Of a stretch of DNA of 54,779 nucleotides, positions 1-54,779 are shown piece by piece. This DNA is from a virus. The DNA is taken from IMG/VR virus record IMGVR_UViG_3300024517_000021, positions 1 to 54,779 of that record. One strand, 5' to 3'. The first letter of the stretch is position 1. Each line of letters opens with the position of its first letter. The position numbers and the translations under genes were made by a program. Under the pieces are notes generated by a model, which saw nothing but the letters and a program-made list of their open reading frames with translations, ran no database searches and was not told the origin of the DNA.

Positions 1-183
1 CACCCAGATTCTGCGTCTGAATCAGATGTAAATCAAATTGAGATTAAGCTGGAACGGGTGGCAACGGATGTTGAACACAATAAGGTTTTACTGGGAGACT
101 TAAAGGAAGAGATTCGCGAGCTGAGGGCGGAGCAGCATGAGTCCAGCATTGAGATTTTAGAGGCAATTCGCAATGGCGATTAG
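1..183 (+). CDS. Partial coiled-coil protein (C-terminal 60 residues)
   Basis: An open frame runs in from the left edge and stops at TAG 181-183. The visible 60 residues are strongly charged with heptad-like Leu/Ile spacing (IEIKLERVATDVE, LLGDLKEEIRELRAE), which suggests a coiled coil. The next gene's ATG lies 11 bases inside this frame, so the two are translationally coupled. The N-terminus and function are unknown. By position (before the head-tail adaptor) it may be a small virion or holin-like component, but that is only inference. Confidence 0.6.
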   Translation, partial: HPDSASESDVNQIEIKLERVATDVEHNKVLLGDLKEEIRELRAEQHESSIEILEAIRNGD

Positions 184-925
184 CGATAGTTACGCATTCA
201 ACCCCGATGTTGGGGAGATCATGGAGGAGGCATACGAACGTGCCGGGCTAGAGCTTCGGTCTGGCCATGACGTTCGGACTGCCAGGAGAAGCCTGAACTT
301 CCTTACATTGGAATGGCAAAACCGAGGCATCAATCTGTGGACGATTGAGGAGAAGTTCATTGAGACTGCTTCTGACGGCACAGGTCTGACTACGAATCTT
401 TTGATCAAGGACAATGCGGCATACAGGCTGGCTACGGGAACGATATCTCTCTTGGATATGGTCTTGCGGACTGGAGACGGGAATTCTACAACGCAAACTG
501 ATTATGCGTTGAACAGGGTTTCTGAGCCTACTTATGCGACGATCCCCAATAAGCTCTCTTCTGCAAGGCCACTTCAATTCTATCTTGAGCGAAAAGAAAT
601 TTTGAATATCGGCAGCTCGACTGATCAGTACGATGTAATCAACCTGTGGCCGCGTCCCGATAGCTCGACTAAGTACAAGATCAAGTATTGGAGAATGAAG
701 CGGATCGCGGATGCGGGGAATGCGGGTAATACGATGGAGATTCCTGCGCGTTTTCAGCCTGCCCTAGCGGCTGGGCTTGCTTACCACATTGCTTGCAAGC
801 GACCAGAAGTAGAGGGTCGCCTCCAGATGCTGAAGGCAAATTACGAGGAAACATTTTTACAGGCAGCCGAAGAGGATCGAGTGAAGGCATCCGCTCGCTT
901 CGTGCCTTTTATTCCGAGCTATTAG
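173..925 (+). CDS. Head-tail adaptor / head completion protein (P22 gp4-like)
   Basis: A 250-residue protein. The N-terminal region has the pattern AFNPDVGEIMEEAYERAGLE, then a long helix (TARRSLNFLTLEWQNRGINLW). This is the recurring start of gp4-like adaptor proteins that sit under the portal in short-tailed phages. The centre has alternating beta strands ending in VINLWPRPD, then YKIKYWRM, and the C-terminus is helical. The ATG overlaps the upstream stop by 11 bases, and the next gene starts one base after its stop. Neighbours (adaptor, nozzle, fibre) support a connector role. Family assignment is from memory of sequence pattern, not a search. Confidence 0.65.
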   Translation: MAISDSYAFNPDVGEIMEEAYERAGLELRSGHDVRTARRSLNFLTLEWQNRGINLWTIEEKFIETASDGTGLTTNLLIKDNAAYRLATGTISLLDMVLRTGDGNSTTQTDYALNRVSEPTYATIPNKLSSARPLQFYLERKEILNIGSSTDQYDVINLWPRPDSSTKYKIKYWRMKRIADAGNAGNTMEIPARFQPALAAGLAYHIACKRPEVEGRLQMLKANYEETFLQAAEEDRVKASARFVPFIPSY

Positions 926-926
926 C

Positions 927-1724
927 TTGGGGCAGCCCTTTGCTTCTGCGAAAAATGCGGTTGGAATCTGTGATCGATGTGGGTTCCAGTACAAGCTTCA
1001 GGAGTTGAAGTCTGAAGTAGTTGACCTGCATGTTACGGGTCTTCTGGTTTGTTATGAATGCTGGGATCCAGACCAGCCGCAGCTTCAGTTGGGTCGTTGG
1101 CCGGTCAATGATCCGCAAGCGATCAGGAATCCTCGCCCTCCCCAGGGCTTGGAGCAGAGTCGTTACGGAGGGGCCATTCGCTACGACTTCACCGACAGTG
1201 CAGAGGACTTTACTCTGACTCGGAATACTGGCGGCGGTGACGTTTCTTACGGGTCGGTTACCCATGATTCTTCTGCCGGTACGATTGTTTCAAAGCCGAA
1301 TGATACGGCAGATGGTCGAACCCTGAATGGAATTGTCAGCCCCACGGTTAGTGTCCGAACCGCAGATCTAGTCGATGGAGTTCGTGTTCCAAGTTACGTC
1401 TATGTTCGCGTTCGTGTCAGGATTTCTGAGTCTGTTGATGGCTCTGCCCCATTGCCCGTTCCGTCTCCTAATGCGTCCTATGACGGGAAAATGTACTGGC
1501 GTACATCTTCTGGGGCGTATTCATTGAGTGCTAGCTCTGTTTCTAGTCCTGACTGGAATCAAATGGGAGAGCCGTATCAAGTTCTTACTTGGGATATGAG
1601 TGATAACGAGGATTGGCTGGGTTCAAGTGGCACTGTTGTGACTGGACTTTACTGGATATTTTTTACGGGACTTACGAAGTCTGGCGAGTATGAGATTGAT
1701 TATGTCCGATTCGAGAAGGAGTGA
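927..1724 (+). CDS. Zinc-ribbon virion-associated protein
   Basis: 265 residues from a TTG start directly after the previous stop. The N-terminus carries a zinc ribbon, CDRCGFQYKLQELKSE then CYEC (two CxxC pairs), followed by WDPDQPQ and RNPRPPQ. This short CxxC module after the adaptor gene is common in marine podoviruses. The C-terminal two thirds is Ser/Thr/Gly-rich and beta-like, with no enzymatic motif; it could be a carbohydrate-binding or decoration domain. Probably a minor structural or tail accessory protein. Role unproven. Confidence 0.55.
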   Translation: MGQPFASAKNAVGICDRCGFQYKLQELKSEVVDLHVTGLLVCYECWDPDQPQLQLGRWPVNDPQAIRNPRPPQGLEQSRYGGAIRYDFTDSAEDFTLTRNTGGGDVSYGSVTHDSSAGTIVSKPNDTADGRTLNGIVSPTVSVRTADLVDGVRVPSYVYVRVRVRISESVDGSAPLPVPSPNASYDGKMYWRTSSGAYSLSASSVSSPDWNQMGEPYQVLTWDMSDNEDWLGSSGTVVTGLYWIFFTGLTKSGEYEIDYVRFEKE

Positions 1725-1727
1725 GCG

Positions 1728-1943
1728 ATGCCGAAAGTAGATGGTACGAATTTTGGTTTTGGTCAGGCTGATAGGGCGAAGGCCCAGAAGAGATCGGAGG
1801 AAACGGGAGAGCCCATTTCATCGAACAAAAAGCCACACGAGTGGGATCTGGTTCATAGTTTTGGGGATCGTCGTATCCGGTCAAAGACTCGTGGTGTTGG
1901 CTCGGCGACTAGAGGTTTGGATTTTTACAGGGACAAGGATTGA
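1728..1943 (+). CDS. Small basic phage protein, paralogue A (RGLDFY tail)
   Basis: A 71-residue hydrophilic protein with an AAGGAG ribosome site before ATG 1728. Its last 20 residues contain KTRGVGSATRGLDFY. The next gene ends in the same pattern (KTRGTGAAIRGLDFY), so the two are paralogues in their C-termini while the N-termini differ. Small proteins with an RGxGAAxRGxxF tail are frequent beside adaptor genes of marine phages. The function is unknown. Confidence 0.6.
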   Translation: MPKVDGTNFGFGQADRAKAQKRSEETGEPISSNKKPHEWDLVHSFGDRRIRSKTRGVGSATRGLDFYRDKD

Positions 1944-1946
1944 GAC

Positions 1947-2180
1947 ATGCCTAGAATGGTTGACAAAGTTACCGGCGAGTTGGTTGAAGAGCTTGATTAC
2001 AGTCCAGAGGGAATAGCCAGGGGCCAGCAGATGGAGGCAGAGAATGAAAATATTGTTATGGAGAAGACCCAGTACTACAGCACTGGTGGTCCCGTGAGCT
2101 TTTCAAATGAAAACAGGAAGCGGGTTAAAACTCGTGGAACTGGAGCTGCGATTAGGGGTTTGGACTTCTATGAGATTTAA
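1947..2180 (+). CDS. Small basic phage protein, paralogue B (RGLDFY tail)
   Basis: 77 residues starting at ATG 1947, three bases after the previous stop. The N-terminal half is acidic (VTGELVEELDYSPEG, MEAENENIVME) and the tail is KTRGTGAAIRGLDFYEI, matching the preceding gene. The conserved tail probably forms a shared binding element, for example to the adaptor or portal, with the variable head conferring specificity. That is inference. Confidence 0.6.
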   Translation: MPRMVDKVTGELVEELDYSPEGIARGQQMEAENENIVMEKTQYYSTGGPVSFSNENRKRVKTRGTGAAIRGLDFYEI

Positions 2181-2183
2181 TTC

Positions 2184-2897
2184 ATGAATTACGGCGAACT
2201 GGTCACAGCAATAAAAGACTATTGCCAGAATTCAGAGACAACCTTTGTCAATCACATCAATGATTTCGTCATTGGTTCTGAAGACAAAGTGTTTATGTCG
2301 GTTCAGATGCCTTCCTTTTGGAAGAGTGAGAACATTGCTGTTTCGGATTCTGCTTCTTCCTACCAGTTGGAAGCTGGCGTGATCGATATTCTGTCTGTTC
2401 GTGTCAATGAGACGGATGGATCCACTGGTTTAGTTGATAAGGGGCCTGTCTTGTACTTGTATAGAAAGGATTATGACTTTCTATATGAGGCATACCCGGG
2501 GGACAGCTCGGCCCTGAGTACTGGAGTTCCTAAGTATTACGCAGTCTCTTCCGAGTCCGTCTCTTCTTCAAACCCGCGAATGACCATTTTGATTGCCCCG
2601 AGGCCAGCGACCGGTAAGTCATATGCGATGACTGTGGATTATTACGGAAAGGTGGATACCGATTCCATTACAAATGGTGGCGACTCAAAAGAGACTTGGC
2701 TTTCGGTTACAGCACCGGATGTTCTTTTGTACGGGTCACTTGTCCAGGCTTATACCTTCATGAAGGGAGAGCCGGATATTATCCAGATGTATGAGAAGCA
2801 GTTTATGGAGGGTCTTGCTCTTCTGAAAAATTTGGGAGAAGGAAGACAGACAACGGACGCTTATTCTCAGGGACAAATGAGAACCCCTTCCGCTTAG
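2184..2897 (+). CDS. Adaptor protein (SU10-type)
   Basis: 237 residues. The N-terminus MNYGELVTAIKDYCQN, followed by a residue-35 segment on membership of a repeat helix (IGSEDKVFMSVQMPSFW), is the signature of the adaptor family seen next to the portal ring in SU10-like podoviruses. A beta domain follows (YQLEAGVIDILSVRVNE, KYYAV, MTILIAPRP, YAMTVDYYGKV), then a C-terminal helical segment (APDVLLYGSLVQAYTFM, YEKQFMEGLALLK). It links the head to the tail fibre or nozzle. It lies directly before the tail fibre gene, as expected. Confidence 0.65.
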   Translation: MNYGELVTAIKDYCQNSETTFVNHINDFVIGSEDKVFMSVQMPSFWKSENIAVSDSASSYQLEAGVIDILSVRVNETDGSTGLVDKGPVLYLYRKDYDFLYEAYPGDSSALSTGVPKYYAVSSESVSSSNPRMTILIAPRPATGKSYAMTVDYYGKVDTDSITNGGDSKETWLSVTAPDVLLYGSLVQAYTFMKGEPDIIQMYEKQFMEGLALLKNLGEGRQTTDAYSQGQMRTPSA

Positions 2898-2906
2898 GAA
2901 CTAAAG

Positions 2907-4499
2907 ATGGCAACGACATTTACTGACAACTATCAAATCAAGCTGATTGGCACCGGCCTAGAAGCGGGTACTTGGGGTACATCCACGAATGAAAATCTGA
3001 AGCGCATCGAGCAGGCTTTGGGTGGAAGCTCGATTATAGATGTTGTTACCCCTGGTGGAACTTCCACCTATACGACTGGCAATTTGGAGTGGTGTACGGC
3101 AGATACGGCTGCTGCTGGTGCGACTGGTTCCGAGGGGAGAGATTGTTTCGTCGAGTTTACAAGTGCGGCGCAAGCCACCACAGTTCAGATTCGCGGTCCT
3201 GCCGGTGGGGATTATACGGAGAGGGTTTTCTTCGTTTATAACAGCTCTGGGCATACTCTTACATTTAACAGCCATTCTGGTACTACAGCTCAATATGATG
3301 TTCTAGACGAAAGCTATGCGGTTATCTGCACACAAGGTTCCGCTGGTTTGAAGAACATTCTTTCAAAGTTGCAGATTGATGACTTGGTCTTCCCTGCGGA
3401 AGCGGACATTTTGGTGCCTGCTAGCACAGCAGCCGCACTTGAGATTGCCAGTGGTGCGACCAAGTACCTGACTGTTAATACCAGTACGAATGTGGTTGAG
3501 TTGAATACCGCAAGTGTTATTACCGGAACTGGTTCAGCGCAGTCGGTGATCAAGTCTAGTGGAAACCAAGACTTGAAACTTGAGACTGGTAATTCGACTA
3601 CTGGAAGTATCTCCATTGTAGAAGGTGGTGGAGGGAATATATCGATTACTCCAGATGCTGCGGGGAAGTTAATTGTTGGAAATGCGAGCAATGCTGCGAC
3701 CATAACAACTGGTGGCACCCGTGATCTTGTTCTCAATACTCATTCTGGAACGGCTAGCGGTTCAATTACGATTACTGATGCTGCAGATCAGAACATCCTG
3801 ATTGCCCCGGATGGCTCTGGCAAGGTGATTGTCGGGAATTCCGGTGCTACCGGGAAGATCTCAACGGGTGGTGCCCAAAACCTAGTTCTTGATACCAACA
3901 ATAATGCTGGGGCTGGAGCGGAGGTAATTGTTGGAGATGGCACGAATGGCGGTATCTCCCTGACTCCAGCGGGTACTGGAGCTGTTACGATTGCGACCGA
4001 TGCCGTTATCTCTGGCACTGATGGATACATAGCGTTCAATACTTTGGCTGGTACGCCTTCAGATAGCTACGGAATAAGAAACAGTTCTGGAAAAGTCCAA
4101 TCAAAGAGCGATGGCGGGGCTTGGGGTGGAATTTATAGTTCCAATCAAGTCACTGGTGATGGAACTTACTTTGAACTGTCTGGTATTGCTCTTCCCGGTT
4201 CATACGGCACAGTAACTACCCCCCATGGTTTTACTACTGTTCCTAGAATTTTCCAAGTTAATTTCGTTAACGAATCGACCGATGCAGAATGGGATCCCGG
4301 TGATGAAGTCCCTGCCGGAAACATAATGGGGTCGGCAGAAAGTGATCAAGGCGTAACCTACGGAGCGGACGACGAGAATGTTTTTGTTGCGTTTGGAAAT
4401 GTTCTTTGGATCTTACAGAAAGAAGGCGCATTAACTTCGGGCAGATCCATTCAAATCGCTCGGGGTGATTGGACGTTTACTATAAGGGCATGGAAGTAG
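2907..4499 (+). CDS. Tail fibre protein with beta-repeat shaft
   Basis: 530 residues. The N-terminal 45 residues (FTDNYQIKLIGTGLEAGTWG, STNENLKRIEQALGG) form the tail-attachment motif widespread in marine phage fibres. Residues about 220-365 hold three imperfect repeats of about 50 residues (pattern DLxLxT...GSIxI...NIxIxPDxxGKxIVGN...IxTGG), consistent with a beta-helical trimeric shaft. The last about 110 residues form a distinct globular tip (GIALPGSYGTVTTPHGF, ending RGDWTFTIRAWK). It probably binds the host surface. AGGAAC precedes the ATG. Confidence 0.7.
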   Translation: MATTFTDNYQIKLIGTGLEAGTWGTSTNENLKRIEQALGGSSIIDVVTPGGTSTYTTGNLEWCTADTAAAGATGSEGRDCFVEFTSAAQATTVQIRGPAGGDYTERVFFVYNSSGHTLTFNSHSGTTAQYDVLDESYAVICTQGSAGLKNILSKLQIDDLVFPAEADILVPASTAAALEIASGATKYLTVNTSTNVVELNTASVITGTGSAQSVIKSSGNQDLKLETGNSTTGSISIVEGGGGNISITPDAAGKLIVGNASNAATITTGGTRDLVLNTHSGTASGSITITDAADQNILIAPDGSGKVIVGNSGATGKISTGGAQNLVLDTNNNAGAGAEVIVGDGTNGGISLTPAGTGAVTIATDAVISGTDGYIAFNTLAGTPSDSYGIRNSSGKVQSKSDGGAWGGIYSSNQVTGDGTYFELSGIALPGSYGTVTTPHGFTTVPRIFQVNFVNESTDAEWDPGDEVPAGNIMGSAESDQGVTYGADDENVFVAFGNVLWILQKEGALTSGRSIQIARGDWTFTIRAWK

Positions 4500-4500
4500 C

Positions 4501-6906
4501 TTGCTAAAGAAGATCCAAATACCTCCCGGCATCAACAAAGAGTCCACCCAATACGCGGCGGCAGGCTCTTGGTATGACGCGAACAATGTTCGCTTCAGGA
4601 GAGGTAAGGCCGAGGTAGTCGGTGGGTGGTCACGAGATGGGACTTACGATCTGCAAGGATTTGGCAGAGCGAGCTTTACTTCGCGCGACTATTCTGGAAA
4701 TACTTACCAGTTTGTAGGTACGGACTGGAAGTATTATGCCATTGTTGGAGATCTTCCTTTTGACATTACTCCAGTGCGAGATAGTGGAACACTACCCGGT
4801 TCTACTCCGTTTTTTGCGGTTAAGGGAAATCCAGAGATTGTGGTTTCGGATGCATCTCATGGACTTTCTGTAAATGACTGGGTGGTCTTTACTTCTGTAA
4901 GTTCTGCCAGTGGCGGGATAACAGACGCTCAATTGACACAGTCTCACGGTTTTCAGGTTTCGACTGTTTACAGCGCAGATGTTTATAGTTTTTACCTTGT
5001 TGATTGGGATACGGGAAATCCAATTGAGCCAAGTTTTTCGGCTTCAATGGGTGGAACTGTTAATTATTCGTATAAAGAGCCATCTGGTGTGAGCACTCAG
5101 GTTTCTGGGCAGGGCTGGGGTGCTGGTGAGTACGGTTGGGATGCACCGGCAACTCCCTATGCTCTATCTACTTCAACCACTCCTGGGGAAAAAGCATTCG
5201 AGGGTACAGCGGATGGTAGTGGTCAGTTGGTTGTGCGTTTTTTGACCAGTGGTGTGCCTACGGTTGATGTGGATATTTCTGTTTATTTTACGGAGCTGGC
5301 TGGAACTGTTGGCGACTTGGATCTTCCATTGTTGAATAATAATTGGTGGAATGTCGATGCTATAGGCACCTCTGGCTCCTACACGGAAGTTACAATCACT
5401 GCCCCAATAGATCCCAATACCACGAATGAGGAGACGCTGACTGCTAGCGAAAATGAATTCTATGTTGCCGAGGCAGATGATGGTGGTTCTGTATTTGGTG
5501 CTTCGAGAGGTTGGGGGGATTCCTCTTCTTCTTCTACTGAGACCGGAACTATCCGCAGGGTGTTCATTGATAATTACGGTGAAGACGTAATTTTTTCAAA
5601 CAGTGGCGGCGAGATTTACTATTGGGATTCAAGTGCGAATACTTCATCTGGTGTTCCGGTTGGGACCGAAGCGGGTGTAGCAAAGAGGCTTTCCGACTTT
5701 TCTGGATCTACTGATACGCCGGTTGTTGTGGAGAGTGTTCTTGTTTCCAAGAAAGACGGTCACTGCGTTGCACTGGGTTGTAATGACATTGGCGTGACGG
5801 ATGGAACTTCAAATTCCCTCCTTGTCCGTTGGTCTGATCAAAATAATCCTTTTGATTGGACCCCATCTCCGACAAATACTTCTGGTGGTCAGGTTCTTCG
5901 TGTCGGCTCAAAGATCATTGGTGGGGTAAGTACCAAGGATGAGGTTGTAATATTCACAGACTCTGCTGTCTATTCGATGAGATTCATCGGTCCACCAGAT
6001 ATTTTTTCCTTCAACTTGATTACGCAGGGCGTAGAAATTTCTAGCCTCATGTCTGCGGTTAATGCGGCGAGTGCAGTTTTCTTTATGGGCACGGATGGTT
6101 TTTACCGATATACGGGATCTGTCTCACCGATTCCATGCTCTGTTGCTAATTATGTGTTTGATGATTTCAATGTTTCCCAAAGAGAGAAATGTTTTGGTGC
6201 AGTGAATTCCTCTTTCTCTGAAGTTATGTGGTTCTACCCGTCTGCCGATGCATTCGAGCCGGATCGCTTTGTGATTTTTAATTATGATAATAACTCTTGG
6301 TCTATCGGAAGTTTTGATATGTCCGAATTTTCTGAGGGTGCTTCAAGTTCAAATCCGTATTCGAGGACATCATGGAGGGATGCGATTATATTCTCGAATC
6401 CCATGTCCACATATATTACGGACTATGCCCCATCGACTTCTGCCGAGAACGATGCATTTGTTGGTGCTTCAGACTATGCCATTCCGATGGTTGAGAAATC
6501 TGCGGTCATGATTCATGAAAATGGAACTTCCGCCCAGGGGAATAGTTTGAGCGCGCACATTGAAAGTGGCGAGTTGGATATATCGGATGGAGAGAGGTTT
6601 TCCTTTTATTCTAGGGTGATCCCGGATTTGCAGTTGTTCAATGCCACGGATAGTTCTGCCCAGGTGACTGTATCCTTGGATAACAGGGATTTTCCGGGAG
6701 AGGCTTCTTCTGAGGGTTCTTCTACTAGTGTCGATTTTACGGTAGTTAGCCCGAACTCCAGTTCTACATTCACTCCAACTGGGAATTCAACAGCAATCCG
6801 GGGAAGGGCTCGTTCTGTCTCGATGAAGATCTCCAGTGATAGTTCTGGTTTTCAGTGGAGGCTTGGTGATATGAGGGTGGACATTAGGCCCGATGGTCGC
6901 CGCTGA
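4501..6906 (+). CDS. Tail nozzle / stabilisation protein (P22 gp10-like)
   Basis: 801 residues from TTG 4501, one base after the fibre stop. The N-terminus LKKIQIPPGINKESTQYAA, followed by WYDANNVRFRRGKAEVVGGW, is the characteristic start of the nozzle/DNA-stabilisation family of short-tailed phages. The interior is a beta-propeller-like series (WSDQNNPFDWTP, GCNDIGVTDG, FFMGTDGFYRYTG). The final region is Ser-rich (SGEVSFYSRVIPDLQ-like beta strands, ending MRVDIRPDGRR). It plugs the tail after packaging and forms the tail tip. The stop overlaps the next ATG by one base. Confidence 0.65.
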   Translation: MLKKIQIPPGINKESTQYAAAGSWYDANNVRFRRGKAEVVGGWSRDGTYDLQGFGRASFTSRDYSGNTYQFVGTDWKYYAIVGDLPFDITPVRDSGTLPGSTPFFAVKGNPEIVVSDASHGLSVNDWVVFTSVSSASGGITDAQLTQSHGFQVSTVYSADVYSFYLVDWDTGNPIEPSFSASMGGTVNYSYKEPSGVSTQVSGQGWGAGEYGWDAPATPYALSTSTTPGEKAFEGTADGSGQLVVRFLTSGVPTVDVDISVYFTELAGTVGDLDLPLLNNNWWNVDAIGTSGSYTEVTITAPIDPNTTNEETLTASENEFYVAEADDGGSVFGASRGWGDSSSSSTETGTIRRVFIDNYGEDVIFSNSGGEIYYWDSSANTSSGVPVGTEAGVAKRLSDFSGSTDTPVVVESVLVSKKDGHCVALGCNDIGVTDGTSNSLLVRWSDQNNPFDWTPSPTNTSGGQVLRVGSKIIGGVSTKDEVVIFTDSAVYSMRFIGPPDIFSFNLITQGVEISSLMSAVNAASAVFFMGTDGFYRYTGSVSPIPCSVANYVFDDFNVSQREKCFGAVNSSFSEVMWFYPSADAFEPDRFVIFNYDNNSWSIGSFDMSEFSEGASSSNPYSRTSWRDAIIFSNPMSTYITDYAPSTSAENDAFVGASDYAIPMVEKSAVMIHENGTSAQGNSLSAHIESGELDISDGERFSFYSRVIPDLQLFNATDSSAQVTVSLDNRDFPGEASSEGSSTSVDFTVVSPNSSSTFTPTGNSTAIRGRARSVSMKISSDSSGFQWRLGDMRVDIRPDGRR

Positions 6907-7121
6907 TGCCCATTATTTTTCAGCCACTCCCTGTCGCAGAAAGTTCATATAGTCGAGAGTCGGAGTCTCTATTCCGAAGGGAAGTGGAGAACTACCTTCT
7001 CCAGCTCTCCTCGGTGGTTAACGAAGCTTCTTCTGCGAACGATGGGGAAGCATCTGCTGCGTCCAAGAGGGAAAGTCTTCTGGCTGTCCCGGGTGGTGCT
7101 GTGGCTTACGGGGCTACTTGA
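6906..7121 (+). CDS. Small phage protein, unknown
   Basis: 71 residues; ATG 6906 overlaps the nozzle stop by one base (TGATG). The sequence is hydrophilic, with a predicted helix (SYSRESESLFRREVENYLLQLSSVV) and an Ala/Ser-rich end. No recognisable domain. Tight coupling to the nozzle gene suggests a tail accessory or short fibre-linked component. Confidence 0.5.
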   Translation: MPIIFQPLPVAESSYSRESESLFRREVENYLLQLSSVVNEASSANDGEASAASKRESLLAVPGGAVAYGAT

Positions 7122-7122
7122 G

Positions 7123-7566
7123 ATGGCAGATCGTTATAAGGTCTTGAATCTCTTGAAGCTACGGGTGCCCCCCACCCAGCTTTTGACGGATACTCTTTAT
7201 GAGGTTCCGGCTGCCGCGTTAACTCAAGTGGGTGGGGGATTGGGACCTGTAACTTCCCCGAAGGCTGTCTCTTCTCTTTATCAGACCTTGCTTACGAATA
7301 TAGTTGTCTGTGATTCGTCTGGTGTAGCTGGGGTTGCGACAACATTCGATATTACTTTGTTGTCAACGAATTCTTCTGGCGATGCGACCACGACGTACTT
7401 GTTCAGGGTTACTGAGTTAAAGGCAAATAACACTCAAGTCTTGACACTGAATGCAACTTTATCTGCGGGAGATAAGTTGGTTGCAACTATTCCTACAACT
7501 GTAGGGGCAGAGGTAGATTTTACAGTTTTTGGAATCGAGATGATTACGGGCAGTGGTCCGAGGTAA
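7123..7566 (+). CDS. Virion-associated beta-rich protein, unknown
   Basis: 147 residues. I chose ATG 7123, one base after the previous stop, because the in-frame ATG at 7042 lies inside the neighbouring gene. The sequence alternates short beta strands and Thr/Ser loops (VVCDSSGVAGVATTFDITLL, TTTYLFRVTELKANN, DKLVATIPTTVG). This resembles a small jelly-roll or Ig-like fold such as decoration or fibre-tip proteins. No enzymatic motif is present. Confidence 0.5.
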   Translation: MADRYKVLNLLKLRVPPTQLLTDTLYEVPAAALTQVGGGLGPVTSPKAVSSLYQTLLTNIVVCDSSGVAGVATTFDITLLSTNSSGDATTTYLFRVTELKANNTQVLTLNATLSAGDKLVATIPTTVGAEVDFTVFGIEMITGSGPR

Positions 7567-7569
7567 AAG

Positions 7570-8553
7570 ATGGCTGACGAATATTACGGTGGTATTGCGG
7601 ACGAGCTAGCAAGCAAGGGTCGTTACGGAGACTCCATGCTTATGCATGTGAATCCGATTGAAGTAGAGGGTCTTTCATCCCTGGTTCCGATTACGAGGAA
7701 TCCTCATACCGGTTTGCCAGAGGCTTTTTGGCCTTTGGTTATCGGAGCAGTAATCGGTGCTACCGTGGGTGGAGTTAGAGCCAAAAAGATGGATGTTCCT
7801 CTCTGGCAGGGAATTTTGGGCGGTGCAGCATTGGGAGCGACCGCTGGATCTGGTCTTGGTGCTATGGCTGCGCCTGCGGCAGTGGCTGCCCCGGTAGGTG
7901 GAGCTGGCACTGCTGCCGCGCTTACTGCACAAGGTGCAAGTGCTGCAAATGTTGCGGCTGCTAACGCAGCTTCGATGGCTAATATGAGTGGCGGTGTTTT
8001 GGGTGGGTCTGCTCTCCCTGGTGCTGGTGTTGTTGCACAGGGTAGCCCAGCTCTAACTGCCGCAGTTGTGGATTCGTTTGCTGGTGGTGCGAATGTTGCC
8101 CCTGCCGTGCAGGCTGCACAGGCTGCACAAGCTGCTCAGCCCTTGGTTGGTGCGCAGATGCAATCTGCGGCTGCTTCTGCTCCTGAGCTTGCAAGTACGT
8201 TGGGAGTAGACACTACGAGTAATCTTGTCGGGGGCAATGTGGATGTGCTCGCATCCCAGCCTCTGGCCACCCCCGGTGTGGACGTTTCACCTACGGGCGG
8301 TGGTATTGGGGATGTTGGTGGAATCAGGAGTGCAGTAAATTCTCTTGAGGCAAGTATGGGAGAGAATCCAATGAAGTGGGCAGCGGGCATCGCAGCAGCA
8401 AATGCTCTTGTGCCGCCGAAAGAAAAAAAGGAAGATTTCGGAGAGTCTTCGTTTGAGGGGGATCCCACTTGGAGGGATCGAAAACAACAGCCGCGTAGTT
8501 ATTCAGGGGCTTCTCCTGGCGGAAGACAGCGTAGCTATTTCGGGAGGGTGTGA
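7570..8553 (+). CDS. Ala/Gly-rich internal virion protein
   Basis: 327 residues. A segment PLVIGAVIGATVGGVRAKKM, then GILGGAALGATAGSGLGAMA, contains glycine-zipper repeats able to cross or insert into membranes. Residues about 95-230 are almost pure Ala/Gly/Val/Gln. The C-terminus is charged and Arg/Ser-rich. Glycine-zipper proteins at this position in podoviruses are usually ejected with the DNA. The stop overlaps the next ATG (TGATG). Confidence 0.5.
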   Translation: MADEYYGGIADELASKGRYGDSMLMHVNPIEVEGLSSLVPITRNPHTGLPEAFWPLVIGAVIGATVGGVRAKKMDVPLWQGILGGAALGATAGSGLGAMAAPAAVAAPVGGAGTAAALTAQGASAANVAAANAASMANMSGGVLGGSALPGAGVVAQGSPALTAAVVDSFAGGANVAPAVQAAQAAQAAQPLVGAQMQSAAASAPELASTLGVDTTSNLVGGNVDVLASQPLATPGVDVSPTGGGIGDVGGIRSAVNSLEASMGENPMKWAAGIAAANALVPPKEKKEDFGESSFEGDPTWRDRKQQPRSYSGASPGGRQRSYFGRV

Positions 8554-9572
8554 TGGGAAAGAAAAAAAAGAGCAGAGCGCCTGCCTATTCGCCCCCCTCG
8601 TGGCGCAACCCAGATTTGGCGGATCGAGTTTTGGCTCGTCCTGTGAATGTCAGCACTGGCTTTGGATCGGATATATCTGAATCTCCATTCTCTGGATATA
8701 TTTCAGATTATAGTTTGCCGTATTCCAGTTCTATCGGTGCTTCAAATTATAGCTCACCATATTCTAGCCTGTTTGGTTTTGGTTCAGTTGAAAATTTGAA
8801 AGGTTCCTACACGCCTTATCCTACCAGTTCGTCTCCTGCCAGTTCTAGCAGACCGGCCCAGCCTGAGTTGTTGGAAACTTGGGAGTATCATCCTCAGATA
8901 GGCAGCCCGATGCAGGCATCGAACCGCAGGTGGAGACCAGCGGAGGAGAGATACCGGCCTGAGTCTTGGACTTCCAGTAGTGATGGTAGGAGAGTTTACG
9001 AGAAACCTGTAAATGTCGGTCCTTCTTGGACAAGGATGATGGAGGGTGGGATGGTTCGTAGGTATCAGGCTGGTGGGATTATGGATGCGATGGCTCCCCC
9101 TGTGGAGATGGAGGCAGGCTTTGCCGAAGAATCCATTGGAGGAAGGGAGATGGAGGCTGGATTCGCGGAGGAGTCTGTAGGCGGAAGAGAAGAAGCAGTG
9201 ATGATCTTCTCCGAGGCAGCAGAGGCTTTGCGTGGGGAGCATCCGAATCCCAATGATGCGTTGAAGAGATTTGTCGATGCCTTTGGGATTGATGCCCTGG
9301 AAAAGCTAAAGGTCACTCTTCAAACTGGTGACGGGATGAGCGACTCCATTCCCGGAAATATTGACGGAGTGGAGGATGTTGCTCTTTCAGAGGGGGAGTT
9401 CATTGTTCCAGCAGATGCAGTCAGTGGCATTGGGAATGGAAGTACGGATTCTGGTGCTCGCCGACTAATGGACATGATCGAGAATGTCAGGACGGCTCGC
9501 ACGGGTACGCCCGAGCAGGCACCAGCGATAGAGCCCCGGCAGATGGGACTGGGTGGTTTGATCCGGCGGTGA
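8553..9572 (+). CDS. Virion structural protein with tandem 14-residue repeat
   Basis: About 340 residues, ATG 8553 overlapping the previous stop by one base. The N-terminus is basic (GKKKKSR) then Ser/Tyr/Pro-rich. Residues about 185-212 are two near-identical 14-residue units (EMEAGFAEESIGGR and EMEAGFAEESVGGR, 9105-9188). The C-terminal quarter (SEGEFIVPADAVSGIGNGST, GARRLMDMIENVR, RQMGLGGLIRR) matches a conserved block seen in many marine phage virion proteins. Probably an internal or tail-associated structural protein. Confidence 0.5.
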   Translation: MGKKKKSRAPAYSPPSWRNPDLADRVLARPVNVSTGFGSDISESPFSGYISDYSLPYSSSIGASNYSSPYSSLFGFGSVENLKGSYTPYPTSSSPASSSRPAQPELLETWEYHPQIGSPMQASNRRWRPAEERYRPESWTSSSDGRRVYEKPVNVGPSWTRMMEGGMVRRYQAGGIMDAMAPPVEMEAGFAEESIGGREMEAGFAEESVGGREEAVMIFSEAAEALRGEHPNPNDALKRFVDAFGIDALEKLKVTLQTGDGMSDSIPGNIDGVEDVALSEGEFIVPADAVSGIGNGSTDSGARRLMDMIENVRTARTGTPEQAPAIEPRQMGLGGLIRR

Positions 9573-10015
9573 ACCCTTCGGACATTTCTATTACGCGGAT
9601 TCCTGTGGAACATGTAAGCGATTACTGGGATCAAGTTTCGCTGCTTCTGAAGAAGGGCGTTGATGAGTCCGGTGGTAGGTATGATCTTGCCTCTCTTTAT
9701 TCTCAGATCGTTCAAGGAGAGCAGCAGCTTTGGGTAGTTTTTGCCGTTTCTAACGAGATAGTAGCTGCGGTCACCACTCAGTTCTGCGTCTATCCATTGA
9801 AGACAAATCTTTCTGTGGTGTTCTGCGGGTCGAACGAAACGATGGGCGGGACTTCCGGTAATTGGAAAAAAGCTATGTCCGATCTTATTGATTGGGCTCG
9901 TCATCTTAACTGTGACTCTATCGAGTTCGATGGCAGGCGTGGCTGGCTAAAAGTATTTAAGTCTCTCGGTTTCAGGGAGAGCTACGTGGCAATCGAAAGA
10001 GAAGTTGGGGAGTAG
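9569..10015 (+). CDS. GNAT-fold protein, copy 1
   Basis: 148 residues from GTG 9569, overlapping the previous stop by four bases. The pattern WVVFAVSNEIVAAVTTQFCV, then VVFCGS, then a helix (MSDLIDWARHLNCDSIEFDG) and the end RRGWLKVFKSLGFRESYV, fits the GCN5-related N-acetyltransferase fold. The Q/RxxGxG/A acetyl-CoA loop is degenerate (GSNETMGGTSGNWKK), so catalysis is doubtful. Similar GNAT-like proteins flank ejection-protein genes in several podoviruses. The next gene is a paralogue. Confidence 0.5.
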   Translation: MNPSDISITRIPVEHVSDYWDQVSLLLKKGVDESGGRYDLASLYSQIVQGEQQLWVVFAVSNEIVAAVTTQFCVYPLKTNLSVVFCGSNETMGGTSGNWKKAMSDLIDWARHLNCDSIEFDGRRGWLKVFKSLGFRESYVAIEREVGE

Positions 10016-10018
10016 TGG

Positions 10019-10489
10019 TTGTCTATTTCAGAAAGTCAATACGTCGTACCCGATAAAGACGCTAGTTGCCTTCGCTCAGTTACGCCATATGACTTAAGCG
10101 AGGATGAGGTTGGTTATTTTTTGCGTGCTGTCAAAACGCATGATCATGCTGGCGGTGTTGACAAGGTCGTAGAAATTATAAATTCAGGTCGTATGAATCT
10201 TTGGGTATGGCGAGATGGTGACTCAGTAGGTGTATGGGTAACTGAAATTACTTGTCACTTCGATGGAGAGACGGAGATGCTCCTATCGATGTTGGCTGGT
10301 AACAATATGTTGCAAAGTTACTTTGTCGCTTCGGACTTGATGGTTGATAAGGCCAGGGAGGCTGGATGCAAGCGTCTCGTTGCCTATGTCAAGCCGAATA
10401 TTCTGAAGAATTTAAAGGAAGCTTCGTGGCGATCTGGAATTAATATGGATTTCAATGAACTCTATGTAGTGATTGCGAAGGAGGCTTAG
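10019..10489 (+). CDS. GNAT-fold protein, copy 2
   Basis: 156 residues from TTG 10019. It shows the same order of elements as the preceding gene: LWVWRDGDSVGVWVTEITCH, a central turn (LLSMLAGNNMLQSYFVA), a helix (MVDKAREAGCKRLVAYVKP) and a C-terminal strand (NELYVVIAKEA). The two are probably diverged tandem paralogues. No clear acetyl-CoA-binding motif is seen, so a structural use of the fold in the virion is as likely as enzymatic activity. Confidence 0.45.
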   Translation: MSISESQYVVPDKDASCLRSVTPYDLSEDEVGYFLRAVKTHDHAGGVDKVVEIINSGRMNLWVWRDGDSVGVWVTEITCHFDGETEMLLSMLAGNNMLQSYFVASDLMVDKAREAGCKRLVAYVKPNILKNLKEASWRSGINMDFNELYVVIAKEA

Positions 10490-10490
10490 G

Positions 10491-11411
10491 ATGGGTGGCG
10501 GTGGTGGTGGTGATACCTATCAAACGAATATGCCAAAGTGGGCGATGGGAGCGCATAGGAGGCTCATTAAAGAAGCTGAGGAAGAAGCGTATGGTCGGGA
10601 ATTCCCGGTCTATTCAGACCCTCGCGTCGCGGGCTTCAGCCCCTATGAGCAAGCTGCGATGGGTGCTCGTCAGCAGATGTTTGAGCTAGGCGATCCGCTT
10701 GGCGCTTTTGCGGCAGAGCGGGTAACTGCCCCTGGGTATCAGGCTTCGGAGTTTGATTTTGGGACGTTCAATGATGGGGCAAGGGAACAGTACATGTCCC
10801 CGTATATGCAGAATGTTGTTGAGGCGGAGAAGCAATCTGCATTGGATGAGTATGCCCGGCAGGGTATGAGATCGGATGCGGAGAGGATTTCTTCTGGTGC
10901 GCGAGGTGGATATCGGGAGGCTGTGGAGCAAGCGCTGGGCAGATCTCAGCAGGCCAAGGTGATGGGGGAGATCCAGGCAAGGGGATCTCAAGCTGCTTTC
11001 GAGAATGCTCAACAGCAATTTGAGAGGGATCGTGCATCCGCGATTCAAGCTGCCCAGATGGGTGATGCATCTGCTTTGGCGGCAGCGAAACATCGGATGT
11101 CCCAGGCGGCGGGTGCGAGTGATATTGCAACCACTGGTCAGGCAAGGGCTCAGGAAAGAATCAAGGATCTAGAGAGGACTGGAGCCTCGCAGAGGGAGAT
11201 GGAGCAATCGAAGCTTGATCTTGCCTACGAGGACTTCATGAGGGAGTTCCAGTATCCCAAGACGCAGATGAATTGGCTGGCTGGAATGCTTACTGGTGTC
11301 CCAAGTGGGATGATGCAACATACGAGGAGCCCAACTCCCGGTCTTGCTTCCCAGGCATTGGGTCTCGGTATCGGCGCAGCCGGTTTGCAGCGTCTATTTA
11401 GCGGAGAATAG
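10491..11411 (+). CDS. Internal virion protein, helical
   Basis: 306 residues from ATG 10491 (GGAGGCTTAGG upstream overlaps the previous stop). It starts with a Gly run, then YQTNMPKWAMGAHRRLIKEA, then FSPYEQAAMGARQQM. The middle is highly helical and Gln/Ala/Glu-rich (EKQSALDEYARQGM, FENAQQQFERDRASAIQAAQ). The C-terminus has MNWLAGMLTGVPSGMM. The family is common just before giant ejection-protein genes in marine podoviruses. A probable internal core or ejection protein. Confidence 0.5.
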   Translation: MGGGGGGDTYQTNMPKWAMGAHRRLIKEAEEEAYGREFPVYSDPRVAGFSPYEQAAMGARQQMFELGDPLGAFAAERVTAPGYQASEFDFGTFNDGAREQYMSPYMQNVVEAEKQSALDEYARQGMRSDAERISSGARGGYREAVEQALGRSQQAKVMGEIQARGSQAAFENAQQQFERDRASAIQAAQMGDASALAAAKHRMSQAAGASDIATTGQARAQERIKDLERTGASQREMEQSKLDLAYEDFMREFQYPKTQMNWLAGMLTGVPSGMMQHTRSPTPGLASQALGLGIGAAGLQRLFSGE

Positions 11412-11413
11412 TA

Positions 11414-13276
11414 ATGGCTAGATTGGGTATTGCTGGGGCTGGGAGTTCGATGGGCACCAATGCAGTGGATGTCCCTAAAAATATTATTGACCAGCAGGAG
11501 GAGTTGAAGTCTTGGCCGGATGACCGGCTGATTCAGGAGCTACAGTCTCCTTCCGGCTCGGCTCCTCAGTACCTGATCTTTACGGAAGTGGGCAGAAGGA
11601 AGGACGTTCGCGGCAAGTATCAGGCTGAGATGGCGAAGCAGCAGCAGCCTCAAATGTCCATGGCGCAAGAGGCGGTGATGGCAAGGATGGCTCCTCCCAT
11701 GCAGCCACCGATGCCACCCCCCGGTGGTCCGATGGGGCCTCCCCCTAGTGGATCGATGCCTCCGATGGGACCCGGTAGTCCGATGGGGCCTCCTCCCGGT
11801 GGCCCGATGGGTCCACCCCCTGGTGGGCCTATGCCCCCGATGACTCCCGGTGGTATTGCCGGAATGGCAGGAGGGGGACCAGTCCGAGGTTTTGCGAATG
11901 GGACGAGGTCTCCGCTTACGATTGGTGGTGTTTCGTATGGAACGTCATACCAGCCCTATGGTGGTGGGATGTTTGGTTTTGGCCCGCTCCTGACTGATCC
12001 AGAAGAGCTGGCGAGAGCTAGATCCAGGCTGGAGGAGCTAGAGGGGATAATTTTACCTGGGGCTGTTCGTGGCCACGACATGAGCAAGCTTGCTCACGAG
12101 AGGAATCTTTTAAGTGAGGCGATTGGTCGTTCCAGTCCATCGTGGATGAGGGCTCCGGGTACGTGGCTTGGCGAAGCGGGAGAGTCGATGGGGGCGAAGC
12201 GAGAGGCGTTTGCCCCAATCGTGGAGGAGATCACTTCTCCTGGGGTTCTTGCTAAGGAAGAGGAGGGGATTATTCGAGGTTTAGGTCTAACTCCGAGCAA
12301 GGCGGGATCGGAATTCGCCCCCTCTTTCCCGCTTGGGTGGTCGCCGGGTAGTGAGCCCTATATGACGGCAGAGGGTGAAATAGTCGGAGGCTCTTCCCCG
12401 GAGCAGCTAGAGTCTTTCCGGGGTCTAGCGGAAGAACTGACTCCGCAACTCACAGAGGCGGATGCACTGGCTGGTGTTGCTGGACTTGATCCCAACATAA
12501 GTATCCCACCCCCCGTCCTCGGGAACCCCTCCTCGAAACCCTCCTCGAAACCCAAGGCGGAAGCACCCACTAATGCTGATGCCCCCATGGTTCCTAGCAA
12601 TGTAACAAGAGAGACCCCGAGTGATATAGCAAGAATCAGGGAGCTTCTTGAGTCTAGAGAAAATCCTGGCAATGAATCTTGGAAGACGGCTGCGATGTTG
12701 AAGGCGGCTCAAGCTTTCCTGTCGAAGCCCACGTTCGCTGGTGCTGCTGGCGAAGCGTTTGGCGGAACTGCCGGTGTCATTGAGGACATGGAGAAGCGAG
12801 ATGAGTCGAGGCGTCTAGCAAATATTCAGAATCAGATTGCTTTGGCAGGTCTGGAGCAGACCGAGAGAAGGGATGCTGCATCCAGAGAGTTTACTGGAAG
12901 AGAGTCTGCGCTGGAACGCGATGCAAAACGCGATATAGCGAAGCTCAACAATAATGCTAGAAGGCTTCTTTATGCGGAAAACAATGATGCTCGCCTAGAG
13001 CAAATTGAAGAGCAGATGAAGATGACTCTTCGCTCCGAGGAAAGGCAGCAAGTTGCAAAAGCAGTTGCAGATTTCTACGAAGACAACAAAGATGTTTATG
13101 ACACGCTGGCCATGATGGAAGACGGGCCGGAAAAGCAACAACAGGAAGCCCTTATTGCCAGCAGGTACACGCAGTTGATTTCAGGTGTCAAGTCTGCTCT
13201 GAGTCCAAGGTCAGTCGGAATGAAGCGTGGAATGAAGCATGGTGGTGTAGTTCGTGGAGTATTGGGAAGACCGTAA
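11414..13276 (+). CDS. Internal virion protein with Pro/Gly-Met repeat segment
   Basis: 620 residues. The N-terminal block (EELKSWPDDRLIQELQSPSG, APQYLIFTEVGRRKDVRGKY) is a conserved element of marine podovirus internal proteins. Residues about 90-155 are collagen-like Pro/Gly/Met repeats (GPMGPPPGGPMPP). The centre is low complexity with PSSKPSSKPK. The C-terminal 220 residues are helical coiled coil (LEQIEEQMKMTLRSEERQQV). It precedes the giant gene with no gap and is probably ejected with it. Confidence 0.5.
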   Translation: MARLGIAGAGSSMGTNAVDVPKNIIDQQEELKSWPDDRLIQELQSPSGSAPQYLIFTEVGRRKDVRGKYQAEMAKQQQPQMSMAQEAVMARMAPPMQPPMPPPGGPMGPPPSGSMPPMGPGSPMGPPPGGPMGPPPGGPMPPMTPGGIAGMAGGGPVRGFANGTRSPLTIGGVSYGTSYQPYGGGMFGFGPLLTDPEELARARSRLEELEGIILPGAVRGHDMSKLAHERNLLSEAIGRSSPSWMRAPGTWLGEAGESMGAKREAFAPIVEEITSPGVLAKEEEGIIRGLGLTPSKAGSEFAPSFPLGWSPGSEPYMTAEGEIVGGSSPEQLESFRGLAEELTPQLTEADALAGVAGLDPNISIPPPVLGNPSSKPSSKPKAEAPTNADAPMVPSNVTRETPSDIARIRELLESRENPGNESWKTAAMLKAAQAFLSKPTFAGAAGEAFGGTAGVIEDMEKRDESRRLANIQNQIALAGLEQTERRDAASREFTGRESALERDAKRDIAKLNNNARRLLYAENNDARLEQIEEQMKMTLRSEERQQVAKAVADFYEDNKDVYDTLAMMEDGPEKQQQEALIASRYTQLISGVKSALSPRSVGMKRGMKHGGVVRGVLGRP

Positions 13277-16200
13277 TTGAGTAGAGATCTATATCGGGAT
13301 CTTGTCTATCGAATAGCGGAAGAGGAGGGGGTCTATGGACCCCTTGCCGAAGCTGTCATCCAGCAGGAATCCAACTGGGATCCTGCTGCCACATCCCATG
13401 CAGGCGCGCAGGGACTCATGCAGCTTATGCCTGGGACTGCATCAGATCTTGGGGTGGAGGATCCACTCGACCCCGAGCAGAATATCCGTGGTGGCGTTCG
13501 CTATCTCAGGCAGAATCTTGAGAAGTACGACAACGATATTGATCTCGCGTTGGCAGCCTACAATGCTGGCCCAGGCAATGTGGACAAGTATGGCGGGATC
13601 CCCCCATTCAAAGAAACCCAGGATTATGTTTCTCGTATCCGTGGCGAGAGACTCCCGATGTTCATGTCGGAGTACGGGGATTTCGAGGAAACTTCCGAGG
13701 AGGAGGTTTCCGCAGGAGTTGACCCTGCTGGCCTTGAAGATCAAGTAGTAGAGGAGGAAGTCGAAACAAGGACTGTCTTCCTTCCCGACAATACCTGGGT
13801 AGATGCCCCAGCGGATATGCCGGAAGAGGAAGCGCTTCAGCTTGCAAGGGAGAAATACCCAGAATCATTTAATGTCGTTGGAGTAGAAATACCACGAGGG
13901 GAATCCAATTCATGGGATGCGGCTGCCGCCGCCGCGTCACGCTCTACCTTCGGGCTGATCCCCGGCCTTCAGGCCGCTTTCGCCTCGGCCACCGGCAACG
14001 AAGATCTTTACGATCATGCCCAAGGCAGGCTTCGGGAAGAGTCCGAGGCTGCATATGACATTGCTCCGAATCTTGTTACGACAGAAGAGATCGGGAAGGT
14101 TTATGATGAAGAGGGCCTGATTCCTGCGGCAGCGAAAGCCATGGAGTTCGGGACCGAGCAAATATTCCAGTCCTTTGGATTCCAGGCTCCCTCTATTGCC
14201 GCCGGTCTTGGGGTGGCGGGTGCGGCACAGTTGGGAGTTCTCGCCGGATTGACAGGCCCGGTGGGAGTGGCGACTGCCGGTATGCTGGCTGGCCTGGGTA
14301 CGATGTTCTCAACCTTCTTGAGCGAGAACCTTGAGCGTTCTTACGAAGAAGGAAAGATCGATACCAAGGATGTGAACCTTCTCAGGCAGGCTGTCTCTGC
14401 TGGCGGTCAAACTGCCCTGAACTCTCTCACCTATTTGCTGGTTGGCGGCAAGGTGGGAACGAAGATGCTTCTTTCTCCGGCAGCCAGGGAAGAGGGCTTC
14501 AGCGCGCTCGGGAAGACACTCAATAGGCTAGAGGATCTGTCTCCCGTCAAAAGAATGCTGTCGGTTGTTGCAGAGGAAGAAGTTGCCGAGATCGGGCAGC
14601 AAGCACTGGAAAGGTATGCGGCTGGCTTGCCGGTAGATCCCCGGCACAAGGGTGCAGCAGAAGAGTATGCGGAGATTGCTTTGGCAACTCTTGCTCCGTC
14701 TCTTGGTTTCGCTGCATTGGGTGGTGTCTCATCCAGTCTTTCGAGGCGAGCAGCGGAGCGGAAGGATCTCGACAAAGAGACCGACGTAAAGAAAGCAATG
14801 ATGGAGCGGGTTACGGAAGCCCGTCTCAAGCTTGAAGAGAATCGAAGATCCGATGCGCTTCACAATCTAAGAGAGTCTGCTCAGTATCAAGCGGAAAGGG
14901 ATTTGTTTCTTTCGGAGGCAGGGGATCTTGCTGGAATCACTGCTGAAGATATCCATGCGCTCGCTAAAGAAAGAAATATTAATTCTGAAGACGTTGCGTT
15001 CCATGAATTTTCTAGAAAGGCAACTGCCGGGATTGAGGATAAGACTGGGAAGAAGGGTGGTCAGGCTTATCTAGATGGAATGTCTCCGAAGCAGCTCCAG
15101 AAGATGTATGCCGATATCAAGGCAATGCCGGTTCAGGAGCAGCCAACCAGTCTTCAGGTTGTTTCGGAGAAGGATGCCAGGAGTTTTGCTGGTGCGTTGG
15201 CTAAGGGCAGGAAGAAGCAGAAGGTCACGAAAAAGCAGGTTGAAGCAAAGCTTCGGGCTCTTGGCAAGATCGATGAAGGTCAGATGGAGGAGAACTTCCT
15301 CGGTGACCTAGCAGACCAGTACATCTTCAGGCTTGCTGAGTTTGGTCTGGGAACGAAATTGGATGATGGGAGCATCCAGCTCAAAAAGACTGACCGGACT
15401 TTAGTCAGCGAGTCGGACTACCAAAAAATTATGGATGCTTCCCGTGCAGACGCGGGCGGCAGATTCATTACGATGGGCCGCGCGAAAGAGCTTACTGGCG
15501 TTCGCGGCTTCAACCGCTATCGGGCGATCAGAGACGAAGCAATTAGACGTGGTGATATTGTCAAGACTGGCAAGCGTTACATGGTTGCTCCTGCCAAGGA
15601 GTTTACGAAGAGCTTCTCTTATCGCATTGATGAGGGTCCGCAGCATGTTGTAAGAAATGATCGCGGGGAAGTGGAGAGCACCCACGCTAACCAGAGAGCG
15701 GCAGACAAAGAAAAGAATAAGCTCGCAAGGAAGATTGGATATATTGCACGGGATGAGGGTGGCAACGCCATTGGTGGTGCAGGCACTAAGCAGGAAGCTC
15801 GCCAACATCTTTCTAGGTACTTTGCAAGGCTTCGACAGGAAGCCAAGAATGCTGTGCTCAATAACGGAGTGGGCAAACTGCCTCCGATTGATCAGGCTTC
15901 TGACTGGATTAAGCCCACGGTAGAGCGCCGAGCAGAAGAAGCTGGCGAGGCTGCTGTTCGTCGTGCGAAGGATAACGTCGTTGGGGTGAAGCCCATTCGC
16001 CGTGTTTATACGGTGGCCAAGGAAGATGGCTTTCTCATCCGAGAAGAAAAGACTGGCGCTGATGGAAGAGTCAGTCGTTCTGCCAGGAAAGATTTTCTCG
16101 CAGGAGAAGAAGAGGCTCGCGCCCGGCTGTCAGAGCTTGAAGGTCGCCGAGTGGGCAGGGCAGCGGTGGATCGAGGGGAAGAGGCAGAGCTTGTTCGGAG

Positions 16201-19200
16201 CTTGAGAGAAGATCCTGCCACTCCGTTGGATGAAGAGCTTCCCCTCCCTGCCCCGGAACAAGTCAGCGAACATGCTGCCCTGGAAGAGGAGCTGAACAAG
16301 GTTCTTGCAAGCCGAGGCTTGAGTGAATTCAGGACTGAGATTGTTGAAGGTCTCACTGTGGATGCGAGAGTGGATCCGCTCACTCTGACAATCCAAATTG
16401 CAATGACACCGGGTTTGCAATCGAAGAAGATAGAGGATCAAGTAAAGGCTCTGATGCCACTGTTGAATCATGAGAGTATTCATGCGTTCAGAAAGATGGG
16501 TCTGATTACAAAGGCGGAATGGAAGCAGCTCAAGAAGTGGGTCAAGACTACTCCTGTTCCCTCGGAGATTGTCAATGCATTTAACGAGAAGCAAACTGCC
16601 GCTGGGCTTGAGACGCTGCCAGATGGTGCGACCTACTATGACATGTCCCGAGTTCTTTACGCAGACCAGGGGAATGCGGACAACTGGATTGATGATTCCT
16701 ATGTAGAGGAGGCAGTTGCATTCCTCGGTCAGGATCTGACTAACATCGCGCCTGATCCAGAGGTGAAGGGAATCTTCCGAAAGATCGCTTCCGTTCTCAA
16801 GCGGGTGGGTCGAGCCCTTATGGGTAGGGGATATCGAACTCCAAAGGAAGCGTTCGACAAGCTTTATGGTCCCCAGATGGTTCAGAGGGCAAAGGCTGGT
16901 CGCTCGCTAGACACTTGGTGGACAGACCGAAGACTTGGGAATGATCAGATCAGGCCAGAGTATGAGTTCGCGGAGCTTGCTGGCTGGGCGGAAAGTCGAG
17001 GTCGAGTTCTCGGTGGAGAGCAAACAACAGAGGAGAAGGTTCTCGAAGCTCTTGATAGTGTCGAGAGTCCCGATGTTGATGTCTCCCCTGGTCGCGCTGC
17101 TGTTCCCCGCGCCGCCGAGGGTGCGCGTGTTGGTAATTGGGGGGAGTTGCCAAGAGGGGCGGACAACTGGGAGCAACTGCCAGATGGAAGGCTTGTCGGT
17201 TATCGCGTCTCAAGGAGTGTCGGCGGGCGTGCAGTATCGGGTGCCGATTCTCGTCAATCAGCGTCAATGGAACCGGGCGCACAGGTGGAATTTGAAGGGG
17301 ATGGCGTTTTCGTTACGAATGATTTGGAATATGCCAAGACCTACTACGGGGTACATGACGAAAATGCTTTGCAGCGTGTCGCGTTTTCGCGCGACGATGT
17401 TACCTCTGGACGCTTGGCAGATAGTGAGCCGGAAGTAAGTGTCAGGTCTGGCGAGGTAATTGGGTCTGATGTGTTTACTGACCCTGACCTAGACCCCACC
17501 CCCCGCGCCGCCGAGGGTTTTCCTCGCCACACAGATAGATCCTATCGAAATGCAGTCAATAGAGATGAGGCTGCCCGCGCAAATGCAGAGTTTGACGAAG
17601 ACACTCGCACTTGGTCTGATGGACAGTGGGAATCCGTTGGTGACTTTCCGAATACGCGACACATCGAGCTAACCAATCACTTGTCTCCAACCATAGAGGA
17701 GTTGAAGACCCAAGGCTTGGGTATGCACACGGATCACCAACGTAGTCTGGTTGGTAAGAACCGAGATATCCCAGAGGGAACGCCAGTTCGCTTGAGGATT
17801 GATGTAAGACTTTGGAAGGACTGGCTCAGGAAGATTGGAGAGGGGAAGTACGCTCAGACAGTACACGATATTTACAATAAGAAGGGGGAATATGTAAATA
17901 TCGAGAGTGCTACCCAGGTTGGCACTGCTCTTGGGTATGACAATATTGCTCGACTAGATGGGGATGTTGAGTTCAAAGTTAATTGGAACCAAGCTAACAA
18001 GATACGGTATGCGGATGGAAAGAAGACTCCCATTGCCGTTGTCGAGGGTGCGATATCCCAGGATAGAACTGATCCTCGGGATATCCCCGACTTCGATAGC
18101 TGGATCCCGGTTGGTTACAACCCACATAAGTCTGTCTTCTTTTATGACAAGAGGACTGGTCAAGAGGTAGTTGGTGGTAGGGATGCGATCTCTACTGGCA
18201 ACACTGTATTTGTAAGGGAAGCCAACTACGGGGATCGGAGTGTCCAGTCAGCTACCGAGGAGGGTGACCGGCAATTCGCACAGGATAGGCCGAGTCGCCG
18301 CGTGGGTAGGGCAGCGGTGGATCGAGGGGAAGCTGTAACTCACGCGCTCAGGATTATCGAGGGGATAGATTCCGCTTCTATCGACAGCAAGACTTCTAGT
18401 CCTACTGTGTTTGAGATTGCAAAGTATTTTTACGATTCAGTTGATGATCGAGTTGACCATAGGTCGGCCACTGATTCCCAGAATAAAGCTCTAGAAGATT
18501 TAATTTTTGACGAAGCTCTTTTTGCGGTAAAGAAAAACCCGTCTGCACTCGAATGGTATGATGAGAACCTGAATCTCACGATGTCTGTCCTTGAGGAGAT
18601 AGACCCGGATCTAAAAAATCCAGACAACCGATTTGTCTTGAGCGCCCTGTTGGCGGTTACGTCTAACGGCAATACGGTGGATGAGCAGTTTAAGCAGTCA
18701 TGGGATACTTACCGGCATTGGGTTGATAATGATGGGGAGTTGGTTGGCGATTATGCAGCGGGAGACAAGAAGAAATTTATCCAGAATCATATAGCCATCA
18801 TCTCTTCCCTTGTGGAGAACCTGGGCTATGCCGGTGCTGCTGAGTGGTTATCTTCCAAGAGTCCCGTTTCGGAAATACGAAAGTCCGCTAGTGATTGGGG
18901 CTACCCGAATGCGAAGAAAATTGCTACTACAGAATTTGTAGATGAGGTGGTTCCGCATTCTGTAATTTTCGGACCCAAGCTTGGCTCGTTTTTTAATAAC
19001 CTGTATGGGGACTACTCCACCTTAACCATGGACCGATGGTTCATGAGAATGCTGGGGCGGGTTGCAGGTAGCCAGCTAGATATAAATATACCTAAACTGA
19101 AACAAGCGGAGGCGCGAGGACGCAAGAGTTTAGGTGATCTCTCTTCTCAAGATCGCAAGATGCTCGGGCTGAATAAAAAGTCTTTTACTGGACCTAATAT

Positions 19201-22200
19201 TGTTTCAAGCGTCGGGCGAGTTAATAAATACTTTTCCTTGGCGAAAAACCGAGAAGGGATTGCGAAGGGAACTCCGCTTGATAATTTCAGGAAAGCTGTA
19301 AATAATTTATCAAAGAAATATGAGCCGCTAATTGAATCTCCGGTTTCCCCTGGTCACCGAAGATGGATTCGCGCTAGGTTTAACAATGTAATCAAGAGGC
19401 TTAGGGATGAAGGTCTAAGCATAGAGCCTGCGGATCTGCAAGCGTTGTTGTGGTATAATGAGAAGGCGCTCTTTAATGCGCTGAACTATCGCGAAAAGAA
19501 GGGGTCTGATGACTATGCGGGATCGGCAGAAGCCCTCCACCAACGAGTGGTTGGCAGACCATCGAGAGTCTATGCAACAGGCGCAGGACGAGTGGCAGGA
19601 GTCGGAGGAGGGCCAAGCGCTGAGCGAGTGGGCAGAGCGGCTGCCAACAGGGGTGAAACTCCCGAAGCCGTCCTCCGGGACTTCAGAAGCAGAACCGATG
19701 GACGTTCGCTCGTGGCTCAAGAGGCGCTTTCCCGGCCTTACAGACGAGGAACTAGAGGAACATCTAGCGCTCTACGGGGGCTAGGGGCACCAGATAGTGT
19801 TCAGGTAGTAAGGTATAAGTTTGACTCTCCGAGGTTCAAGGAATCTTTTGATTCTGCCGGAGTTCCGACAACTGATATACTTGAGATATCTGGCCCTGGA
19901 TCTAGCCAATTTTTCAGAGAGCGTATACAGAAATCAAAAGATGAAAACCGTTTTGGTTCTTCGGTTTACGTTTACGACGAACCCGAGTATTCGGGTATGC
20001 GGCTTTTCCTTTCTGATGATGGGCACTCTGGCATTGCGCTAAAGGGCGATGATATTGTAAGCGGATTTTCTACCCCGGAAGCTCCCAGGGGAAGTGTCTA
20101 CCCCCTCATGATGAAGGCAATTGACGAGGGCGGTAGGCGCGCGGACGCCTTTGATACGGTCCTCCCGCGACTCTATTCAAATATGGGGATGCGGGTAGTA
20201 GCGAGAGTTCCATGGGATGATCAGTACGCACCCCCAGGTTGGGACTATGACCTTTATTCTAGATTTAATTCTGGAAGACCAGACGTAACCTACCTTGTTT
20301 ATGATCCAGACTATTTGGGTTACTACGAGGGTACCGAGGGTTCGGTTGTTTCTTCTCCAGACGATGCAGTCTCGCTTCAGGATTCAGCGCTTGAAGAGAT
20401 TGATTCTCGCCCGATAGAGCGCGTTGGCAGAGCCGCGATGAGCCGGGGTATCCCAAGAGGTGCGGAGAATCCAGTTCTTCGGCCAGGGACAGATGGTCAG
20501 GTCACTCTTGCGAATGCAAGGTGGGGGCAGATTCCCTTTAACAAGGAAGGGAAGTTCGACAAGCGCGGAGTAGCCTATGACATATTTGTCAAGGAAGGTT
20601 ACGACGAAAGCGTTGAGGGCAAGAGCAGGGGATTCGGCGAACGGCACATCGAGAGGCATAACCCGGATATCCGAGACAACACCCCCTTCCGTGATTGGAA
20701 AGAACTTCTTTCAGAATTCACTAAAGCTTTGTCCAAGGGCAAGAAGCTTAGGAGCGGCGATATTTATCCAGCCCCGGATGGCGCAGGCCGGATGTCTTTC
20801 CTGTGGGACAGGGATGATTTCAAAGAGCCCGTTGTTGTCATCATGGAGTATGTGGACAGAGAGGGTGGCGAGAGTCTCCCCCCGAAAGCCCACCACTACA
20901 GCGTAGTCACTGCCTTTGCTTCGGACGATTACGGTGGAAATGTTCCTGATGGAAATCGGAGGAACAACACTCCGCTTCATGGGAGTCGGGTATCGACCGA
21001 GGCAATCAAGGCGTACCGGAGACCTTCCGTAGCGAGGAAATGGAACGAGAAGCAGCGTGGTAGATTTGCTCTCAGCAGGACGGACGGAGTTCCTTACACG
21101 CCAGCGCAGAGAGCTGCACAAGCGGATCTAAATGGAGGCATCCCCGAGACTGATAATTCTCTATGGGGGCAGGTTTCTAGTGCATTCCCTGTAATAGACA
21201 CCGCCTTCTGGTCTGAGATGCGTCGCAGGTTCCTTGAGAAGTTCAATCGTCTTAAGGAAATAGGGGAGATGAGGGGCGCTCGCGGGGATACGGTGGGTAG
21301 CCTAGCGAGTTCATCTGCCTGGGCCTTGGCAATGATGGTGGATCGAGCGGGAGCTTTTCTTTCTGCGAGCTTCAAGTATGGAGTAATGACATTTCGTGAT
21401 GGCATTCCGATGGTTGAGGATCTGGAGCTAACGGATACTGCTGAAAATGTTTTGATCTACAACACGCGGACTGGTGAGTACGAGAGAGTTACGAAGTCTG
21501 TCCCCAATATGTACGAAGGTGTGGGCGGGTTGCTCTCCATACTGGAGGCACTCGCAGTTCCGGGTAGAAACTTGGTCCCGAAGTTCTTCGCTTACTCCCG
21601 GGCGTTGCGTGGCTACAACCTGATGCAGGCAGGCAAGCTGGTTCCATTCGAGAATCCAGAGGAGTCAATCAAGCAGGGGTTGGCGTTCGCAGACGAACAC
21701 CCGGAAATTGCTATTGCTCATGCCAACCTGCAAAAGTGGAATGAGGGTATGGTTGAGTTCCTCGTTCAGACTGGCGTGATGACAAGGGATATGGCTGACG
21801 TTTGGTTGCAGCACTCAGACTACGTTCCCTTCTATCTGAATTTGGACGGCGAGACGAATGATGCGATGAGGCAGATCTTCACCGAGCAACTGGGTGAAGG
21901 TGCTGACTTCCAGATTCTAGACTCTTTGGTTTCAGGTATTCCTTCCAAGCGGTACAAGGGATTTAAGGGTCAGCTCATGGAGCCAGTCGAGGCTCTGAGC
22001 AAGAATGCATTTGCCCTGATTCAGGCCGGTCTGAAGAATGTCGCATCTGCTAAGGCTATCGATGAGGCGATGGATATTGCCGAGCCGATGGCTCGTGAGA
22101 CAACAAAGGATAAGTCCGACTTGACGGTGCGCCGTGAAGGGAAGGAATATTATTACGCAGTCAGTGATCCTGTTCTTTTGAATACATTGATTGGTGCATT

Positions 22201-23818
22201 CGAGGGAACGAACCCTGTGATAGAGGCGTTCGGTGCTCCTGCCAGATGGCTACGGGAGGCAGTGACTCGGAGCCCGGAGTTCATGGCTGCAAACATGCTT
22301 CGGGATTCGCTGTCTACTTGGGTGATTAGTGGTGGAAAAGCAGGTCCGTGGGATACGTTGTCTACGTTTGGAAAAGATCTGAAGAATTGGAAGATCGGGG
22401 AAACCTCCGAGACTCTTAAGATTCTTGAGAAGACAGGTGCAATTGGAGGGTATGATCTCCAGGGTACTTCTCCCAAGGCGTTGAAAAGATATTTCCTGAA
22501 GGCTTCTGGTGCTAAGTCTGGTGGTCCGATGGGACTAGGCTCAAAGCTATGGGGAGATCTTGGTGATATCTCTGGTTTGTCGGAAGCGGCTGCACGGCAG
22601 CGTGTCTACGAGCATGTCTACGAGATCACGATGGACAAGCTTGCTGCTGAAAACATTCGAGGCGAAAAGGCTGAGCGCATTGCGATGCGAGAGGCTGGAT
22701 TCCAGGCTCAGGAAGTGCTCAACTTTTCTAGGAAAGGAAGCTCTCCCTGGCTGAAAGTAATCACTGCCACCGTACCGTTTTTGAATGCTCGCTTGCAGGG
22801 CCTCGACCGCTTGGGCAGGTCGGCCTTTGGTCAAGATTCGATGGTTGGGATGAGCAAGGAAGAGGCGATTCGATCCTTCATTTTGCGTGGCAGCTTGATC
22901 GCAGGGATGACGATTGCCTATACGCTGATGAACTGGGAGGATGAGGAGTACCAGAATACTCGTCAGGAAATTAGAGATGATAACTGGTTGATTCCTACGG
23001 GTACTGGCAATTTCATTTCTATCCCGATTCCGTTTGAAGTGGGAGTCTTGTTCAAGGTGATTCCAGAAATGTTGACTGCTGCGGCACTGGGTCGAGCGCC
23101 GAGGGAGTTGGTTGATTCTGCACGACATGCCTTGGTCAATACCCTGAACTTCAATCCACTCCCGCAAGCGGTGAAGCCAATCATTGAGGGTTGGACAAAC
23201 TACAACTTCTTCACAGGTCGAGAGATCGTGCCCTTCTATATGGAGGATATGATTTCGGAGAAGCAGTACCGTCCGACAACAACAGCCCCAGCCAAGATGC
23301 TGGGTGCTGCATTCAATGTCAGCCCGATGAAGGTGGAGAACTTCATTCGAGGTCAGTTCGGAACGATTGGTTCCTATGCGATGTCTGCCACGGATGCAGT
23401 CTTACATAACCCGGCGTTCGGCTATACGAGTAGGCCAGACAGAAGGCTGACAGACTTCCCCTTCTTTAGACGATTCATGAAGGATGAGTTCGGTACTGGG
23501 AACAAGTCTCTCTACTACGATATGCGTGGGGAAGTAGATGGGATTGTTGCCACGATCAATGCCTTGTCTAAGACTGAGCCGATGGAGGCAATGAAGATTC
23601 GTAGGGAGTATGGAGGTCTGCTGCGGATGCGAGATGTGGTGAACTCGATGGACAAACAGATGCGTAGTCTCAGGAACCGTCGCATTCAGATCTATGTGAA
23701 TCCGTCTATGGATCCTGGGATGAAGAGGAAGTTGATTGACAACTTGGATAGAACTGAAAACCGTTTACTCAAGAATGTTCCGGCGATGCGGAAGATGGCT
23801 GACCTGGGGATCTTGTGA
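13277..23818 (+). CDS. Giant polyvalent internal/ejection protein, 3513 residues, with lytic transglycosylase
   Basis: Starts at TTG directly after the preceding TAA. Modules in order (residues approximate): 5-115 soluble lytic transglycosylase, catalytic Glu31 in QQESNW plus GLMQLMPGTA and YNAGPGNV; 155-200 DNTWVDAPADMPEEEAL motif; 299-347 glycine-rich hydrophobic stretch; 1065-1069 HESIH, a zincin HExxH; 1285-1400 a possible ADP-ribosyltransferase-like region; about 1610 IPVGYNPHKSVFFYD polyvalent-protein motif; about 1899 GPKLGSFFNNLYGDYS domain; 2172-2340 GNAT-like domain (DAFDTVLPRLYSNMGMRVVA); 2400-2590 possible BECR-fold nuclease (GFGERHIERHNPD); 2610-3513 LPD38-like helical region (VPFLNARLQGLDRLGR at 3166). 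Four linkers VGRAAxxRG begin near 959, 1676, 2118 and 2383, and PRAAEG occurs at 1277 and 1409. It is probably injected with the DNA, locally cleaving peptidoglycan and delivering effectors. Only the transglycosylase is certain. The GTGA overlap couples it to the endolysin. Confidence 0.8.
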   Translation: MSRDLYRDLVYRIAEEEGVYGPLAEAVIQQESNWDPAATSHAGAQGLMQLMPGTASDLGVEDPLDPEQNIRGGVRYLRQNLEKYDNDIDLALAAYNAGPGNVDKYGGIPPFKETQDYVSRIRGERLPMFMSEYGDFEETSEEEVSAGVDPAGLEDQVVEEEVETRTVFLPDNTWVDAPADMPEEEALQLAREKYPESFNVVGVEIPRGESNSWDAAAAAASRSTFGLIPGLQAAFASATGNEDLYDHAQGRLREESEAAYDIAPNLVTTEEIGKVYDEEGLIPAAAKAMEFGTEQIFQSFGFQAPSIAAGLGVAGAAQLGVLAGLTGPVGVATAGMLAGLGTMFSTFLSENLERSYEEGKIDTKDVNLLRQAVSAGGQTALNSLTYLLVGGKVGTKMLLSPAAREEGFSALGKTLNRLEDLSPVKRMLSVVAEEEVAEIGQQALERYAAGLPVDPRHKGAAEEYAEIALATLAPSLGFAALGGVSSSLSRRAAERKDLDKETDVKKAMMERVTEARLKLEENRRSDALHNLRESAQYQAERDLFLSEAGDLAGITAEDIHALAKERNINSEDVAFHEFSRKATAGIEDKTGKKGGQAYLDGMSPKQLQKMYADIKAMPVQEQPTSLQVVSEKDARSFAGALAKGRKKQKVTKKQVEAKLRALGKIDEGQMEENFLGDLADQYIFRLAEFGLGTKLDDGSIQLKKTDRTLVSESDYQKIMDASRADAGGRFITMGRAKELTGVRGFNRYRAIRDEAIRRGDIVKTGKRYMVAPAKEFTKSFSYRIDEGPQHVVRNDRGEVESTHANQRAADKEKNKLARKIGYIARDEGGNAIGGAGTKQEARQHLSRYFARLRQEAKNAVLNNGVGKLPPIDQASDWIKPTVERRAEEAGEAAVRRAKDNVVGVKPIRRVYTVAKEDGFLIREEKTGADGRVSRSARKDFLAGEEEARARLSELEGRRVGRAAVDRGEEAELVRSLREDPATPLDEELPLPAPEQVSEHAALEEELNKVLASRGLSEFRTEIVEGLTVDARVDPLTLTIQIAMTPGLQSKKIEDQVKALMPLLNHESIHAFRKMGLITKAEWKQLKKWVKTTPVPSEIVNAFNEKQTAAGLETLPDGATYYDMSRVLYADQGNADNWIDDSYVEEAVAFLGQDLTNIAPDPEVKGIFRKIASVLKRVGRALMGRGYRTPKEAFDKLYGPQMVQRAKAGRSLDTWWTDRRLGNDQIRPEYEFAELAGWAESRGRVLGGEQTTEEKVLEALDSVESPDVDVSPGRAAVPRAAEGARVGNWGELPRGADNWEQLPDGRLVGYRVSRSVGGRAVSGADSRQSASMEPGAQVEFEGDGVFVTNDLEYAKTYYGVHDENALQRVAFSRDDVTSGRLADSEPEVSVRSGEVIGSDVFTDPDLDPTPRAAEGFPRHTDRSYRNAVNRDEAARANAEFDEDTRTWSDGQWESVGDFPNTRHIELTNHLSPTIEELKTQGLGMHTDHQRSLVGKNRDIPEGTPVRLRIDVRLWKDWLRKIGEGKYAQTVHDIYNKKGEYVNIESATQVGTALGYDNIARLDGDVEFKVNWNQANKIRYADGKKTPIAVVEGAISQDRTDPRDIPDFDSWIPVGYNPHKSVFFYDKRTGQEVVGGRDAISTGNTVFVREANYGDRSVQSATEEGDRQFAQDRPSRRVGRAAVDRGEAVTHALRIIEGIDSASIDSKTSSPTVFEIAKYFYDSVDDRVDHRSATDSQNKALEDLIFDEALFAVKKNPSALEWYDENLNLTMSVLEEIDPDLKNPDNRFVLSALLAVTSNGNTVDEQFKQSWDTYRHWVDNDGELVGDYAAGDKKKFIQNHIAIISSLVENLGYAGAAEWLSSKSPVSEIRKSASDWGYPNAKKIATTEFVDEVVPHSVIFGPKLGSFFNNLYGDYSTLTMDRWFMRMLGRVAGSQLDINIPKLKQAEARGRKSLGDLSSQDRKMLGLNKKSFTGPNIVSSVGRVNKYFSLAKNREGIAKGTPLDNFRKAVNNLSKKYEPLIESPVSPGHRRWIRARFNNVIKRLRDEGLSIEPADLQALLWYNEKALFNALNYREKKGSDDYAGSAEALHQRVVGRPSRVYATGAGRVAGVGGGPSAERVGRAAANRGETPEAVLRDFRSRTDGRSLVAQEALSRPYRRGTRGTSSALRGLGAPDSVQVVRYKFDSPRFKESFDSAGVPTTDILEISGPGSSQFFRERIQKSKDENRFGSSVYVYDEPEYSGMRLFLSDDGHSGIALKGDDIVSGFSTPEAPRGSVYPLMMKAIDEGGRRADAFDTVLPRLYSNMGMRVVARVPWDDQYAPPGWDYDLYSRFNSGRPDVTYLVYDPDYLGYYEGTEGSVVSSPDDAVSLQDSALEEIDSRPIERVGRAAMSRGIPRGAENPVLRPGTDGQVTLANARWGQIPFNKEGKFDKRGVAYDIFVKEGYDESVEGKSRGFGERHIERHNPDIRDNTPFRDWKELLSEFTKALSKGKKLRSGDIYPAPDGAGRMSFLWDRDDFKEPVVVIMEYVDREGGESLPPKAHHYSVVTAFASDDYGGNVPDGNRRNNTPLHGSRVSTEAIKAYRRPSVARKWNEKQRGRFALSRTDGVPYTPAQRAAQADLNGGIPETDNSLWGQVSSAFPVIDTAFWSEMRRRFLEKFNRLKEIGEMRGARGDTVGSLASSSAWALAMMVDRAGAFLSASFKYGVMTFRDGIPMVEDLELTDTAENVLIYNTRTGEYERVTKSVPNMYEGVGGLLSILEALAVPGRNLVPKFFAYSRALRGYNLMQAGKLVPFENPEESIKQGLAFADEHPEIAIAHANLQKWNEGMVEFLVQTGVMTRDMADVWLQHSDYVPFYLNLDGETNDAMRQIFTEQLGEGADFQILDSLVSGIPSKRYKGFKGQLMEPVEALSKNAFALIQAGLKNVASAKAIDEAMDIAEPMARETTKDKSDLTVRREGKEYYYAVSDPVLLNTLIGAFEGTNPVIEAFGAPARWLREAVTRSPEFMAANMLRDSLSTWVISGGKAGPWDTLSTFGKDLKNWKIGETSETLKILEKTGAIGGYDLQGTSPKALKRYFLKASGAKSGGPMGLGSKLWGDLGDISGLSEAAARQRVYEHVYEITMDKLAAENIRGEKAERIAMREAGFQAQEVLNFSRKGSSPWLKVITATVPFLNARLQGLDRLGRSAFGQDSMVGMSKEEAIRSFILRGSLIAGMTIAYTLMNWEDEEYQNTRQEIRDDNWLIPTGTGNFISIPIPFEVGVLFKVIPEMLTAAALGRAPRELVDSARHALVNTLNFNPLPQAVKPIIEGWTNYNFFTGREIVPFYMEDMISEKQYRPTTTAPAKMLGAAFNVSPMKVENFIRGQFGTIGSYAMSATDAVLHNPAFGYTSRPDRRLTDFPFFRRFMKDEFGTGNKSLYYDMRGEVDGIVATINALSKTEPMEAMKIRREYGGLLRMRDVVNSMDKQMRSLRNRRIQIYVNPSMDPGMKRKLIDNLDRTENRLLKNVPAMRKMADLGIL
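19509..19784 (+). CDS. Candidate overprinted gene inside the giant gene
   Basis: A 91-codon frame, +1 relative to the giant gene, with AAGAAGGGG five bases before ATG 19509. Its product (WLADHRESMQQAQDEWQESE, ending SWLKRRFPGLTDEELEEHL) is acidic, Trp-containing and helix-forming, as real small phage proteins are. Over the same bases the giant protein is unusually Arg/Gly/Ala-rich (GAGRVAGVGGG, RPYRRGTRGTSS), as expected when a second frame constrains the first. It could instead be the remnant of an inserted gene now read through out of frame, or chance. It stops at TAG 19782-19784, just before the GNAT-like module. Confidence 0.35.
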   Translation: MTMRDRQKPSTNEWLADHRESMQQAQDEWQESEEGQALSEWAERLPTGVKLPKPSSGTSEAEPMDVRSWLKRRFPGLTDEELEEHLALYGG

Positions 23819-24276
23819 GACTCTCTCCCCACTTTGTTCTTAGAGAGTTGACGAAATCCCAGACGGCAACTCGAATGGGAATCGACAATAGTCCAAACGA
23901 TACGGAGATAGAATCTCTTCGTGTTGTATGTGAAAATATTTTAGAGCCAGTCAGGGCTAACTTTAAGGTTCCATTTAGTCCGTCTTCTGGATTTAGATGC
24001 AAAGAGTTGAACGAAGCAATTGGTGGTTCCCCTACGAGCCAGCATTCTTTGGGTCAAGCTGCGGACTTTGAGATCTTTGGTGTCTCTAATCTAGAGATTG
24101 CATTGTGGATTAAATACAATCTAGATTTTGACCAGTTGATACTAGAGTATTATTACAATGACGATCCTTCTTCTGGTTGGGTTCATGCGTCCATCCTGAC
24201 TCACGGCAACAGGAAGGAGTGTTTTACTTTTGATGGGAAGATTTACTGGGGTGGTATTGAAGGGAAAGGTTCTTAA
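23815..24276 (+). CDS. M15-family peptidoglycan peptidase (endolysin)
   Basis: 153 residues from GTG 23815, overlapping the giant gene's stop by four bases. The zinc site of the M15 (M15_3-like) family is visible: SQHSLGQAADFEI gives His77 and Asp84, and WVHAS gives His124. SGFRCKELNEAIGGS precedes it, as in the family. It would cut peptide cross-links of peptidoglycan for lysis. Length is typical of a single-domain phage M15 enzyme without a separate wall-binding domain. It is followed by small membrane proteins, forming a lysis cassette. Confidence 0.8.
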   Translation: MRLSPHFVLRELTKSQTATRMGIDNSPNDTEIESLRVVCENILEPVRANFKVPFSPSSGFRCKELNEAIGGSPTSQHSLGQAADFEIFGVSNLEIALWIKYNLDFDQLILEYYYNDDPSSGWVHASILTHGNRKECFTFDGKIYWGGIEGKGS

Positions 24277-24492
24277 TTGATCATCGATCAGTTGGCACAT
24301 TTTGGATTCGCGTTCTTGGTATCTGGGCTAGGAACAGATACTGGATTGGAGGGTCTCTATGTTGGTTTTGCGCTGGGCGTTGTCAGAGAGCATGCACAGA
24401 TGCAGGCTTCCGGTGATCAGACAATCGGTAAGAATCGAGTAATCGATGTACTCATGTGGTCATTGGGCGGATGCTTAGGAGGTATGCTTTGA
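24277..24492 (+). CDS. Small membrane protein of lysis cassette
   Basis: 71 residues from TTG immediately after the endolysin stop. Three short hydrophobic stretches are visible (HFGFAFLVSGLG, LYVGFALGVV, VLMWSLGGCLGGML) with a charged turn (REHAQMQASGDQTIGKNR). The layout resembles small VanZ/YfiM-like phage membrane proteins found beside endolysins. It could act as a holin or regulator; no assay-level evidence. Its stop overlaps the next start. Confidence 0.5.
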   Translation: MIIDQLAHFGFAFLVSGLGTDTGLEGLYVGFALGVVREHAQMQASGDQTIGKNRVIDVLMWSLGGCLGGML

Positions 24493-24803
24493 AAGTTTTA
24501 AAAGAATGGATAGACAAGTTGGCGACGCAGTATGTGGTCGGCAGGTTTCGGACTGCGTTTGCCGGGAAGAAAAGATGGCTGACGGCTTTGGCGTATAGCG
24601 TGGTAATCTCGGGTACGCTTGCTGGTGTTCCCGTGGAAAATCTACTAGGGGAACTTGTCGGGGATCCAACGGTAGATAAGGAAGAGACCGTCGCCGCCTT
24701 GGTTGCTGCGGCAGTCGCGCAGTTTCGGTTCTTCCAAAACATGGGAGTTAACCGAGATCTCAAACAAAAGGTCAAGAGCCTTGAGGAGAAAAGTGATGGT
24801 TAG
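24489..24803 (+). CDS. Small membrane-associated lysis protein (holin candidate)
   Basis: 104 residues. I chose TTG 24489 because a perfect AGGAGGT (24477-24483) lies five bases before it; the upstream in-frame ATG at 24456 lies within the previous gene. An amphipathic N-terminus (KVLKEWIDKLATQYV), a hydrophobic stretch (WLTALAYSVVISGTLAGV), a second hydrophobic helix (VAALVAAAVAQFRFF) and a charged tail (LKQKVKSLEEKSDG) fit a class II-like holin. The stop overlaps the lipoprotein start by eight bases. Confidence 0.5.
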   Translation: MKVLKEWIDKLATQYVVGRFRTAFAGKKRWLTALAYSVVISGTLAGVPVENLLGELVGDPTVDKEETVAALVAAAVAQFRFFQNMGVNRDLKQKVKSLEEKSDG

Positions 24804-25005
24804 TAGAACGCTTGCTTGCTTTATTGCCCTGGGTTTTGTTGGTTGTGCTTCGGTTGGTGCGCGGATAGATCCCGGGTCGGGAACTTACGAGTTGGTGATT
24901 GGTGCAACGGACTGCATTGACCAGAAAAATATTCTGGGATCTGCCGTTACGGCGATACCCGGTCTTGGTCCCTGGGCGGTTTCCAACTTTGGTTGCAATA
25001 ACTAG
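24796..25005 (+). CDS. Small lipoprotein (o-spanin candidate)
   Basis: 69 residues from ATG 24796. A signal peptide (TLACFIALGFVGC) ends in a lipobox with Cys17 as the likely acylated residue, then ASVGARIDPGSGTYELVIGA. Position after the endolysin and holin candidates, with an eight-base overlap, suggests an outer-membrane spanin subunit. No clear inner-membrane spanin partner is seen unless the preceding gene supplies it. The gene's last four bases overlap the end of a convergent minus-strand gene. Confidence 0.6.
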   Translation: MVSRTLACFIALGFVGCASVGARIDPGSGTYELVIGATDCIDQKNILGSAVTAIPGLGPWAVSNFGCNN

Positions 25006-25376
25006 GCTGTTGGCTCTTCGATTGGGAACAAGGGTACTTGTTTGATCTGGTCAAGGAGGAATGCTTCCTCCCCTTCCATGGTAAGAGTACGGAAGATTTG
25101 CATTTCCGGGCACTTCTTGTTCCACATCCTGGCGTAGAATGGTCCCATCCTTCCTGGGATGTTCCTTTTGTCTTCCGGGTTGGCGTTAAACAGGCTCCAC
25201 CGGACAGCTCCCAGAACTAATGATGTGGGTATTGATGGGTATCTTCCATTTGCACTGCGAGACTTGGTTACTGCTGCCCATGTAAATTTCTGGAACAGAA
25301 CCCATACATCTTTATTTTCCCTATGAAATACGAGGAACTCTTCGCGGAGTTCCTCGTATTTTGTTTTAGGGATCAT
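25002..25376 (-). CDS. Conserved small phage protein, unknown
   Basis: 124 residues; ATG at 25376 (complement), overlapping the preceding minus gene's stop by four bases. The N-terminus YEELREEFLVFHRENKDVW resembles a widespread phage family with an EFxxFHxENxxV pattern, followed by a helical region and a WSLFN...YARMW segment. The function is unknown. Its 5' coding region doubles as a plus-strand terminator, and its stop overlaps the convergent lipoprotein gene by four bases. Confidence 0.6.
   Translation of the reverse strand: MIPKTKYEELREEFLVFHRENKDVWVLFQKFTWAAVTKSRSANGRYPSIPTSLVLGAVRWSLFNANPEDKRNIPGRMGPFYARMWNKKCPEMQIFRTLTMEGEEAFLLDQIKQVPLFPIEEPTA
25326..25367 (+). terminator. Intrinsic terminator of the late operon, embedded in antisense coding DNA
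   Basis: A perfect 15-base-pair stem, AAATACGAGGAACTC (25326-25340) against GAGTTCCTCGTATTT (25347-25361), with loop TTCGCG, followed by TGTTTT. On the plus strand this is a textbook intrinsic terminator for transcripts leaving the lysis genes. On the minus strand the same bases are codons 6-18 of the next gene (KYEELREEFLVF). Confidence 0.75.
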
Positions 25377-25723
25377 TCCTTCTGTTCCTGCTCTTCGTGA
25401 AGCTTCAGGTATTCCTCCCCCGTTAGGCTGGGATGATTCGCCTCACTCCTGCATTCGTTCATAACCCATGCATACCCAGCGAGATCTTTTATTGAGTCTT
25501 CCAGGGATGCATCCTCTGGGGCTTGTGCAATCCTGGCAATTTTTAGAAGTGCCATCATTGTCCCTACATCGAAAGCTTCTAGCTTTCTCACTTCACGATG
25601 AGAGAGATACCAGTTCCATACCTCGGCGATTGCTTCTTGCATCCGGTAGGCAGACCCGTAGGTTCCCTCCCTGGATTCTTCGCAAGTCTCCCTCACCTCA
25701 TCCAAGAATGATTTAGATGTCAA
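25373..25723 (-). CDS. DUF6378-like phage protein
   Basis: About 116 residues. I prefer TTG at 25723 (LTSKSFLDEVRETC), which overlaps the upstream stop by 11 bases; an in-frame ATG at 25759 would add 12 residues. The pattern YGSAYRMQEAIAEVWNWYL, then DVGTMMALLKIARIA and DSIKDLAGYAWVM, matches a helical domain common in phage early and replication regions (DUF6378 by memory). No catalytic motif is known. It lies in the recombination operon. Confidence 0.6.
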   Translation of the reverse strand: MTSKSFLDEVRETCEESREGTYGSAYRMQEAIAEVWNWYLSHREVRKLEAFDVGTMMALLKIARIAQAPEDASLEDSIKDLAGYAWVMNECRSEANHPSLTGEEYLKLHEEQEQKE

Positions 25724-26162
25724 TTTCCATATCCCCCTTCCATTCCTTGATGATTTCATCCAGCCGGTTCCTTGCCCTCTTGTTGGTTGCGAGAGCAGAC
25801 CGACTTGTAATTTCCAGTTCCTCCCTGAGAAGTTGGGCGCAAAGTTCCTCCGGCTTGTAGCCAGCCATCAGGTGATGGGGCTTGGCCATATCACCAATGA
25901 ATCTGTCTTGGAAGCTTTCATTCCGGCAAAGCTGACCGGCCTTTGCCACATAGCTGGCACCTTCTGTTTCGGGAAGTGTGGGGTTTTCATCGTCTCCGAT
26001 TTGGACTGCGACGATCTGATACCTAGTACCTAGCCTTGCCTGCATCATAAGATCGGGCGCTTCGTCTGGATGTACGCTGAACCCCACCACCCATCCATTC
26101 TTGTCCATGCGAAGGATCATCAGTGAACCCTCAAATTTCTGGATCGTGTCTTCCAGTTTCAT
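25713..26162 (-). CDS. Conserved phage protein of the recombination operon, unknown
   Basis: 149 residues from ATG 26162, chosen over an upstream start because AAAGGTGGGAAA precedes it. The N-terminal half is beta-rich (LMILRMDKNGWVVGFSVHPD, RYQIVAVQIGDDE). The C-terminal half is helical (VAKAGQLCRNESFQDRFIGD, LCAQLLREELEITSRSALAT). This two-part layout recurs in phage proteins located next to annealing proteins and nucleases. The role is unknown. Confidence 0.55.
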   Translation of the reverse strand: MKLEDTIQKFEGSLMILRMDKNGWVVGFSVHPDEAPDLMMQARLGTRYQIVAVQIGDDENPTLPETEGASYVAKAGQLCRNESFQDRFIGDMAKPHHLMAGYKPEELCAQLLREELEITSRSALATNKRARNRLDEIIKEWKGDMEIDI

Positions 26163-26451
26163 TTTCCCACCTTTCGTGAAAAATATTTGCCCATTCAATC
26201 GGGTCTATCAGCCTGTCATTCCACCAGTCTGCTTCATCCCCACGGGTGTGGCATTTCATGTGGCACTCCGCACAGAGGGGAACTGCCCAACGGTCGGAAT
26301 TCTTTCTGCCCATCCCTCTTCGTTCTGCGTGTCTGAGATGGTGAGCTTGAACGGAAAAGGGGGAGGCACACACAAGGCATACCTCCCCCCGCACCCGCTT
26401 GAGGTAGGCGGCTGACCGCCACGGGCGAGACTTAAAACGGGATGTCGTCAT
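26131..26451 (-). CDS. HNH-type nuclease, DUF968/Ref-like
   Basis: 106 residues. CLVC, then AHHLRHAERRGMGRKNSD, then PLCAECHMKCHTRGDEADWW provides the Cys4/His pattern of the DUF968 (Ref-like) HNH nucleases. The AHH pair supplies the catalytic histidine and the two CxxC pairs a structural zinc. In the family these cut DNA during RecA-type or phage recombination. It overlaps both neighbours (20 and 32 bases), indicating one transcript with the SSB-like and annealing genes. Confidence 0.7.
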   Translation of the reverse strand: MTTSRFKSRPWRSAAYLKRVRGEVCLVCASPFSVQAHHLRHAERRGMGRKNSDRWAVPLCAECHMKCHTRGDEADWWNDRLIDPIEWANIFHERWENETGRHDPEI

Positions 26452-26698
26452 CCACCTGGGTGGGAAGCTCCTCCTCCTTAAGCTCGATGGTAATGAACGT
26501 GTAGGGGTTGCCTTTCTTGGATGTTCGCTCCCAAGCGGCGCACCTCACCTTGAGTTCATCACCGGGTGCTTTCTTCAACGCCTCGACCAGATCCTTGAGG
26601 GATTGTCTGCTGAATTCCCCGGTGCCCGTCTTCACCGGGTGATTGGGCCCGGCTTGATACTTGTTGGGATACAGCCACAGTTTGGGTTTATTGTCCAT
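26432..26698 (-). CDS. Single-stranded DNA-binding-like protein with DDDIPF tip
   Basis: 88 residues ending VDDDIPF, the acidic C-terminal tip by which SSBs recruit partners. The body (KLWLYPNKYQAGPNHPV, ELKVRCAAWERTSKKGNPYT, FITIELKEEE) is compact and beta-rich, compatible with a short OB fold. GACAGGAGGAAACCG precedes the ATG. It sits between the annealing protein and an HNH nuclease, so it probably coats ssDNA made by the exonuclease. The tip is the strongest evidence; the fold is inferred. Confidence 0.6.
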   Translation of the reverse strand: MDNKPKLWLYPNKYQAGPNHPVKTGTGEFSRQSLKDLVEALKKAPGDELKVRCAAWERTSKKGNPYTFITIELKEEELPTQVDDDIPF

Positions 26699-27374
26699 CG
26701 GTTTCCTCCTGTCGTAGGACTTCTTTGCGTGCCGTGAAGACTCCGAGAATTTCCCGGTAAGTCGCAGGCTCGCTTCTCTCTAGCTTCTTGAGTTCTTCCA
26801 GATTCTCTCGCCACCAATCTCGCAACTGGGAAGTGTTCTTCTTGTCTTCCGCGAATGCTCGATAAGCGTTGACCACTCCATCCACAACGTCCTCGGACTT
26901 GCCGTTTGGCTTTTCCTTGGTCTCAGTGGTTGGCTGGCTCGATGCGGCAGGGAGATCCTCGCCAGCATAGAGGTAGTGACCAAGGCCGAAGAGCGCGATG
27001 CACTTCGTCAGGCAGCGCATCTTTGCATTCGAGATTGCCAGACTGTCGGGGTTTTGGATTGCCTTGTTTCGGTGATCCATTACGGGAAGCCACATGGTTC
27101 GTGCGACGGGCTCTTCACCTTCGGTGTTAAGGTCGATGAAGATCGTGCATTCCACGGATGCAGTCCCGTCTTTTCCGATATGGGCGGGGGATCCATCCCA
27201 GTCTTTGAACTCAAATTGAGATTCTGGGTAGTAGTCCATGAGTGTGCCCCATGCCCATGCCCAGCTTAGGTAACTCAGGTTCCCTTTCTTCTCGACGTGA
27301 TCGGAAACATCCACCTTGGACAACTGTTCCCAGATCAGTTTCGCTGCGGTCTCTTTCGTATCGTGATCTCTCAT
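26688..27374 (-). CDS. Single-strand annealing protein, Sak3/DUF1071-like
   Basis: 228 residues from ATG 27374, preceded by CAGGAGGAACAA; an upstream in-frame start at 27431 lies in the exonuclease gene. The core LSYLSWAWAWGTLMDYYP, followed by ISNAKMRCLTKCIALFGLGH, is diagnostic of the DUF1071/Sak3 annealing proteins of the RecT-like superfamily. A low-complexity linker and a helical C-terminus (YRAFAEDKKNTSQLRDWW) follow. It would pair ssDNA generated by the adjacent exonuclease. Confidence 0.75.
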   Translation of the reverse strand: MRDHDTKETAAKLIWEQLSKVDVSDHVEKKGNLSYLSWAWAWGTLMDYYPESQFEFKDWDGSPAHIGKDGTASVECTIFIDLNTEGEEPVARTMWLPVMDHRNKAIQNPDSLAISNAKMRCLTKCIALFGLGHYLYAGEDLPAASSQPTTETKEKPNGKSEDVVDGVVNAYRAFAEDKKNTSQLRDWWRENLEELKKLERSEPATYREILGVFTARKEVLRQEETDGQ

Positions 27375-28231
27375 TTGTTCCTCCTGTTTTTCTGTTCGCA
27401 AAACTGCGCGACCTCGCAGTACCGGTCGCACCTCAAGTACTCGGCTTCAGTCTCCACAATAGTGGCAGGTTTTCCCAACTCTAGAGAGAACATCTCTGCG
27501 TCTGTCATGTTGGAGAAGACGCGGGTAGCCCTTGTCTTTGGAGTACCCTTCTGGGTGAGTTCGTAGACCTTCACCTTCCCGTCTCGCTTCCACATCTCCT
27601 CATCGGTGCATTCGGACTGTGGCAAATTATGACAAGCAACTCTTCCCATGATGTAGTCGAGACATTCGGTCGGTCTCCACAAGGGAAGTGCGATTTTTAC
27701 AACAGGGTGTTGTGGGTAGTTCGTATAGTGGGTGCGTGCAGCCGACCAATCTCGGATGATGGCAACGACCTCGATCCCGCTTATGTCGAAGTGGTTAGCT
27801 CTGGCAATTGCAGCGTAAAGATTGAGCTGGTTGATCCACTCCCTCTTCCCTTCTGGGTTGTAGCGAAGGGTCGCTGCGGAGGTGGTCTTGTAATCGGTCA
27901 GTGTGCGAGTGCCATTCTTGTGCAGGGTTTGCAGATCAATCTGGCCGCCGATGAGCTTGCCGCCGAATTCTGCATAGAGACGCTCTTCCACGATTGTGTC
28001 AGGCGCTTCGGCAGTTTCGAGAATTGCGTGGACAGCAGTGCCGAGAATTGAGAAGATGCGATCTGCAACATCCTCTTCAAGTTCTTCGCTATACTGCTCT
28101 TTTAGCCGGAAGATTTGGGGGCTATCGATCAGCGAGGTGACGCTGATCTCGGCTCCTCCCCTCGAATACTTGTTCGCTTCTTCAAACATTACGAAGGGCT
28201 CGGGAAGTCCATGTCGGTTGGTGAGTTTCAA
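27371..28231 (-). CDS. PD-(D/E)XK exonuclease, RecB/Cas4-like
   Basis: 286 residues from TTG 28231 behind AAGGAGAACAA. Motifs: LGTAVHAILE (His68), GGQIDL (Asp99), LTDYKTTSA (Asp113, Lys115) and QLNLYA, as in the PDDEXK_1 superfamily. The C-terminus LRCDRYCEVAQFCEQ has three of the four cysteines of the Cas4/AddB iron-sulfur cluster. The N-terminal cysteine is missing: Ser37-Pro stands where CP is usual. Operon order exonuclease, annealing protein, SSB fits a phage recombination system. Confidence 0.75.
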   Translation of the reverse strand: MKLTNRHGLPEPFVMFEEANKYSRGGAEISVTSLIDSPQIFRLKEQYSEELEEDVADRIFSILGTAVHAILETAEAPDTIVEERLYAEFGGKLIGGQIDLQTLHKNGTRTLTDYKTTSAATLRYNPEGKREWINQLNLYAAIARANHFDISGIEVVAIIRDWSAARTHYTNYPQHPVVKIALPLWRPTECLDYIMGRVACHNLPQSECTDEEMWKRDGKVKVYELTQKGTPKTRATRVFSNMTDAEMFSLELGKPATIVETEAEYLRCDRYCEVAQFCEQKNRRNK

Positions 28232-28262
28232 TTGTTCTCCTTGTGAATTCGGATAGTATGAT

Positions 28263-28694
28263 ATGACAGAAACGATTGCAAGTGAGGGATGGGATTTCGA
28301 CGCGACGATCTTGGGAGAGCCAGCGAGTGCGAAGAATCAGAGGCGGATTGTTTCGATTGGTGGCAAGCCACGTTTGATCAAGTCGGCAAAGGCGCTTGCT
28401 TACTGTAAGACTTTCGAGGCTCAATGTCCCAAAATTGATCTCATCGAGGAGGATTGCATCATTCGTCTAGATGTCTGGTATGCGAGTCGTAGGCCAGATC
28501 TGGCGGCTATGGATTTGGTGATGGACTTGTTGCAGGGACACGTCTATTCCAATGATCGACAAGTGAAGGGGACAATGTCACTATGGAATTTGGATCGCGT
28601 AAACCCTCGGATCCGGGTGAGAGTTTCGAGGGTCTGCGAAAGCTCAGTCGGCATGTCCTCGTTCAAGCTGTCAGAGATCTGGCCAGGAATCTGA
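28263..28694 (+). CDS. RusA-like Holliday-junction resolvase
   Basis: 143 residues. The pattern GEPASAKNQRRIVSIGGKPR, then RRPDLAAMDLVMDLLQG, then VYSNDRQVKG is that of RusA-family resolvases. Asp79, Asp84 and Asp98 are candidate metal ligands. It resolves branched intermediates made during recombination or before packaging. It is transcribed away from the exonuclease gene with only 31 bases between starts, so the divergent promoters must overlap coding DNA. Confidence 0.75.
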   Translation: MTETIASEGWDFDATILGEPASAKNQRRIVSIGGKPRLIKSAKALAYCKTFEAQCPKIDLIEEDCIIRLDVWYASRRPDLAAMDLVMDLLQGHVYSNDRQVKGTMSLWNLDRVNPRIRVRVSRVCESSVGMSSFKLSEIWPGI

Positions 28695-28882
28695 AGGACA
28701 AGGAGCAGATTGTATTGTGGATGACCACCCAGAATTATGTGGACTGGGTCCAGTGGGCTGGGTGGGAGAGAGAATGGGTTGATGAATTCTTCCAGGGGAT
28801 TATCGACTTGCGCCCTGCTGTGAGGAGAGAGGTGGGGATCCAATGTGCTCGGGGTCTCATGGCGATTTCGCATTTGGATTAA
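28583..28882 (+). CDS. Small protein overlapping the resolvase, unknown
   Basis: 99 residues from ATG 28583; 112 bases overlap the RusA-like gene in another frame. The sequence is helical and Trp-rich (VLVQAVRDLARNLKDKEQIV, NYVDWVQWAGWEREWVDEFF). That composition suggests real coding beyond 28700. A shorter start is not obvious in the overlap, so the N-terminus is uncertain. The function is unknown. Confidence 0.5.
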   Translation: MEFGSRKPSDPGESFEGLRKLSRHVLVQAVRDLARNLKDKEQIVLWMTTQNYVDWVQWAGWEREWVDEFFQGIIDLRPAVRREVGIQCARGLMAISHLD

Positions 28883-29092
28883 TAAAGAATTTGTTAACTG
28901 AAAATATTTTTCTGGCCAGTCCATCAAGGATCAATGCAATCGTGCAATCGGTCGAGACTACTTTCGGTGACGCGCGTGACGCGGGTGACGCGGATTTCGG
29001 AGAACGTCCCCCTCTGATTAACTGAAAAAATATTTTCCTGGCCAGATAACTTAGATAAGCTTTGTCCGGCCATTGCACTGGGTGTTCAAGAC
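28883..29092. promoter_or_regulatory. Intergenic control region: two AT-rich elements and a 9-base triple repeat
   Basis: TTAACTGAAAATATTTTTCT (28894 on) and TTAACTGAAAAAATATTTTC (29018 on) are near-identical and both continue into CTGGCCAG. Between them GTGACGC occurs at 28967, 28976 and 28985, a 9-base period repeated three times. Similar AT-rich cores occur in three other gaps (33840, 33883, 40350). Ahead of the primase-helicase, this could be a promoter/operator or a replication origin. A 44-codon frame (28897-29025) crosses the region, but its composition is not convincing. Confidence 0.5.
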
Positions 29093-29227
29093 GTGCGCTG
29101 TTTTAACTGCGGGGAAGAGATGATTGACCGCCGGGGGAAAGCTATCTGTTTGAAGTGTGGTGTTTTCGAGTCATGTTGCGAGGGAGAATGTGGCAGAGAA
29201 GTGGAGGAAGAATCACACACTGGATGA
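29093..29227 (+). CDS. Zinc-ribbon miniprotein (44 residues)
   Basis: GTG 29093 opens a 44-residue frame. Cysteines: 3, 6, 19, 22, 28, 29 and 33 (CFNCGEEM, CLKCGVFESCCEGEC). This CxxC...CxxCGxxExCCxGxC pattern recurs in tiny phage proteins near replication genes. It probably binds one or two zinc ions. ATG at 29120 is an alternative start but would lose the first CxxC, so GTG is preferred. Function unknown. Confidence 0.65.
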   Translation: MRCFNCGEEMIDRRGKAICLKCGVFESCCEGECGREVEEESHTG

Positions 29228-29268
29228 AGACAGCCTCTGTTGTAAGCTAGCCCGCACAGGGGGTCATT

Positions 29269-30933
29269 ATGGAATCTATTGTTCAGGAGTTTCTCTCGAA
29301 ACAATCTCTTCGCTCTCAGGGGAGGACGCTGTGCCCGGCATGTGGCCCGGAGCGGCGCAAGAAAAACGACCGCAGCTTGTCCGTCAAACTCGACGGGGAC
29401 ACTGCCATCTATCACTGCCACCACTGTGAGATTTCTGGTGCAGTCCAGCTCTGGGAGCCAATGCCAGAGGCAGCTCCTCCGAAGAATCTGAGTCCCTTGT
29501 CGGGGGCACAGCTTGAATACCTCGATGGTCGGGGCATCTCTGGGCGGGCAGCCGAAGAATGCGGGCTGATCTCGGGGGAAGTCTATGTCCAGTCAAGGGG
29601 GAAGGAAGTCCCTGCCATTGGCTGGGTCTATCGGAATGCCGATGGATCACACGCGACCAAGTGGAGAGATGGGACCAAGTCTTTCACTCAAACCGGTGCT
29701 GCCCGGTCACTCTGGAGGATCGATCAGTGGGATGGTGGTGACCTGATCATTTGTGAGGGAGAGATGGACGCTACTTCTTTTGCTGAGATCGGGGTGTTTG
29801 CCACGTCCGTCCCCAACGGAGCCCCATCTGCGAGGGTTGAGGATCTGGACTCAACCAAATTCTCTTATCTGTGGGATGCCCAGGATGCTTTCAAGCGGGC
29901 AGATCGGGTCATCCTTGCCACTGATGGTGATGCTCCGGGCAAACTCTTGTCAGAGGAGATTGCACGCCGCGTAGGAAAGGCTCGCTGCTGGCAGGTCGAG
30001 TGGCCAGATGGGTGCAAGGATGCGAACGACACGCTGATCTTCCATGGCGAGGAGGGTCTAAGGAAAGCACTTGATGATTCCACACCGTGGCCTGTCTCTG
30101 GACTTCGGGATGCCTCCGCTTTTCGAGAGAAGGCATTGGATCTTTTTCGAGATGGGATGGATCATGGTGTGGGGATTGGCCTACTAGAGCTGGACATGCT
30201 TTACAGGACGAATCCTCAGACATTGACTGTCTGGACAGGGATTCCCGGCTCGGGGAAAACTGCGATCCAGACTTGGATGGCTTCTTGCTTGGCTGACAAG
30301 GGCTGGAATGTTGCTGTGTTCTCTGCGGAGACTCCGACTGAGATCCATTTGCTCCAGTTGGCCGCGTGTCATGTTGGAAAACCCTACGAGGGTGTGAAGA
30401 AAATGTCTGAGGCTGAGCTGGGAGATGCCTTGGACTGGGTGGATACTCGATTTGTTTTCCTAGATGAGTCGGAGACAAATATCTCTTCGATTCTGGACCG
30501 AGCCCACGCTGCTGTCATGCGAAACGGAGTTCGGCTTTTGGTCATCGATCCCTACAATTTCATCTCGCTGCCGGAGGAGGGAGTGGGGGGTATCAACAAG
30601 ATGCTCGTGTCCCTGAAAAATTTCTGCGTTGAGCATGGGGTTGCAATCTGGTTGACTGCCCATCCACAGAAACAATTTCGCCAGCATGATGGATCAACCC
30701 CACCGATCACCGGTTACTCCATTAGCGGGAGCGCGGGATTCTTCAACACTGCGGACGCTGGTCTAACCGTGTCACGTTTGTCAGATGGCAAGACGATGGT
30801 GAGCAACTGGAAGTCTCGCTTCCCATGGGTAGGGAAGCTGGGTGATTGCATTCTGGACTTTGATTTTCGTAGCGGGGTGTTTTCCTCGCAGCAATTCTCG
30901 GGGGGGAGTGATGATGGATTCGATGATTTTTGA
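29269..30933 (+). CDS. Primase-helicase (T7 gp4 / Twinkle-like)
   Basis: 554 residues. A zinc finger at Cys22, Cys25, Cys50, Cys53 (CPAC, CHHC), then a TOPRIM primase core with ICEGEMDATS (about 163) and ATDGDAPG (about 217). The RecA-fold helicase has Walker A GIPGSGKT (about 324-331), Walker B LLVIDPYNF (about 425) and WLTAHPQKQ. The acidic, aromatic tail (DDGFDDF) resembles the T7 gp4 tail that contacts the polymerase. It unwinds the fork and makes primers. No DNA polymerase is present in this window. Confidence 0.9.
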   Translation: MESIVQEFLSKQSLRSQGRTLCPACGPERRKKNDRSLSVKLDGDTAIYHCHHCEISGAVQLWEPMPEAAPPKNLSPLSGAQLEYLDGRGISGRAAEECGLISGEVYVQSRGKEVPAIGWVYRNADGSHATKWRDGTKSFTQTGAARSLWRIDQWDGGDLIICEGEMDATSFAEIGVFATSVPNGAPSARVEDLDSTKFSYLWDAQDAFKRADRVILATDGDAPGKLLSEEIARRVGKARCWQVEWPDGCKDANDTLIFHGEEGLRKALDDSTPWPVSGLRDASAFREKALDLFRDGMDHGVGIGLLELDMLYRTNPQTLTVWTGIPGSGKTAIQTWMASCLADKGWNVAVFSAETPTEIHLLQLAACHVGKPYEGVKKMSEAELGDALDWVDTRFVFLDESETNISSILDRAHAAVMRNGVRLLVIDPYNFISLPEEGVGGINKMLVSLKNFCVEHGVAIWLTAHPQKQFRQHDGSTPPITGYSISGSAGFFNTADAGLTVSRLSDGKTMVSNWKSRFPWVGKLGDCILDFDFRSGVFSSQQFSGGSDDGFDDF

Positions 30934-31438
30934 CCTGCTGACAGAGGAGCAGAGGGAAAAGTTCACGTTGATCAAGGAAGATGAAGACCTTCGCGGGGTG
31001 ATCCAGCGTAATCGGATCCAAGACCAGACAGTCTTCGACTCGATGCTGATTGATTACTTGATCGAGAGTCCACAGCATGAGGCTGCCCATGAGTTCATGG
31101 ATGCAACATCTCGGTCAGGGATGGGGACGCGCAGTCCATCTTTGGATCCGGGGAATGCGACTCCGGCCTATGCGGTGGCAGCGCAGATGGGTCAGCGCCG
31201 GATGGCTTTCTCTGTTGGATACCGAGCGATGGTCGATTCGGCGGGAAAGGATCCGGCAGACCTGACCTTGTTTTGTGTGAATAATATTTATTATTTTGAT
31301 AGAGCGAGAGGGCAGCACCAGATCGGCAAGCTGGCAAAGGCAATCTCGAAAGCACTTTGGGCATTGGCGAAGTGTTACGGGATCTCAGCCCGGAGAGATC
31401 CGAGAAGGATTCTCCGGGCTCAAGTGGGCGCTAGGTAA
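30911..31438 (+). CDS. Unknown protein downstream of primase-helicase
   Basis: 175 residues from ATG 30911 (a second ATG follows), with GGGGGGAG just upstream; it overlaps the helicase end by 23 bases. The acidic N-terminus (FDLLTEEQREKFTLIKEDED) is followed by VIQRNRIQDQTVFDSMLIDY, a Gly/Ser-rich middle and a basic helical C-terminus (IGKLAKAISKALWALAKCYG). No known domain recognised. Coupling suggests a replication accessory role. Its last codons form a strong stem (AGCCCGGAGA 31387-31396 with TCTCCGGGCT 31411-31420). Confidence 0.55.
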   Translation: MMDSMIFDLLTEEQREKFTLIKEDEDLRGVIQRNRIQDQTVFDSMLIDYLIESPQHEAAHEFMDATSRSGMGTRSPSLDPGNATPAYAVAAQMGQRRMAFSVGYRAMVDSAGKDPADLTLFCVNNIYYFDRARGQHQIGKLAKAISKALWALAKCYGISARRDPRRILRAQVGAR

Positions 31439-31479
31439 AAAAAAAGACGGGGCCAGGGCGTTAGCCCCAACCCCGTCTT
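31437..31479 (-). terminator. Intrinsic terminator of the minus-strand accessory operon
   Basis: Arms AAGACGGGG (31444-31452) and CCCCGTCTT (31471-31479) form a stem. Read on the minus strand it is followed by an unbroken run of about nine T (complement of 31437-31445). It stops leftward transcription just before the convergent replication genes. Immediately right, GAGGACA (31486-31492) and TGTCCTC (31496-31502) form a further small inverted repeat. Confidence 0.8.
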
Positions 31480-31505
31480 CACAGGAGGACACATAATGTC
31501 CTCTA

Positions 31506-31778
31506 TTAGAATACCATCGGTCCATATTCTGTCGAGTCGATGTCGAATTCTTCACATGGAGGCGGGAGACCCTCATAATTCCCAAGGTCTGCCCCAGTGA
31601 AATGCTCCATGGATTCCCAGTTGGGGAAGTAGAGAAGAGCCGGGGCAATGCCCCCAGCTATACACCCACCATCTTGCATCATGAATATCCATGGAGGACC
31701 GGGTAGATCTTCGTTCTCCGCTGACCAAGTGAGAGCGATTGCCATCTTGGCTCGACCCTTCCGATGCACGTCAAACAT
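31506..31778 (-). CDS. Small acidic protein, unknown
   Basis: 90 residues from ATG 31778, overlapping the upstream stop by eight bases. The sequence (AIALTWSAENEDLPGPPWIF, MMQDGGCIAGGIAPALLYFP) has a hydrophobic centre and an acidic Pro-rich tail. No family recognised. It is the last gene before the terminator of the leftward operon. An internal ATG at 31745 is an alternative start. Confidence 0.5.
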   Translation of the reverse strand: MFDVHRKGRAKMAIALTWSAENEDLPGPPWIFMMQDGGCIAGGIAPALLYFPNWESMEHFTGADLGNYEGLPPPCEEFDIDSTEYGPMVF

Positions 31779-31941
31779 TGGGTCCACGCTCTCTCTTGAT
31801 GACAGAGTTCACTTGTCTCTCGATCCACTCTGGATCCTCCGCTCCGAGTCTGCGGAGTTCTTCCGCAACATCTCGCATCGCCTCCTCTTGGCTCGTTGCT
31901 TCGCAAGCAATCTGCCGAAGGTGGAGGTCGATGTCTGACAT
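31771..31941 (-). CDS. Small helical protein (56 residues)
   Basis: ATG 31941 to TGA 31771. The product (SDIDLHLRQIACEATSQEEA, VAEELRRLGAEDPEWIERQV) is strongly helical and acidic. It lies six bases after the RHH-like gene stop and overlaps the next gene by eight bases, so it fits one polycistronic leftward transcript. Function unknown. Confidence 0.55.
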   Translation of the reverse strand: MSDIDLHLRQIACEATSQEEAMRDVAEELRRLGAEDPEWIERQVNSVIKRERGPNV

Positions 31942-31946
31942 GACGC

Positions 31947-32090
31947 TCACTTCTTTCCCTTGAGATGTTTCCTGAGTATTGTGCAGATCAGGTTGCTCAA
32001 GCTTCGTTCGCTTCGCTCGGCTTCTTTTCGCAGATCATCTTTGAGCGTGTCCCCCTTGGGTACGCTGATCACGATCTGATTCCACTCCAT
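31947..32090 (-). CDS. Ribbon-helix-helix-like DNA-binding protein (47 residues)
   Basis: ATG 32090 to TGA 31947. An N-terminal strand (WNQIVISVPKGD) is followed by two helices (LKDDLRKEAERSERSLSNLI and CTILRKHLKGKK). This is the size and order of an Arc/CopG-type RHH repressor monomer. It probably binds operator DNA as a dimer, possibly controlling this early operon. No operator has been tied to it. The upstream stop is two bases from its ATG. Confidence 0.6.
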   Translation of the reverse strand: MEWNQIVISVPKGDTLKDDLRKEAERSERSLSNLICTILRKHLKGKK

Positions 32091-32092
32091 TG

Positions 32093-32236
32093 CTACTTTC
32101 CTTTCTGGTCGCAGAGAATGCATTGCTCTCTCGCTACCTCTCCATCTGAATCAAGTGCGACCCAGACACGTCCACTACCATCACACATCGGGCACTCTTC
32201 TGTCTTCGCGGCTTCCATGGATTTCACCTCTTCCAC
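32093..32236 (-). CDS. Zinc-ribbon miniprotein, DnaJ-like CxxCxGxG (47 residues)
   Basis: GTG 32236 behind AGGAGGAACAAGAC. CPMCDGSGRVWV and CILCDQKGK give two CxxC pairs (Cys15/18, Cys39/42). The CxxCxGxG half-site resembles a DnaJ zinc-finger repeat or rubredoxin-like knuckle. ATG 32218 in frame is an alternative start lacking good spacing. Possible chaperone mimic or simple zinc knuckle; not determinable here. Confidence 0.55.
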   Translation of the reverse strand: MEEVKSMEAAKTEECPMCDGSGRVWVALDSDGEVAREQCILCDQKGK

Positions 32237-32382
32237 CGTCTTGTTCCTCCTACTTTTCCGCCACTCTGGTGGTGGAGTCCTTCTTCATGCTGTGACCCAC
32301 GGATCCTAAATCCGCATGACTTGCATTTGGGTTTCCCCTTGTGCTCATTCTTTTCCGAAGAGGATTTCCGTTGCTTCTCCAA
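32224..32382 (-). CDS. Possible small basic zinc-knuckle protein (52 residues)
   Basis: TTG 32382 with AAGGAGGTCAC directly upstream, a very strong ribosome site. The product is basic with KPKCKSCGFRIRGS and EEGLHHQSGGK, a plausible CxxC...HH metal site. It overlaps the upstream gene by 38 bases and the downstream one by 13. A second frame from an ATG at 32348 (STRGNPNASHADLG) ends in TAG nearby and cannot be excluded. Confidence 0.4.
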   Translation of the reverse strand: MEKQRKSSSEKNEHKGKPKCKSCGFRIRGSQHEEGLHHQSGGKVGGTRRWKR

Positions 32383-32512
32383 GTGACCTCCTTGCAAATG
32401 CTGCCTTTTCTCTAGTTTTCATGCTCATAAAGGAATTGGTTGCAATCTCATCGAGAGTGTGGATTGCGGAGATGATCGCTGCCGTGATGAAGTCCTTCTC
32501 CTGTTCGCTCAC
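32345..32512 (-). CDS. Small helical protein (55 residues)
   Basis: GTG 32512 to TGA 32345, overlapping the end of the upstream gene by four bases (GTGA). The product (EQEKDFITAAIISAIHTLDE, KTREKAAFARRSLGEATEIL) is entirely helical with alternating hydrophobics, so a small coiled-coil protein is likely. Function unknown. Confidence 0.5.
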   Translation of the reverse strand: MSEQEKDFITAAIISAIHTLDEIATNSFMSMKTREKAAFARRSLGEATEILFGKE

Positions 32513-32721
32513 AGTATTTCTTTTTCCCTGAGTGCTTCCAGCAGGATTGATTTCAGATAGGGACCAACTTGAATCCCAAGCAGGTCTGCCTCTTCTCTCA
32601 CGGCATGATAGGCAGCCACCGGCATCCGCAGCACCACCTGATGATGATTTCCGATAGGCTTATTGCCTCGTTTGCGATGCAATTCAGCGCCCCGTATGAC
32701 AGTTTTCTTTTTGTTCGGCAT
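32509..32721 (-). CDS. Small DNA-binding-like protein (RHH-type C-terminus)
   Basis: 70 residues from ATG 32721 behind AGAGGAAAT. The basic N-terminus (NKKKTVIRGAELHRKRGNKP) precedes a strand and two helices (HHQVVLRMPVAAYHAVREEA, GPYLKSILLEAL). This resembles MetJ/Arc-like RHH proteins that begin with a basic arm. Probably a small regulator. The stop overlaps the next start by four bases. Confidence 0.55.
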   Translation of the reverse strand: MPNKKKTVIRGAELHRKRGNKPIGNHHQVVLRMPVAAYHAVREEADLLGIQVGPYLKSILLEALREKEIL

Positions 32722-32730
32722 ATTTCCTCT

Positions 32731-32835
32731 TTAAATTACTTCGTGAATGATTGCTTCGATTGTGAAAAATGCGAGCACCAAGGTGGAGAGAGAGATGATT
32801 GTCCCAAGCACGACAATGATCAGCTTACTTATCAT
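32731..32835 (-). CDS. Single-span membrane miniprotein (34 residues)
   Basis: ATG 32835 to TAA 32731. After a short basic start (MISK), about 22 hydrophobic residues (LIIVVLGTIISLSTLVLAFF) form a transmembrane helix, ending TIEAIIHEVI. The ATG overlaps the end of the upstream gene by 11 bases. Small early membrane proteins like this can alter host membrane functions or exclude other phages; that role is inference. Confidence 0.5.
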   Translation of the reverse strand: MISKLIIVVLGTIISLSTLVLAFFTIEAIIHEVI

Positions 32836-32998
32836 GTTCAATGAATTCCTCTCGGAATGCTTCCAAAAAAGTGTGATCTTGTCCTAGATCCCCAATATTA
32901 ATCTCCCCTCGTCCGTACTTCTGGACAGCTTCGGCGAGAAGATCTGCTGCCTTTAGTATTTTTACCATCTCTTCCATTTTTACCATCTCTTTGTACAC
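32825..32998 (-). CDS. Small helical acidic protein (57 residues)
   Basis: GTG 32998 with CTGGAG eight to twelve bases upstream; ATG 32986 is the alternative start. The product (VKMEEMVKILKAADLLAEAV, GDLGQDHTFLEAFREEFIEH) is helical and acidic. No family recognised. It is part of the leftward small-gene operon. The 57 bases between it and the upstream stop contain only its ribosome site. Confidence 0.5.
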   Translation of the reverse strand: MYKEMVKMEEMVKILKAADLLAEAVQKYGRGEINIGDLGQDHTFLEAFREEFIEHDK

Positions 32999-33055
32999 GG
33001 GGTTTACTCCAGTTTAAGTGTGTTCTTCTCTACCAGCAGAAGACCCGAGAGATCT

Positions 33056-33403
33056 CTAAAACTTGCCCTCACGTCTCGAAAGAATCTGATTGATGAATTC
33101 GATTATCTGGACTTGAAGCACGGTCTTAGTCTCCTTCCATTCCTTCGAGTAAATCTTCGAGTAAATTCCGTGCGGACACCAACGATGAATCATCTTGTCG
33201 AGATCAGCGAGTTCCGTTTCGTCCATCTGCCCGTCCCTCTTCACCGATTCTCGCGCCAGCCGATAGGCTTCGCTCGCATTCGTATCACCCTCTCGGTTAA
33301 CGAAGAGTCCGTAAAGCTTATCCGCCTTCTCCACCACCTCTCGCAGCGCGGCGTTCTCCTCACGGTATGCCTGGATGCTTGTGTCCTTGACTTGCGGTCT
33401 CAT
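33056..33403 (-). CDS. Coiled-coil accessory protein, unknown
   Basis: 115 residues from ATG 33403, in the junction cassette TAGATG (TAG ends the upstream gene). The N-terminal coiled coil (YREENAALREVVEKADKLYG) is followed by a helical acidic region (MDETELADLDKMIHRW) and KEWKETKTVLQVQIIEFINQ. Coiled-coil proteins of this kind commonly sit in phage early gene arrays. No enzymatic motif. Confidence 0.55.
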   Translation of the reverse strand: MRPQVKDTSIQAYREENAALREVVEKADKLYGLFVNREGDTNASEAYRLARESVKRDGQMDETELADLDKMIHRWCPHGIYSKIYSKEWKETKTVLQVQIIEFINQILSRREGKF

Positions 33404-33649
33404 CTACTTGTCCTCCTCAAGCATTCTGACAGATTCTTCCTTCGCTCTAATCAACTCGATCCCTTTGTGGATGGAGTCGATTAGAGTGAAGGCAGCCACC
33501 TTGTCTTGGATGTGAATGGAGTGGTGATGGTCGTAGTCCTTGGGATCGATCCTGAGAGTGATGCTCTGCTTCTCGCTATCGCCCGGATAAATATCTCGGA
33601 CCTCGATATCTGTTGCTCTTCCTACATGGAAATTTACAGTCGTAATCAT
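33404..33649 (-). CDS. Small accessory protein ending EEDK, unknown
   Basis: 81 residues from ATG 33649 behind AGGAGGACGAC. Beta-rich N-terminus (TTVNFHVGRATDIEVRDIYP, QSITLRIDPKDYDHHHSIHI) and a C-terminal helix (SIHKGIELIRAKEESVRMLE). Its final residues EDK and TAG are encoded by the ribosome-site cassette that starts the next gene. No known family. Confidence 0.55.
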   Translation of the reverse strand: MITTVNFHVGRATDIEVRDIYPGDSEKQSITLRIDPKDYDHHHSIHIQDKVAAFTLIDSIHKGIELIRAKEESVRMLEEDK

Positions 33650-33900
33650 GTCGTCCTCCTGTTAGGCCAGTATTGCACACTGGCATTGAAAAGCAACAGC
33701 AACACCTCGTTACTGTTATCGTGGTGGGCGATGGGCCAATAACCCTTCTTGGCCCACGGCCCATTCTCATTCAGCGGGGAAAAACCCAGTGAATTCAATG
33801 AGTAGGGAGAAGCCCCTCAAAAATGGGAGCAACTACCCGCAATATTTTTTCAGTCAAATAGCCAAGATTCTTACAACGATTGACTACAAAATATTTTTCC
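33650..33900. promoter_or_regulatory. Intergenic control region with inverted repeat and AT-rich elements
   Basis: No convincing gene. GCCAGT (33666-33671) and ACTGGC (33679-33684) form an operator-like inverted repeat. On the minus strand it overlaps a possible -10 (CAATACT) preceded by TTGCTT at about 16 bases, a weak sigma70-like promoter for the leftward genes. Two copies of the AT-rich element lie at 33840-33857 (minus orientation, TTGACTGAAAAAATATT) and 33881-33905. Also GGGCCAA/TTGGCCC-type symmetry at 33734-33763. Confidence 0.45.
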
Positions 33901-34296
33901 CTAGTCTTCGATCAGCCGACGGTCGAACTCCTCTTCTAGTTCTTCCTGCGTGCAGTCGCCTTGCCTCTCTCCAACCTGCTTCTCTCTGAGGTTTTGCACG
34001 AATCGGTCGGCGTCTATCTCGTCCCGGGACCATCGCTTCTCTCTCCAGACAGAGAGTCGGTCCTGCTTCTCTCTTCGGAATGCTTCCGCATCGTGAGGTC
34101 GAGTCTTGGCTGACCCGCAGGTTCGGCATCGGCTCAACTCCACCGTTTCTTGAATCACAGTCACAACCACAAGCCAGCCATCATCTCTCTCTCCCTCAAC
34201 CCTGTACTCTCCAATCGTGTCATCCCTTCCCGTGCCTCGGGTGTTCCTATCCCACCTAGGTCTGGTGCTTGTAAATGAGAAGTCCCGATACTTCAT
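33901..34296 (-). CDS. Charged accessory protein with single CxxC, unknown
   Basis: 131 residues from ATG 34296, overlapping the upstream stop by four bases (ATGA). The N-terminus is Arg-rich (SFTSTRPRWDRNTRGTGRDD) with a strand (GWLVVVTVIQETVELSRC). CRTCG at about residue 57 forms half a zinc knuckle. The C-terminal half is highly charged and helical (EAFRREKQDRLSVWREKRWS). Function unknown. Confidence 0.5.
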   Translation of the reverse strand: MKYRDFSFTSTRPRWDRNTRGTGRDDTIGEYRVEGERDDGWLVVVTVIQETVELSRCRTCGSAKTRPHDAEAFRREKQDRLSVWREKRWSRDEIDADRFVQNLREKQVGERQGDCTQEELEEEFDRRLIED

Positions 34297-34862
34297 GTCT
34301 CCCCCCTTCTCTTCTTTGAGGTTTGAATTTTCTCATTGAGTTCTCTCGTGAAGTATATCAGTGCAGCGTCAACACTTCTGCTTGAACGTGAGTCGAAGAG
34401 TGCGTGAGGAATTGTTACATCGGACCATGCGCCGCAATTCCTCGCAAACTGAATCGCTCGTGGATTTGACACAGGGATCAGTCCAATCAGAACATCCCAC
34501 ACAAATTCCCCTTCATCGTTAGTCGTGTTGATGATTTTGTCCAGGGCATATTGCATGATGGGGACTGACCCCCTCCCCCAGAACTTACTGAAGCAAGTCC
34601 AATGCATCTGGACACTCTTCCCCTGGAAGTTATTCAGCCAGCAAGCGATGGCTGGTTCATTGTCTGCCATCACAAGGTAGAGGATGTTGTGGCCAGAAGT
34701 GACTGAGAAGAGGAACTCCTCCCTGGAGTTGACGGTTCCATCCTGAAAGATCGACGCAGCGACTCCGTCTGACACCATCCGGTCGTAGAGATCCATGACA
34801 TGCGAGTCCTTGAGAGTGGGAACACCGTCAATTTTTGTATAGGGAATCAGGTTGACTCTCAA
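34293..34862 (-). CDS. GNAT-family acetyltransferase-like protein
   Basis: 189 residues from TTG 34862. The pattern LVMADNEPAIACWLNNFQGK, then VQMHWTCFSKFWGRGSVP, then LIGLIPVSNPRAIQFARNCG is typical of a phage GNAT family in which the last helix follows NPRAxxFAxxxG. It is one of several GNAT-like proteins in this window (9569, 10019, and a domain of the giant protein). Substrate unknown; these may modify host proteins or small molecules. Confidence 0.6.
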   Translation of the reverse strand: MRVNLIPYTKIDGVPTLKDSHVMDLYDRMVSDGVAASIFQDGTVNSREEFLFSVTSGHNILYLVMADNEPAIACWLNNFQGKSVQMHWTCFSKFWGRGSVPIMQYALDKIINTTNDEGEFVWDVLIGLIPVSNPRAIQFARNCGAWSDVTIPHALFDSRSSRSVDAALIYFTRELNEKIQTSKKRRGET

Positions 34863-34875
34863 TCTACTTGTCCTC

Positions 34876-35094
34876 CTAAGTGCATTCGTATCTGTCTTTT
34901 CGATATTGATTTATCTCATGCTTCTTATCATTCCAAGTCCGACAGACTGCGCACCAGAGGTCAAGATGAACGAGATCTTCTCTAGCCCAGTCAGCAGCGC
35001 ATCGTTGTCGGCAAAAGGGTGGCGTGTGATTCAACTTCAAAATCCTCTTGCATTTGATGCATCTCGGATTGGATAACTCCACGCACTTCCCCAT
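34876..35094 (-). CDS. Zinc-binding protein with six cysteines
   Basis: 72 residues from ATG 35094 in a junction cassette. CIKCKRILK, then FCRQRCAADW, then WCAVCRTW give Cys12/15/28/32/48/51, consistent with a treble-clef or double zinc-knuckle fold. The pattern resembles HNH-related zinc proteins, but no catalytic HH is seen. Its stop lies in the TTAGGAGGACAAG cassette that starts the next gene. Confidence 0.55.
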   Translation of the reverse strand: MGKCVELSNPRCIKCKRILKLNHTPPFCRQRCAADWAREDLVHLDLWCAVCRTWNDKKHEINQYRKDRYECT

Positions 35095-35421
35095 CTACTT
35101 GTCCTCCTGTGTGATGTTTGTGATGGTGCCCAGGTTGGCGGCTCCCCGCATCAAAAAACCCCAGGGACCGTGAGCGCTTAGAAGAATGTCAATCCTTCCA
35201 CCCTTCGGTCCTTTTAGTTCGACTGTGAACGTGCCAACCTCTACAACGGTCAAGGAATAAGGCTTTTCCCAGTCGCTGAGGCGGTCTGTTTTGATGGTGA
35301 CATGCTCGCCGGGTTCAAGGTCAGGGAGTCCATCTTTAAAATAAGTGCGTCCGTCTCCGCTCACTCGCAACCCCCACCTGAGAAGTTTCCCCCACCTGAT
35401 GAGGTCATTCGGTTTGACCAT
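35095..35421 (-). CDS. Beta-barrel-like accessory protein, unknown
   Basis: 108 residues from ATG 35421. The adjacent cassette ATG at 35426 opens only a 21-codon frame, so the start has shifted five bases. The product is beta-rich (HVTIKTDRLSDWEKPYSLTV, VEVGTFTVELKGPKGGRIDI), typical of a small SH3/OB-like barrel. It ends TQEDK, from the cassette. No known family. Confidence 0.5.
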   Translation of the reverse strand: MVKPNDLIRWGKLLRWGLRVSGDGRTYFKDGLPDLEPGEHVTIKTDRLSDWEKPYSLTVVEVGTFTVELKGPKGGRIDILLSAHGPWGFLMRGAANLGTITNITQEDK

Positions 35422-35430
35422 GTCATCTAC

Positions 35431-35631
35431 TTATCCTCCTAGGATATCTTTGTAGCGGCCCAGCATTCCCCATATCTTCGCCACGGTTTCATCGTCCATC
35501 TCGTGATACACATCAGTGAGTCCCTCACTTTTAACAATGATAGAGAACTCGTGACCATTGAACCCGTTGTCTAGCATGTCCTCCACTCTGTTCTCCAATG
35601 CCCGCTGCGCTTCGTTTAGCTTCACGCTCAT
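35431..35631 (-). CDS. Small helical acidic protein, unknown
   Basis: 66 residues from ATG 35631. Helical and acidic throughout (LNEAQRALENRVEDMLDNGF, YHEMDDETVAKIWGMLGRYK). It stops at TAA inside a cassette variant (AGGAGGATAAG). Size and charge are typical of phage anti-host or regulatory miniproteins, but no family is recognised. Confidence 0.5.
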   Translation of the reverse strand: MSVKLNEAQRALENRVEDMLDNGFNGHEFSIIVKSEGLTDVYHEMDDETVAKIWGMLGRYKDILGG

Positions 35632-35922
35632 CTACTTGTTTCCAGCCTTCGTCCGTTGCATCCCAAACTTCGCCCCCTGATTGTCCATCATCAATTTTAT
35701 GCACAGCTCCTTTTCCACTTCGGCGTAGTGGACATACTCAAAAAAGTATTCAACTCGTACATACTCATCCCGGCACCACTTCACGCGATAGAGATAGAAC
35801 AGGAGTCCACGAATCCAGTTGGGGCCGAAGTCCTTGCCTGCAATTCCGTCCTGATCCTCCACGTTCCAGCCGGGGCCGATGCGAAGTAGGTAAAGAACTC
35901 GGTAAAGAATATTTTTAATCAT
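35632..35922 (-). CDS. Basic aromatic-rich accessory protein, unknown
   Basis: 96 residues from ATG 35922 in an exact junction cassette. The N-terminus (IKNILYRVLYLLRIG) is amphipathic and could associate with membranes; the middle is aromatic (WIRGLLFYLYRVKWCRDEYV) and the C-terminus basic. No family recognised. It directly follows the PEP-CTERM gene and overlaps its end by four bases. Confidence 0.5.
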   Translation of the reverse strand: MIKNILYRVLYLLRIGPGWNVEDQDGIAGKDFGPNWIRGLLFYLYRVKWCRDEYVRVEYFFEYVHYAEVEKELCIKLMMDNQGAKFGMQRTKAGNK

Positions 35923-36263
35923 CTACTTGTCCTCCTTGATTTGGAATAAATGAATGCAAGAAACACAATCGATACAGTCAACATGATGGCAATCGAAGGT
36001 TCCGGCACGTTAACTGGAGATCCCCAATGGGATATCTCTCCTCCTTCTCCGATAGATCTAGCTCTCACCAGTGCAACAGCGCCGGGTAGTTCTAGTTCTA
36101 CTTCAAAGCAGTCGTTGCAGCTTTGGACTGTATTGGTCTGGCCTGCTGGCTCCCAAATTTTAGGACGATGCGCTGGTCCTCCGGGTAGATACTCAAATTC
36201 CCAACCCGTAATGTTTTCGTTGTCAGGCTGATACCAGTGGATAGTGTGTCTATGATCTGTCAC
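35919..36263 (-). CDS. PEP-CTERM tail protein lacking a signal peptide
   Basis: 114 residues from GTG 36263. Residues 5-85 look like one Ig/fibronectin-type beta domain (WEFEYLPGG, CFEVELELPGAVALVRARS). The C-terminus is VPEPS (86-90), a hydrophobic span (IAIMLTVSIVFLAFIY) and a basic tail (SKSRRTSR). That is the three-part PEP-CTERM signal recognised by bacterial exosortases. The N-terminus (TDHRHTIHWYQPDNENITGW) has no signal peptide, unlike bacterial PEP-CTERM proteins, and no longer start exists because the upstream stop is immediate. The end of the basic tail is encoded by the junction cassette in an alternative frame. Likely acquired from a host surface protein. Confidence 0.65.
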   Translation of the reverse strand: MTDHRHTIHWYQPDNENITGWEFEYLPGGPAHRPKIWEPAGQTNTVQSCNDCFEVELELPGAVALVRARSIGEGGEISHWGSPVNVPEPSIAIMLTVSIVFLAFIYSKSRRTSR

Positions 36264-36267
36264 TTAT

Positions 36268-36528
36268 CTACTTTTCCTCCTCTTCTCGACGCTTGGCAAT
36301 GCACCAAGCGCATACCGTATCGGCCTCGAACTCTACGCAGTTGACGCGACACTCCTCGCACAGTCGGTTCCTTGTACTTCCAACTCTCATCAGCTTGGAG
36401 TCCTTGTCTAGTGCTTCTTGCACTCTTTCCACGTCTCCGGGTCTTCCAATCTTCCTCGCAATGGAATCGTGGCTGAGACCTTTTCTGGCTAGCTTGATGA
36501 TTCTTTCATGGGTGTGATGCTTGCTCAT
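36268..36528 (-). CDS. HTH plus zinc-knuckle regulator-like protein
   Basis: 86 residues from ATG 36528. The N-terminal half has a homeodomain-like helix-turn-helix (ERIIKLARKGLSHDSIARKI). The C-terminal half has CEECRVNC and CAWC (Cys57/60/64/73/76), probably binding zinc, and an acidic EEEEK end from the cassette. It may be a DNA-binding regulator. Known families not recognised. Confidence 0.55.
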   Translation of the reverse strand: MSKHHTHERIIKLARKGLSHDSIARKIGRPGDVERVQEALDKDSKLMRVGSTRNRLCEECRVNCVEFEADTVCAWCIAKRREEEEK

Positions 36529-36852
36529 CTACTTGTCCTCCTTGAGTGCCAAGGCGTCTTTCGTGAGGTCAGTGAGCAGGAGGGATTTGGCCCTCTGGAT
36601 TTCCCGCCTGGGAACATAGTTAGACTTCGTGTCCGGGATTGGCGTCGATAGCGTGACGATGTCATTAAGCACCTGTGCCATTTCTACGTAGCTTTCGCGC
36701 AGATATTTGACATCTTCGACTACTCCACGCTTCGGTCCAGTCACTTCGCCAACGGCAGCAGCGTGCATCTTCGCAATGAGGTGGCAAGCGTCCTTATGCT
36801 CACCCTTGAGCCACGCCACTTCCGTCTTCAGATATTCAATTTCCTTGTCCAT
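36529..36852 (-). CDS. Coiled-coil accessory protein ending KEDK
   Basis: 107 residues from ATG 36852, first gene of the cassette array. The N-terminal coiled coil (KEIEYLKTEVAWLKGEHKDA) is followed by helical segments (YLRESYVEMAQVLNDIVTLS, REIQRAKSLLLTDLTKDALA). Its start lies in an exact cassette that has no gene ending in it. Unknown function. Confidence 0.55.
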   Translation of the reverse strand: MDKEIEYLKTEVAWLKGEHKDACHLIAKMHAAAVGEVTGPKRGVVEDVKYLRESYVEMAQVLNDIVTLSTPIPDTKSNYVPRREIQRAKSLLLTDLTKDALALKEDK

Positions 36853-36876
36853 CTACTTGTCCTCCTGTGTGTGAGA

Positions 36877-36905
36877 GAGGGGAGGGGGGCTATCCCCCTC
36901 CCCTC
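36877..36905 (-). terminator. G/C-tract hairpin after the VWA-metallopeptidase gene
   Basis: A perfect 12-base-pair inverted repeat: GAGGGGAGGGGG (36877-36888) with CCCCCTCCCCTC (36894-36905), loop of five. It lies four bases beyond the stop of the 36910 gene (minus strand) and is followed by CTCTCACACAC rather than a T run. It may act as an attenuator or RNA-stabilising end between this gene and the small-gene array. Confidence 0.55.
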
Positions 36906-36909
36906 CGGC

Positions 36910-38220
36910 TCAGATATCGATCTGCACTGCATCCCCAAAGGGAGGCTTGTTCTTCGTCCACCTTCCACCCGTCTCGAAAACTTCCTCCGAAGATGCCCAG
37001 AGGATCGGGTGTCGAGTCGGCTCACCGTAGCTTCGGCATTCGAGGTCGGTGAAGATGATCACCGCATCGGGCCTTGCGTTGGTGTGTCGGAGCCAGTGGA
37101 AGATGGGCTCGTAGTTCGTTCCGCCACCGCACTCCATATCAGTGGGCAACTTTTCCTTCGGTCCCAACTCGATGATCATCTCCTGCTGGATGACATGATT
37201 GAAGGGGACGATGGTGATCTTCTGGATCGTAGTAGCCCCCCGGATCTTCTCCAGATGAGAGAAGAATGCCTGATGCTCAGCCCTTCCAACTGATGAGGAA
37301 ATATCCTCGAAGATCATCAGATGCTGGAGTCCCTCCCGGATCTCGCCCGGCAGGTACTGTCGGTAGGACAGTGCGCGCCGATCCAGTCGAGACCAAGTCC
37401 TCCCGATGGGCTTGCCCACCTTGTGGATCCACTTGGCGAGGTAAGCTGACCAGTCCATCTTGGGTCGGGTGATCCGATCAAGCGCCCGCCTTTCATCGGG
37501 GCTGCCCATCTTCCCTACATCCTTCGCAGCCATCTCTCCCTGAGAAATTGTGTCAGCTAGATCTCGGAGACCTTCCTGCTTCTGGCCTTCGGTGAGTTCC
37601 TTCCCGTCTTCGTCGGTGGCATCCCAAACTTCGCCGGGTGCTTTCTTCGGTGAGGGAGGAGCTGACTCTGGGGGGGCAGGTGCGCCGGGCTTTCCCCCAT
37701 CGATCTCATCTCCCGGCTCATCCCCCGGCCCATCCCCGGACTCCGGGAATGAGCCATTGCCGGGCTCATCACCGGGCTCATCTGGAGAATCGGGGGGCGG
37801 CGGCGGCGGGTCACTTACGATGCGACCGAAGACCTTCTCTTCTGACCAACCCCGGTACTTTTCATCGCAGTACCAGTCACCGGGGATGGGGAAGCCCGCA
37901 TCCTTGAGAAGGAGGTTGATCACATAATCACAGGCAATATTCCAGAGATAGTGGTCACGGTTGCCACGCCGGAACTGATGCCCCAGCGCAACGTGCGCCA
38001 CCTCGTGGAGGATGAGCGTGTGTCGCGTGTACTTGGGGAGGCTCAGGCAATACTCAGGGTTGGCGAAGATCCTGCGACCATCTGTTGCGGCAGTCTCGAC
38101 CGGCCTCCCCCCGTGGCTGGTGCAGACCAGCAGCTCCAGCTTCATGGCGACCAGTGCCCAGAAGGGCTGTTCGTCCAGTGCTTTGATTCGGATTGATTCG
38201 AGTTCAGTTTGGAAGTCCAT
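36910..38220 (-). CDS. Putative metallopeptidase with VWA-like domain (DUF2201-type)
   Basis: 436 residues behind CACAGGAGACACA. The N-terminal domain has LHEVAHVALGH (His72, Glu73, His76, His81), a zinc-peptidase site. A long Pro/Gly/Asp linker (about 146-200) follows. The C-terminal VWA domain has an intact MIDAS: FEDISSSVG (DxSxS, about 305), GGGTNYEP and IIFTDLE. This pair of domains is the DUF2201 putative-metallopeptidase architecture, which typically works with a MoxR AAA+ ATPase; that ATPase is the next gene upstream. Substrate unknown. Possibly proteolytic quality control, virion maturation or anti-host action. Confidence 0.8.
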   Translation of the reverse strand: MDFQTELESIRIKALDEQPFWALVAMKLELLVCTSHGGRPVETAATDGRRIFANPEYCLSLPKYTRHTLILHEVAHVALGHQFRRGNRDHYLWNIACDYVINLLLKDAGFPIPGDWYCDEKYRGWSEEKVFGRIVSDPPPPPPDSPDEPGDEPGNGSFPESGDGPGDEPGDEIDGGKPGAPAPPESAPPSPKKAPGEVWDATDEDGKELTEGQKQEGLRDLADTISQGEMAAKDVGKMGSPDERRALDRITRPKMDWSAYLAKWIHKVGKPIGRTWSRLDRRALSYRQYLPGEIREGLQHLMIFEDISSSVGRAEHQAFFSHLEKIRGATTIQKITIVPFNHVIQQEMIIELGPKEKLPTDMECGGGTNYEPIFHWLRHTNARPDAVIIFTDLECRSYGEPTRHPILWASSEEVFETGGRWTKNKPPFGDAVQIDI

Positions 38221-38244
38221 TGTGTCTCCTGTGTTGAGAAGGAA

Positions 38245-38264
38245 GGGGGGGCACTCGCCCCCCC
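38245..38264 (-). terminator. G/C-tract hairpin between the MoxR and VWA genes
   Basis: GGGGGGG (38245-38251) pairs with CCCCCCC (38258-38264), loop CACTCG. On the minus strand it is followed by TTCCTTCTC, the same pyrimidine tail as two plus-strand terminators (52379, 52944). It probably partly terminates or stabilises the ATPase transcript ahead of the VWA gene. Confidence 0.5.
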
Positions 38265-38271
38265 CTCTGCA

Positions 38272-39375
38272 TCATCCGATGACTAGATCCTCATTATCCT
38301 TGAGGAACTGGGCGTACTCTGCTGACGCATTGGCGAAGTCCTTGTGAGAGTTCGCTGCCTGCTTGAATCCGAAGACTGCGAACGCCCCGTCCAGTCTGCG
38401 GAGGTACGTGATGACTGCATCCACCCGTTGAGTAGTGAGTGTCTCACCCTTCCTAGCCTGAAGGTCCGCGCAGATGTTGCTGATCACTGCGTAGTTCGCC
38501 GAGAGTGCCCCATCTCCAGAGGGGATATGAGCCGTTTCGGGTGACTCATAAATGTCCTCGACGCTGGCCAGCTCCCCTCCGAGTCGGACATATCCAGAGA
38601 ACTCGATGTATGCAGCTCTCCCGACCAGCCCCTCGCCGTGTCGCCTCATCGTGCCATCGGACAGACCCTGCCAGAGTAGGCCGGACAATTTGTGCCAGCT
38701 TCGGAGGCTCGGCCTAGCAAGTTCCTTCGAGTTGTAATCAGAGCAGTGGATGAAGTTCCTCTGCCCTTCGGGCTCCGACTTCACCCATCGCAGGAATCCA
38801 GTAATGAGGGGGTGGATCTTCCCGTCTGCCCATTCCAGCCAGCGAGGAAAGATCTCGGTGATGATATCCTCATGAGTGATCTCGATGATGCTGAATCGAT
38901 CCAGCAGTGACCAAGTGATCGGGTTGCTCCCGCAGTTGGCTTCGGGCGGGTTCGTTGCGGCGACGAACCAGACATGATCGGGGATCTTGTGACCTTCCAG
39001 CTCACGATCTTGGATCAGGCTCTGGATGGCAGTCTGCTGATCGTCGAGACTGTTGCCGATCTCATCGAAGAAGACGCAGACCCCGTCATAATTCTCTGCG
39101 CCGGGAACGTCCCCAAGCAGCGTCCGTTTAATCATCGTTACCAGTTCCCCCTTCTCAAAGTCGGGGACGTTGATTCCTCCAACATCGATGGAAGGCGTGC
39201 GGCCAAGGATGATCGTGATCAGCAGGTTATTGATCGGCTCGCAGAAGCCGCGAACCTGGGCAGTCTTGGAGATGCCCCGGTCCCCGATGAAGAGACAAGG
39301 CGTCCCCTCCCCGTAGATCCCGTTCGTCTGGGTCTTCCGAGAGGAGGCGAGCAGTTCGTTAAAATCGAGTGACAT
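38272..39375 (-). CDS. MoxR-type AAA+ ATPase
   Basis: 367 residues behind CAGGAGAACAT. Walker A is GDRGISKT (31-38), Walker B VFFDEIG (Asp104, Glu105), sensor 1 ATNPPE (Asn142) and an arginine finger region SLLDRF (Arg160). A helical lid and C-terminal domain follow (FIHCSDYNSKELARPSLRSW). MoxR ATPases act as chaperones that remodel targets, often together with VWA proteins that bind Mg via MIDAS. The adjacent VWA-metallopeptidase is the obvious partner. Confidence 0.85.
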   Translation of the reverse strand: MSLDFNELLASSRKTQTNGIYGEGTPCLFIGDRGISKTAQVRGFCEPINNLLITIILGRTPSIDVGGINVPDFEKGELVTMIKRTLLGDVPGAENYDGVCVFFDEIGNSLDDQQTAIQSLIQDRELEGHKIPDHVWFVAATNPPEANCGSNPITWSLLDRFSIIEITHEDIITEIFPRWLEWADGKIHPLITGFLRWVKSEPEGQRNFIHCSDYNSKELARPSLRSWHKLSGLLWQGLSDGTMRRHGEGLVGRAAYIEFSGYVRLGGELASVEDIYESPETAHIPSGDGALSANYAVISNICADLQARKGETLTTQRVDAVITYLRRLDGAFAVFGFKQAANSHKDFANASAEYAQFLKDNEDLVIG

Positions 39376-39412
39376 ATGTTCTCCTGTAAGTTGTGGGCGC
39401 TATGCCCCCTGG

Positions 39413-40297
39413 CTAGCTGCGGTTCCCGAAGTTCCCAATCCGGGAGAGCAGGTCCTTGGCATCTCGGTGGACTTTCTCCCGGAGGTGAGAGTCTTCCCGG
39501 AGATCCTGAGCATCCACGGTGCAGATCTCCCGGATCATCTTCTGCCGGACCTCCTCGACCACCGGATCATCGAGCAGGTTGAAGTCGCTAAGCAGGTCTG
39601 CGATCTCCCTGGCATTGGTGATGATGGAGTCTCGGAAGGATCCCTCCCTACCCCCATCATATTTGTTGACCTCCACCAGCCGCTTGAGGACTCCCTCGAC
39701 ACGCTCGGTGACGTGAGCCACCGCTTTGCGGACCTTCGAGGCGGACTGCTCTTCCAGTGCCTGACGCACCCGATCCGCATGATCTGCGGAGAATCCAGCT
39801 CGGATATCCCGGCTGGCATCGGGGACTACGTTGATCTCGTAAGAGAACACGCACTTGGAGATGAACTCATCTCTCGTCGGGTAGTCCGAAGCGTCGAAGA
39901 GTTCGCCCATCCCTCCATCGGCTGCGCCCATCGCATCGCGTCGGATGATTCCCTGGAGTCGGTCGGCAGCCTCGATGGCGAGCCTCTCGCACTCACGTCC
40001 ATGCATATCGAGGACGCTGAGCAGCTCCGGCAGTCGGGAGTTCAGGCAAAGACGATCCGCGCCTTCGGTCCAGGGGAGGGTGACTGCCACCCATTTCTTC
40101 CGGCCCGTTGCCCGGTTCGCCGAGAGTTCCGCGAGTGCCTCCTTGAAAGTGTGCGTCACCACTTTGGTGCGCCGCTTGTCGGAGTCCTTCTGGTCAGCCA
40201 GCTCCCTGCTGGCATTTTTCTTGGTGCGGATTCCACCCGGCATTTTCGTGTGGACATTCACCAGAGTTGCACGATCCGCGAGTCCCTTACTAGGCAT
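39413..40297 (-). CDS. Third partner of the MoxR/VWA module, unknown
   Basis: 294 residues from ATG 40297 behind AAAACAGGAGGCAAC; an upstream in-frame start at 40327 lacks a ribosome site. The sequence is helical (ECERLAIEAADRLQGIIRRD, VRKAVAHVTERVEGVLKRLV) with a central strand (FSYEINVVPD) and FRDSIITNAREIADLLSDFN. A protein of this type often accompanies MoxR/VWA pairs in phages (DUF3150-like by memory, unsure). It probably forms a ternary complex or supplies the substrate adaptor. Confidence 0.6.
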   Translation of the reverse strand: MPSKGLADRATLVNVHTKMPGGIRTKKNASRELADQKDSDKRRTKVVTHTFKEALAELSANRATGRKKWVAVTLPWTEGADRLCLNSRLPELLSVLDMHGRECERLAIEAADRLQGIIRRDAMGAADGGMGELFDASDYPTRDEFISKCVFSYEINVVPDASRDIRAGFSADHADRVRQALEEQSASKVRKAVAHVTERVEGVLKRLVEVNKYDGGREGSFRDSIITNAREIADLLSDFNLLDDPVVEEVRQKMIREICTVDAQDLREDSHLREKVHRDAKDLLSRIGNFGNRS

Positions 40298-40381
40298 GTT
40301 GCCTCCTGTTTTGTCTCGCTGTAACACGGCGAGACGGTGGGTGTAGTTGTAGGGAAAAATATTTACTGGTCAGGTGAGCAT

Positions 40382-40537
40382 CTAGGGGATCAGCGATCCA
40401 TCACCCCTTCCCTTGTGCTTACGCTTCCGCGTGTAGCCCTTGGCACCCTTCTTGGTGCCATGCTTCCCGCCCCGAGGTAGCCGCACCTTGCGACTCTCCC
40501 GGCGCAGGAACTTCGCCAGATCGATTTCGATTTTCAT
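40382..40537 (-). CDS. Small very basic protein (51 residues)
   Basis: ATG 40537 to TAG 40382. Basic throughout (FLRRESRKVRLPRGGKHGTK, KGYTRKRKHKGRGD), so it probably binds nucleic acid. It lies between an AT-rich element (40350-40373) and the exported-protein gene. No family recognised. It reads well and fits the operon spacing. Confidence 0.55.
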   Translation of the reverse strand: MKIEIDLAKFLRRESRKVRLPRGGKHGTKKGAKGYTRKRKHKGRGDGSLIP

Positions 40538-40590
40538 CGTGTAACCCTTCTGCGAGAGAGGGGGGGGGCACCCCCCTCCCCTGCTCCTAC

Positions 40591-41016
40591 CTAGTTCCTG
40601 GCATACTCCCGATCGCTGGGTGCCGATTCATGAGGGGAGATGCTATCGCGACCTGCGAGAACATCGGCGGCATAAGCCACCCCCTCAGCGGGGATCGAGA
40701 AGAGCGCGGATACCGCGCAAGTCCCTCCACTGATGAGTGTCACCGGGAGTCGGAAGATCAGGCCCACGATGGTATTTCCAACGCTGGGCGTGCGATCCCG
40801 CCGATCTCCCACTGCCCATCGGGCCAGCTTGCAACCTGCCCAGCTCACATTGTCGAGCGAGTCGGCAGTTGCGTGTGAAGTGATGGCAACTCCATTTGCC
40901 ACCTCCTGCGATCCAGCGATGACTACATCGCCGATCACCTCACCAGCCGAGGGCTGGTATCCATCGGCACTCGCCACCGTAGCGAGCACCATCGAGAGAA
41001 GAGTGAGTCGGTACAT
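40591..41016 (-). CDS. Exported protein with signal peptide
   Basis: 141 residues behind AAAACAGGAGGAAAC. A signal peptide (MYRLTLLSMVLATVASADG) should be cleaved after ASA. The mature part has an internal hydrophobic stretch (VGNTIVGLIFRLPVTLISGG) that could be a membrane anchor, and small-residue-rich helices. Export from an early operon suggests an envelope-acting accessory protein such as a superinfection-exclusion factor. That is inference. Confidence 0.6.
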   Translation of the reverse strand: MYRLTLLSMVLATVASADGYQPSAGEVIGDVVIAGSQEVANGVAITSHATADSLDNVSWAGCKLARWAVGDRRDRTPSVGNTIVGLIFRLPVTLISGGTCAVSALFSIPAEGVAYAADVLAGRDSISPHESAPSDREYARN

Positions 41017-41043
41017 GTTTCCTCCTGTTTTGGGTTTCCACTG

Positions 41044-41061
41044 AAGCCCTCGGAAGGGCTT
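41044..41061. other. Short inverted repeat between genes
   Basis: AAGCCCT (41044-41050) pairs with AGGGCTT (41055-41061) over loop CGGA. On the plus strand a TTT follows, on the minus strand no T run. It lies between the 41089 and 40591 genes. Possible weak attenuator. Confidence 0.35.
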
Positions 41062-41088
41062 TTCGGCGGGTCACCAGCCCGCTGCTCG

Positions 41089-41319
41089 TCAGAGTGGATC
41101 GGATGCTCTCGCCAGCTCGGCAGCTTCCCGCCAAACCGTCCCCAGTTTCCCGGCCATGGCTTCGACCCCCCGTTGGACTGCCTGTCCAGCGTCCGGGTCG
41201 GAGAGGTCTGCCCGGTCGAACTTCTCGAAAGTCGCCTCCAGCTCCACCGAGAGATCGTGGAGCGCATCGTGTACCGCGATGCTGGCGTCGGAGAGTTCGT
41301 CGAGTTGGGTTTGGTTCAT
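41089..41319 (-). CDS. Small acidic helical protein, unknown
   Basis: 76 residues from ATG 41319 behind GGAGG. Helical and acidic (LSVELEATFEKFDRADLSDP, AVQRGVEAMAGKLGTVWREA). Overlaps the upstream stop by ATGA, showing translational coupling. No family recognised. Confidence 0.5.
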   Translation of the reverse strand: MNQTQLDELSDASIAVHDALHDLSVELEATFEKFDRADLSDPDAGQAVQRGVEAMAGKLGTVWREAAELARASDPL

Positions 41320-41432
41320 CGGATTTCATCCTCCAAGTGTTGACTATCCAAGAATCGGATAGCCTCGTCTTCGTCAGTTGCCATCTTCCATTGCAGTCCG
41401 GTAGCCAGCCGGTGGTGATGGAATCCCTCCAT
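41316..41432 (-). CDS. Possible 38-residue coupled small protein
   Basis: ATG 41432 to TGA 41316, whose ATGA overlaps the next gene's start by three bases. The product (MEGFHHHRLATGLQWKMATD, EAIRFLDSQHLEDE) reads as a plausible protein. The frame stays open upstream to about 41501 without a canonical start (a CTG follows GGGGCGAG), so the N-terminus may be longer. Confidence 0.45.
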   Translation of the reverse strand: MEGFHHHRLATGLQWKMATDEDEAIRFLDSQHLEDEIR

Positions 41433-41665
41433 CGGGGTGCCGCGCCCTGGGCATGTGATTTGAGTGGCTTGAGTGTCTCCTGGCAGCTCGCCCCGAAGGG
41501 GTCATGGCCCGCCATGCGGTGTTTCGTTTCGCGCCTACTTGATGGCTCTCCCCGCCCAGCGCGGCGGGGGTCATGGCCCACTGAGGAAGGGTCGCAGCGT
41601 GTCACCATTCAGGGTTTGCATCTCGCCCCGACTGCCACTGCCATCACCGCCGCTCGCCTTCCCTG
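41433..41665. other. GC-rich stretch with paired hairpin/direct-repeat units
   Basis: No convincing gene. GGGGTCATGGCCC occurs at 41498-41510 and again at 41567-41579. Each copy is preceded by a G/C hairpin (CCCCGAAGGGG; CCGC...GCGG). A minus-strand 16-codon frame ends in the second copy. The stretch may be degraded small genes with end-hairpins. Confidence 0.4.
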
Positions 41666-42073
41666 TCACCATCGCCCTCCGAGGAGTAAGCGACCTTGCC
41701 CGCATCTCCCGGGTTCATAATCCCCGAGAGGTAGAGGGAGCGTGACATCCCCGGCGAGCGCCGGGTTTGCTTCCACCGATTCCACCATCTTCGCGAAGTC
41801 GCCGATCCGGTCGAGTTCGCCGCGAGTCGCCTCGCGTTGGGTCTGCCATGTGAGAGGTCTGGAGGAGGGTCGGTGCGTGCCAACGGCATTGGGGGCCGAG
41901 TGAGAGATCGAGCCCCGTGCCTTCGCACCTTCCCTGCCAGCGTGAGCGGGCAGTCGCTGTCTCGGTGTGTCCTCCGCGGCGCGATCCGGGTATCGCCGCG
42001 TGGCCGAGTCCGTTCTGTTTTCCCCCTCTCTCCCCGAGAACCTCGCCCCGGTGACACAGTCAGTATCGGTCAT
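41666..42073 (-). CDS. Doubtful GC-rich ORF
   Basis: 135 codons from ATG 42073, no clear ribosome site. The first 70 residues are Arg/Pro/His-rich and look random. Residues about 77-125 (LTWQTQREATRGELDRIGDF, MVESVEANPALAGDVTLPLP) look protein-like. A second frame in the same region also reads well near its end (SRSLYLSGIMNPGDAGKVAY), so a frameshifted or decaying gene is possible. Confidence 0.3.
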   Translation of the reverse strand: MTDTDCVTGARFSGREGENRTDSATRRYPDRAAEDTPRQRLPAHAGREGAKARGSISHSAPNAVGTHRPSSRPLTWQTQREATRGELDRIGDFAKMVESVEANPALAGDVTLPLPLGDYEPGRCGQGRLLLGGRW

Positions 42074-42176
42074 AGGAGACAGAAGTCAATAGAAATCGTT
42101 ACAACAGGTAATAATAATTCGTAGGTATCGACCCGCGTCGGGGGCTGAGCGAAACTCAGCGTAAGAGGTAGGGGCG
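42074..42176. promoter_or_regulatory. Divergent intergenic region upstream of terS
   Basis: Separates the leftward operon from the rightward packaging genes. Contains AT-rich GGTAATAATAATTC, which could supply a -10, and a hairpin GCTGAG (42144-42149)/CTCAGC (42155-42160) with loop CGAAA just before the terS ribosome site. No promoter can be assigned with confidence. Confidence 0.35.
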
Positions 42177-42755
42177 ATGGCAGGGGTCGAAGCCAGGGTC
42201 CGGGGAGGCAAGTCCATGGTGGAGCAGGGGAAGGCGAGGTTGACCGAGAGGCAGAGGGCTTTCGCGGATAAGGTGATTGGGGGAAGCCCAACACTGGCGC
42301 AGGCTTACCTCGAAACCTACGGCGACAAGGATGGGACCAGAAAGGCGACGAAGGGGCAGAAGAATGAGGCTTCGAGGCTCTGGAGGAGCCCTTCTGTGGT
42401 CTCCTACGTGGAGAGCATCCGCTCCAGGGTCGAATCTGCCCAGTCCAGGCGAGCCCTCGGTCAGCGCCAACGGATCACCGAGGCCCTCTGGGTGGAGGCG
42501 CAACATGCGGGCAAGGCCAGCGACCGCATCGCAGCGCTCAGATTGTTGGGGCAGCAGAGTGACGTGGGAATGTTCAGCGAGAAGCTGGAGGTCTCGCACC
42601 GTGAAAGTGAGATCTCCGACGCCGAGATGGTTTCTGAGATCGAGAACACGTTGCGGGAAGCACTGGCAGATCGTGAGACCAACACCATCGACGTAACGCC
42701 AGCACACGCTGAGCAGGTGGAAGCAACGAGCCAGCAGCAGGCTGAATCCACCTAG
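42177..42755 (+). CDS. terS: Terminase small subunit
   Basis: 192 residues from ATG 42177 behind AGAGGTAGGGG. The N-terminal HTH region (LTERQRAFADKVIGGSPTLA, QAYLETYG, ATKGQKNEASRLWRSPSVVS) is the standard small-subunit DNA-binding module. A helical oligomerisation part follows (RITEALWVEAQHAGKASDRI, AALRLLGQQ) and an acidic, Gln-rich tail. It recognises the packaging site, possibly the iteron region immediately downstream. Confidence 0.8.
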   Translation: MAGVEARVRGGKSMVEQGKARLTERQRAFADKVIGGSPTLAQAYLETYGDKDGTRKATKGQKNEASRLWRSPSVVSYVESIRSRVESAQSRRALGQRQRITEALWVEAQHAGKASDRIAALRLLGQQSDVGMFSEKLEVSHRESEISDAEMVSEIENTLREALADRETNTIDVTPAHAEQVEATSQQQAEST

Positions 42756-42925
42756 CATTTGTCATGTCGGGCCTCAGCCCATGGCGGCTAGCACTGGTCA
42801 ACCTGGGCTAACACCAGCAATGTACGTGCAGGGCTAACGCAACAAGTGTGATGCTACCCCCCGGGGATGCACCACCCCCCACCCCCCCTTACGCGCAGGC
42901 CCGGGGTCGTCACCCTTACACACTA

Positions 42926-43000
42926 TTTCACACGTACAATTCTGATTTCACACGTACGATTCTGGATTTCACACATACAATTCTGATTTCACACATACAC
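42926..43000. repeat. Iterons, about 20-base tandem repeat x3.7
   Basis: TTTCACACGTACAATTCTGA at 42926-42945, then TTTCACACGTACGATTCTGGA (42946-42966), TTTCACACATACAATTCTGA (42967-42986) and a partial TTTCACACATACAC (42987-43000). Period 20-21 bases, about two helical turns, so a protein would bind all copies on one face. No intervening spacers, so this is not CRISPR. Confidence 0.85.
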
Positions 43001-43294
43001 TAAAATTTTCTTCATTTCGCGAAAGCGAAACTTTCCCGGTGAAACTGCCCCAAAGCCGAAATTATTTTTATTTTTTTTTAATTCCAAACCATGGTGTAAG
43101 TATGGGTCCCCTATAGGTTTTTAGGAGACTGCCCCCAGGGGTACACCGTTTAGGGACAAATTTATAGCGTGTCAAGGTACCGAATGTGCTATGGATACCT
43201 ACGGTTCTGACCCAATGGTCGCGTAGCTACTAGGTCGATCCGGTAATAACTACACAGGGTAGTAACTTGTAGTTTTCCAGTAGCGACTACACAA

Positions 43295-43314
43295 GGGCAG
43301 GCTAGAGCCTGCCC
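43295..43314. other. Perfect palindromic hairpin before terL
   Basis: GGGCAGGC (43295-43302), loop TAGA, GCCTGCCC (43307-43314). No T run follows, so it is not a standard terminator. It may be an mRNA leader structure or a packaging-site element. Confidence 0.55.
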
Positions 43315-43378
43315 TCATTAGCCAAGAGCGATCTGGATTAAGGGGTGTTACCGGTTAGAAAGAGGCCGGAGGTACGCC

Positions 43379-44866
43379 TTGGATCCGCTGGATCGTATTC
43401 ATGAATTGGACCCCGAGACTTTAAGAAAAGTCCATGGGTTGGTTCAGAGGCTACAGGAGCTTCGGAAGAGAGAGAAATCCCAGAAGGACTACTTGGATTT
43501 CGTTGGCAGAGCTTGGCCTGCTTTTATTAAGGGCCGTCATCATGAAATGATGGCAGATGCCTTTGAGCGAGTTTCCAATGGGAAGTTGAAGAGACTCATT
43601 ATCAACATGCCACCCAGGCATACCAAGAGTGAGTTTGCTTCTTATCTTCTACCTGCATGGTTCCTTGGGAGGAACCCGGACAAGAAAGTCATTCAGACTG
43701 CCCACACGGCCGAGTTGGCAGTTGGCTTCGGTCGGAAGGTGAGGAATCTCGTAGGCGCGGAGGAGTATCAGGAGATATTCCCTGGTGTGGCTCTCCAGCA
43801 AGACTCCAAGGCTGCCGGTCGGTGGAACACTTCCGCTGGCGGGGAATACTTCGCGATTGGAGTGGGTGGGGCGGTTACAGGGAAGGGCGCTGACCTTCTG
43901 ATTATTGATGACCCACATAGTGAGCAGGAGGGTCAGTCTATAGATCCCTCGGTATTTGACCGGACGTATGAATGGTACACGTCTGGACCGAGGCAGAGAC
44001 TCCAGCCGGGTGGGGCGATTGTTATCGTCATGACTCGTTGGCATAAGAGAGATCTCACCGGTCAGATCATCCAGTCTTCTATTCAGAGAGATGGGTCGGA
44101 TGAATGGGAAGTCATCGAACTCCCCGCCATACTTCCTTCTGGGAATCCGCTGTGGCCCGGATTCTGGTCAAAGGATGAATTGGAGAAGCTCCGAGTCGAG
44201 CTTCCCGTTTCCAAATGGTCCGCTCAGTACCAACAGGATCCGACATCCGAAGAAGGCGCGATTGTAAAGAGGGATTGGTGGAAGACATGGGAGAGAGAGA
44301 AGCCTCCCGAATGTGAATTCATCATCCAGTCATGGGATACGGCTTTCCTCAAGACTCAGCGGGCAGATTTCTCTGCCTGTACAACATGGGGAATATTCTA
44401 CAGAGAAGACGATATGGGGAAGAACACCGCCCAGCTTGTCTTGCTCCACGCCTATAAGGAGAGACTGGAGTTCCCCGATCTCAAAAAGAAGGCGTTCGAT
44501 TTGTGGCAGAGATGGACCCCGGATGCATTCATCATCGAGGGGAAGGCTGCCGGGATGCCGCTGATATTTGAACTGAGAAATATGGGAATCCCCGTTCAGG
44601 AGTACACTCCCTCTAGAGGGAATGACAAGATTGCCCGAGTCAATGCTGTGGCAGATCTCTTCGCATCGGGAATGATCTGGGCACCGGATAGAAGATTCTC
44701 GGAAGAAGTCATTGAAGAGTTTGCTTCCTTCCCTTCTGGTGATCACGATGACTTGGTGGACTCCTCGACTCAAGCCCTACTGAGATTCCGTCAGGGTGGA
44801 TTCATTCCCCTGCATACGGATGAGAACGAAGAACCCTTCCGTTCAGTGAAGGCAGATTATTATTAG
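43379..44866 (+). CDS. terL: Terminase large subunit
   Basis: 495 residues from TTG 43379 with CCGGAGGTACGCC upstream. ATPase: Walker A-like MPPRHTKSE (77-85), Walker B LLIIDDPHSE (about 172-181), and MTRWHKRDL coupling motif. RNase-H-like nuclease: IQSWDTAF (about 316), AFIIEGKAAG and GDHDDLVDS (about 455) supply the acidic metal ligands. It drives DNA packaging into the portal and cuts concatemers. Length is standard. The next gene starts three bases after its stop. Confidence 0.95.
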   Translation: MDPLDRIHELDPETLRKVHGLVQRLQELRKREKSQKDYLDFVGRAWPAFIKGRHHEMMADAFERVSNGKLKRLIINMPPRHTKSEFASYLLPAWFLGRNPDKKVIQTAHTAELAVGFGRKVRNLVGAEEYQEIFPGVALQQDSKAAGRWNTSAGGEYFAIGVGGAVTGKGADLLIIDDPHSEQEGQSIDPSVFDRTYEWYTSGPRQRLQPGGAIVIVMTRWHKRDLTGQIIQSSIQRDGSDEWEVIELPAILPSGNPLWPGFWSKDELEKLRVELPVSKWSAQYQQDPTSEEGAIVKRDWWKTWEREKPPECEFIIQSWDTAFLKTQRADFSACTTWGIFYREDDMGKNTAQLVLLHAYKERLEFPDLKKKAFDLWQRWTPDAFIIEGKAAGMPLIFELRNMGIPVQEYTPSRGNDKIARVNAVADLFASGMIWAPDRRFSEEVIEEFASFPSGDHDDLVDSSTQALLRFRQGGFIPLHTDENEEPFRSVKADYY

Positions 44867-44869
44867 TCT

Positions 44870-45403
44870 ATGCCGGGAGAAGAAAAACTCGATCCGACTT
44901 TGGGTGGCATGTTGTACTACCACCCGGATACACCGGTAGAAATTTCGGATCAGTTCTCCGCTCCAGAGGGGCAGCAGTATCTGAGGAACATGCAGCAGTT
45001 CCTCGGTCTATTAAACCGGGCGACTCCAGAAGGTTATGTGTGGAGGAATAATTCTGCTTATCGAGATTGGGGAAAGGCTCATCCCGTAAAGCCTTCTCAT
45101 GATTTCGTAGTCAGGAGATCCGACTCGATAGATTCCGATTCCCCTCCGAAGGAGCTTTCTGATTTGCTCCCGGGAATATATGAGAGCGCAATGCGCTTGG
45201 CCCAGCACTCAGGAATGAGGGCACAGGGAACTGCCCATGGAAGCGGCCCTCACTTGCATACCAATGCGGGTCCTACGGCAGGATCGAGATTGGATGATGA
45301 GGAGTTGGAAGCTTACCTAGAAAATATACGCTCTCGATTTTCCCAAGGGAAGTACCGTAGCGGTGGTCTGATCCGTGATGGTTACGGAAGAAACCTTTTT
45401 TGA
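44870..45403 (+). CDS. Unknown protein after terminase
   Basis: 177 residues from ATG 44870. No clear domain; HGSGPHLHTNAG near residue 125 recalls the GxGPHLHxE motif of M23 peptidases but the rest of that fold is absent. N-terminal EEKLDPTLGGMLYYHPDTPV; C-terminus basic. It is probably a minor virion or packaging accessory protein. The sense of the HLH motif is unresolved. Confidence 0.5.
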   Translation: MPGEEKLDPTLGGMLYYHPDTPVEISDQFSAPEGQQYLRNMQQFLGLLNRATPEGYVWRNNSAYRDWGKAHPVKPSHDFVVRRSDSIDSDSPPKELSDLLPGIYESAMRLAQHSGMRAQGTAHGSGPHLHTNAGPTAGSRLDDEELEAYLENIRSRFSQGKYRSGGLIRDGYGRNLF

Positions 45404-45416
45404 AAAAGGATGAACC

Positions 45417-45485
45417 GTGGCAGGCATACCGAAGAAAATTGCCGATCCTCTGAATCTTCATAAGATGAGTTCCCGTAGCTCTTGA
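45417..45485 (+). CDS. Possible 22-residue mini-ORF
   Basis: GTG 45417 (or ATG 45410 in another frame, RBS AAAAAGG) gives MAGIPKKIADPLNLHKMSSR. It ends overlapping the next gene's TTG. Could be a leader peptide or chance. Confidence 0.2.
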   Translation: MAGIPKKIADPLNLHKMSSRSS

Positions 45486-45709
45486 CCGACAGTGGCCCCA
45501 CGGGTCGGGAGTGGGGAGATCTATCTCGCCACGTAGAAGAAATCCGTCACGATATTCGTAATATGCGAACGATACTTGATGGATATGTAGAGTTGATCAT
45601 CGATTTAGAAAGGCGTTGTGCAAATTTGGAGACGAAGATCTACACGTCTGTTGGTGTTTGTGCAGTTTTATTTGGATTGGTTGGTTCCTTAATTAATTGG
45701 TTTTTCTAG
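45482..45709 (+). CDS. Coiled coil plus C-terminal membrane anchor (XhlA-like layout)
   Basis: 75 residues from TTG 45482. An amphipathic coiled coil (HVEEIRHDIRNMRTILDGYV, ELIIDLERRCANLETKI) then one membrane span (VGVCAVLFGLVGSLINWFF) at the C-terminus. That is the XhlA/holin-associated layout. Its position between terminase and portal, far from the lysis block, is unusual; it may be a membrane-anchoring factor for assembly or an extra holin accessory. Confidence 0.5.
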   Translation: MTDSGPTGREWGDLSRHVEEIRHDIRNMRTILDGYVELIIDLERRCANLETKIYTSVGVCAVLFGLVGSLINWFF

Positions 45710-45727
45710 GAGCAATAGGAGGAAGTA

Positions 45728-46261
45728 ATGGGTAGAGGGGCAAAAGAGCAGTACAGTTCACAACCCCGTTGGGAAGGGTTGATTCAGAGAGGAGGGCAGC
45801 TACAAGCTCCCCTTCCTGGCCCGCGGATGCCCGGTATCGTGCACGATCCGACTTTGCATGAAGGGCAGCAACAAGCTCCGGCTTCTCCTTGGTCTGGATT
45901 TGATCCTGGGCTGAGTCGAGATCAGTTCAATCAGCAGATGATGAATCGGCCCGTTATGACTCGGATGTATGACACTTATTCTGGGAATGATGTTTATTCC
46001 CAGCAAAGAGATTTAACGGATGCATTCAAGGCTGGAGAAATCAATTCCAATCAGTGGCTCCAGAGCGCACAAGCGCTGCAAGATACTTATGGAGTTGAGA
46101 CTGCTGCTCCCAATCAATTCGAGTATCTAGATCCTGCTGCTCAATTGTCGCAGCAACAGGGAATTATGAACCAGTACCAGCCGTTCAATCCGCAGGGCAA
46201 TTATCGAGATCAAATGCGTGGCCAGCATGGCGGCAAGCGTGGCGGGAAGGGCGGTGGTTAG
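45728..46261 (+). CDS. Gln/Pro-rich virion accessory protein
   Basis: 177 residues from ATG 45728 behind AGGAGGAAGTA. Low complexity, Gln/Pro/Gly-rich, with MTRMYDTYSGNDVYSQQRDL and a helical segment (AFKAGEINSNQWLQSAQALQ), and a basic Gly tail (GKRGGKGGG). No enzymatic motif. It lies one base before the portal, so a portal-associated or internal virion role is likely. Confidence 0.5.
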   Translation: MGRGAKEQYSSQPRWEGLIQRGGQLQAPLPGPRMPGIVHDPTLHEGQQQAPASPWSGFDPGLSRDQFNQQMMNRPVMTRMYDTYSGNDVYSQQRDLTDAFKAGEINSNQWLQSAQALQDTYGVETAAPNQFEYLDPAAQLSQQQGIMNQYQPFNPQGNYRDQMRGQHGGKRGGKGGG

Positions 46262-46263
46262 AA

Positions 46264-48804
46264 TTGGCGATTGAGAAGGCTCTCTCTGAAACAATATTTT
46301 CTCCAGATTTTGAGGAGGAACGAGTTGAAGTTGAGATCCTGAATCCAGAAGCAATCTCTGTTAATACAGAAGAGGGCGGGATCCTTATCGACTTTGATCC
46401 AGAAGAGGAGCACGTGGAGTTCGGTGCAAATCTTGCCGAACACATGGGCGAGCGAGAGCTGGGCCGACTCTCCTCGAATCTGATTGGTTCGTTTAATTCG
46501 GACAAGTCTTCCAGAAAAGATTGGGAAGACTCTTACCGGAAGGGACTCGATCAGCTTGGATTGACATTTGATGAGAGAACAAGTCCATGGCAAGGGGCTT
46601 GTGGGGTCACTCATCCGATCCTCTCTGAAGCAGTGGTTCGTTTCCAGAGCCAAGCTATTGGAGAGATCTTCCCATCGGGGGGTCCGGTTAAAACCAAGAT
46701 CGTTGGTCAGATGACCAGCGAGAAGACCAAGCAGTCTCACCGCATTGAAAATTTCATGAACTATCTGGTGACAGAAGTCATGACGGAGTATCGGCCAGAG
46801 ACGGAGAAGCTTCTCTTCAGCCTCCCGCTTGCTGGCTCTGCCTTCAGAAAAGTTTACTGGGATCCGAATTTGAATCGCCCTTGTGCGATGTTCATCCCTT
46901 CCGAAGATCTCGTAGTTTCTTACGGAGCATCTTCTCTAGATACATGCGAGCGTGTCACGCATGTGATGAAGAGGAATCGAAACGATATTCGGAAGCTACA
47001 GTTCAGTGGCTTCTACAAAGATATTGATCTCGGAGAATCCCTTCATACAATGGGGGAGATCCAAGAAAAGTACGACCAGCTCACTGGAGAGAACCCTAGT
47101 TACGAGTCGGACAATCGACACACTATCCTTGAGATGCATGTAGATCTGGATCTGGAGGGATTCGAGGATGAATGTGGTGGAGAGGAGACGGGGATTGCAC
47201 TTCCCTATGTAGTTACGATTGACGATTCGAGTAGGAATATTCTTTCGATCCGAAGGAATTGGTTTGAGGAGGACGAGAAGAAGCTCCGAAGGAATCACTT
47301 CGTCCATTATGAATATGTTCCTGGCCTTGGATTTTATGGCTTTGGTTTGATTCATATGATTGGCGGGCTTGCAAAGTCCGCTACTTCCCTCCTCCGTCAG
47401 TTGGTAGATGCAGGCACCTTGAGCAATCTCCCTGGCGGCTTGAAGGCTCGCGGTCTTCGGATTAGGGGCGACGATACACCTATTTCACCGGGTGAGTTCC
47501 GAGATGTGGATGTACCGGGGGGTGCTATTCGGGACAATATTTCTTTCCTCCCGTACAAAGAGCCCTCGAATGTCCTCTATCAGCTTCTCGGAAATATCGT
47601 TGAGGAGGGAAGGCGCTTCGCTTCGCTGACGGATTTGCAGATCAGCGACATGAACCAGCAGGCTCCGGTGGGTACGACGCTGGCTTTGCTGGAAAGATCC
47701 ATGAAAGTCATGGCTGCGGTTCAGGCCAGACTCCATGCTTCCATGAAGAGGGAGTTCAAAATCCTTGCGGACATTGTCAAGGATCATGCCCCACATGACT
47801 ACCCTTATGATTTGAAGGGCAATGAAGTCATGAAGATGGATGACTTCGATGACCGAATTGATGTCATTCCGGTATCGGATCCAAACTCCGCGACGATGGC
47901 TCAAAGGATCATGCAGTACCAAGCGGCATTGCAGCTCGCGAATACTTCCCCGCAGATGTACGACCTCCCTCAGTTGCATCGGCAGATGCTTGAAGTTCTT
48001 GGGATCCAAGATGCGGACAAGATCATTCCCTTGGAGGATGAGATACCTGCGAGAGATCCTGTTGAAGAAAACATGGATATCATGAATGGTGAGCCGGTGA
48101 GGGCTGCGATGTGGCAGGATCAAGAAGCTCACATTCAAGTTCATATGGCTGCCATCCAAGATCCTAAGATGATGGAGTTGCTGAGTAAGTCTCCAAATGC
48201 AAATTCGATCCAGGCTTCCGCCGCTGCCCACATTACAGAGCATGTTTCATTCCAGTATCGGAAGGAAATCGAGAAGCAGCTTGGGGTGGCCCTTCCGCCT
48301 CCGGGCCAGCCTTTGCCGGATGATTTGGAGGTTCAGCTTTCTAGGCTAGTAGCAGATGCGGCAGGCCGGTTGCTCTTGAAGTCTCAAGCGGAGCAGCAGC
48401 AGCAAGTTGCTCAACAGCAGGCGCAAGATCCTATTCTCCAGATGCGAAGAGAAGAGCTGGAGATTCGCAAGGCAGAGACTCAGGCCAAGATCATGGAGTC
48501 TGCGGAGCGTCTCAAGTTCGACCGGCAGAAGTCGGAAGAGCGAAACGAAGTCGAGAGAGAGCGCATTGATTCTCGCGAGCGAGTTGAGGGTGCGAAGATT
48601 GGTGCAGAGCTTTCATTGGAAGCCCAGAAAGCAATTGCTGAAGGTGAAGAGATCTCTTCCCGAGAAAGAATCGAGGGCGCAAAGATTAGCGCCAAGGTCT
48701 CTGAGCTTTTGATGAAAGAAGACGACCGCGATTCCAAGGAAAGAATCGAGGGGGCAAAGATCGGTGTCAAGCTTGGTGAGAGGTTGAGCAACCCAAGTGG
48801 ATAA
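46264..48804 (+). CDS. Portal protein
   Basis: 846 residues from TTG 46264. A P22-like portal core: FNSDKSSRKDWEDSYRKGLD, SEAVVRFQSQAIGEIFP, VPGLGFYGFGLIHMIGG, LLRQLVDAGTLSNLPGGLKA and DIVKDHAPHDYPYDLKG, with the crown helix rich in Gln (QAEQQQQVAQQQAQDP). The C-terminal about 90 residues contain three repeats of (S/D)xxERxEGAKI, a heptad-like barrel or tail seen in long portals. It is the DNA-entry vertex. Length is at the upper end for the family. Confidence 0.85.
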   Translation: MAIEKALSETIFSPDFEEERVEVEILNPEAISVNTEEGGILIDFDPEEEHVEFGANLAEHMGERELGRLSSNLIGSFNSDKSSRKDWEDSYRKGLDQLGLTFDERTSPWQGACGVTHPILSEAVVRFQSQAIGEIFPSGGPVKTKIVGQMTSEKTKQSHRIENFMNYLVTEVMTEYRPETEKLLFSLPLAGSAFRKVYWDPNLNRPCAMFIPSEDLVVSYGASSLDTCERVTHVMKRNRNDIRKLQFSGFYKDIDLGESLHTMGEIQEKYDQLTGENPSYESDNRHTILEMHVDLDLEGFEDECGGEETGIALPYVVTIDDSSRNILSIRRNWFEEDEKKLRRNHFVHYEYVPGLGFYGFGLIHMIGGLAKSATSLLRQLVDAGTLSNLPGGLKARGLRIRGDDTPISPGEFRDVDVPGGAIRDNISFLPYKEPSNVLYQLLGNIVEEGRRFASLTDLQISDMNQQAPVGTTLALLERSMKVMAAVQARLHASMKREFKILADIVKDHAPHDYPYDLKGNEVMKMDDFDDRIDVIPVSDPNSATMAQRIMQYQAALQLANTSPQMYDLPQLHRQMLEVLGIQDADKIIPLEDEIPARDPVEENMDIMNGEPVRAAMWQDQEAHIQVHMAAIQDPKMMELLSKSPNANSIQASAAAHITEHVSFQYRKEIEKQLGVALPPPGQPLPDDLEVQLSRLVADAAGRLLLKSQAEQQQQVAQQQAQDPILQMRREELEIRKAETQAKIMESAERLKFDRQKSEERNEVERERIDSRERVEGAKIGAELSLEAQKAIAEGEEISSRERIEGAKISAKVSELLMKEDDRDSKERIEGAKIGVKLGERLSNPSG

Positions 48805-48982
48805 TTGGGCGGAAGCCTTCGTATCCAGAATCACCGAGCTTCGCGACCAGCACGCAGACCACTTGATAAGTGGCAGTGTGGACTCCTTTGAAGACTACCG
48901 TCATTTGTGCGGAGTCTTGAAGGGTCTGGACGTAGCAGTGCGTGAACTGAAGGATCTTCTTTCGCAAGTGGAGGATGACTGA
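48797..48982 (+). CDS. Small helical protein after portal
   Basis: 61 residues from GTG 48797, overlapping the portal stop by eight bases. RITELRDQHADHLISGSVDS, then YRHLCGVLKGLDVAVRELKD, is a compact helical protein found beside portals in several marine podoviruses. Function unknown; possible portal or scaffold cofactor. Confidence 0.6.
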   Translation: MDNWAEAFVSRITELRDQHADHLISGSVDSFEDYRHLCGVLKGLDVAVRELKDLLSQVEDD

Positions 48983-49000
48983 TTTTATTAAATGGAAAAA

Positions 49001-49019
49001 CGTCTAGCCAAAATAGACG
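49001..49019. other. Hairpin upstream of the GroES-like gene
   Basis: CGTCTA (49001-49006) and TAGACG (49014-49019), loop GCCAAAA. No T run follows, so an mRNA leader structure rather than a terminator. Beyond it AAAGGAAAAAAAA leads to ATG 49069. Confidence 0.45.
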
Positions 49020-49068
49020 CACGGGGAACGATGGCACCCGTTAATCGCCGTCTGCAAAGGAAAAAAAA

Positions 49069-49446
49069 ATGACTGAAGCGATCCAATACAGTGATCGTGA
49101 ACCGGAACGAACTGCAACGAAACTTCCTGATCCTTCCGGTTATCGATTGTTGGTTGCATTGCCCGAAGTGGAGGAGACGACAGGGGGAGGCATTTACATT
49201 CCCGAGGAGAGGCGCGATGCGGAAACGGTCGCAAGTATCACGGGATTTGTTTTGAAGTCTGGCCCCGATGCTTATTCCGATGAGAAGAGATTCCCAAATG
49301 GTCCCTGGTGCAAAGAAGGGGATTGGATTGTGATGCGCGCATATTCAGGAACGCGACTCAATATCCACGGAAAGGAATTTCGGATTATCAATGATGATTC
49401 GGTGGAAGCCGTAGTCGAAGACCCGAGAGGAGTGTCGAGAGCATGA
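49069..49446 (+). CDS. GroES-like co-chaperonin (Cpn10)
   Basis: 125 residues. GYRLLVALPEVEETTGGGIY, IPEERRDAETVASITGFVL, then GDWIVMRAYSGTRLNIHGKE and FRIINDDSVEAVVED follow the GroES fold, including the flexible mobile-loop region (EETTGGGIYIPEE) that contacts GroEL. Phage GroES homologues (T4 gp31, RB49 CocO) help fold capsid proteins on host GroEL. Its place between portal and scaffold fits that role. Overlap of four bases with the next gene. Confidence 0.75.
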   Translation: MTEAIQYSDREPERTATKLPDPSGYRLLVALPEVEETTGGGIYIPEERRDAETVASITGFVLKSGPDAYSDEKRFPNGPWCKEGDWIVMRAYSGTRLNIHGKEFRIINDDSVEAVVEDPRGVSRA

Positions 49447-50363
49447 GTGCGCCGCTTGACGATCTTATGGGGAATTCACTTACGGAGCCCATTGTCAAAG
49501 ATTCCGGCGAAGAGATTGAGGTCTCTATCGTTGAGGATTCTCCTGACGAGGATGTATCCGGGAGTCATGATGACGAGATCCAAGAAGTTGGGGGTCGGGT
49601 CTCAAAGCGAATCAACAAGCTCAAGTACGAGTTTCATGAGGAGAGGCGTTCCAAGGAATCCGCCGAGCGGATGCGCGAAGAAGCTGTCAGTCATGCACAG
49701 CGATTGGCGAACGAGAACGAAGAACTCAAGGGGTTGATTCAGAGAGGAGAGAAGGTTCTTCTTTCTGAAATTAAATCTCGTACAGAGTCGGACCTAACGA
49801 AGGCAAGGGAAGAGTACCGGCAGGCATACGAGGCTGGGGATACTGACGCCATTTTGAAGGCGCAGGAGTCCTTGACTCGCTCTCAGTATGAAACTGAAAT
49901 GGCCTCTCAGTACCAGCCCGAAGTCTCACAAAGGATCCAGCAGCAGCAAGCTCAGCAGCAAGCTCAGCAGCAAGCTCAGCAGCAAGAGAAGCCTGTAGAT
50001 CCGAAGCTTCAGTCATGGCTGAAAGAAAATGATTGGTTTGGAAAAGACGAGGAATTGACCTCGTTTGCTTACGGGGTTCACGAGAAGCTCGTAGCGAGAG
50101 AGGGTGTAGACCCTCGTTCGGAAGAATACTACAAACGGATTAATGATCGGATGCGTAGTGTTTTTCCAGAAAAGTTTGGAGTTGAACCGGGCGAGGAGGA
50201 GCCCTCTGCCAACTCCAGAACTTCGACGGTAGTTGCCTCGGCCAGTCGGTCTTCAGGCAAGCCGCGCAAAGTGCAGATGACCTCTACCCAAGTTGCTCTC
50301 GCGAAGCGGCTGGGTATTACGCCAGAGCAATACGCCAAACAGCTCCTGAAGGAGGTTCGGTAA
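49443..50363 (+). CDS. Scaffolding protein
   Basis: 306 residues from ATG 49443. An acidic N-terminus (EEIEVSIVEDSPDEDVSGSH), a charged coiled coil (RVSKRINKLKYEFHEERRSK), a QQQA repeat tract (49939-49986 region), and a C-terminal helix with AKRLGITPEQYAKQLLKE. This acidic-coil-basic layout is that of podoviral scaffolds whose C-terminal helix grips the coat protein. Lies between GroES and head genes. Confidence 0.65.
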   Translation: MSAPLDDLMGNSLTEPIVKDSGEEIEVSIVEDSPDEDVSGSHDDEIQEVGGRVSKRINKLKYEFHEERRSKESAERMREEAVSHAQRLANENEELKGLIQRGEKVLLSEIKSRTESDLTKAREEYRQAYEAGDTDAILKAQESLTRSQYETEMASQYQPEVSQRIQQQQAQQQAQQQAQQQEKPVDPKLQSWLKENDWFGKDEELTSFAYGVHEKLVAREGVDPRSEEYYKRINDRMRSVFPEKFGVEPGEEEPSANSRTSTVVASASRSSGKPRKVQMTSTQVALAKRLGITPEQYAKQLLKEVR

Positions 50364-50812
50364 TGCCGCGCACCGAGGATACTCGGAGTCGAGAGACTCG
50401 CGAGGAATCAAAACGTGAAACACCGTGGAGCCCCGCTCCTCTCTTGCCGCAGCCTGATCCCAGACCGGGATTGGATCATCGGTATGTGAGGGCGTCTATG
50501 AGGGGCGAAGCCGACAACATCAATGTCTCTCAAGCTTTGAGAGATGGATGGGAGCCGGTACTCGCAACTGACTATCCCGAGCTGATGATTGTGTCAGATC
50601 GTGGCAGTCAGTATCCCGATAACGTCCTGATAGGTGGTTTGCTTCTTTGTTCTCGCCCTTCCGAAATCGGAGAGCAGATCAGAGCGCATTCCAACAGAGA
50701 GATCGCGCAACAAATGGACGCGGTAGATCGCAACTACTTCAGAGAGCAAGATCCGCGTATGCCGATGCTCAAGCCTGAGCGAAGCTCGCGGGTTACGTTT
50801 GGCGATGACTAA
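50363..50812 (+). CDS. Virion protein adjacent to scaffold
   Basis: 149 residues, overlapping the scaffold stop by one base (TAATG). N-terminus Arg/Glu/Pro-rich; core GLDHRYVRASMRGEADNINV, WEPVLATDYPELMIVSDRGS, DNVLIGGLLLCSRPSEIGEQ recurs in marine podovirus head operons. Ends ERSSRVTFGDD. Probably a minor head protein. Exact role unknown. Confidence 0.55.
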   Translation: MPRTEDTRSRETREESKRETPWSPAPLLPQPDPRPGLDHRYVRASMRGEADNINVSQALRDGWEPVLATDYPELMIVSDRGSQYPDNVLIGGLLLCSRPSEIGEQIRAHSNREIAQQMDAVDRNYFREQDPRMPMLKPERSSRVTFGDD

Positions 50813-50831
50813 CGGTAGAAGGTCTACTGAA

Positions 50832-50861
50832 GGCTATCGTCATATCTTTTAGGAGATAGCC
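50832..50861 (+). promoter_or_regulatory. Hairpin holding the ribosome site of the decoration gene
   Basis: GGCTATC (50832-50838) pairs with GATAGCC (50855-50861). The Shine-Dalgarno AGGAG (50851-50855) lies at the base of the right arm, two to three bases from ATG 50864's spacer. Folding would limit ribosome access, so expression could be tuned relative to the capsid gene. Confidence 0.45.
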
Positions 50862-50863
50862 AA

Positions 50864-51436
50864 ATGGCTTATGGATTTCGTCCTGTCCAGATGGGCGGGT
50901 CTCAATACAACACTGGGGGGTTTGTGAAACTTCCCATCGAGGATGCCCTCGTGGGGACTCCCATTTATAATGGTGGTCCGCTTGCCTACACGGTTGCTAC
51001 GGCGACTGCGGATACAGGCATTAGTGCCAACGACACTCCGCTCGACAACGATTTGTCGGTTGGGATTCTTGTTGGTGCTACCTGGGTCAATGCTGACAAT
51101 GAGCAGAAGTGGGGACAGTATTACGACGGCAATTCCGGCAACAAGACCGGTAAGGCTTTCGCTTTTGTTGCTCCGCTGGAGAATACTATTTTCCAAGTTC
51201 AGGGCAGTGCTGCATGGGATAGGAAATATATTGGTTGGTTGAATCTGGTTGCGGGATCGACTGGATCAACCGCAACTGGCAATTCCAATATTTCCCTGAC
51301 TCTCGCTACGGCAAATGGGGGCAATGCGTGTGTTATTCCCATTGGTGTTCTTGAGAATGGGAACGAGACGACTACAACCCCTGACGTGCTTGTTCGGTTT
51401 GCCGCTATTGGCATCTCGACAGTCCCGTTGATCTAG
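50864..51436 (+). CDS. Head decoration / minor capsid protein
   Basis: 190 residues. YGFRPVQMGGSQYNTGGFVK, followed by beta strands rich in Gly/Ala/Thr (GILVGATWVNADNEQKWGQY, AFAFVAPLENTIFQVQGSAA), matches a family encoded directly before major capsid genes in marine podoviruses. It probably stabilises capsid vertices or faces. Ends STVPLI. A hairpin overlaps its ribosome site. Confidence 0.6.
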   Translation: MAYGFRPVQMGGSQYNTGGFVKLPIEDALVGTPIYNGGPLAYTVATATADTGISANDTPLDNDLSVGILVGATWVNADNEQKWGQYYDGNSGNKTGKAFAFVAPLENTIFQVQGSAAWDRKYIGWLNLVAGSTGSTATGNSNISLTLATANGGNACVIPIGVLENGNETTTTPDVLVRFAAIGISTVPLI

Positions 51437-51451
51437 GAAAGGAGGTTAATC

Positions 51452-52369
51452 ATGGCTATTTCACGAGCACAAATGATGAAAGAACTCCTTCCTGGGCTGA
51501 ACGCTTTGTTCGGGCTGGAGTATCAGACTTATGAAGATGAGTCTGCGGTGATCTACGAGACGGAATCTTCAGAGAGAGCCTTTGAAGAGGAAGTCAAGCT
51601 GTCTGGTTTCGGTGCTGCGCCAGTGAAGAGTGAGGGGTCGGCTATCACTTATGATACCGCCCAGGAGCATTTCACGGCTCGGTACACGCACGAAACCGTA
51701 GCGATGGGCTTTGCGATCACGGAGGAAGCAGTCGAAGATAATCTCTACGACTCGGTTTCTGCGCGATACACGAAGGCTCTCGCGCGGGCGATGGCTCACA
51801 CCAAGCAGGTAAAGGCAGCGTACCCTCTGAACAATGCCTACACATCCGGCAACTTTGCCGCTGGGGATGCGCTTGCTTTGTGTGATACACACCTGACGGT
51901 TGATGGGGGAAATAACAAAAACCTCCTGACTGTTGCATCGGATCTCAACGAGACTTCCCTGGAGCAAGCCGTGATTGATATCGCGGCCTTCACGGATGAT
52001 CGTGGTCTTCTGATCGCAGCGCGCCCCAGGAAGCTGATCGTGGCTCCCTACAACCAGTTCGTTGCTACGCGAATTCTGGACACGGAACTCCGTCCCGGAA
52101 CCGCAGACAACGACATCAACGCCATGCGGACGAATGGCACTATTCCCGATGGGTACAGTGTCAATCACTTCCTCACTACCGCGAACAAGAAGCGATGGTT
52201 CTTGATGACGGATGTTCCGAATGGCATGAAGCACTTCTCCCGTACCGCTCTTCAGACTGGTATGGATGGTGACTTCGATACCGGCAATGTTCGGTACAAG
52301 GCTCGGGAACGCTATAGCTTCGGCGTCAGCGACTTCCTGGGTATCTTCGGAAGTGGCGACATCTCTTAG
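51452..52369 (+). CDS. Major capsid protein
   Basis: 305 residues behind AAAGGAGGTTAATC. Segments ELLPGLNALFGLEYQTYEDE, ARYTHETVAMGFAITEEAVE (the E-loop/helix region of HK97-type capsids), ARAMAHTKQVKAAYPLNNAY and RPRKLIVAPYNQFVATRILD, with a beta-rich P-domain end (RYSFGVSDFLGIF). It forms the icosahedral shell. Followed at once by a strong terminator, consistent with high expression. Confidence 0.85.
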   Translation: MAISRAQMMKELLPGLNALFGLEYQTYEDESAVIYETESSERAFEEEVKLSGFGAAPVKSEGSAITYDTAQEHFTARYTHETVAMGFAITEEAVEDNLYDSVSARYTKALARAMAHTKQVKAAYPLNNAYTSGNFAAGDALALCDTHLTVDGGNNKNLLTVASDLNETSLEQAVIDIAAFTDDRGLLIAARPRKLIVAPYNQFVATRILDTELRPGTADNDINAMRTNGTIPDGYSVNHFLTTANKKRWFLMTDVPNGMKHFSRTALQTGMDGDFDTGNVRYKARERYSFGVSDFLGIFGSGDIS

Positions 52370-52378
52370 TTGCCTGGG

Positions 52379-52412
52379 GGGGGCGGGGTAAAACCCGCCC
52401 CCTTCTTTCTTT
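52379..52412 (+). terminator. Intrinsic terminator after the major capsid gene
   Basis: GGGGGCGGG (52379-52387) pairs with CCCGCCCCC (52394-52402), loop GTAAAA, then TTCTTTCTTT. The stem is very stable, and the tail is a mixed pyrimidine run rather than pure T. Confidence 0.8.
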
Positions 52413-52487
52413 ACAACCAAACTCGCCAGACTTAATCAGACAGCACGCGGACTGGCGAGGTAGATGCGTGCATCGAGGTAAATGAAA

Positions 52488-52937
52488 ATGGGACAGACTA
52501 CGTTCAGTGGTCCGATCAAAGCTGGGAACATCTTCAATACGAGCGGTACGACTCTTGGCGAGGACGTTGCCAATGTTGGATCGGTTATCATGGCGCAGAG
52601 TGCTGCTATTACAGAAGCCGCTGCGTCTGCCAGTGTTGACATCGTAATCCCTGCGAATAGTCAGATTGTAGATATGTTTGTTTTGATACAAACTGCGTGG
52701 GACGGTGGTACGAATACGATTGACGTTGGTGATCGTTCTGATACCGACCTTTTCGTTGATGGACTTCCGGCCACTGTCGTCGGAAACCACAGGGTAACTG
52801 CTGCGACTACGGGAACTGAGGCGAACTGGAAGGATGTTGGGACAACCGATGTGGGTCTTTCGGTAGATTCCGTTGCCAACGGATCGGGCACTGGCGTTCT
52901 CACTGTTCTCTACATCCAGAACAATAACCTGTCGTAA
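52488..52937 (+). CDS. Beta-rich virion protein (head fibre/decoration-like)
   Basis: 149 residues from ATG 52488, chosen because GAGG lies nine bases upstream; ATG 52482 is the alternative. GQTTFSGPIKAGNIFNTSGT, then IVIPANSQIVDMFVLIQTAW and GNHRVTAATTGTEANWKDVG, resembles small proteins encoded after capsid genes in many marine phages. Beta-rich and Gly/Thr-heavy, no enzymatic motif. Possibly head fibre or decoration. Confidence 0.55.
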   Translation: MGQTTFSGPIKAGNIFNTSGTTLGEDVANVGSVIMAQSAAITEAAASASVDIVIPANSQIVDMFVLIQTAWDGGTNTIDVGDRSDTDLFVDGLPATVVGNHRVTAATTGTEANWKDVGTTDVGLSVDSVANGSGTGVLTVLYIQNNNLS

Positions 52938-52943
52938 TCCACT

Positions 52944-52975
52944 GGGGGCACCTTCGGGTGCCCCCTTCCTTCTTT
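52944..52975 (+). terminator. Intrinsic terminator, UUCG tetraloop
   Basis: GGGGGCACC (52944-52952), tetraloop TTCG (52953-52956), GGTGCCCCC (52957-52965), then TTCCTTCTTT. Same pyrimidine-tailed design as the preceding terminator. It separates the head block from the secreted-protein genes. Confidence 0.85.
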
Positions 52976-52987
52976 AGGGGTTCAACG

Positions 52988-53491
52988 GTGAAACTTCTTG
53001 TTTTGATTCTGTCGGTGGTGTTTGCTTCTCCAGCATTTGGGGGTGCCGATGCCGATTCTGGCAAGTCTTGTTCGGATGCTGGTATCACTGACTTCAAAAC
53101 TTGGATGGAGGGAGATTGTACTGTTCTTTGCGAAGCTCATACTTCTAGTGATGCTTGTACTCCAGATGAAGGAGTTTTGGTTGGATACGGTAGACATAGA
53201 AGAATTAGAAGTGTTTCTATAGAGCTTCAGGAGAGCGACTGTACTGCCGGTGATGGAAAAATTTACGCTCGGTCTAAAAGTGCCGAATGTTCGACCCCGG
53301 CTGATTGCCCTTGGCACTATATCGGGAATCTAGATTTGGATGCGACGGATGATACTGGAATATCGTTGATTTCCATTGATGGTATTGCGGCTGCTCCTCT
53401 TCCGTACATGAAGGCTGTTTTTTCTAGTGCTGTGTGTAGTAGTGGTGCGACGATCTTGGTTCACAGGAGAGGTGCGCTCCAAAATGACTAG
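52988..53491 (+). CDS. Secreted Cys-rich protein
   Basis: 167 residues from GTG 52988 (AGGGG upstream). A signal peptide (VKLLVLILSVVFASPAFGG) is followed by a Cys-rich domain (CSDAGITDF, DCTVLCEAH, ACTPDEG, CTAGDG, CSTPADCPW). Paired Cys suggest periplasmic disulfides. It is transcribed with the next two signal-peptide genes. No family recognised; a secreted virion component or periplasmic effector is possible. Confidence 0.6.
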   Translation: MKLLVLILSVVFASPAFGGADADSGKSCSDAGITDFKTWMEGDCTVLCEAHTSSDACTPDEGVLVGYGRHRRIRSVSIELQESDCTAGDGKIYARSKSAECSTPADCPWHYIGNLDLDATDDTGISLISIDGIAAAPLPYMKAVFSSAVCSSGATILVHRRGALQND

Positions 53492-54512
53492 GATGTTTTC
53501 GATTGTTCTGATTGTTGCTTTTTGTTTGGTTTTCTCTGCTTATGCTGGGGATATATTGGTTATACCTAGCACTAGCAGTTCATCTACTGATGCAGCAAGC
53601 CGTTCTAGTTTGCTCCAATTGCGAGAGGTTGCGGTTCTTCCTAAGCATAATTGGAATGTTGACAGAAACGCTGTTCCATGGTCTTCGCTGCCAAGGCTGT
53701 CTAACGTGGCGATAGATGCAGATGATGCTACGGACAATACGGTTACAATTACTTCGCATGATATGCAGACCGGAGATGGTCCGTTTACTTTTTCGTTGAT
53801 TCAGGGTTCCAATGCAAGCGGAATTGCTGGCAATGTAAATTATTATCTTAGAGTTTTAGATGCGAATAGAGTCCAGCTATATATGGATTACGCAACTGCG
53901 ATGTTGGGTGTCAATTCCGTTTTGGATCCAAACGGTCAGTTGACTGCGGGTTCCAATGCGATTGAGGGTGTTACGTCAAACACCTGCACGCATGATGGGA
54001 CTACGGTTTGCACTGAGCATACGACTTGTAGTGCTGCTGCTCCCAGCGCCCCGAATGATCCTCCATCTATTTGTTATATGGCACCCCAACCCATTGCGTT
54101 CCAATCACCCGGAGATCAGGGTGAGTTTGTGATTTATCCTACCAATATGTCCCAGTCGAGGGGTATGAATAACAATACTGGTGGAACAGGCAGGGATGGG
54201 AGCGATTGTTCTCCAACCGGTTCTAACTGTTTTTGGGGTGCGAGTTTCACTACAGGATCTGCATCGGACACTACTTCATTTGGGACTATTGCATATGCTG
54301 GCGGCAAGGATGGATATCACAATGGTGATATTGCCTGTGGATTGCAGGGTCTCCATTGCCGTGGCTCTATGACTATAGAGGCTACAAGTGCAACCCAATT
54401 TGGTGGTAGGCTGATGAATTGCGATGCTGGTTATGCTGGCTGTGGATCTCAATCCGTAACTTGTAATGCTAACAATGAATTGGTTATTGCTTTTTGCGGG
54501 ACAACAGATTGA
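53484..54512 (+). CDS. Large secreted protein with Cys-rich segment
   Basis: 342 residues from ATG 53484, overlapping the previous stop by eight bases. Signal peptide MFSIVLIVAFCLVFSAYAG. The mature protein has beta-rich segments (VTITSHDMQTGDGPFTFSLI, YYLRVLDANRVQLYMDYATA), a Cys cluster (NTCTHDGTTVCTEHTTC) and a Gly/Cys C-terminus (GDIACGLQGLHCRGSM, GYAGCGSQSVTC). It resembles phage appendage or host-surface-like proteins. Function unknown. Confidence 0.55.
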   Translation: MTRMFSIVLIVAFCLVFSAYAGDILVIPSTSSSSTDAASRSSLLQLREVAVLPKHNWNVDRNAVPWSSLPRLSNVAIDADDATDNTVTITSHDMQTGDGPFTFSLIQGSNASGIAGNVNYYLRVLDANRVQLYMDYATAMLGVNSVLDPNGQLTAGSNAIEGVTSNTCTHDGTTVCTEHTTCSAAAPSAPNDPPSICYMAPQPIAFQSPGDQGEFVIYPTNMSQSRGMNNNTGGTGRDGSDCSPTGSNCFWGASFTTGSASDTTSFGTIAYAGGKDGYHNGDIACGLQGLHCRGSMTIEATSATQFGGRLMNCDAGYAGCGSQSVTCNANNELVIAFCGTTD

Positions 54513-54525
54513 TGGTGGTTAAAAA

Positions 54526-54779
54526 ATGAAATTCTTCCTAATCGCGATTTCTGTGGTTTTCCTTTTGTTCCCAGCATCTTCTGTTGCTCAAGGGTATTTC
54601 ACTATTGGTCTAATTCCTGATACCCAGAATTACAAAGGCATCGGTTCAACTGACGATGGTGTGAATTCGATCAAAGAGCAGATGAAATACCTCGTGAGGA
54701 ATAGGGATCGTCTTCATCTTGCCGGTGTATTTGGTCTTGGTGACATTGTGAGTTCTGATTGCACGGGAAATGTGGAGTG
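54526..54779 (+). CDS. Secreted metallophosphoesterase-like protein (partial)
   Basis: The first 84 codons of a gene cut by the window end. Signal peptide KFFLIAISVVFLLFPASSVA, then FTIGLIPDTQNYKGIGSTDD and RNRDRLHLAGVFGLGDIVS. The PDTQ...GD(I/V)V pattern is that of calcineurin-like phosphoesterases (metal ligands Asp and His of the family not all visible in this fragment). GATGGTGG precedes the ATG. A secreted phosphoesterase in a phage head/tail block is unusual. Complete domain cannot be judged. Confidence 0.6.
   Translation, partial: MKFFLIAISVVFLLFPASSVAQGYFTIGLIPDTQNYKGIGSTDDGVNSIKEQMKYLVRNRDRLHLAGVFGLGDIVSSDCTGNVE

Follow-up and report, generated by a model that had tools for sequence, protein, structure and literature searches.

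The gene studied here raises the question of whether a phage protein that ends like a bacterial PEP-CTERM protein, but begins without an export signal, takes part in exosortase sorting at the host surface. It lies on the minus strand of the window, which is the whole 54.8-kb viral contig that was analysed. The terminase of this phage shares 52-58% identity with its counterparts in Pelagibacter phages HTVC023P and HTVC027P, phage 023Pt_psg01 and phage DSL-LC04, and the contig also encodes an SU10-like portal and a polyvalent protein (3513 aa; SLT and LPD38 domains). Below, we describe the gene and its relatives and weigh what its C-terminus could do. Our preferred reading, to which we give a probability of about 0.55, is that the gene belongs to a new family of phage proteins in which an FN3 domain is tail-anchored in the membrane, and that their PEP-CTERM-like C-terminus is convergent and does not work through the exosortase pathway.

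An in-frame TAA stands immediately 5' of the GTG start, so that a longer start is impossible and a hidden signal peptide is excluded in the window protein. Averaged over 15 residues, Kyte-Doolittle hydropathy within residues 1-45 peaks at -0.31, and a signal peptide is absent. The lack of an N-terminal export signal, as claimed in the original prediction, is thus borne out. The coordinates of the gene and associated features are collected in Table 1.

Table 1. Features of the PEP-CTERM-like gene and its surroundings in the window.
Feature	Position	Strand	Basis or remark
Gene for 114-aa FN3-like / PEP-CTERM-like tail-anchored protein	35919..36263	-	GTG start; TGA stop overlaps ATG of next gene
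Predicted FN3/Ig-like beta-sandwich, residues 4-84	36012..36254	-	AlphaFold2, Foldseek, profile vs PDB
CNDC, cysteines C49 and C52 (CxxC)	36108..36119	-	Invariant in 18/18 members
VPEPS motif, residues 86-90	35994..36008	-	TIGR02595 match; alignment of 18 members
Hydrophobic transmembrane helix, residues ~91-109	35937..35993	-	Predicted helix 91-113; KD mean 2.42
Basic tail RRTSR	35922..35936	-	Junction cassette in AGG AGG ACA AGT AGA frame
Upstream junction-cassette copy GGAGGAAAAGTAGATAA	36264..36280	-	Carries Shine-Dalgarno of the PEP-like gene and in-frame TAA
Endolysin (phrog_894)	23815-24276		

The protein is a member of a small, conserved family of phage membrane proteins that is previously undescribed and unnamed. 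Uncultured phage contigs yielded 17 further distinct homologues, giving 18 members with the window copy; the two found first, at 39% identity (E 7e-19), are on contigs of the closest terminase relatives. Pfam, NCBIfam and PHROGs hold no model of the family, and the window protein has no PHROGs match at E 0.1. A tblastn search of 50,697 phage records with two members returned no match, a pattern-limited scan of GTDB genomes confirmed no homologue, and a profile search of terminase relatives that do not carry the gene found no distant members. Purifying selection on the gene is evident from the dN/dS values of closely related homologue pairs, which are 0.12-0.41. An alignment of 16 sequences has twelve invariant positions, which remain so in all 18 members: the initiator methionine, W10, W21-E22-F23, W37, C49, C52, R67, R69, W80 and E88. 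None of the 18 has a signal peptide. The upstream frame is closed within 39 codons in 16 of them, and the other two (L169 and L170) have a longer upstream frame, yet no hydrophobic leader in the extra stretch. A missed upstream start with a signal peptide, named in the original prediction as a finding that would tell against it, is ruled out by the in-frame stop and the homologue frames, and a spurious open reading frame by the homologues and the dN/dS values.

The Ig-like domain that had been proposed is supported by structure prediction. AlphaFold2 models the window protein as a beta-sandwich followed by a helix at residues 91-113 (pLDDT 86), and a divergent homologue takes the same fold (pLDDT 84). 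The top matches across searches are to FN3 and Ig domains such as those of gp130, IL-12R and titin, each weak singly. The best Foldseek ones have high probability but E >= 0.014, and a sequence profile run against the PDB gives a weak match to the gp130 FN3 domain. An FN3/Ig fold is thus a well-supported prediction, and the subfamily is less certain. Like the FN3 and Ig-like domains of phage structural proteins, the domain is a predicted beta-sandwich, and in structure searches it weakly matches tail and Ig-like phage proteins; unlike them, it is a lone domain on a membrane anchor, outside any tail or head protein.

The window protein ends in VPEPSIAIMLTVSIVFLAFIYSKSRRTSR, and all three elements named in the original prediction (VPEPS, a hydrophobic span and a basic tail) are present. 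Their match to the PEP-CTERM model TIGR02595 sits at its cut-off: residues 86-110 score 15.9 bits (cut-off 16; E 0.018 against 18,950 models), and a six-frame search of the window raises this, its sole match, above the cut-off (17.7 bits, E 6e-4). Against PF07589, the protein scores 14.3 bits with a cut-off of 20.7. In the genome searches made, the window copy alone among the members reaches the TIGR02595 cut-off; homologues in six-frame searches score 13.2-14.0 bits, under it, and one homologue does better on PF07589 (E 0.0017). No second PEP-CTERM gene was found in the carriers by profile search. As a comparison, in 221 of the 6040 distinct open reading frames fetched, a C-terminal hydrophobic span is followed by two or more basic residues. 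A PEP lies just upstream of the span in 12 of these, and all 12 are members of the FN3/PEP-like family, mutually related and hence not independent events. To judge from the cut-off score of the window copy and from the absence of PEP in every unrelated tail of the 221, the motif is not a common property of C-terminal anchors.

Conservation of this C-terminus is uneven across the family. The glutamate E88 is invariant (18/18), P89 and the EP pair are each found in 17 members and P87 in 14, and strict PEP is kept in 13. The remaining five read LGEPD, LSEPD, LSEPG, LTEPS and LPEID, so the loss of VPEP among homologues that would count against the original prediction is partly seen. Strict PEP requires at least four changes on a weakly resolved tree built from FN3 columns only, with the motif columns left out. 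The helix and tail sequences vary while the glutamate stays invariant, and the layout common to the members is an FN3/Ig-like domain with CxxC, a membrane-proximal EP, one transmembrane helix and usually a basic tail. The stretch after the helix is about 18 residues in L077 and L156, longer in L157 and L161, and at most 15 residues otherwise. Motifs of the window copy, L157, L161 and L167 were taken from the alignment, as these have an earlier EI or EP upstream, and this choice shifts domain charges only slightly; the N-terminal domain is very acidic (about -5 to -14) and the tail is basic.

The basic tail of the window copy derives in part from a gene-junction cassette. Eight near-identical 17-base gene-junction cassettes (GGAGGACAAGTAGATGA), which combine Shine-Dalgarno, stop and start, occur at positions 33400-36865 on the minus strand, where 0.17 would be expected by chance. 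Genes of the cluster end in the cassette in differing frames, giving EDK-stop, GG-stop or RRTSR-stop. The last of these, AGG AGG ACA AGT AGA TGA, is one reading frame of AGGAGGACAAGTAGATGA, which supplies all but one of the four basic residues in the tail, confirming the earlier suggestion that the tail is partly cassette-encoded. In viral contigs, the cassette pattern gives 74 mostly scattered matches; two copies occur on L011 and on L053 only, and neither contig has the family gene.

Twelve of the 17 other carriers have the gene beside the terminase genes, either in the TerS-TerL gap, divergent from or co-directional with TerL, or in the TerL-portal gap. The window copy is one of a cluster of small minus-strand genes; the terminase genes are ~6-7 kb away from it and the endolysin ~12 kb. 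Many terminase relatives, most of them fragmentary records, lack the family gene, which looks accessory. In the window, the TerS-TerL gap, the place of the family gene in other phages, holds four ~20-base near-tandem repeats (ATTTCACACGTACAATTCTG) at 42925-42998.

Several neighbouring genes recur among the carriers. A conserved ~145-aa gene lies directly upstream of the family gene in six contigs (L151, L153, L159, L163, L165 and L168) and ends just before, or overlaps, its start. Of three members tested, two give a weak match to phrog_610 (unknown function) and the third matches nothing; the gene looks GNAT-like, despite having no Pfam match, and has no isolate-phage match. A second small conserved gene begins within the 3' end of the family gene in L151, L153, L159 and L165, and its L159 copy matches phrog_8676 (unknown function). 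A DUF2201 metallopeptidase/VWA-like gene at window 36910-39375 on the minus strand stands beside an AAA ATPase gene, as in other carriers, and by our reading the two form a MoxR/VWA-style pair.

Two kinds of bacterial protein offer the closest parallels. Like PEP-CTERM proteins (TIGR02595/PF07589), the phage protein ends in a PEP, a hydrophobic helix and a basic tail after an unrelated domain (PMC1569441). Unlike them, it has no signal peptide, whereas 97% of bacterial members carry one after start-site correction, and strict PEP is kept in 13 of 18 phage members, including the window copy, whereas Pro-Glu-Pro is near-invariant in the founding description (PMC1569441). The phage family also departs from PEP-CTERM systems in being phage-encoded, with no exosortase or EPS locus seen in the phages. 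Bacteria also have an established class of proteins that lack a signal peptide and end in a transmembrane helix and a di-arginine tail; in ElaB and YqjD of E. coli, which exemplify it, a positive patch with di-arginine at its end comes after the helix (PMC5525287; PMC6389858). The phage protein resembles ElaB and YqjD in lacking a signal peptide and in having one C-terminal transmembrane helix and a short basic tail; it differs in its FN3-like soluble domain with CxxC and in the conserved EP or PEP before the helix. The resemblance is one of layout, and the phage protein has no matching Pfam family. The combination of no signal peptide with a single C-terminal helix, which is predicted and in a few members is followed by a longer tail, is that of C-tail-anchored proteins. 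Because ElaB and YqjD share the same C-terminal layout, a C-tail-anchored membrane protein is the simplest reading.

Under this tail-anchored reading, the acidic FN3-like domain with its invariant CxxC would be synthesised without a signal peptide, and we infer that the single C-terminal helix anchors the protein in the host inner membrane post-translationally, as in bacterial tail-anchored proteins. The short segment with E-P, in many members P-E-P, would mark the membrane boundary, and the basic residues would fix the end of the helix. The resemblance to PEP-CTERM is then most likely convergence on a layout of linker, helix and basic tail, with the glutamate presumably retained for a job in the phage protein itself, such as the domain-to-membrane junction or a partner contact. 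Held at the inner membrane in this way, the protein may serve as a binding domain at the envelope of the infected host; it could take part in superinfection exclusion, for instance, or tether a factor of phage or host origin.

Charge distribution complicates this picture and leads to the alternative advanced in the original prediction, that the protein is an exosortase mimic or decoy. With an acidic N-terminal domain and a basic tail, the positive-inside rule favours an N-out/C-in orientation over N-in tail anchoring, and this would place the PEP where an exosortase could see it. The N-terminal domain would be translocated without a signal peptide as a reverse signal-anchor, and the periplasmic PEP would engage a host exosortase, with surface display (exclusion) or blocked processing of host PEP-CTERM proteins as possible outcomes. 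We regard such a decoy as possible but unlikely. In its favour are the tripartite tail at the TIGR02595 cut-off, the invariance of the glutamate and near-invariance of EP beside variable helix and tail sequences, and the confinement of PEP, among comparable tails, to this family; against it are the lack of a signal peptide in any member, the degraded PEP in five of them and the sub-threshold scores of every member but the window copy. A host exosortase is also without support. No match to exosortase EpsH (PF09721) was found in 22 window or relative records or in four isolate phages, and literature titles and abstracts gave no phage-encoded PEP-CTERM protein; one paper examined in detail concerns host genes in Microcystis colonies. 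GTDB searches named no host: the terminase search returned one contig only, in a Poseidonia MAG, which is too weak to name one. That 7.1-kb contig (L191), binned in an archaeal MAG, carries at 1163-2650 a terminase 70% identical to that of the window and is probably mis-binned. What stands of the original prediction is a phage-encoded, signal-less, C-terminally anchored Ig/FN3 protein with PEP, transmembrane span and basic tail, now with 17 other members. Its exosortase part, including occupation of a host exosortase and a superinfection block, is not supported, given the loss of PEP in 5 of 18 members, a single copy at the cut-off and no exosortase found in the phages; as a reading of the window protein, it is unproven and somewhat weakened. 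It is quite unlikely, in our judgement, that the family imitates an exosortase sorting signal outside the signal-peptide route and that the phage thereby hijacks or jams host surface-protein sorting during infection.

Two further explanations draw on where the gene lies and how its tail is encoded. T7-like phages keep lysis genes around their terminase genes, and that gene order, together with the terminase-side position in most other carriers, speaks for a lysis or late-assembly part: a single-span holin-, antiholin- or spanin-like protein, or a packaging membrane adaptor, expressed with the terminase and portal genes. The window copy, however, is remote from both terminase and endolysin among small minus-strand genes, and the gene is missing from many terminase relatives, and we consider this role improbable. 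An accessory function at the envelope would account for its mobility and patchiness more readily than an essential part in lysis or packaging. Chance, in the form of a spurious open reading frame or of a meaningless PEP-like tail with basic residues read in frame from a Shine-Dalgarno cassette, would fit the cassette-derived residues of the window copy, but most homologues have basic tails of their own, the dN/dS range indicates selection, and the fold and motif are conserved across 18 members. The homologues thus largely refute chance, which we hold to be highly improbable.

The outcome is an unannotated and clearly selected family of phage membrane proteins that current profile libraries have missed. 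If the tail does engage an exosortase, this would be, as far as the literature searched shows, the first described viral interference with exosortase sorting, and it would help to predict the hosts of uncultured phages. If it does not, the family indicates that a PEP-CTERM match alone, without a signal peptide, is no warrant for exosortase biology.
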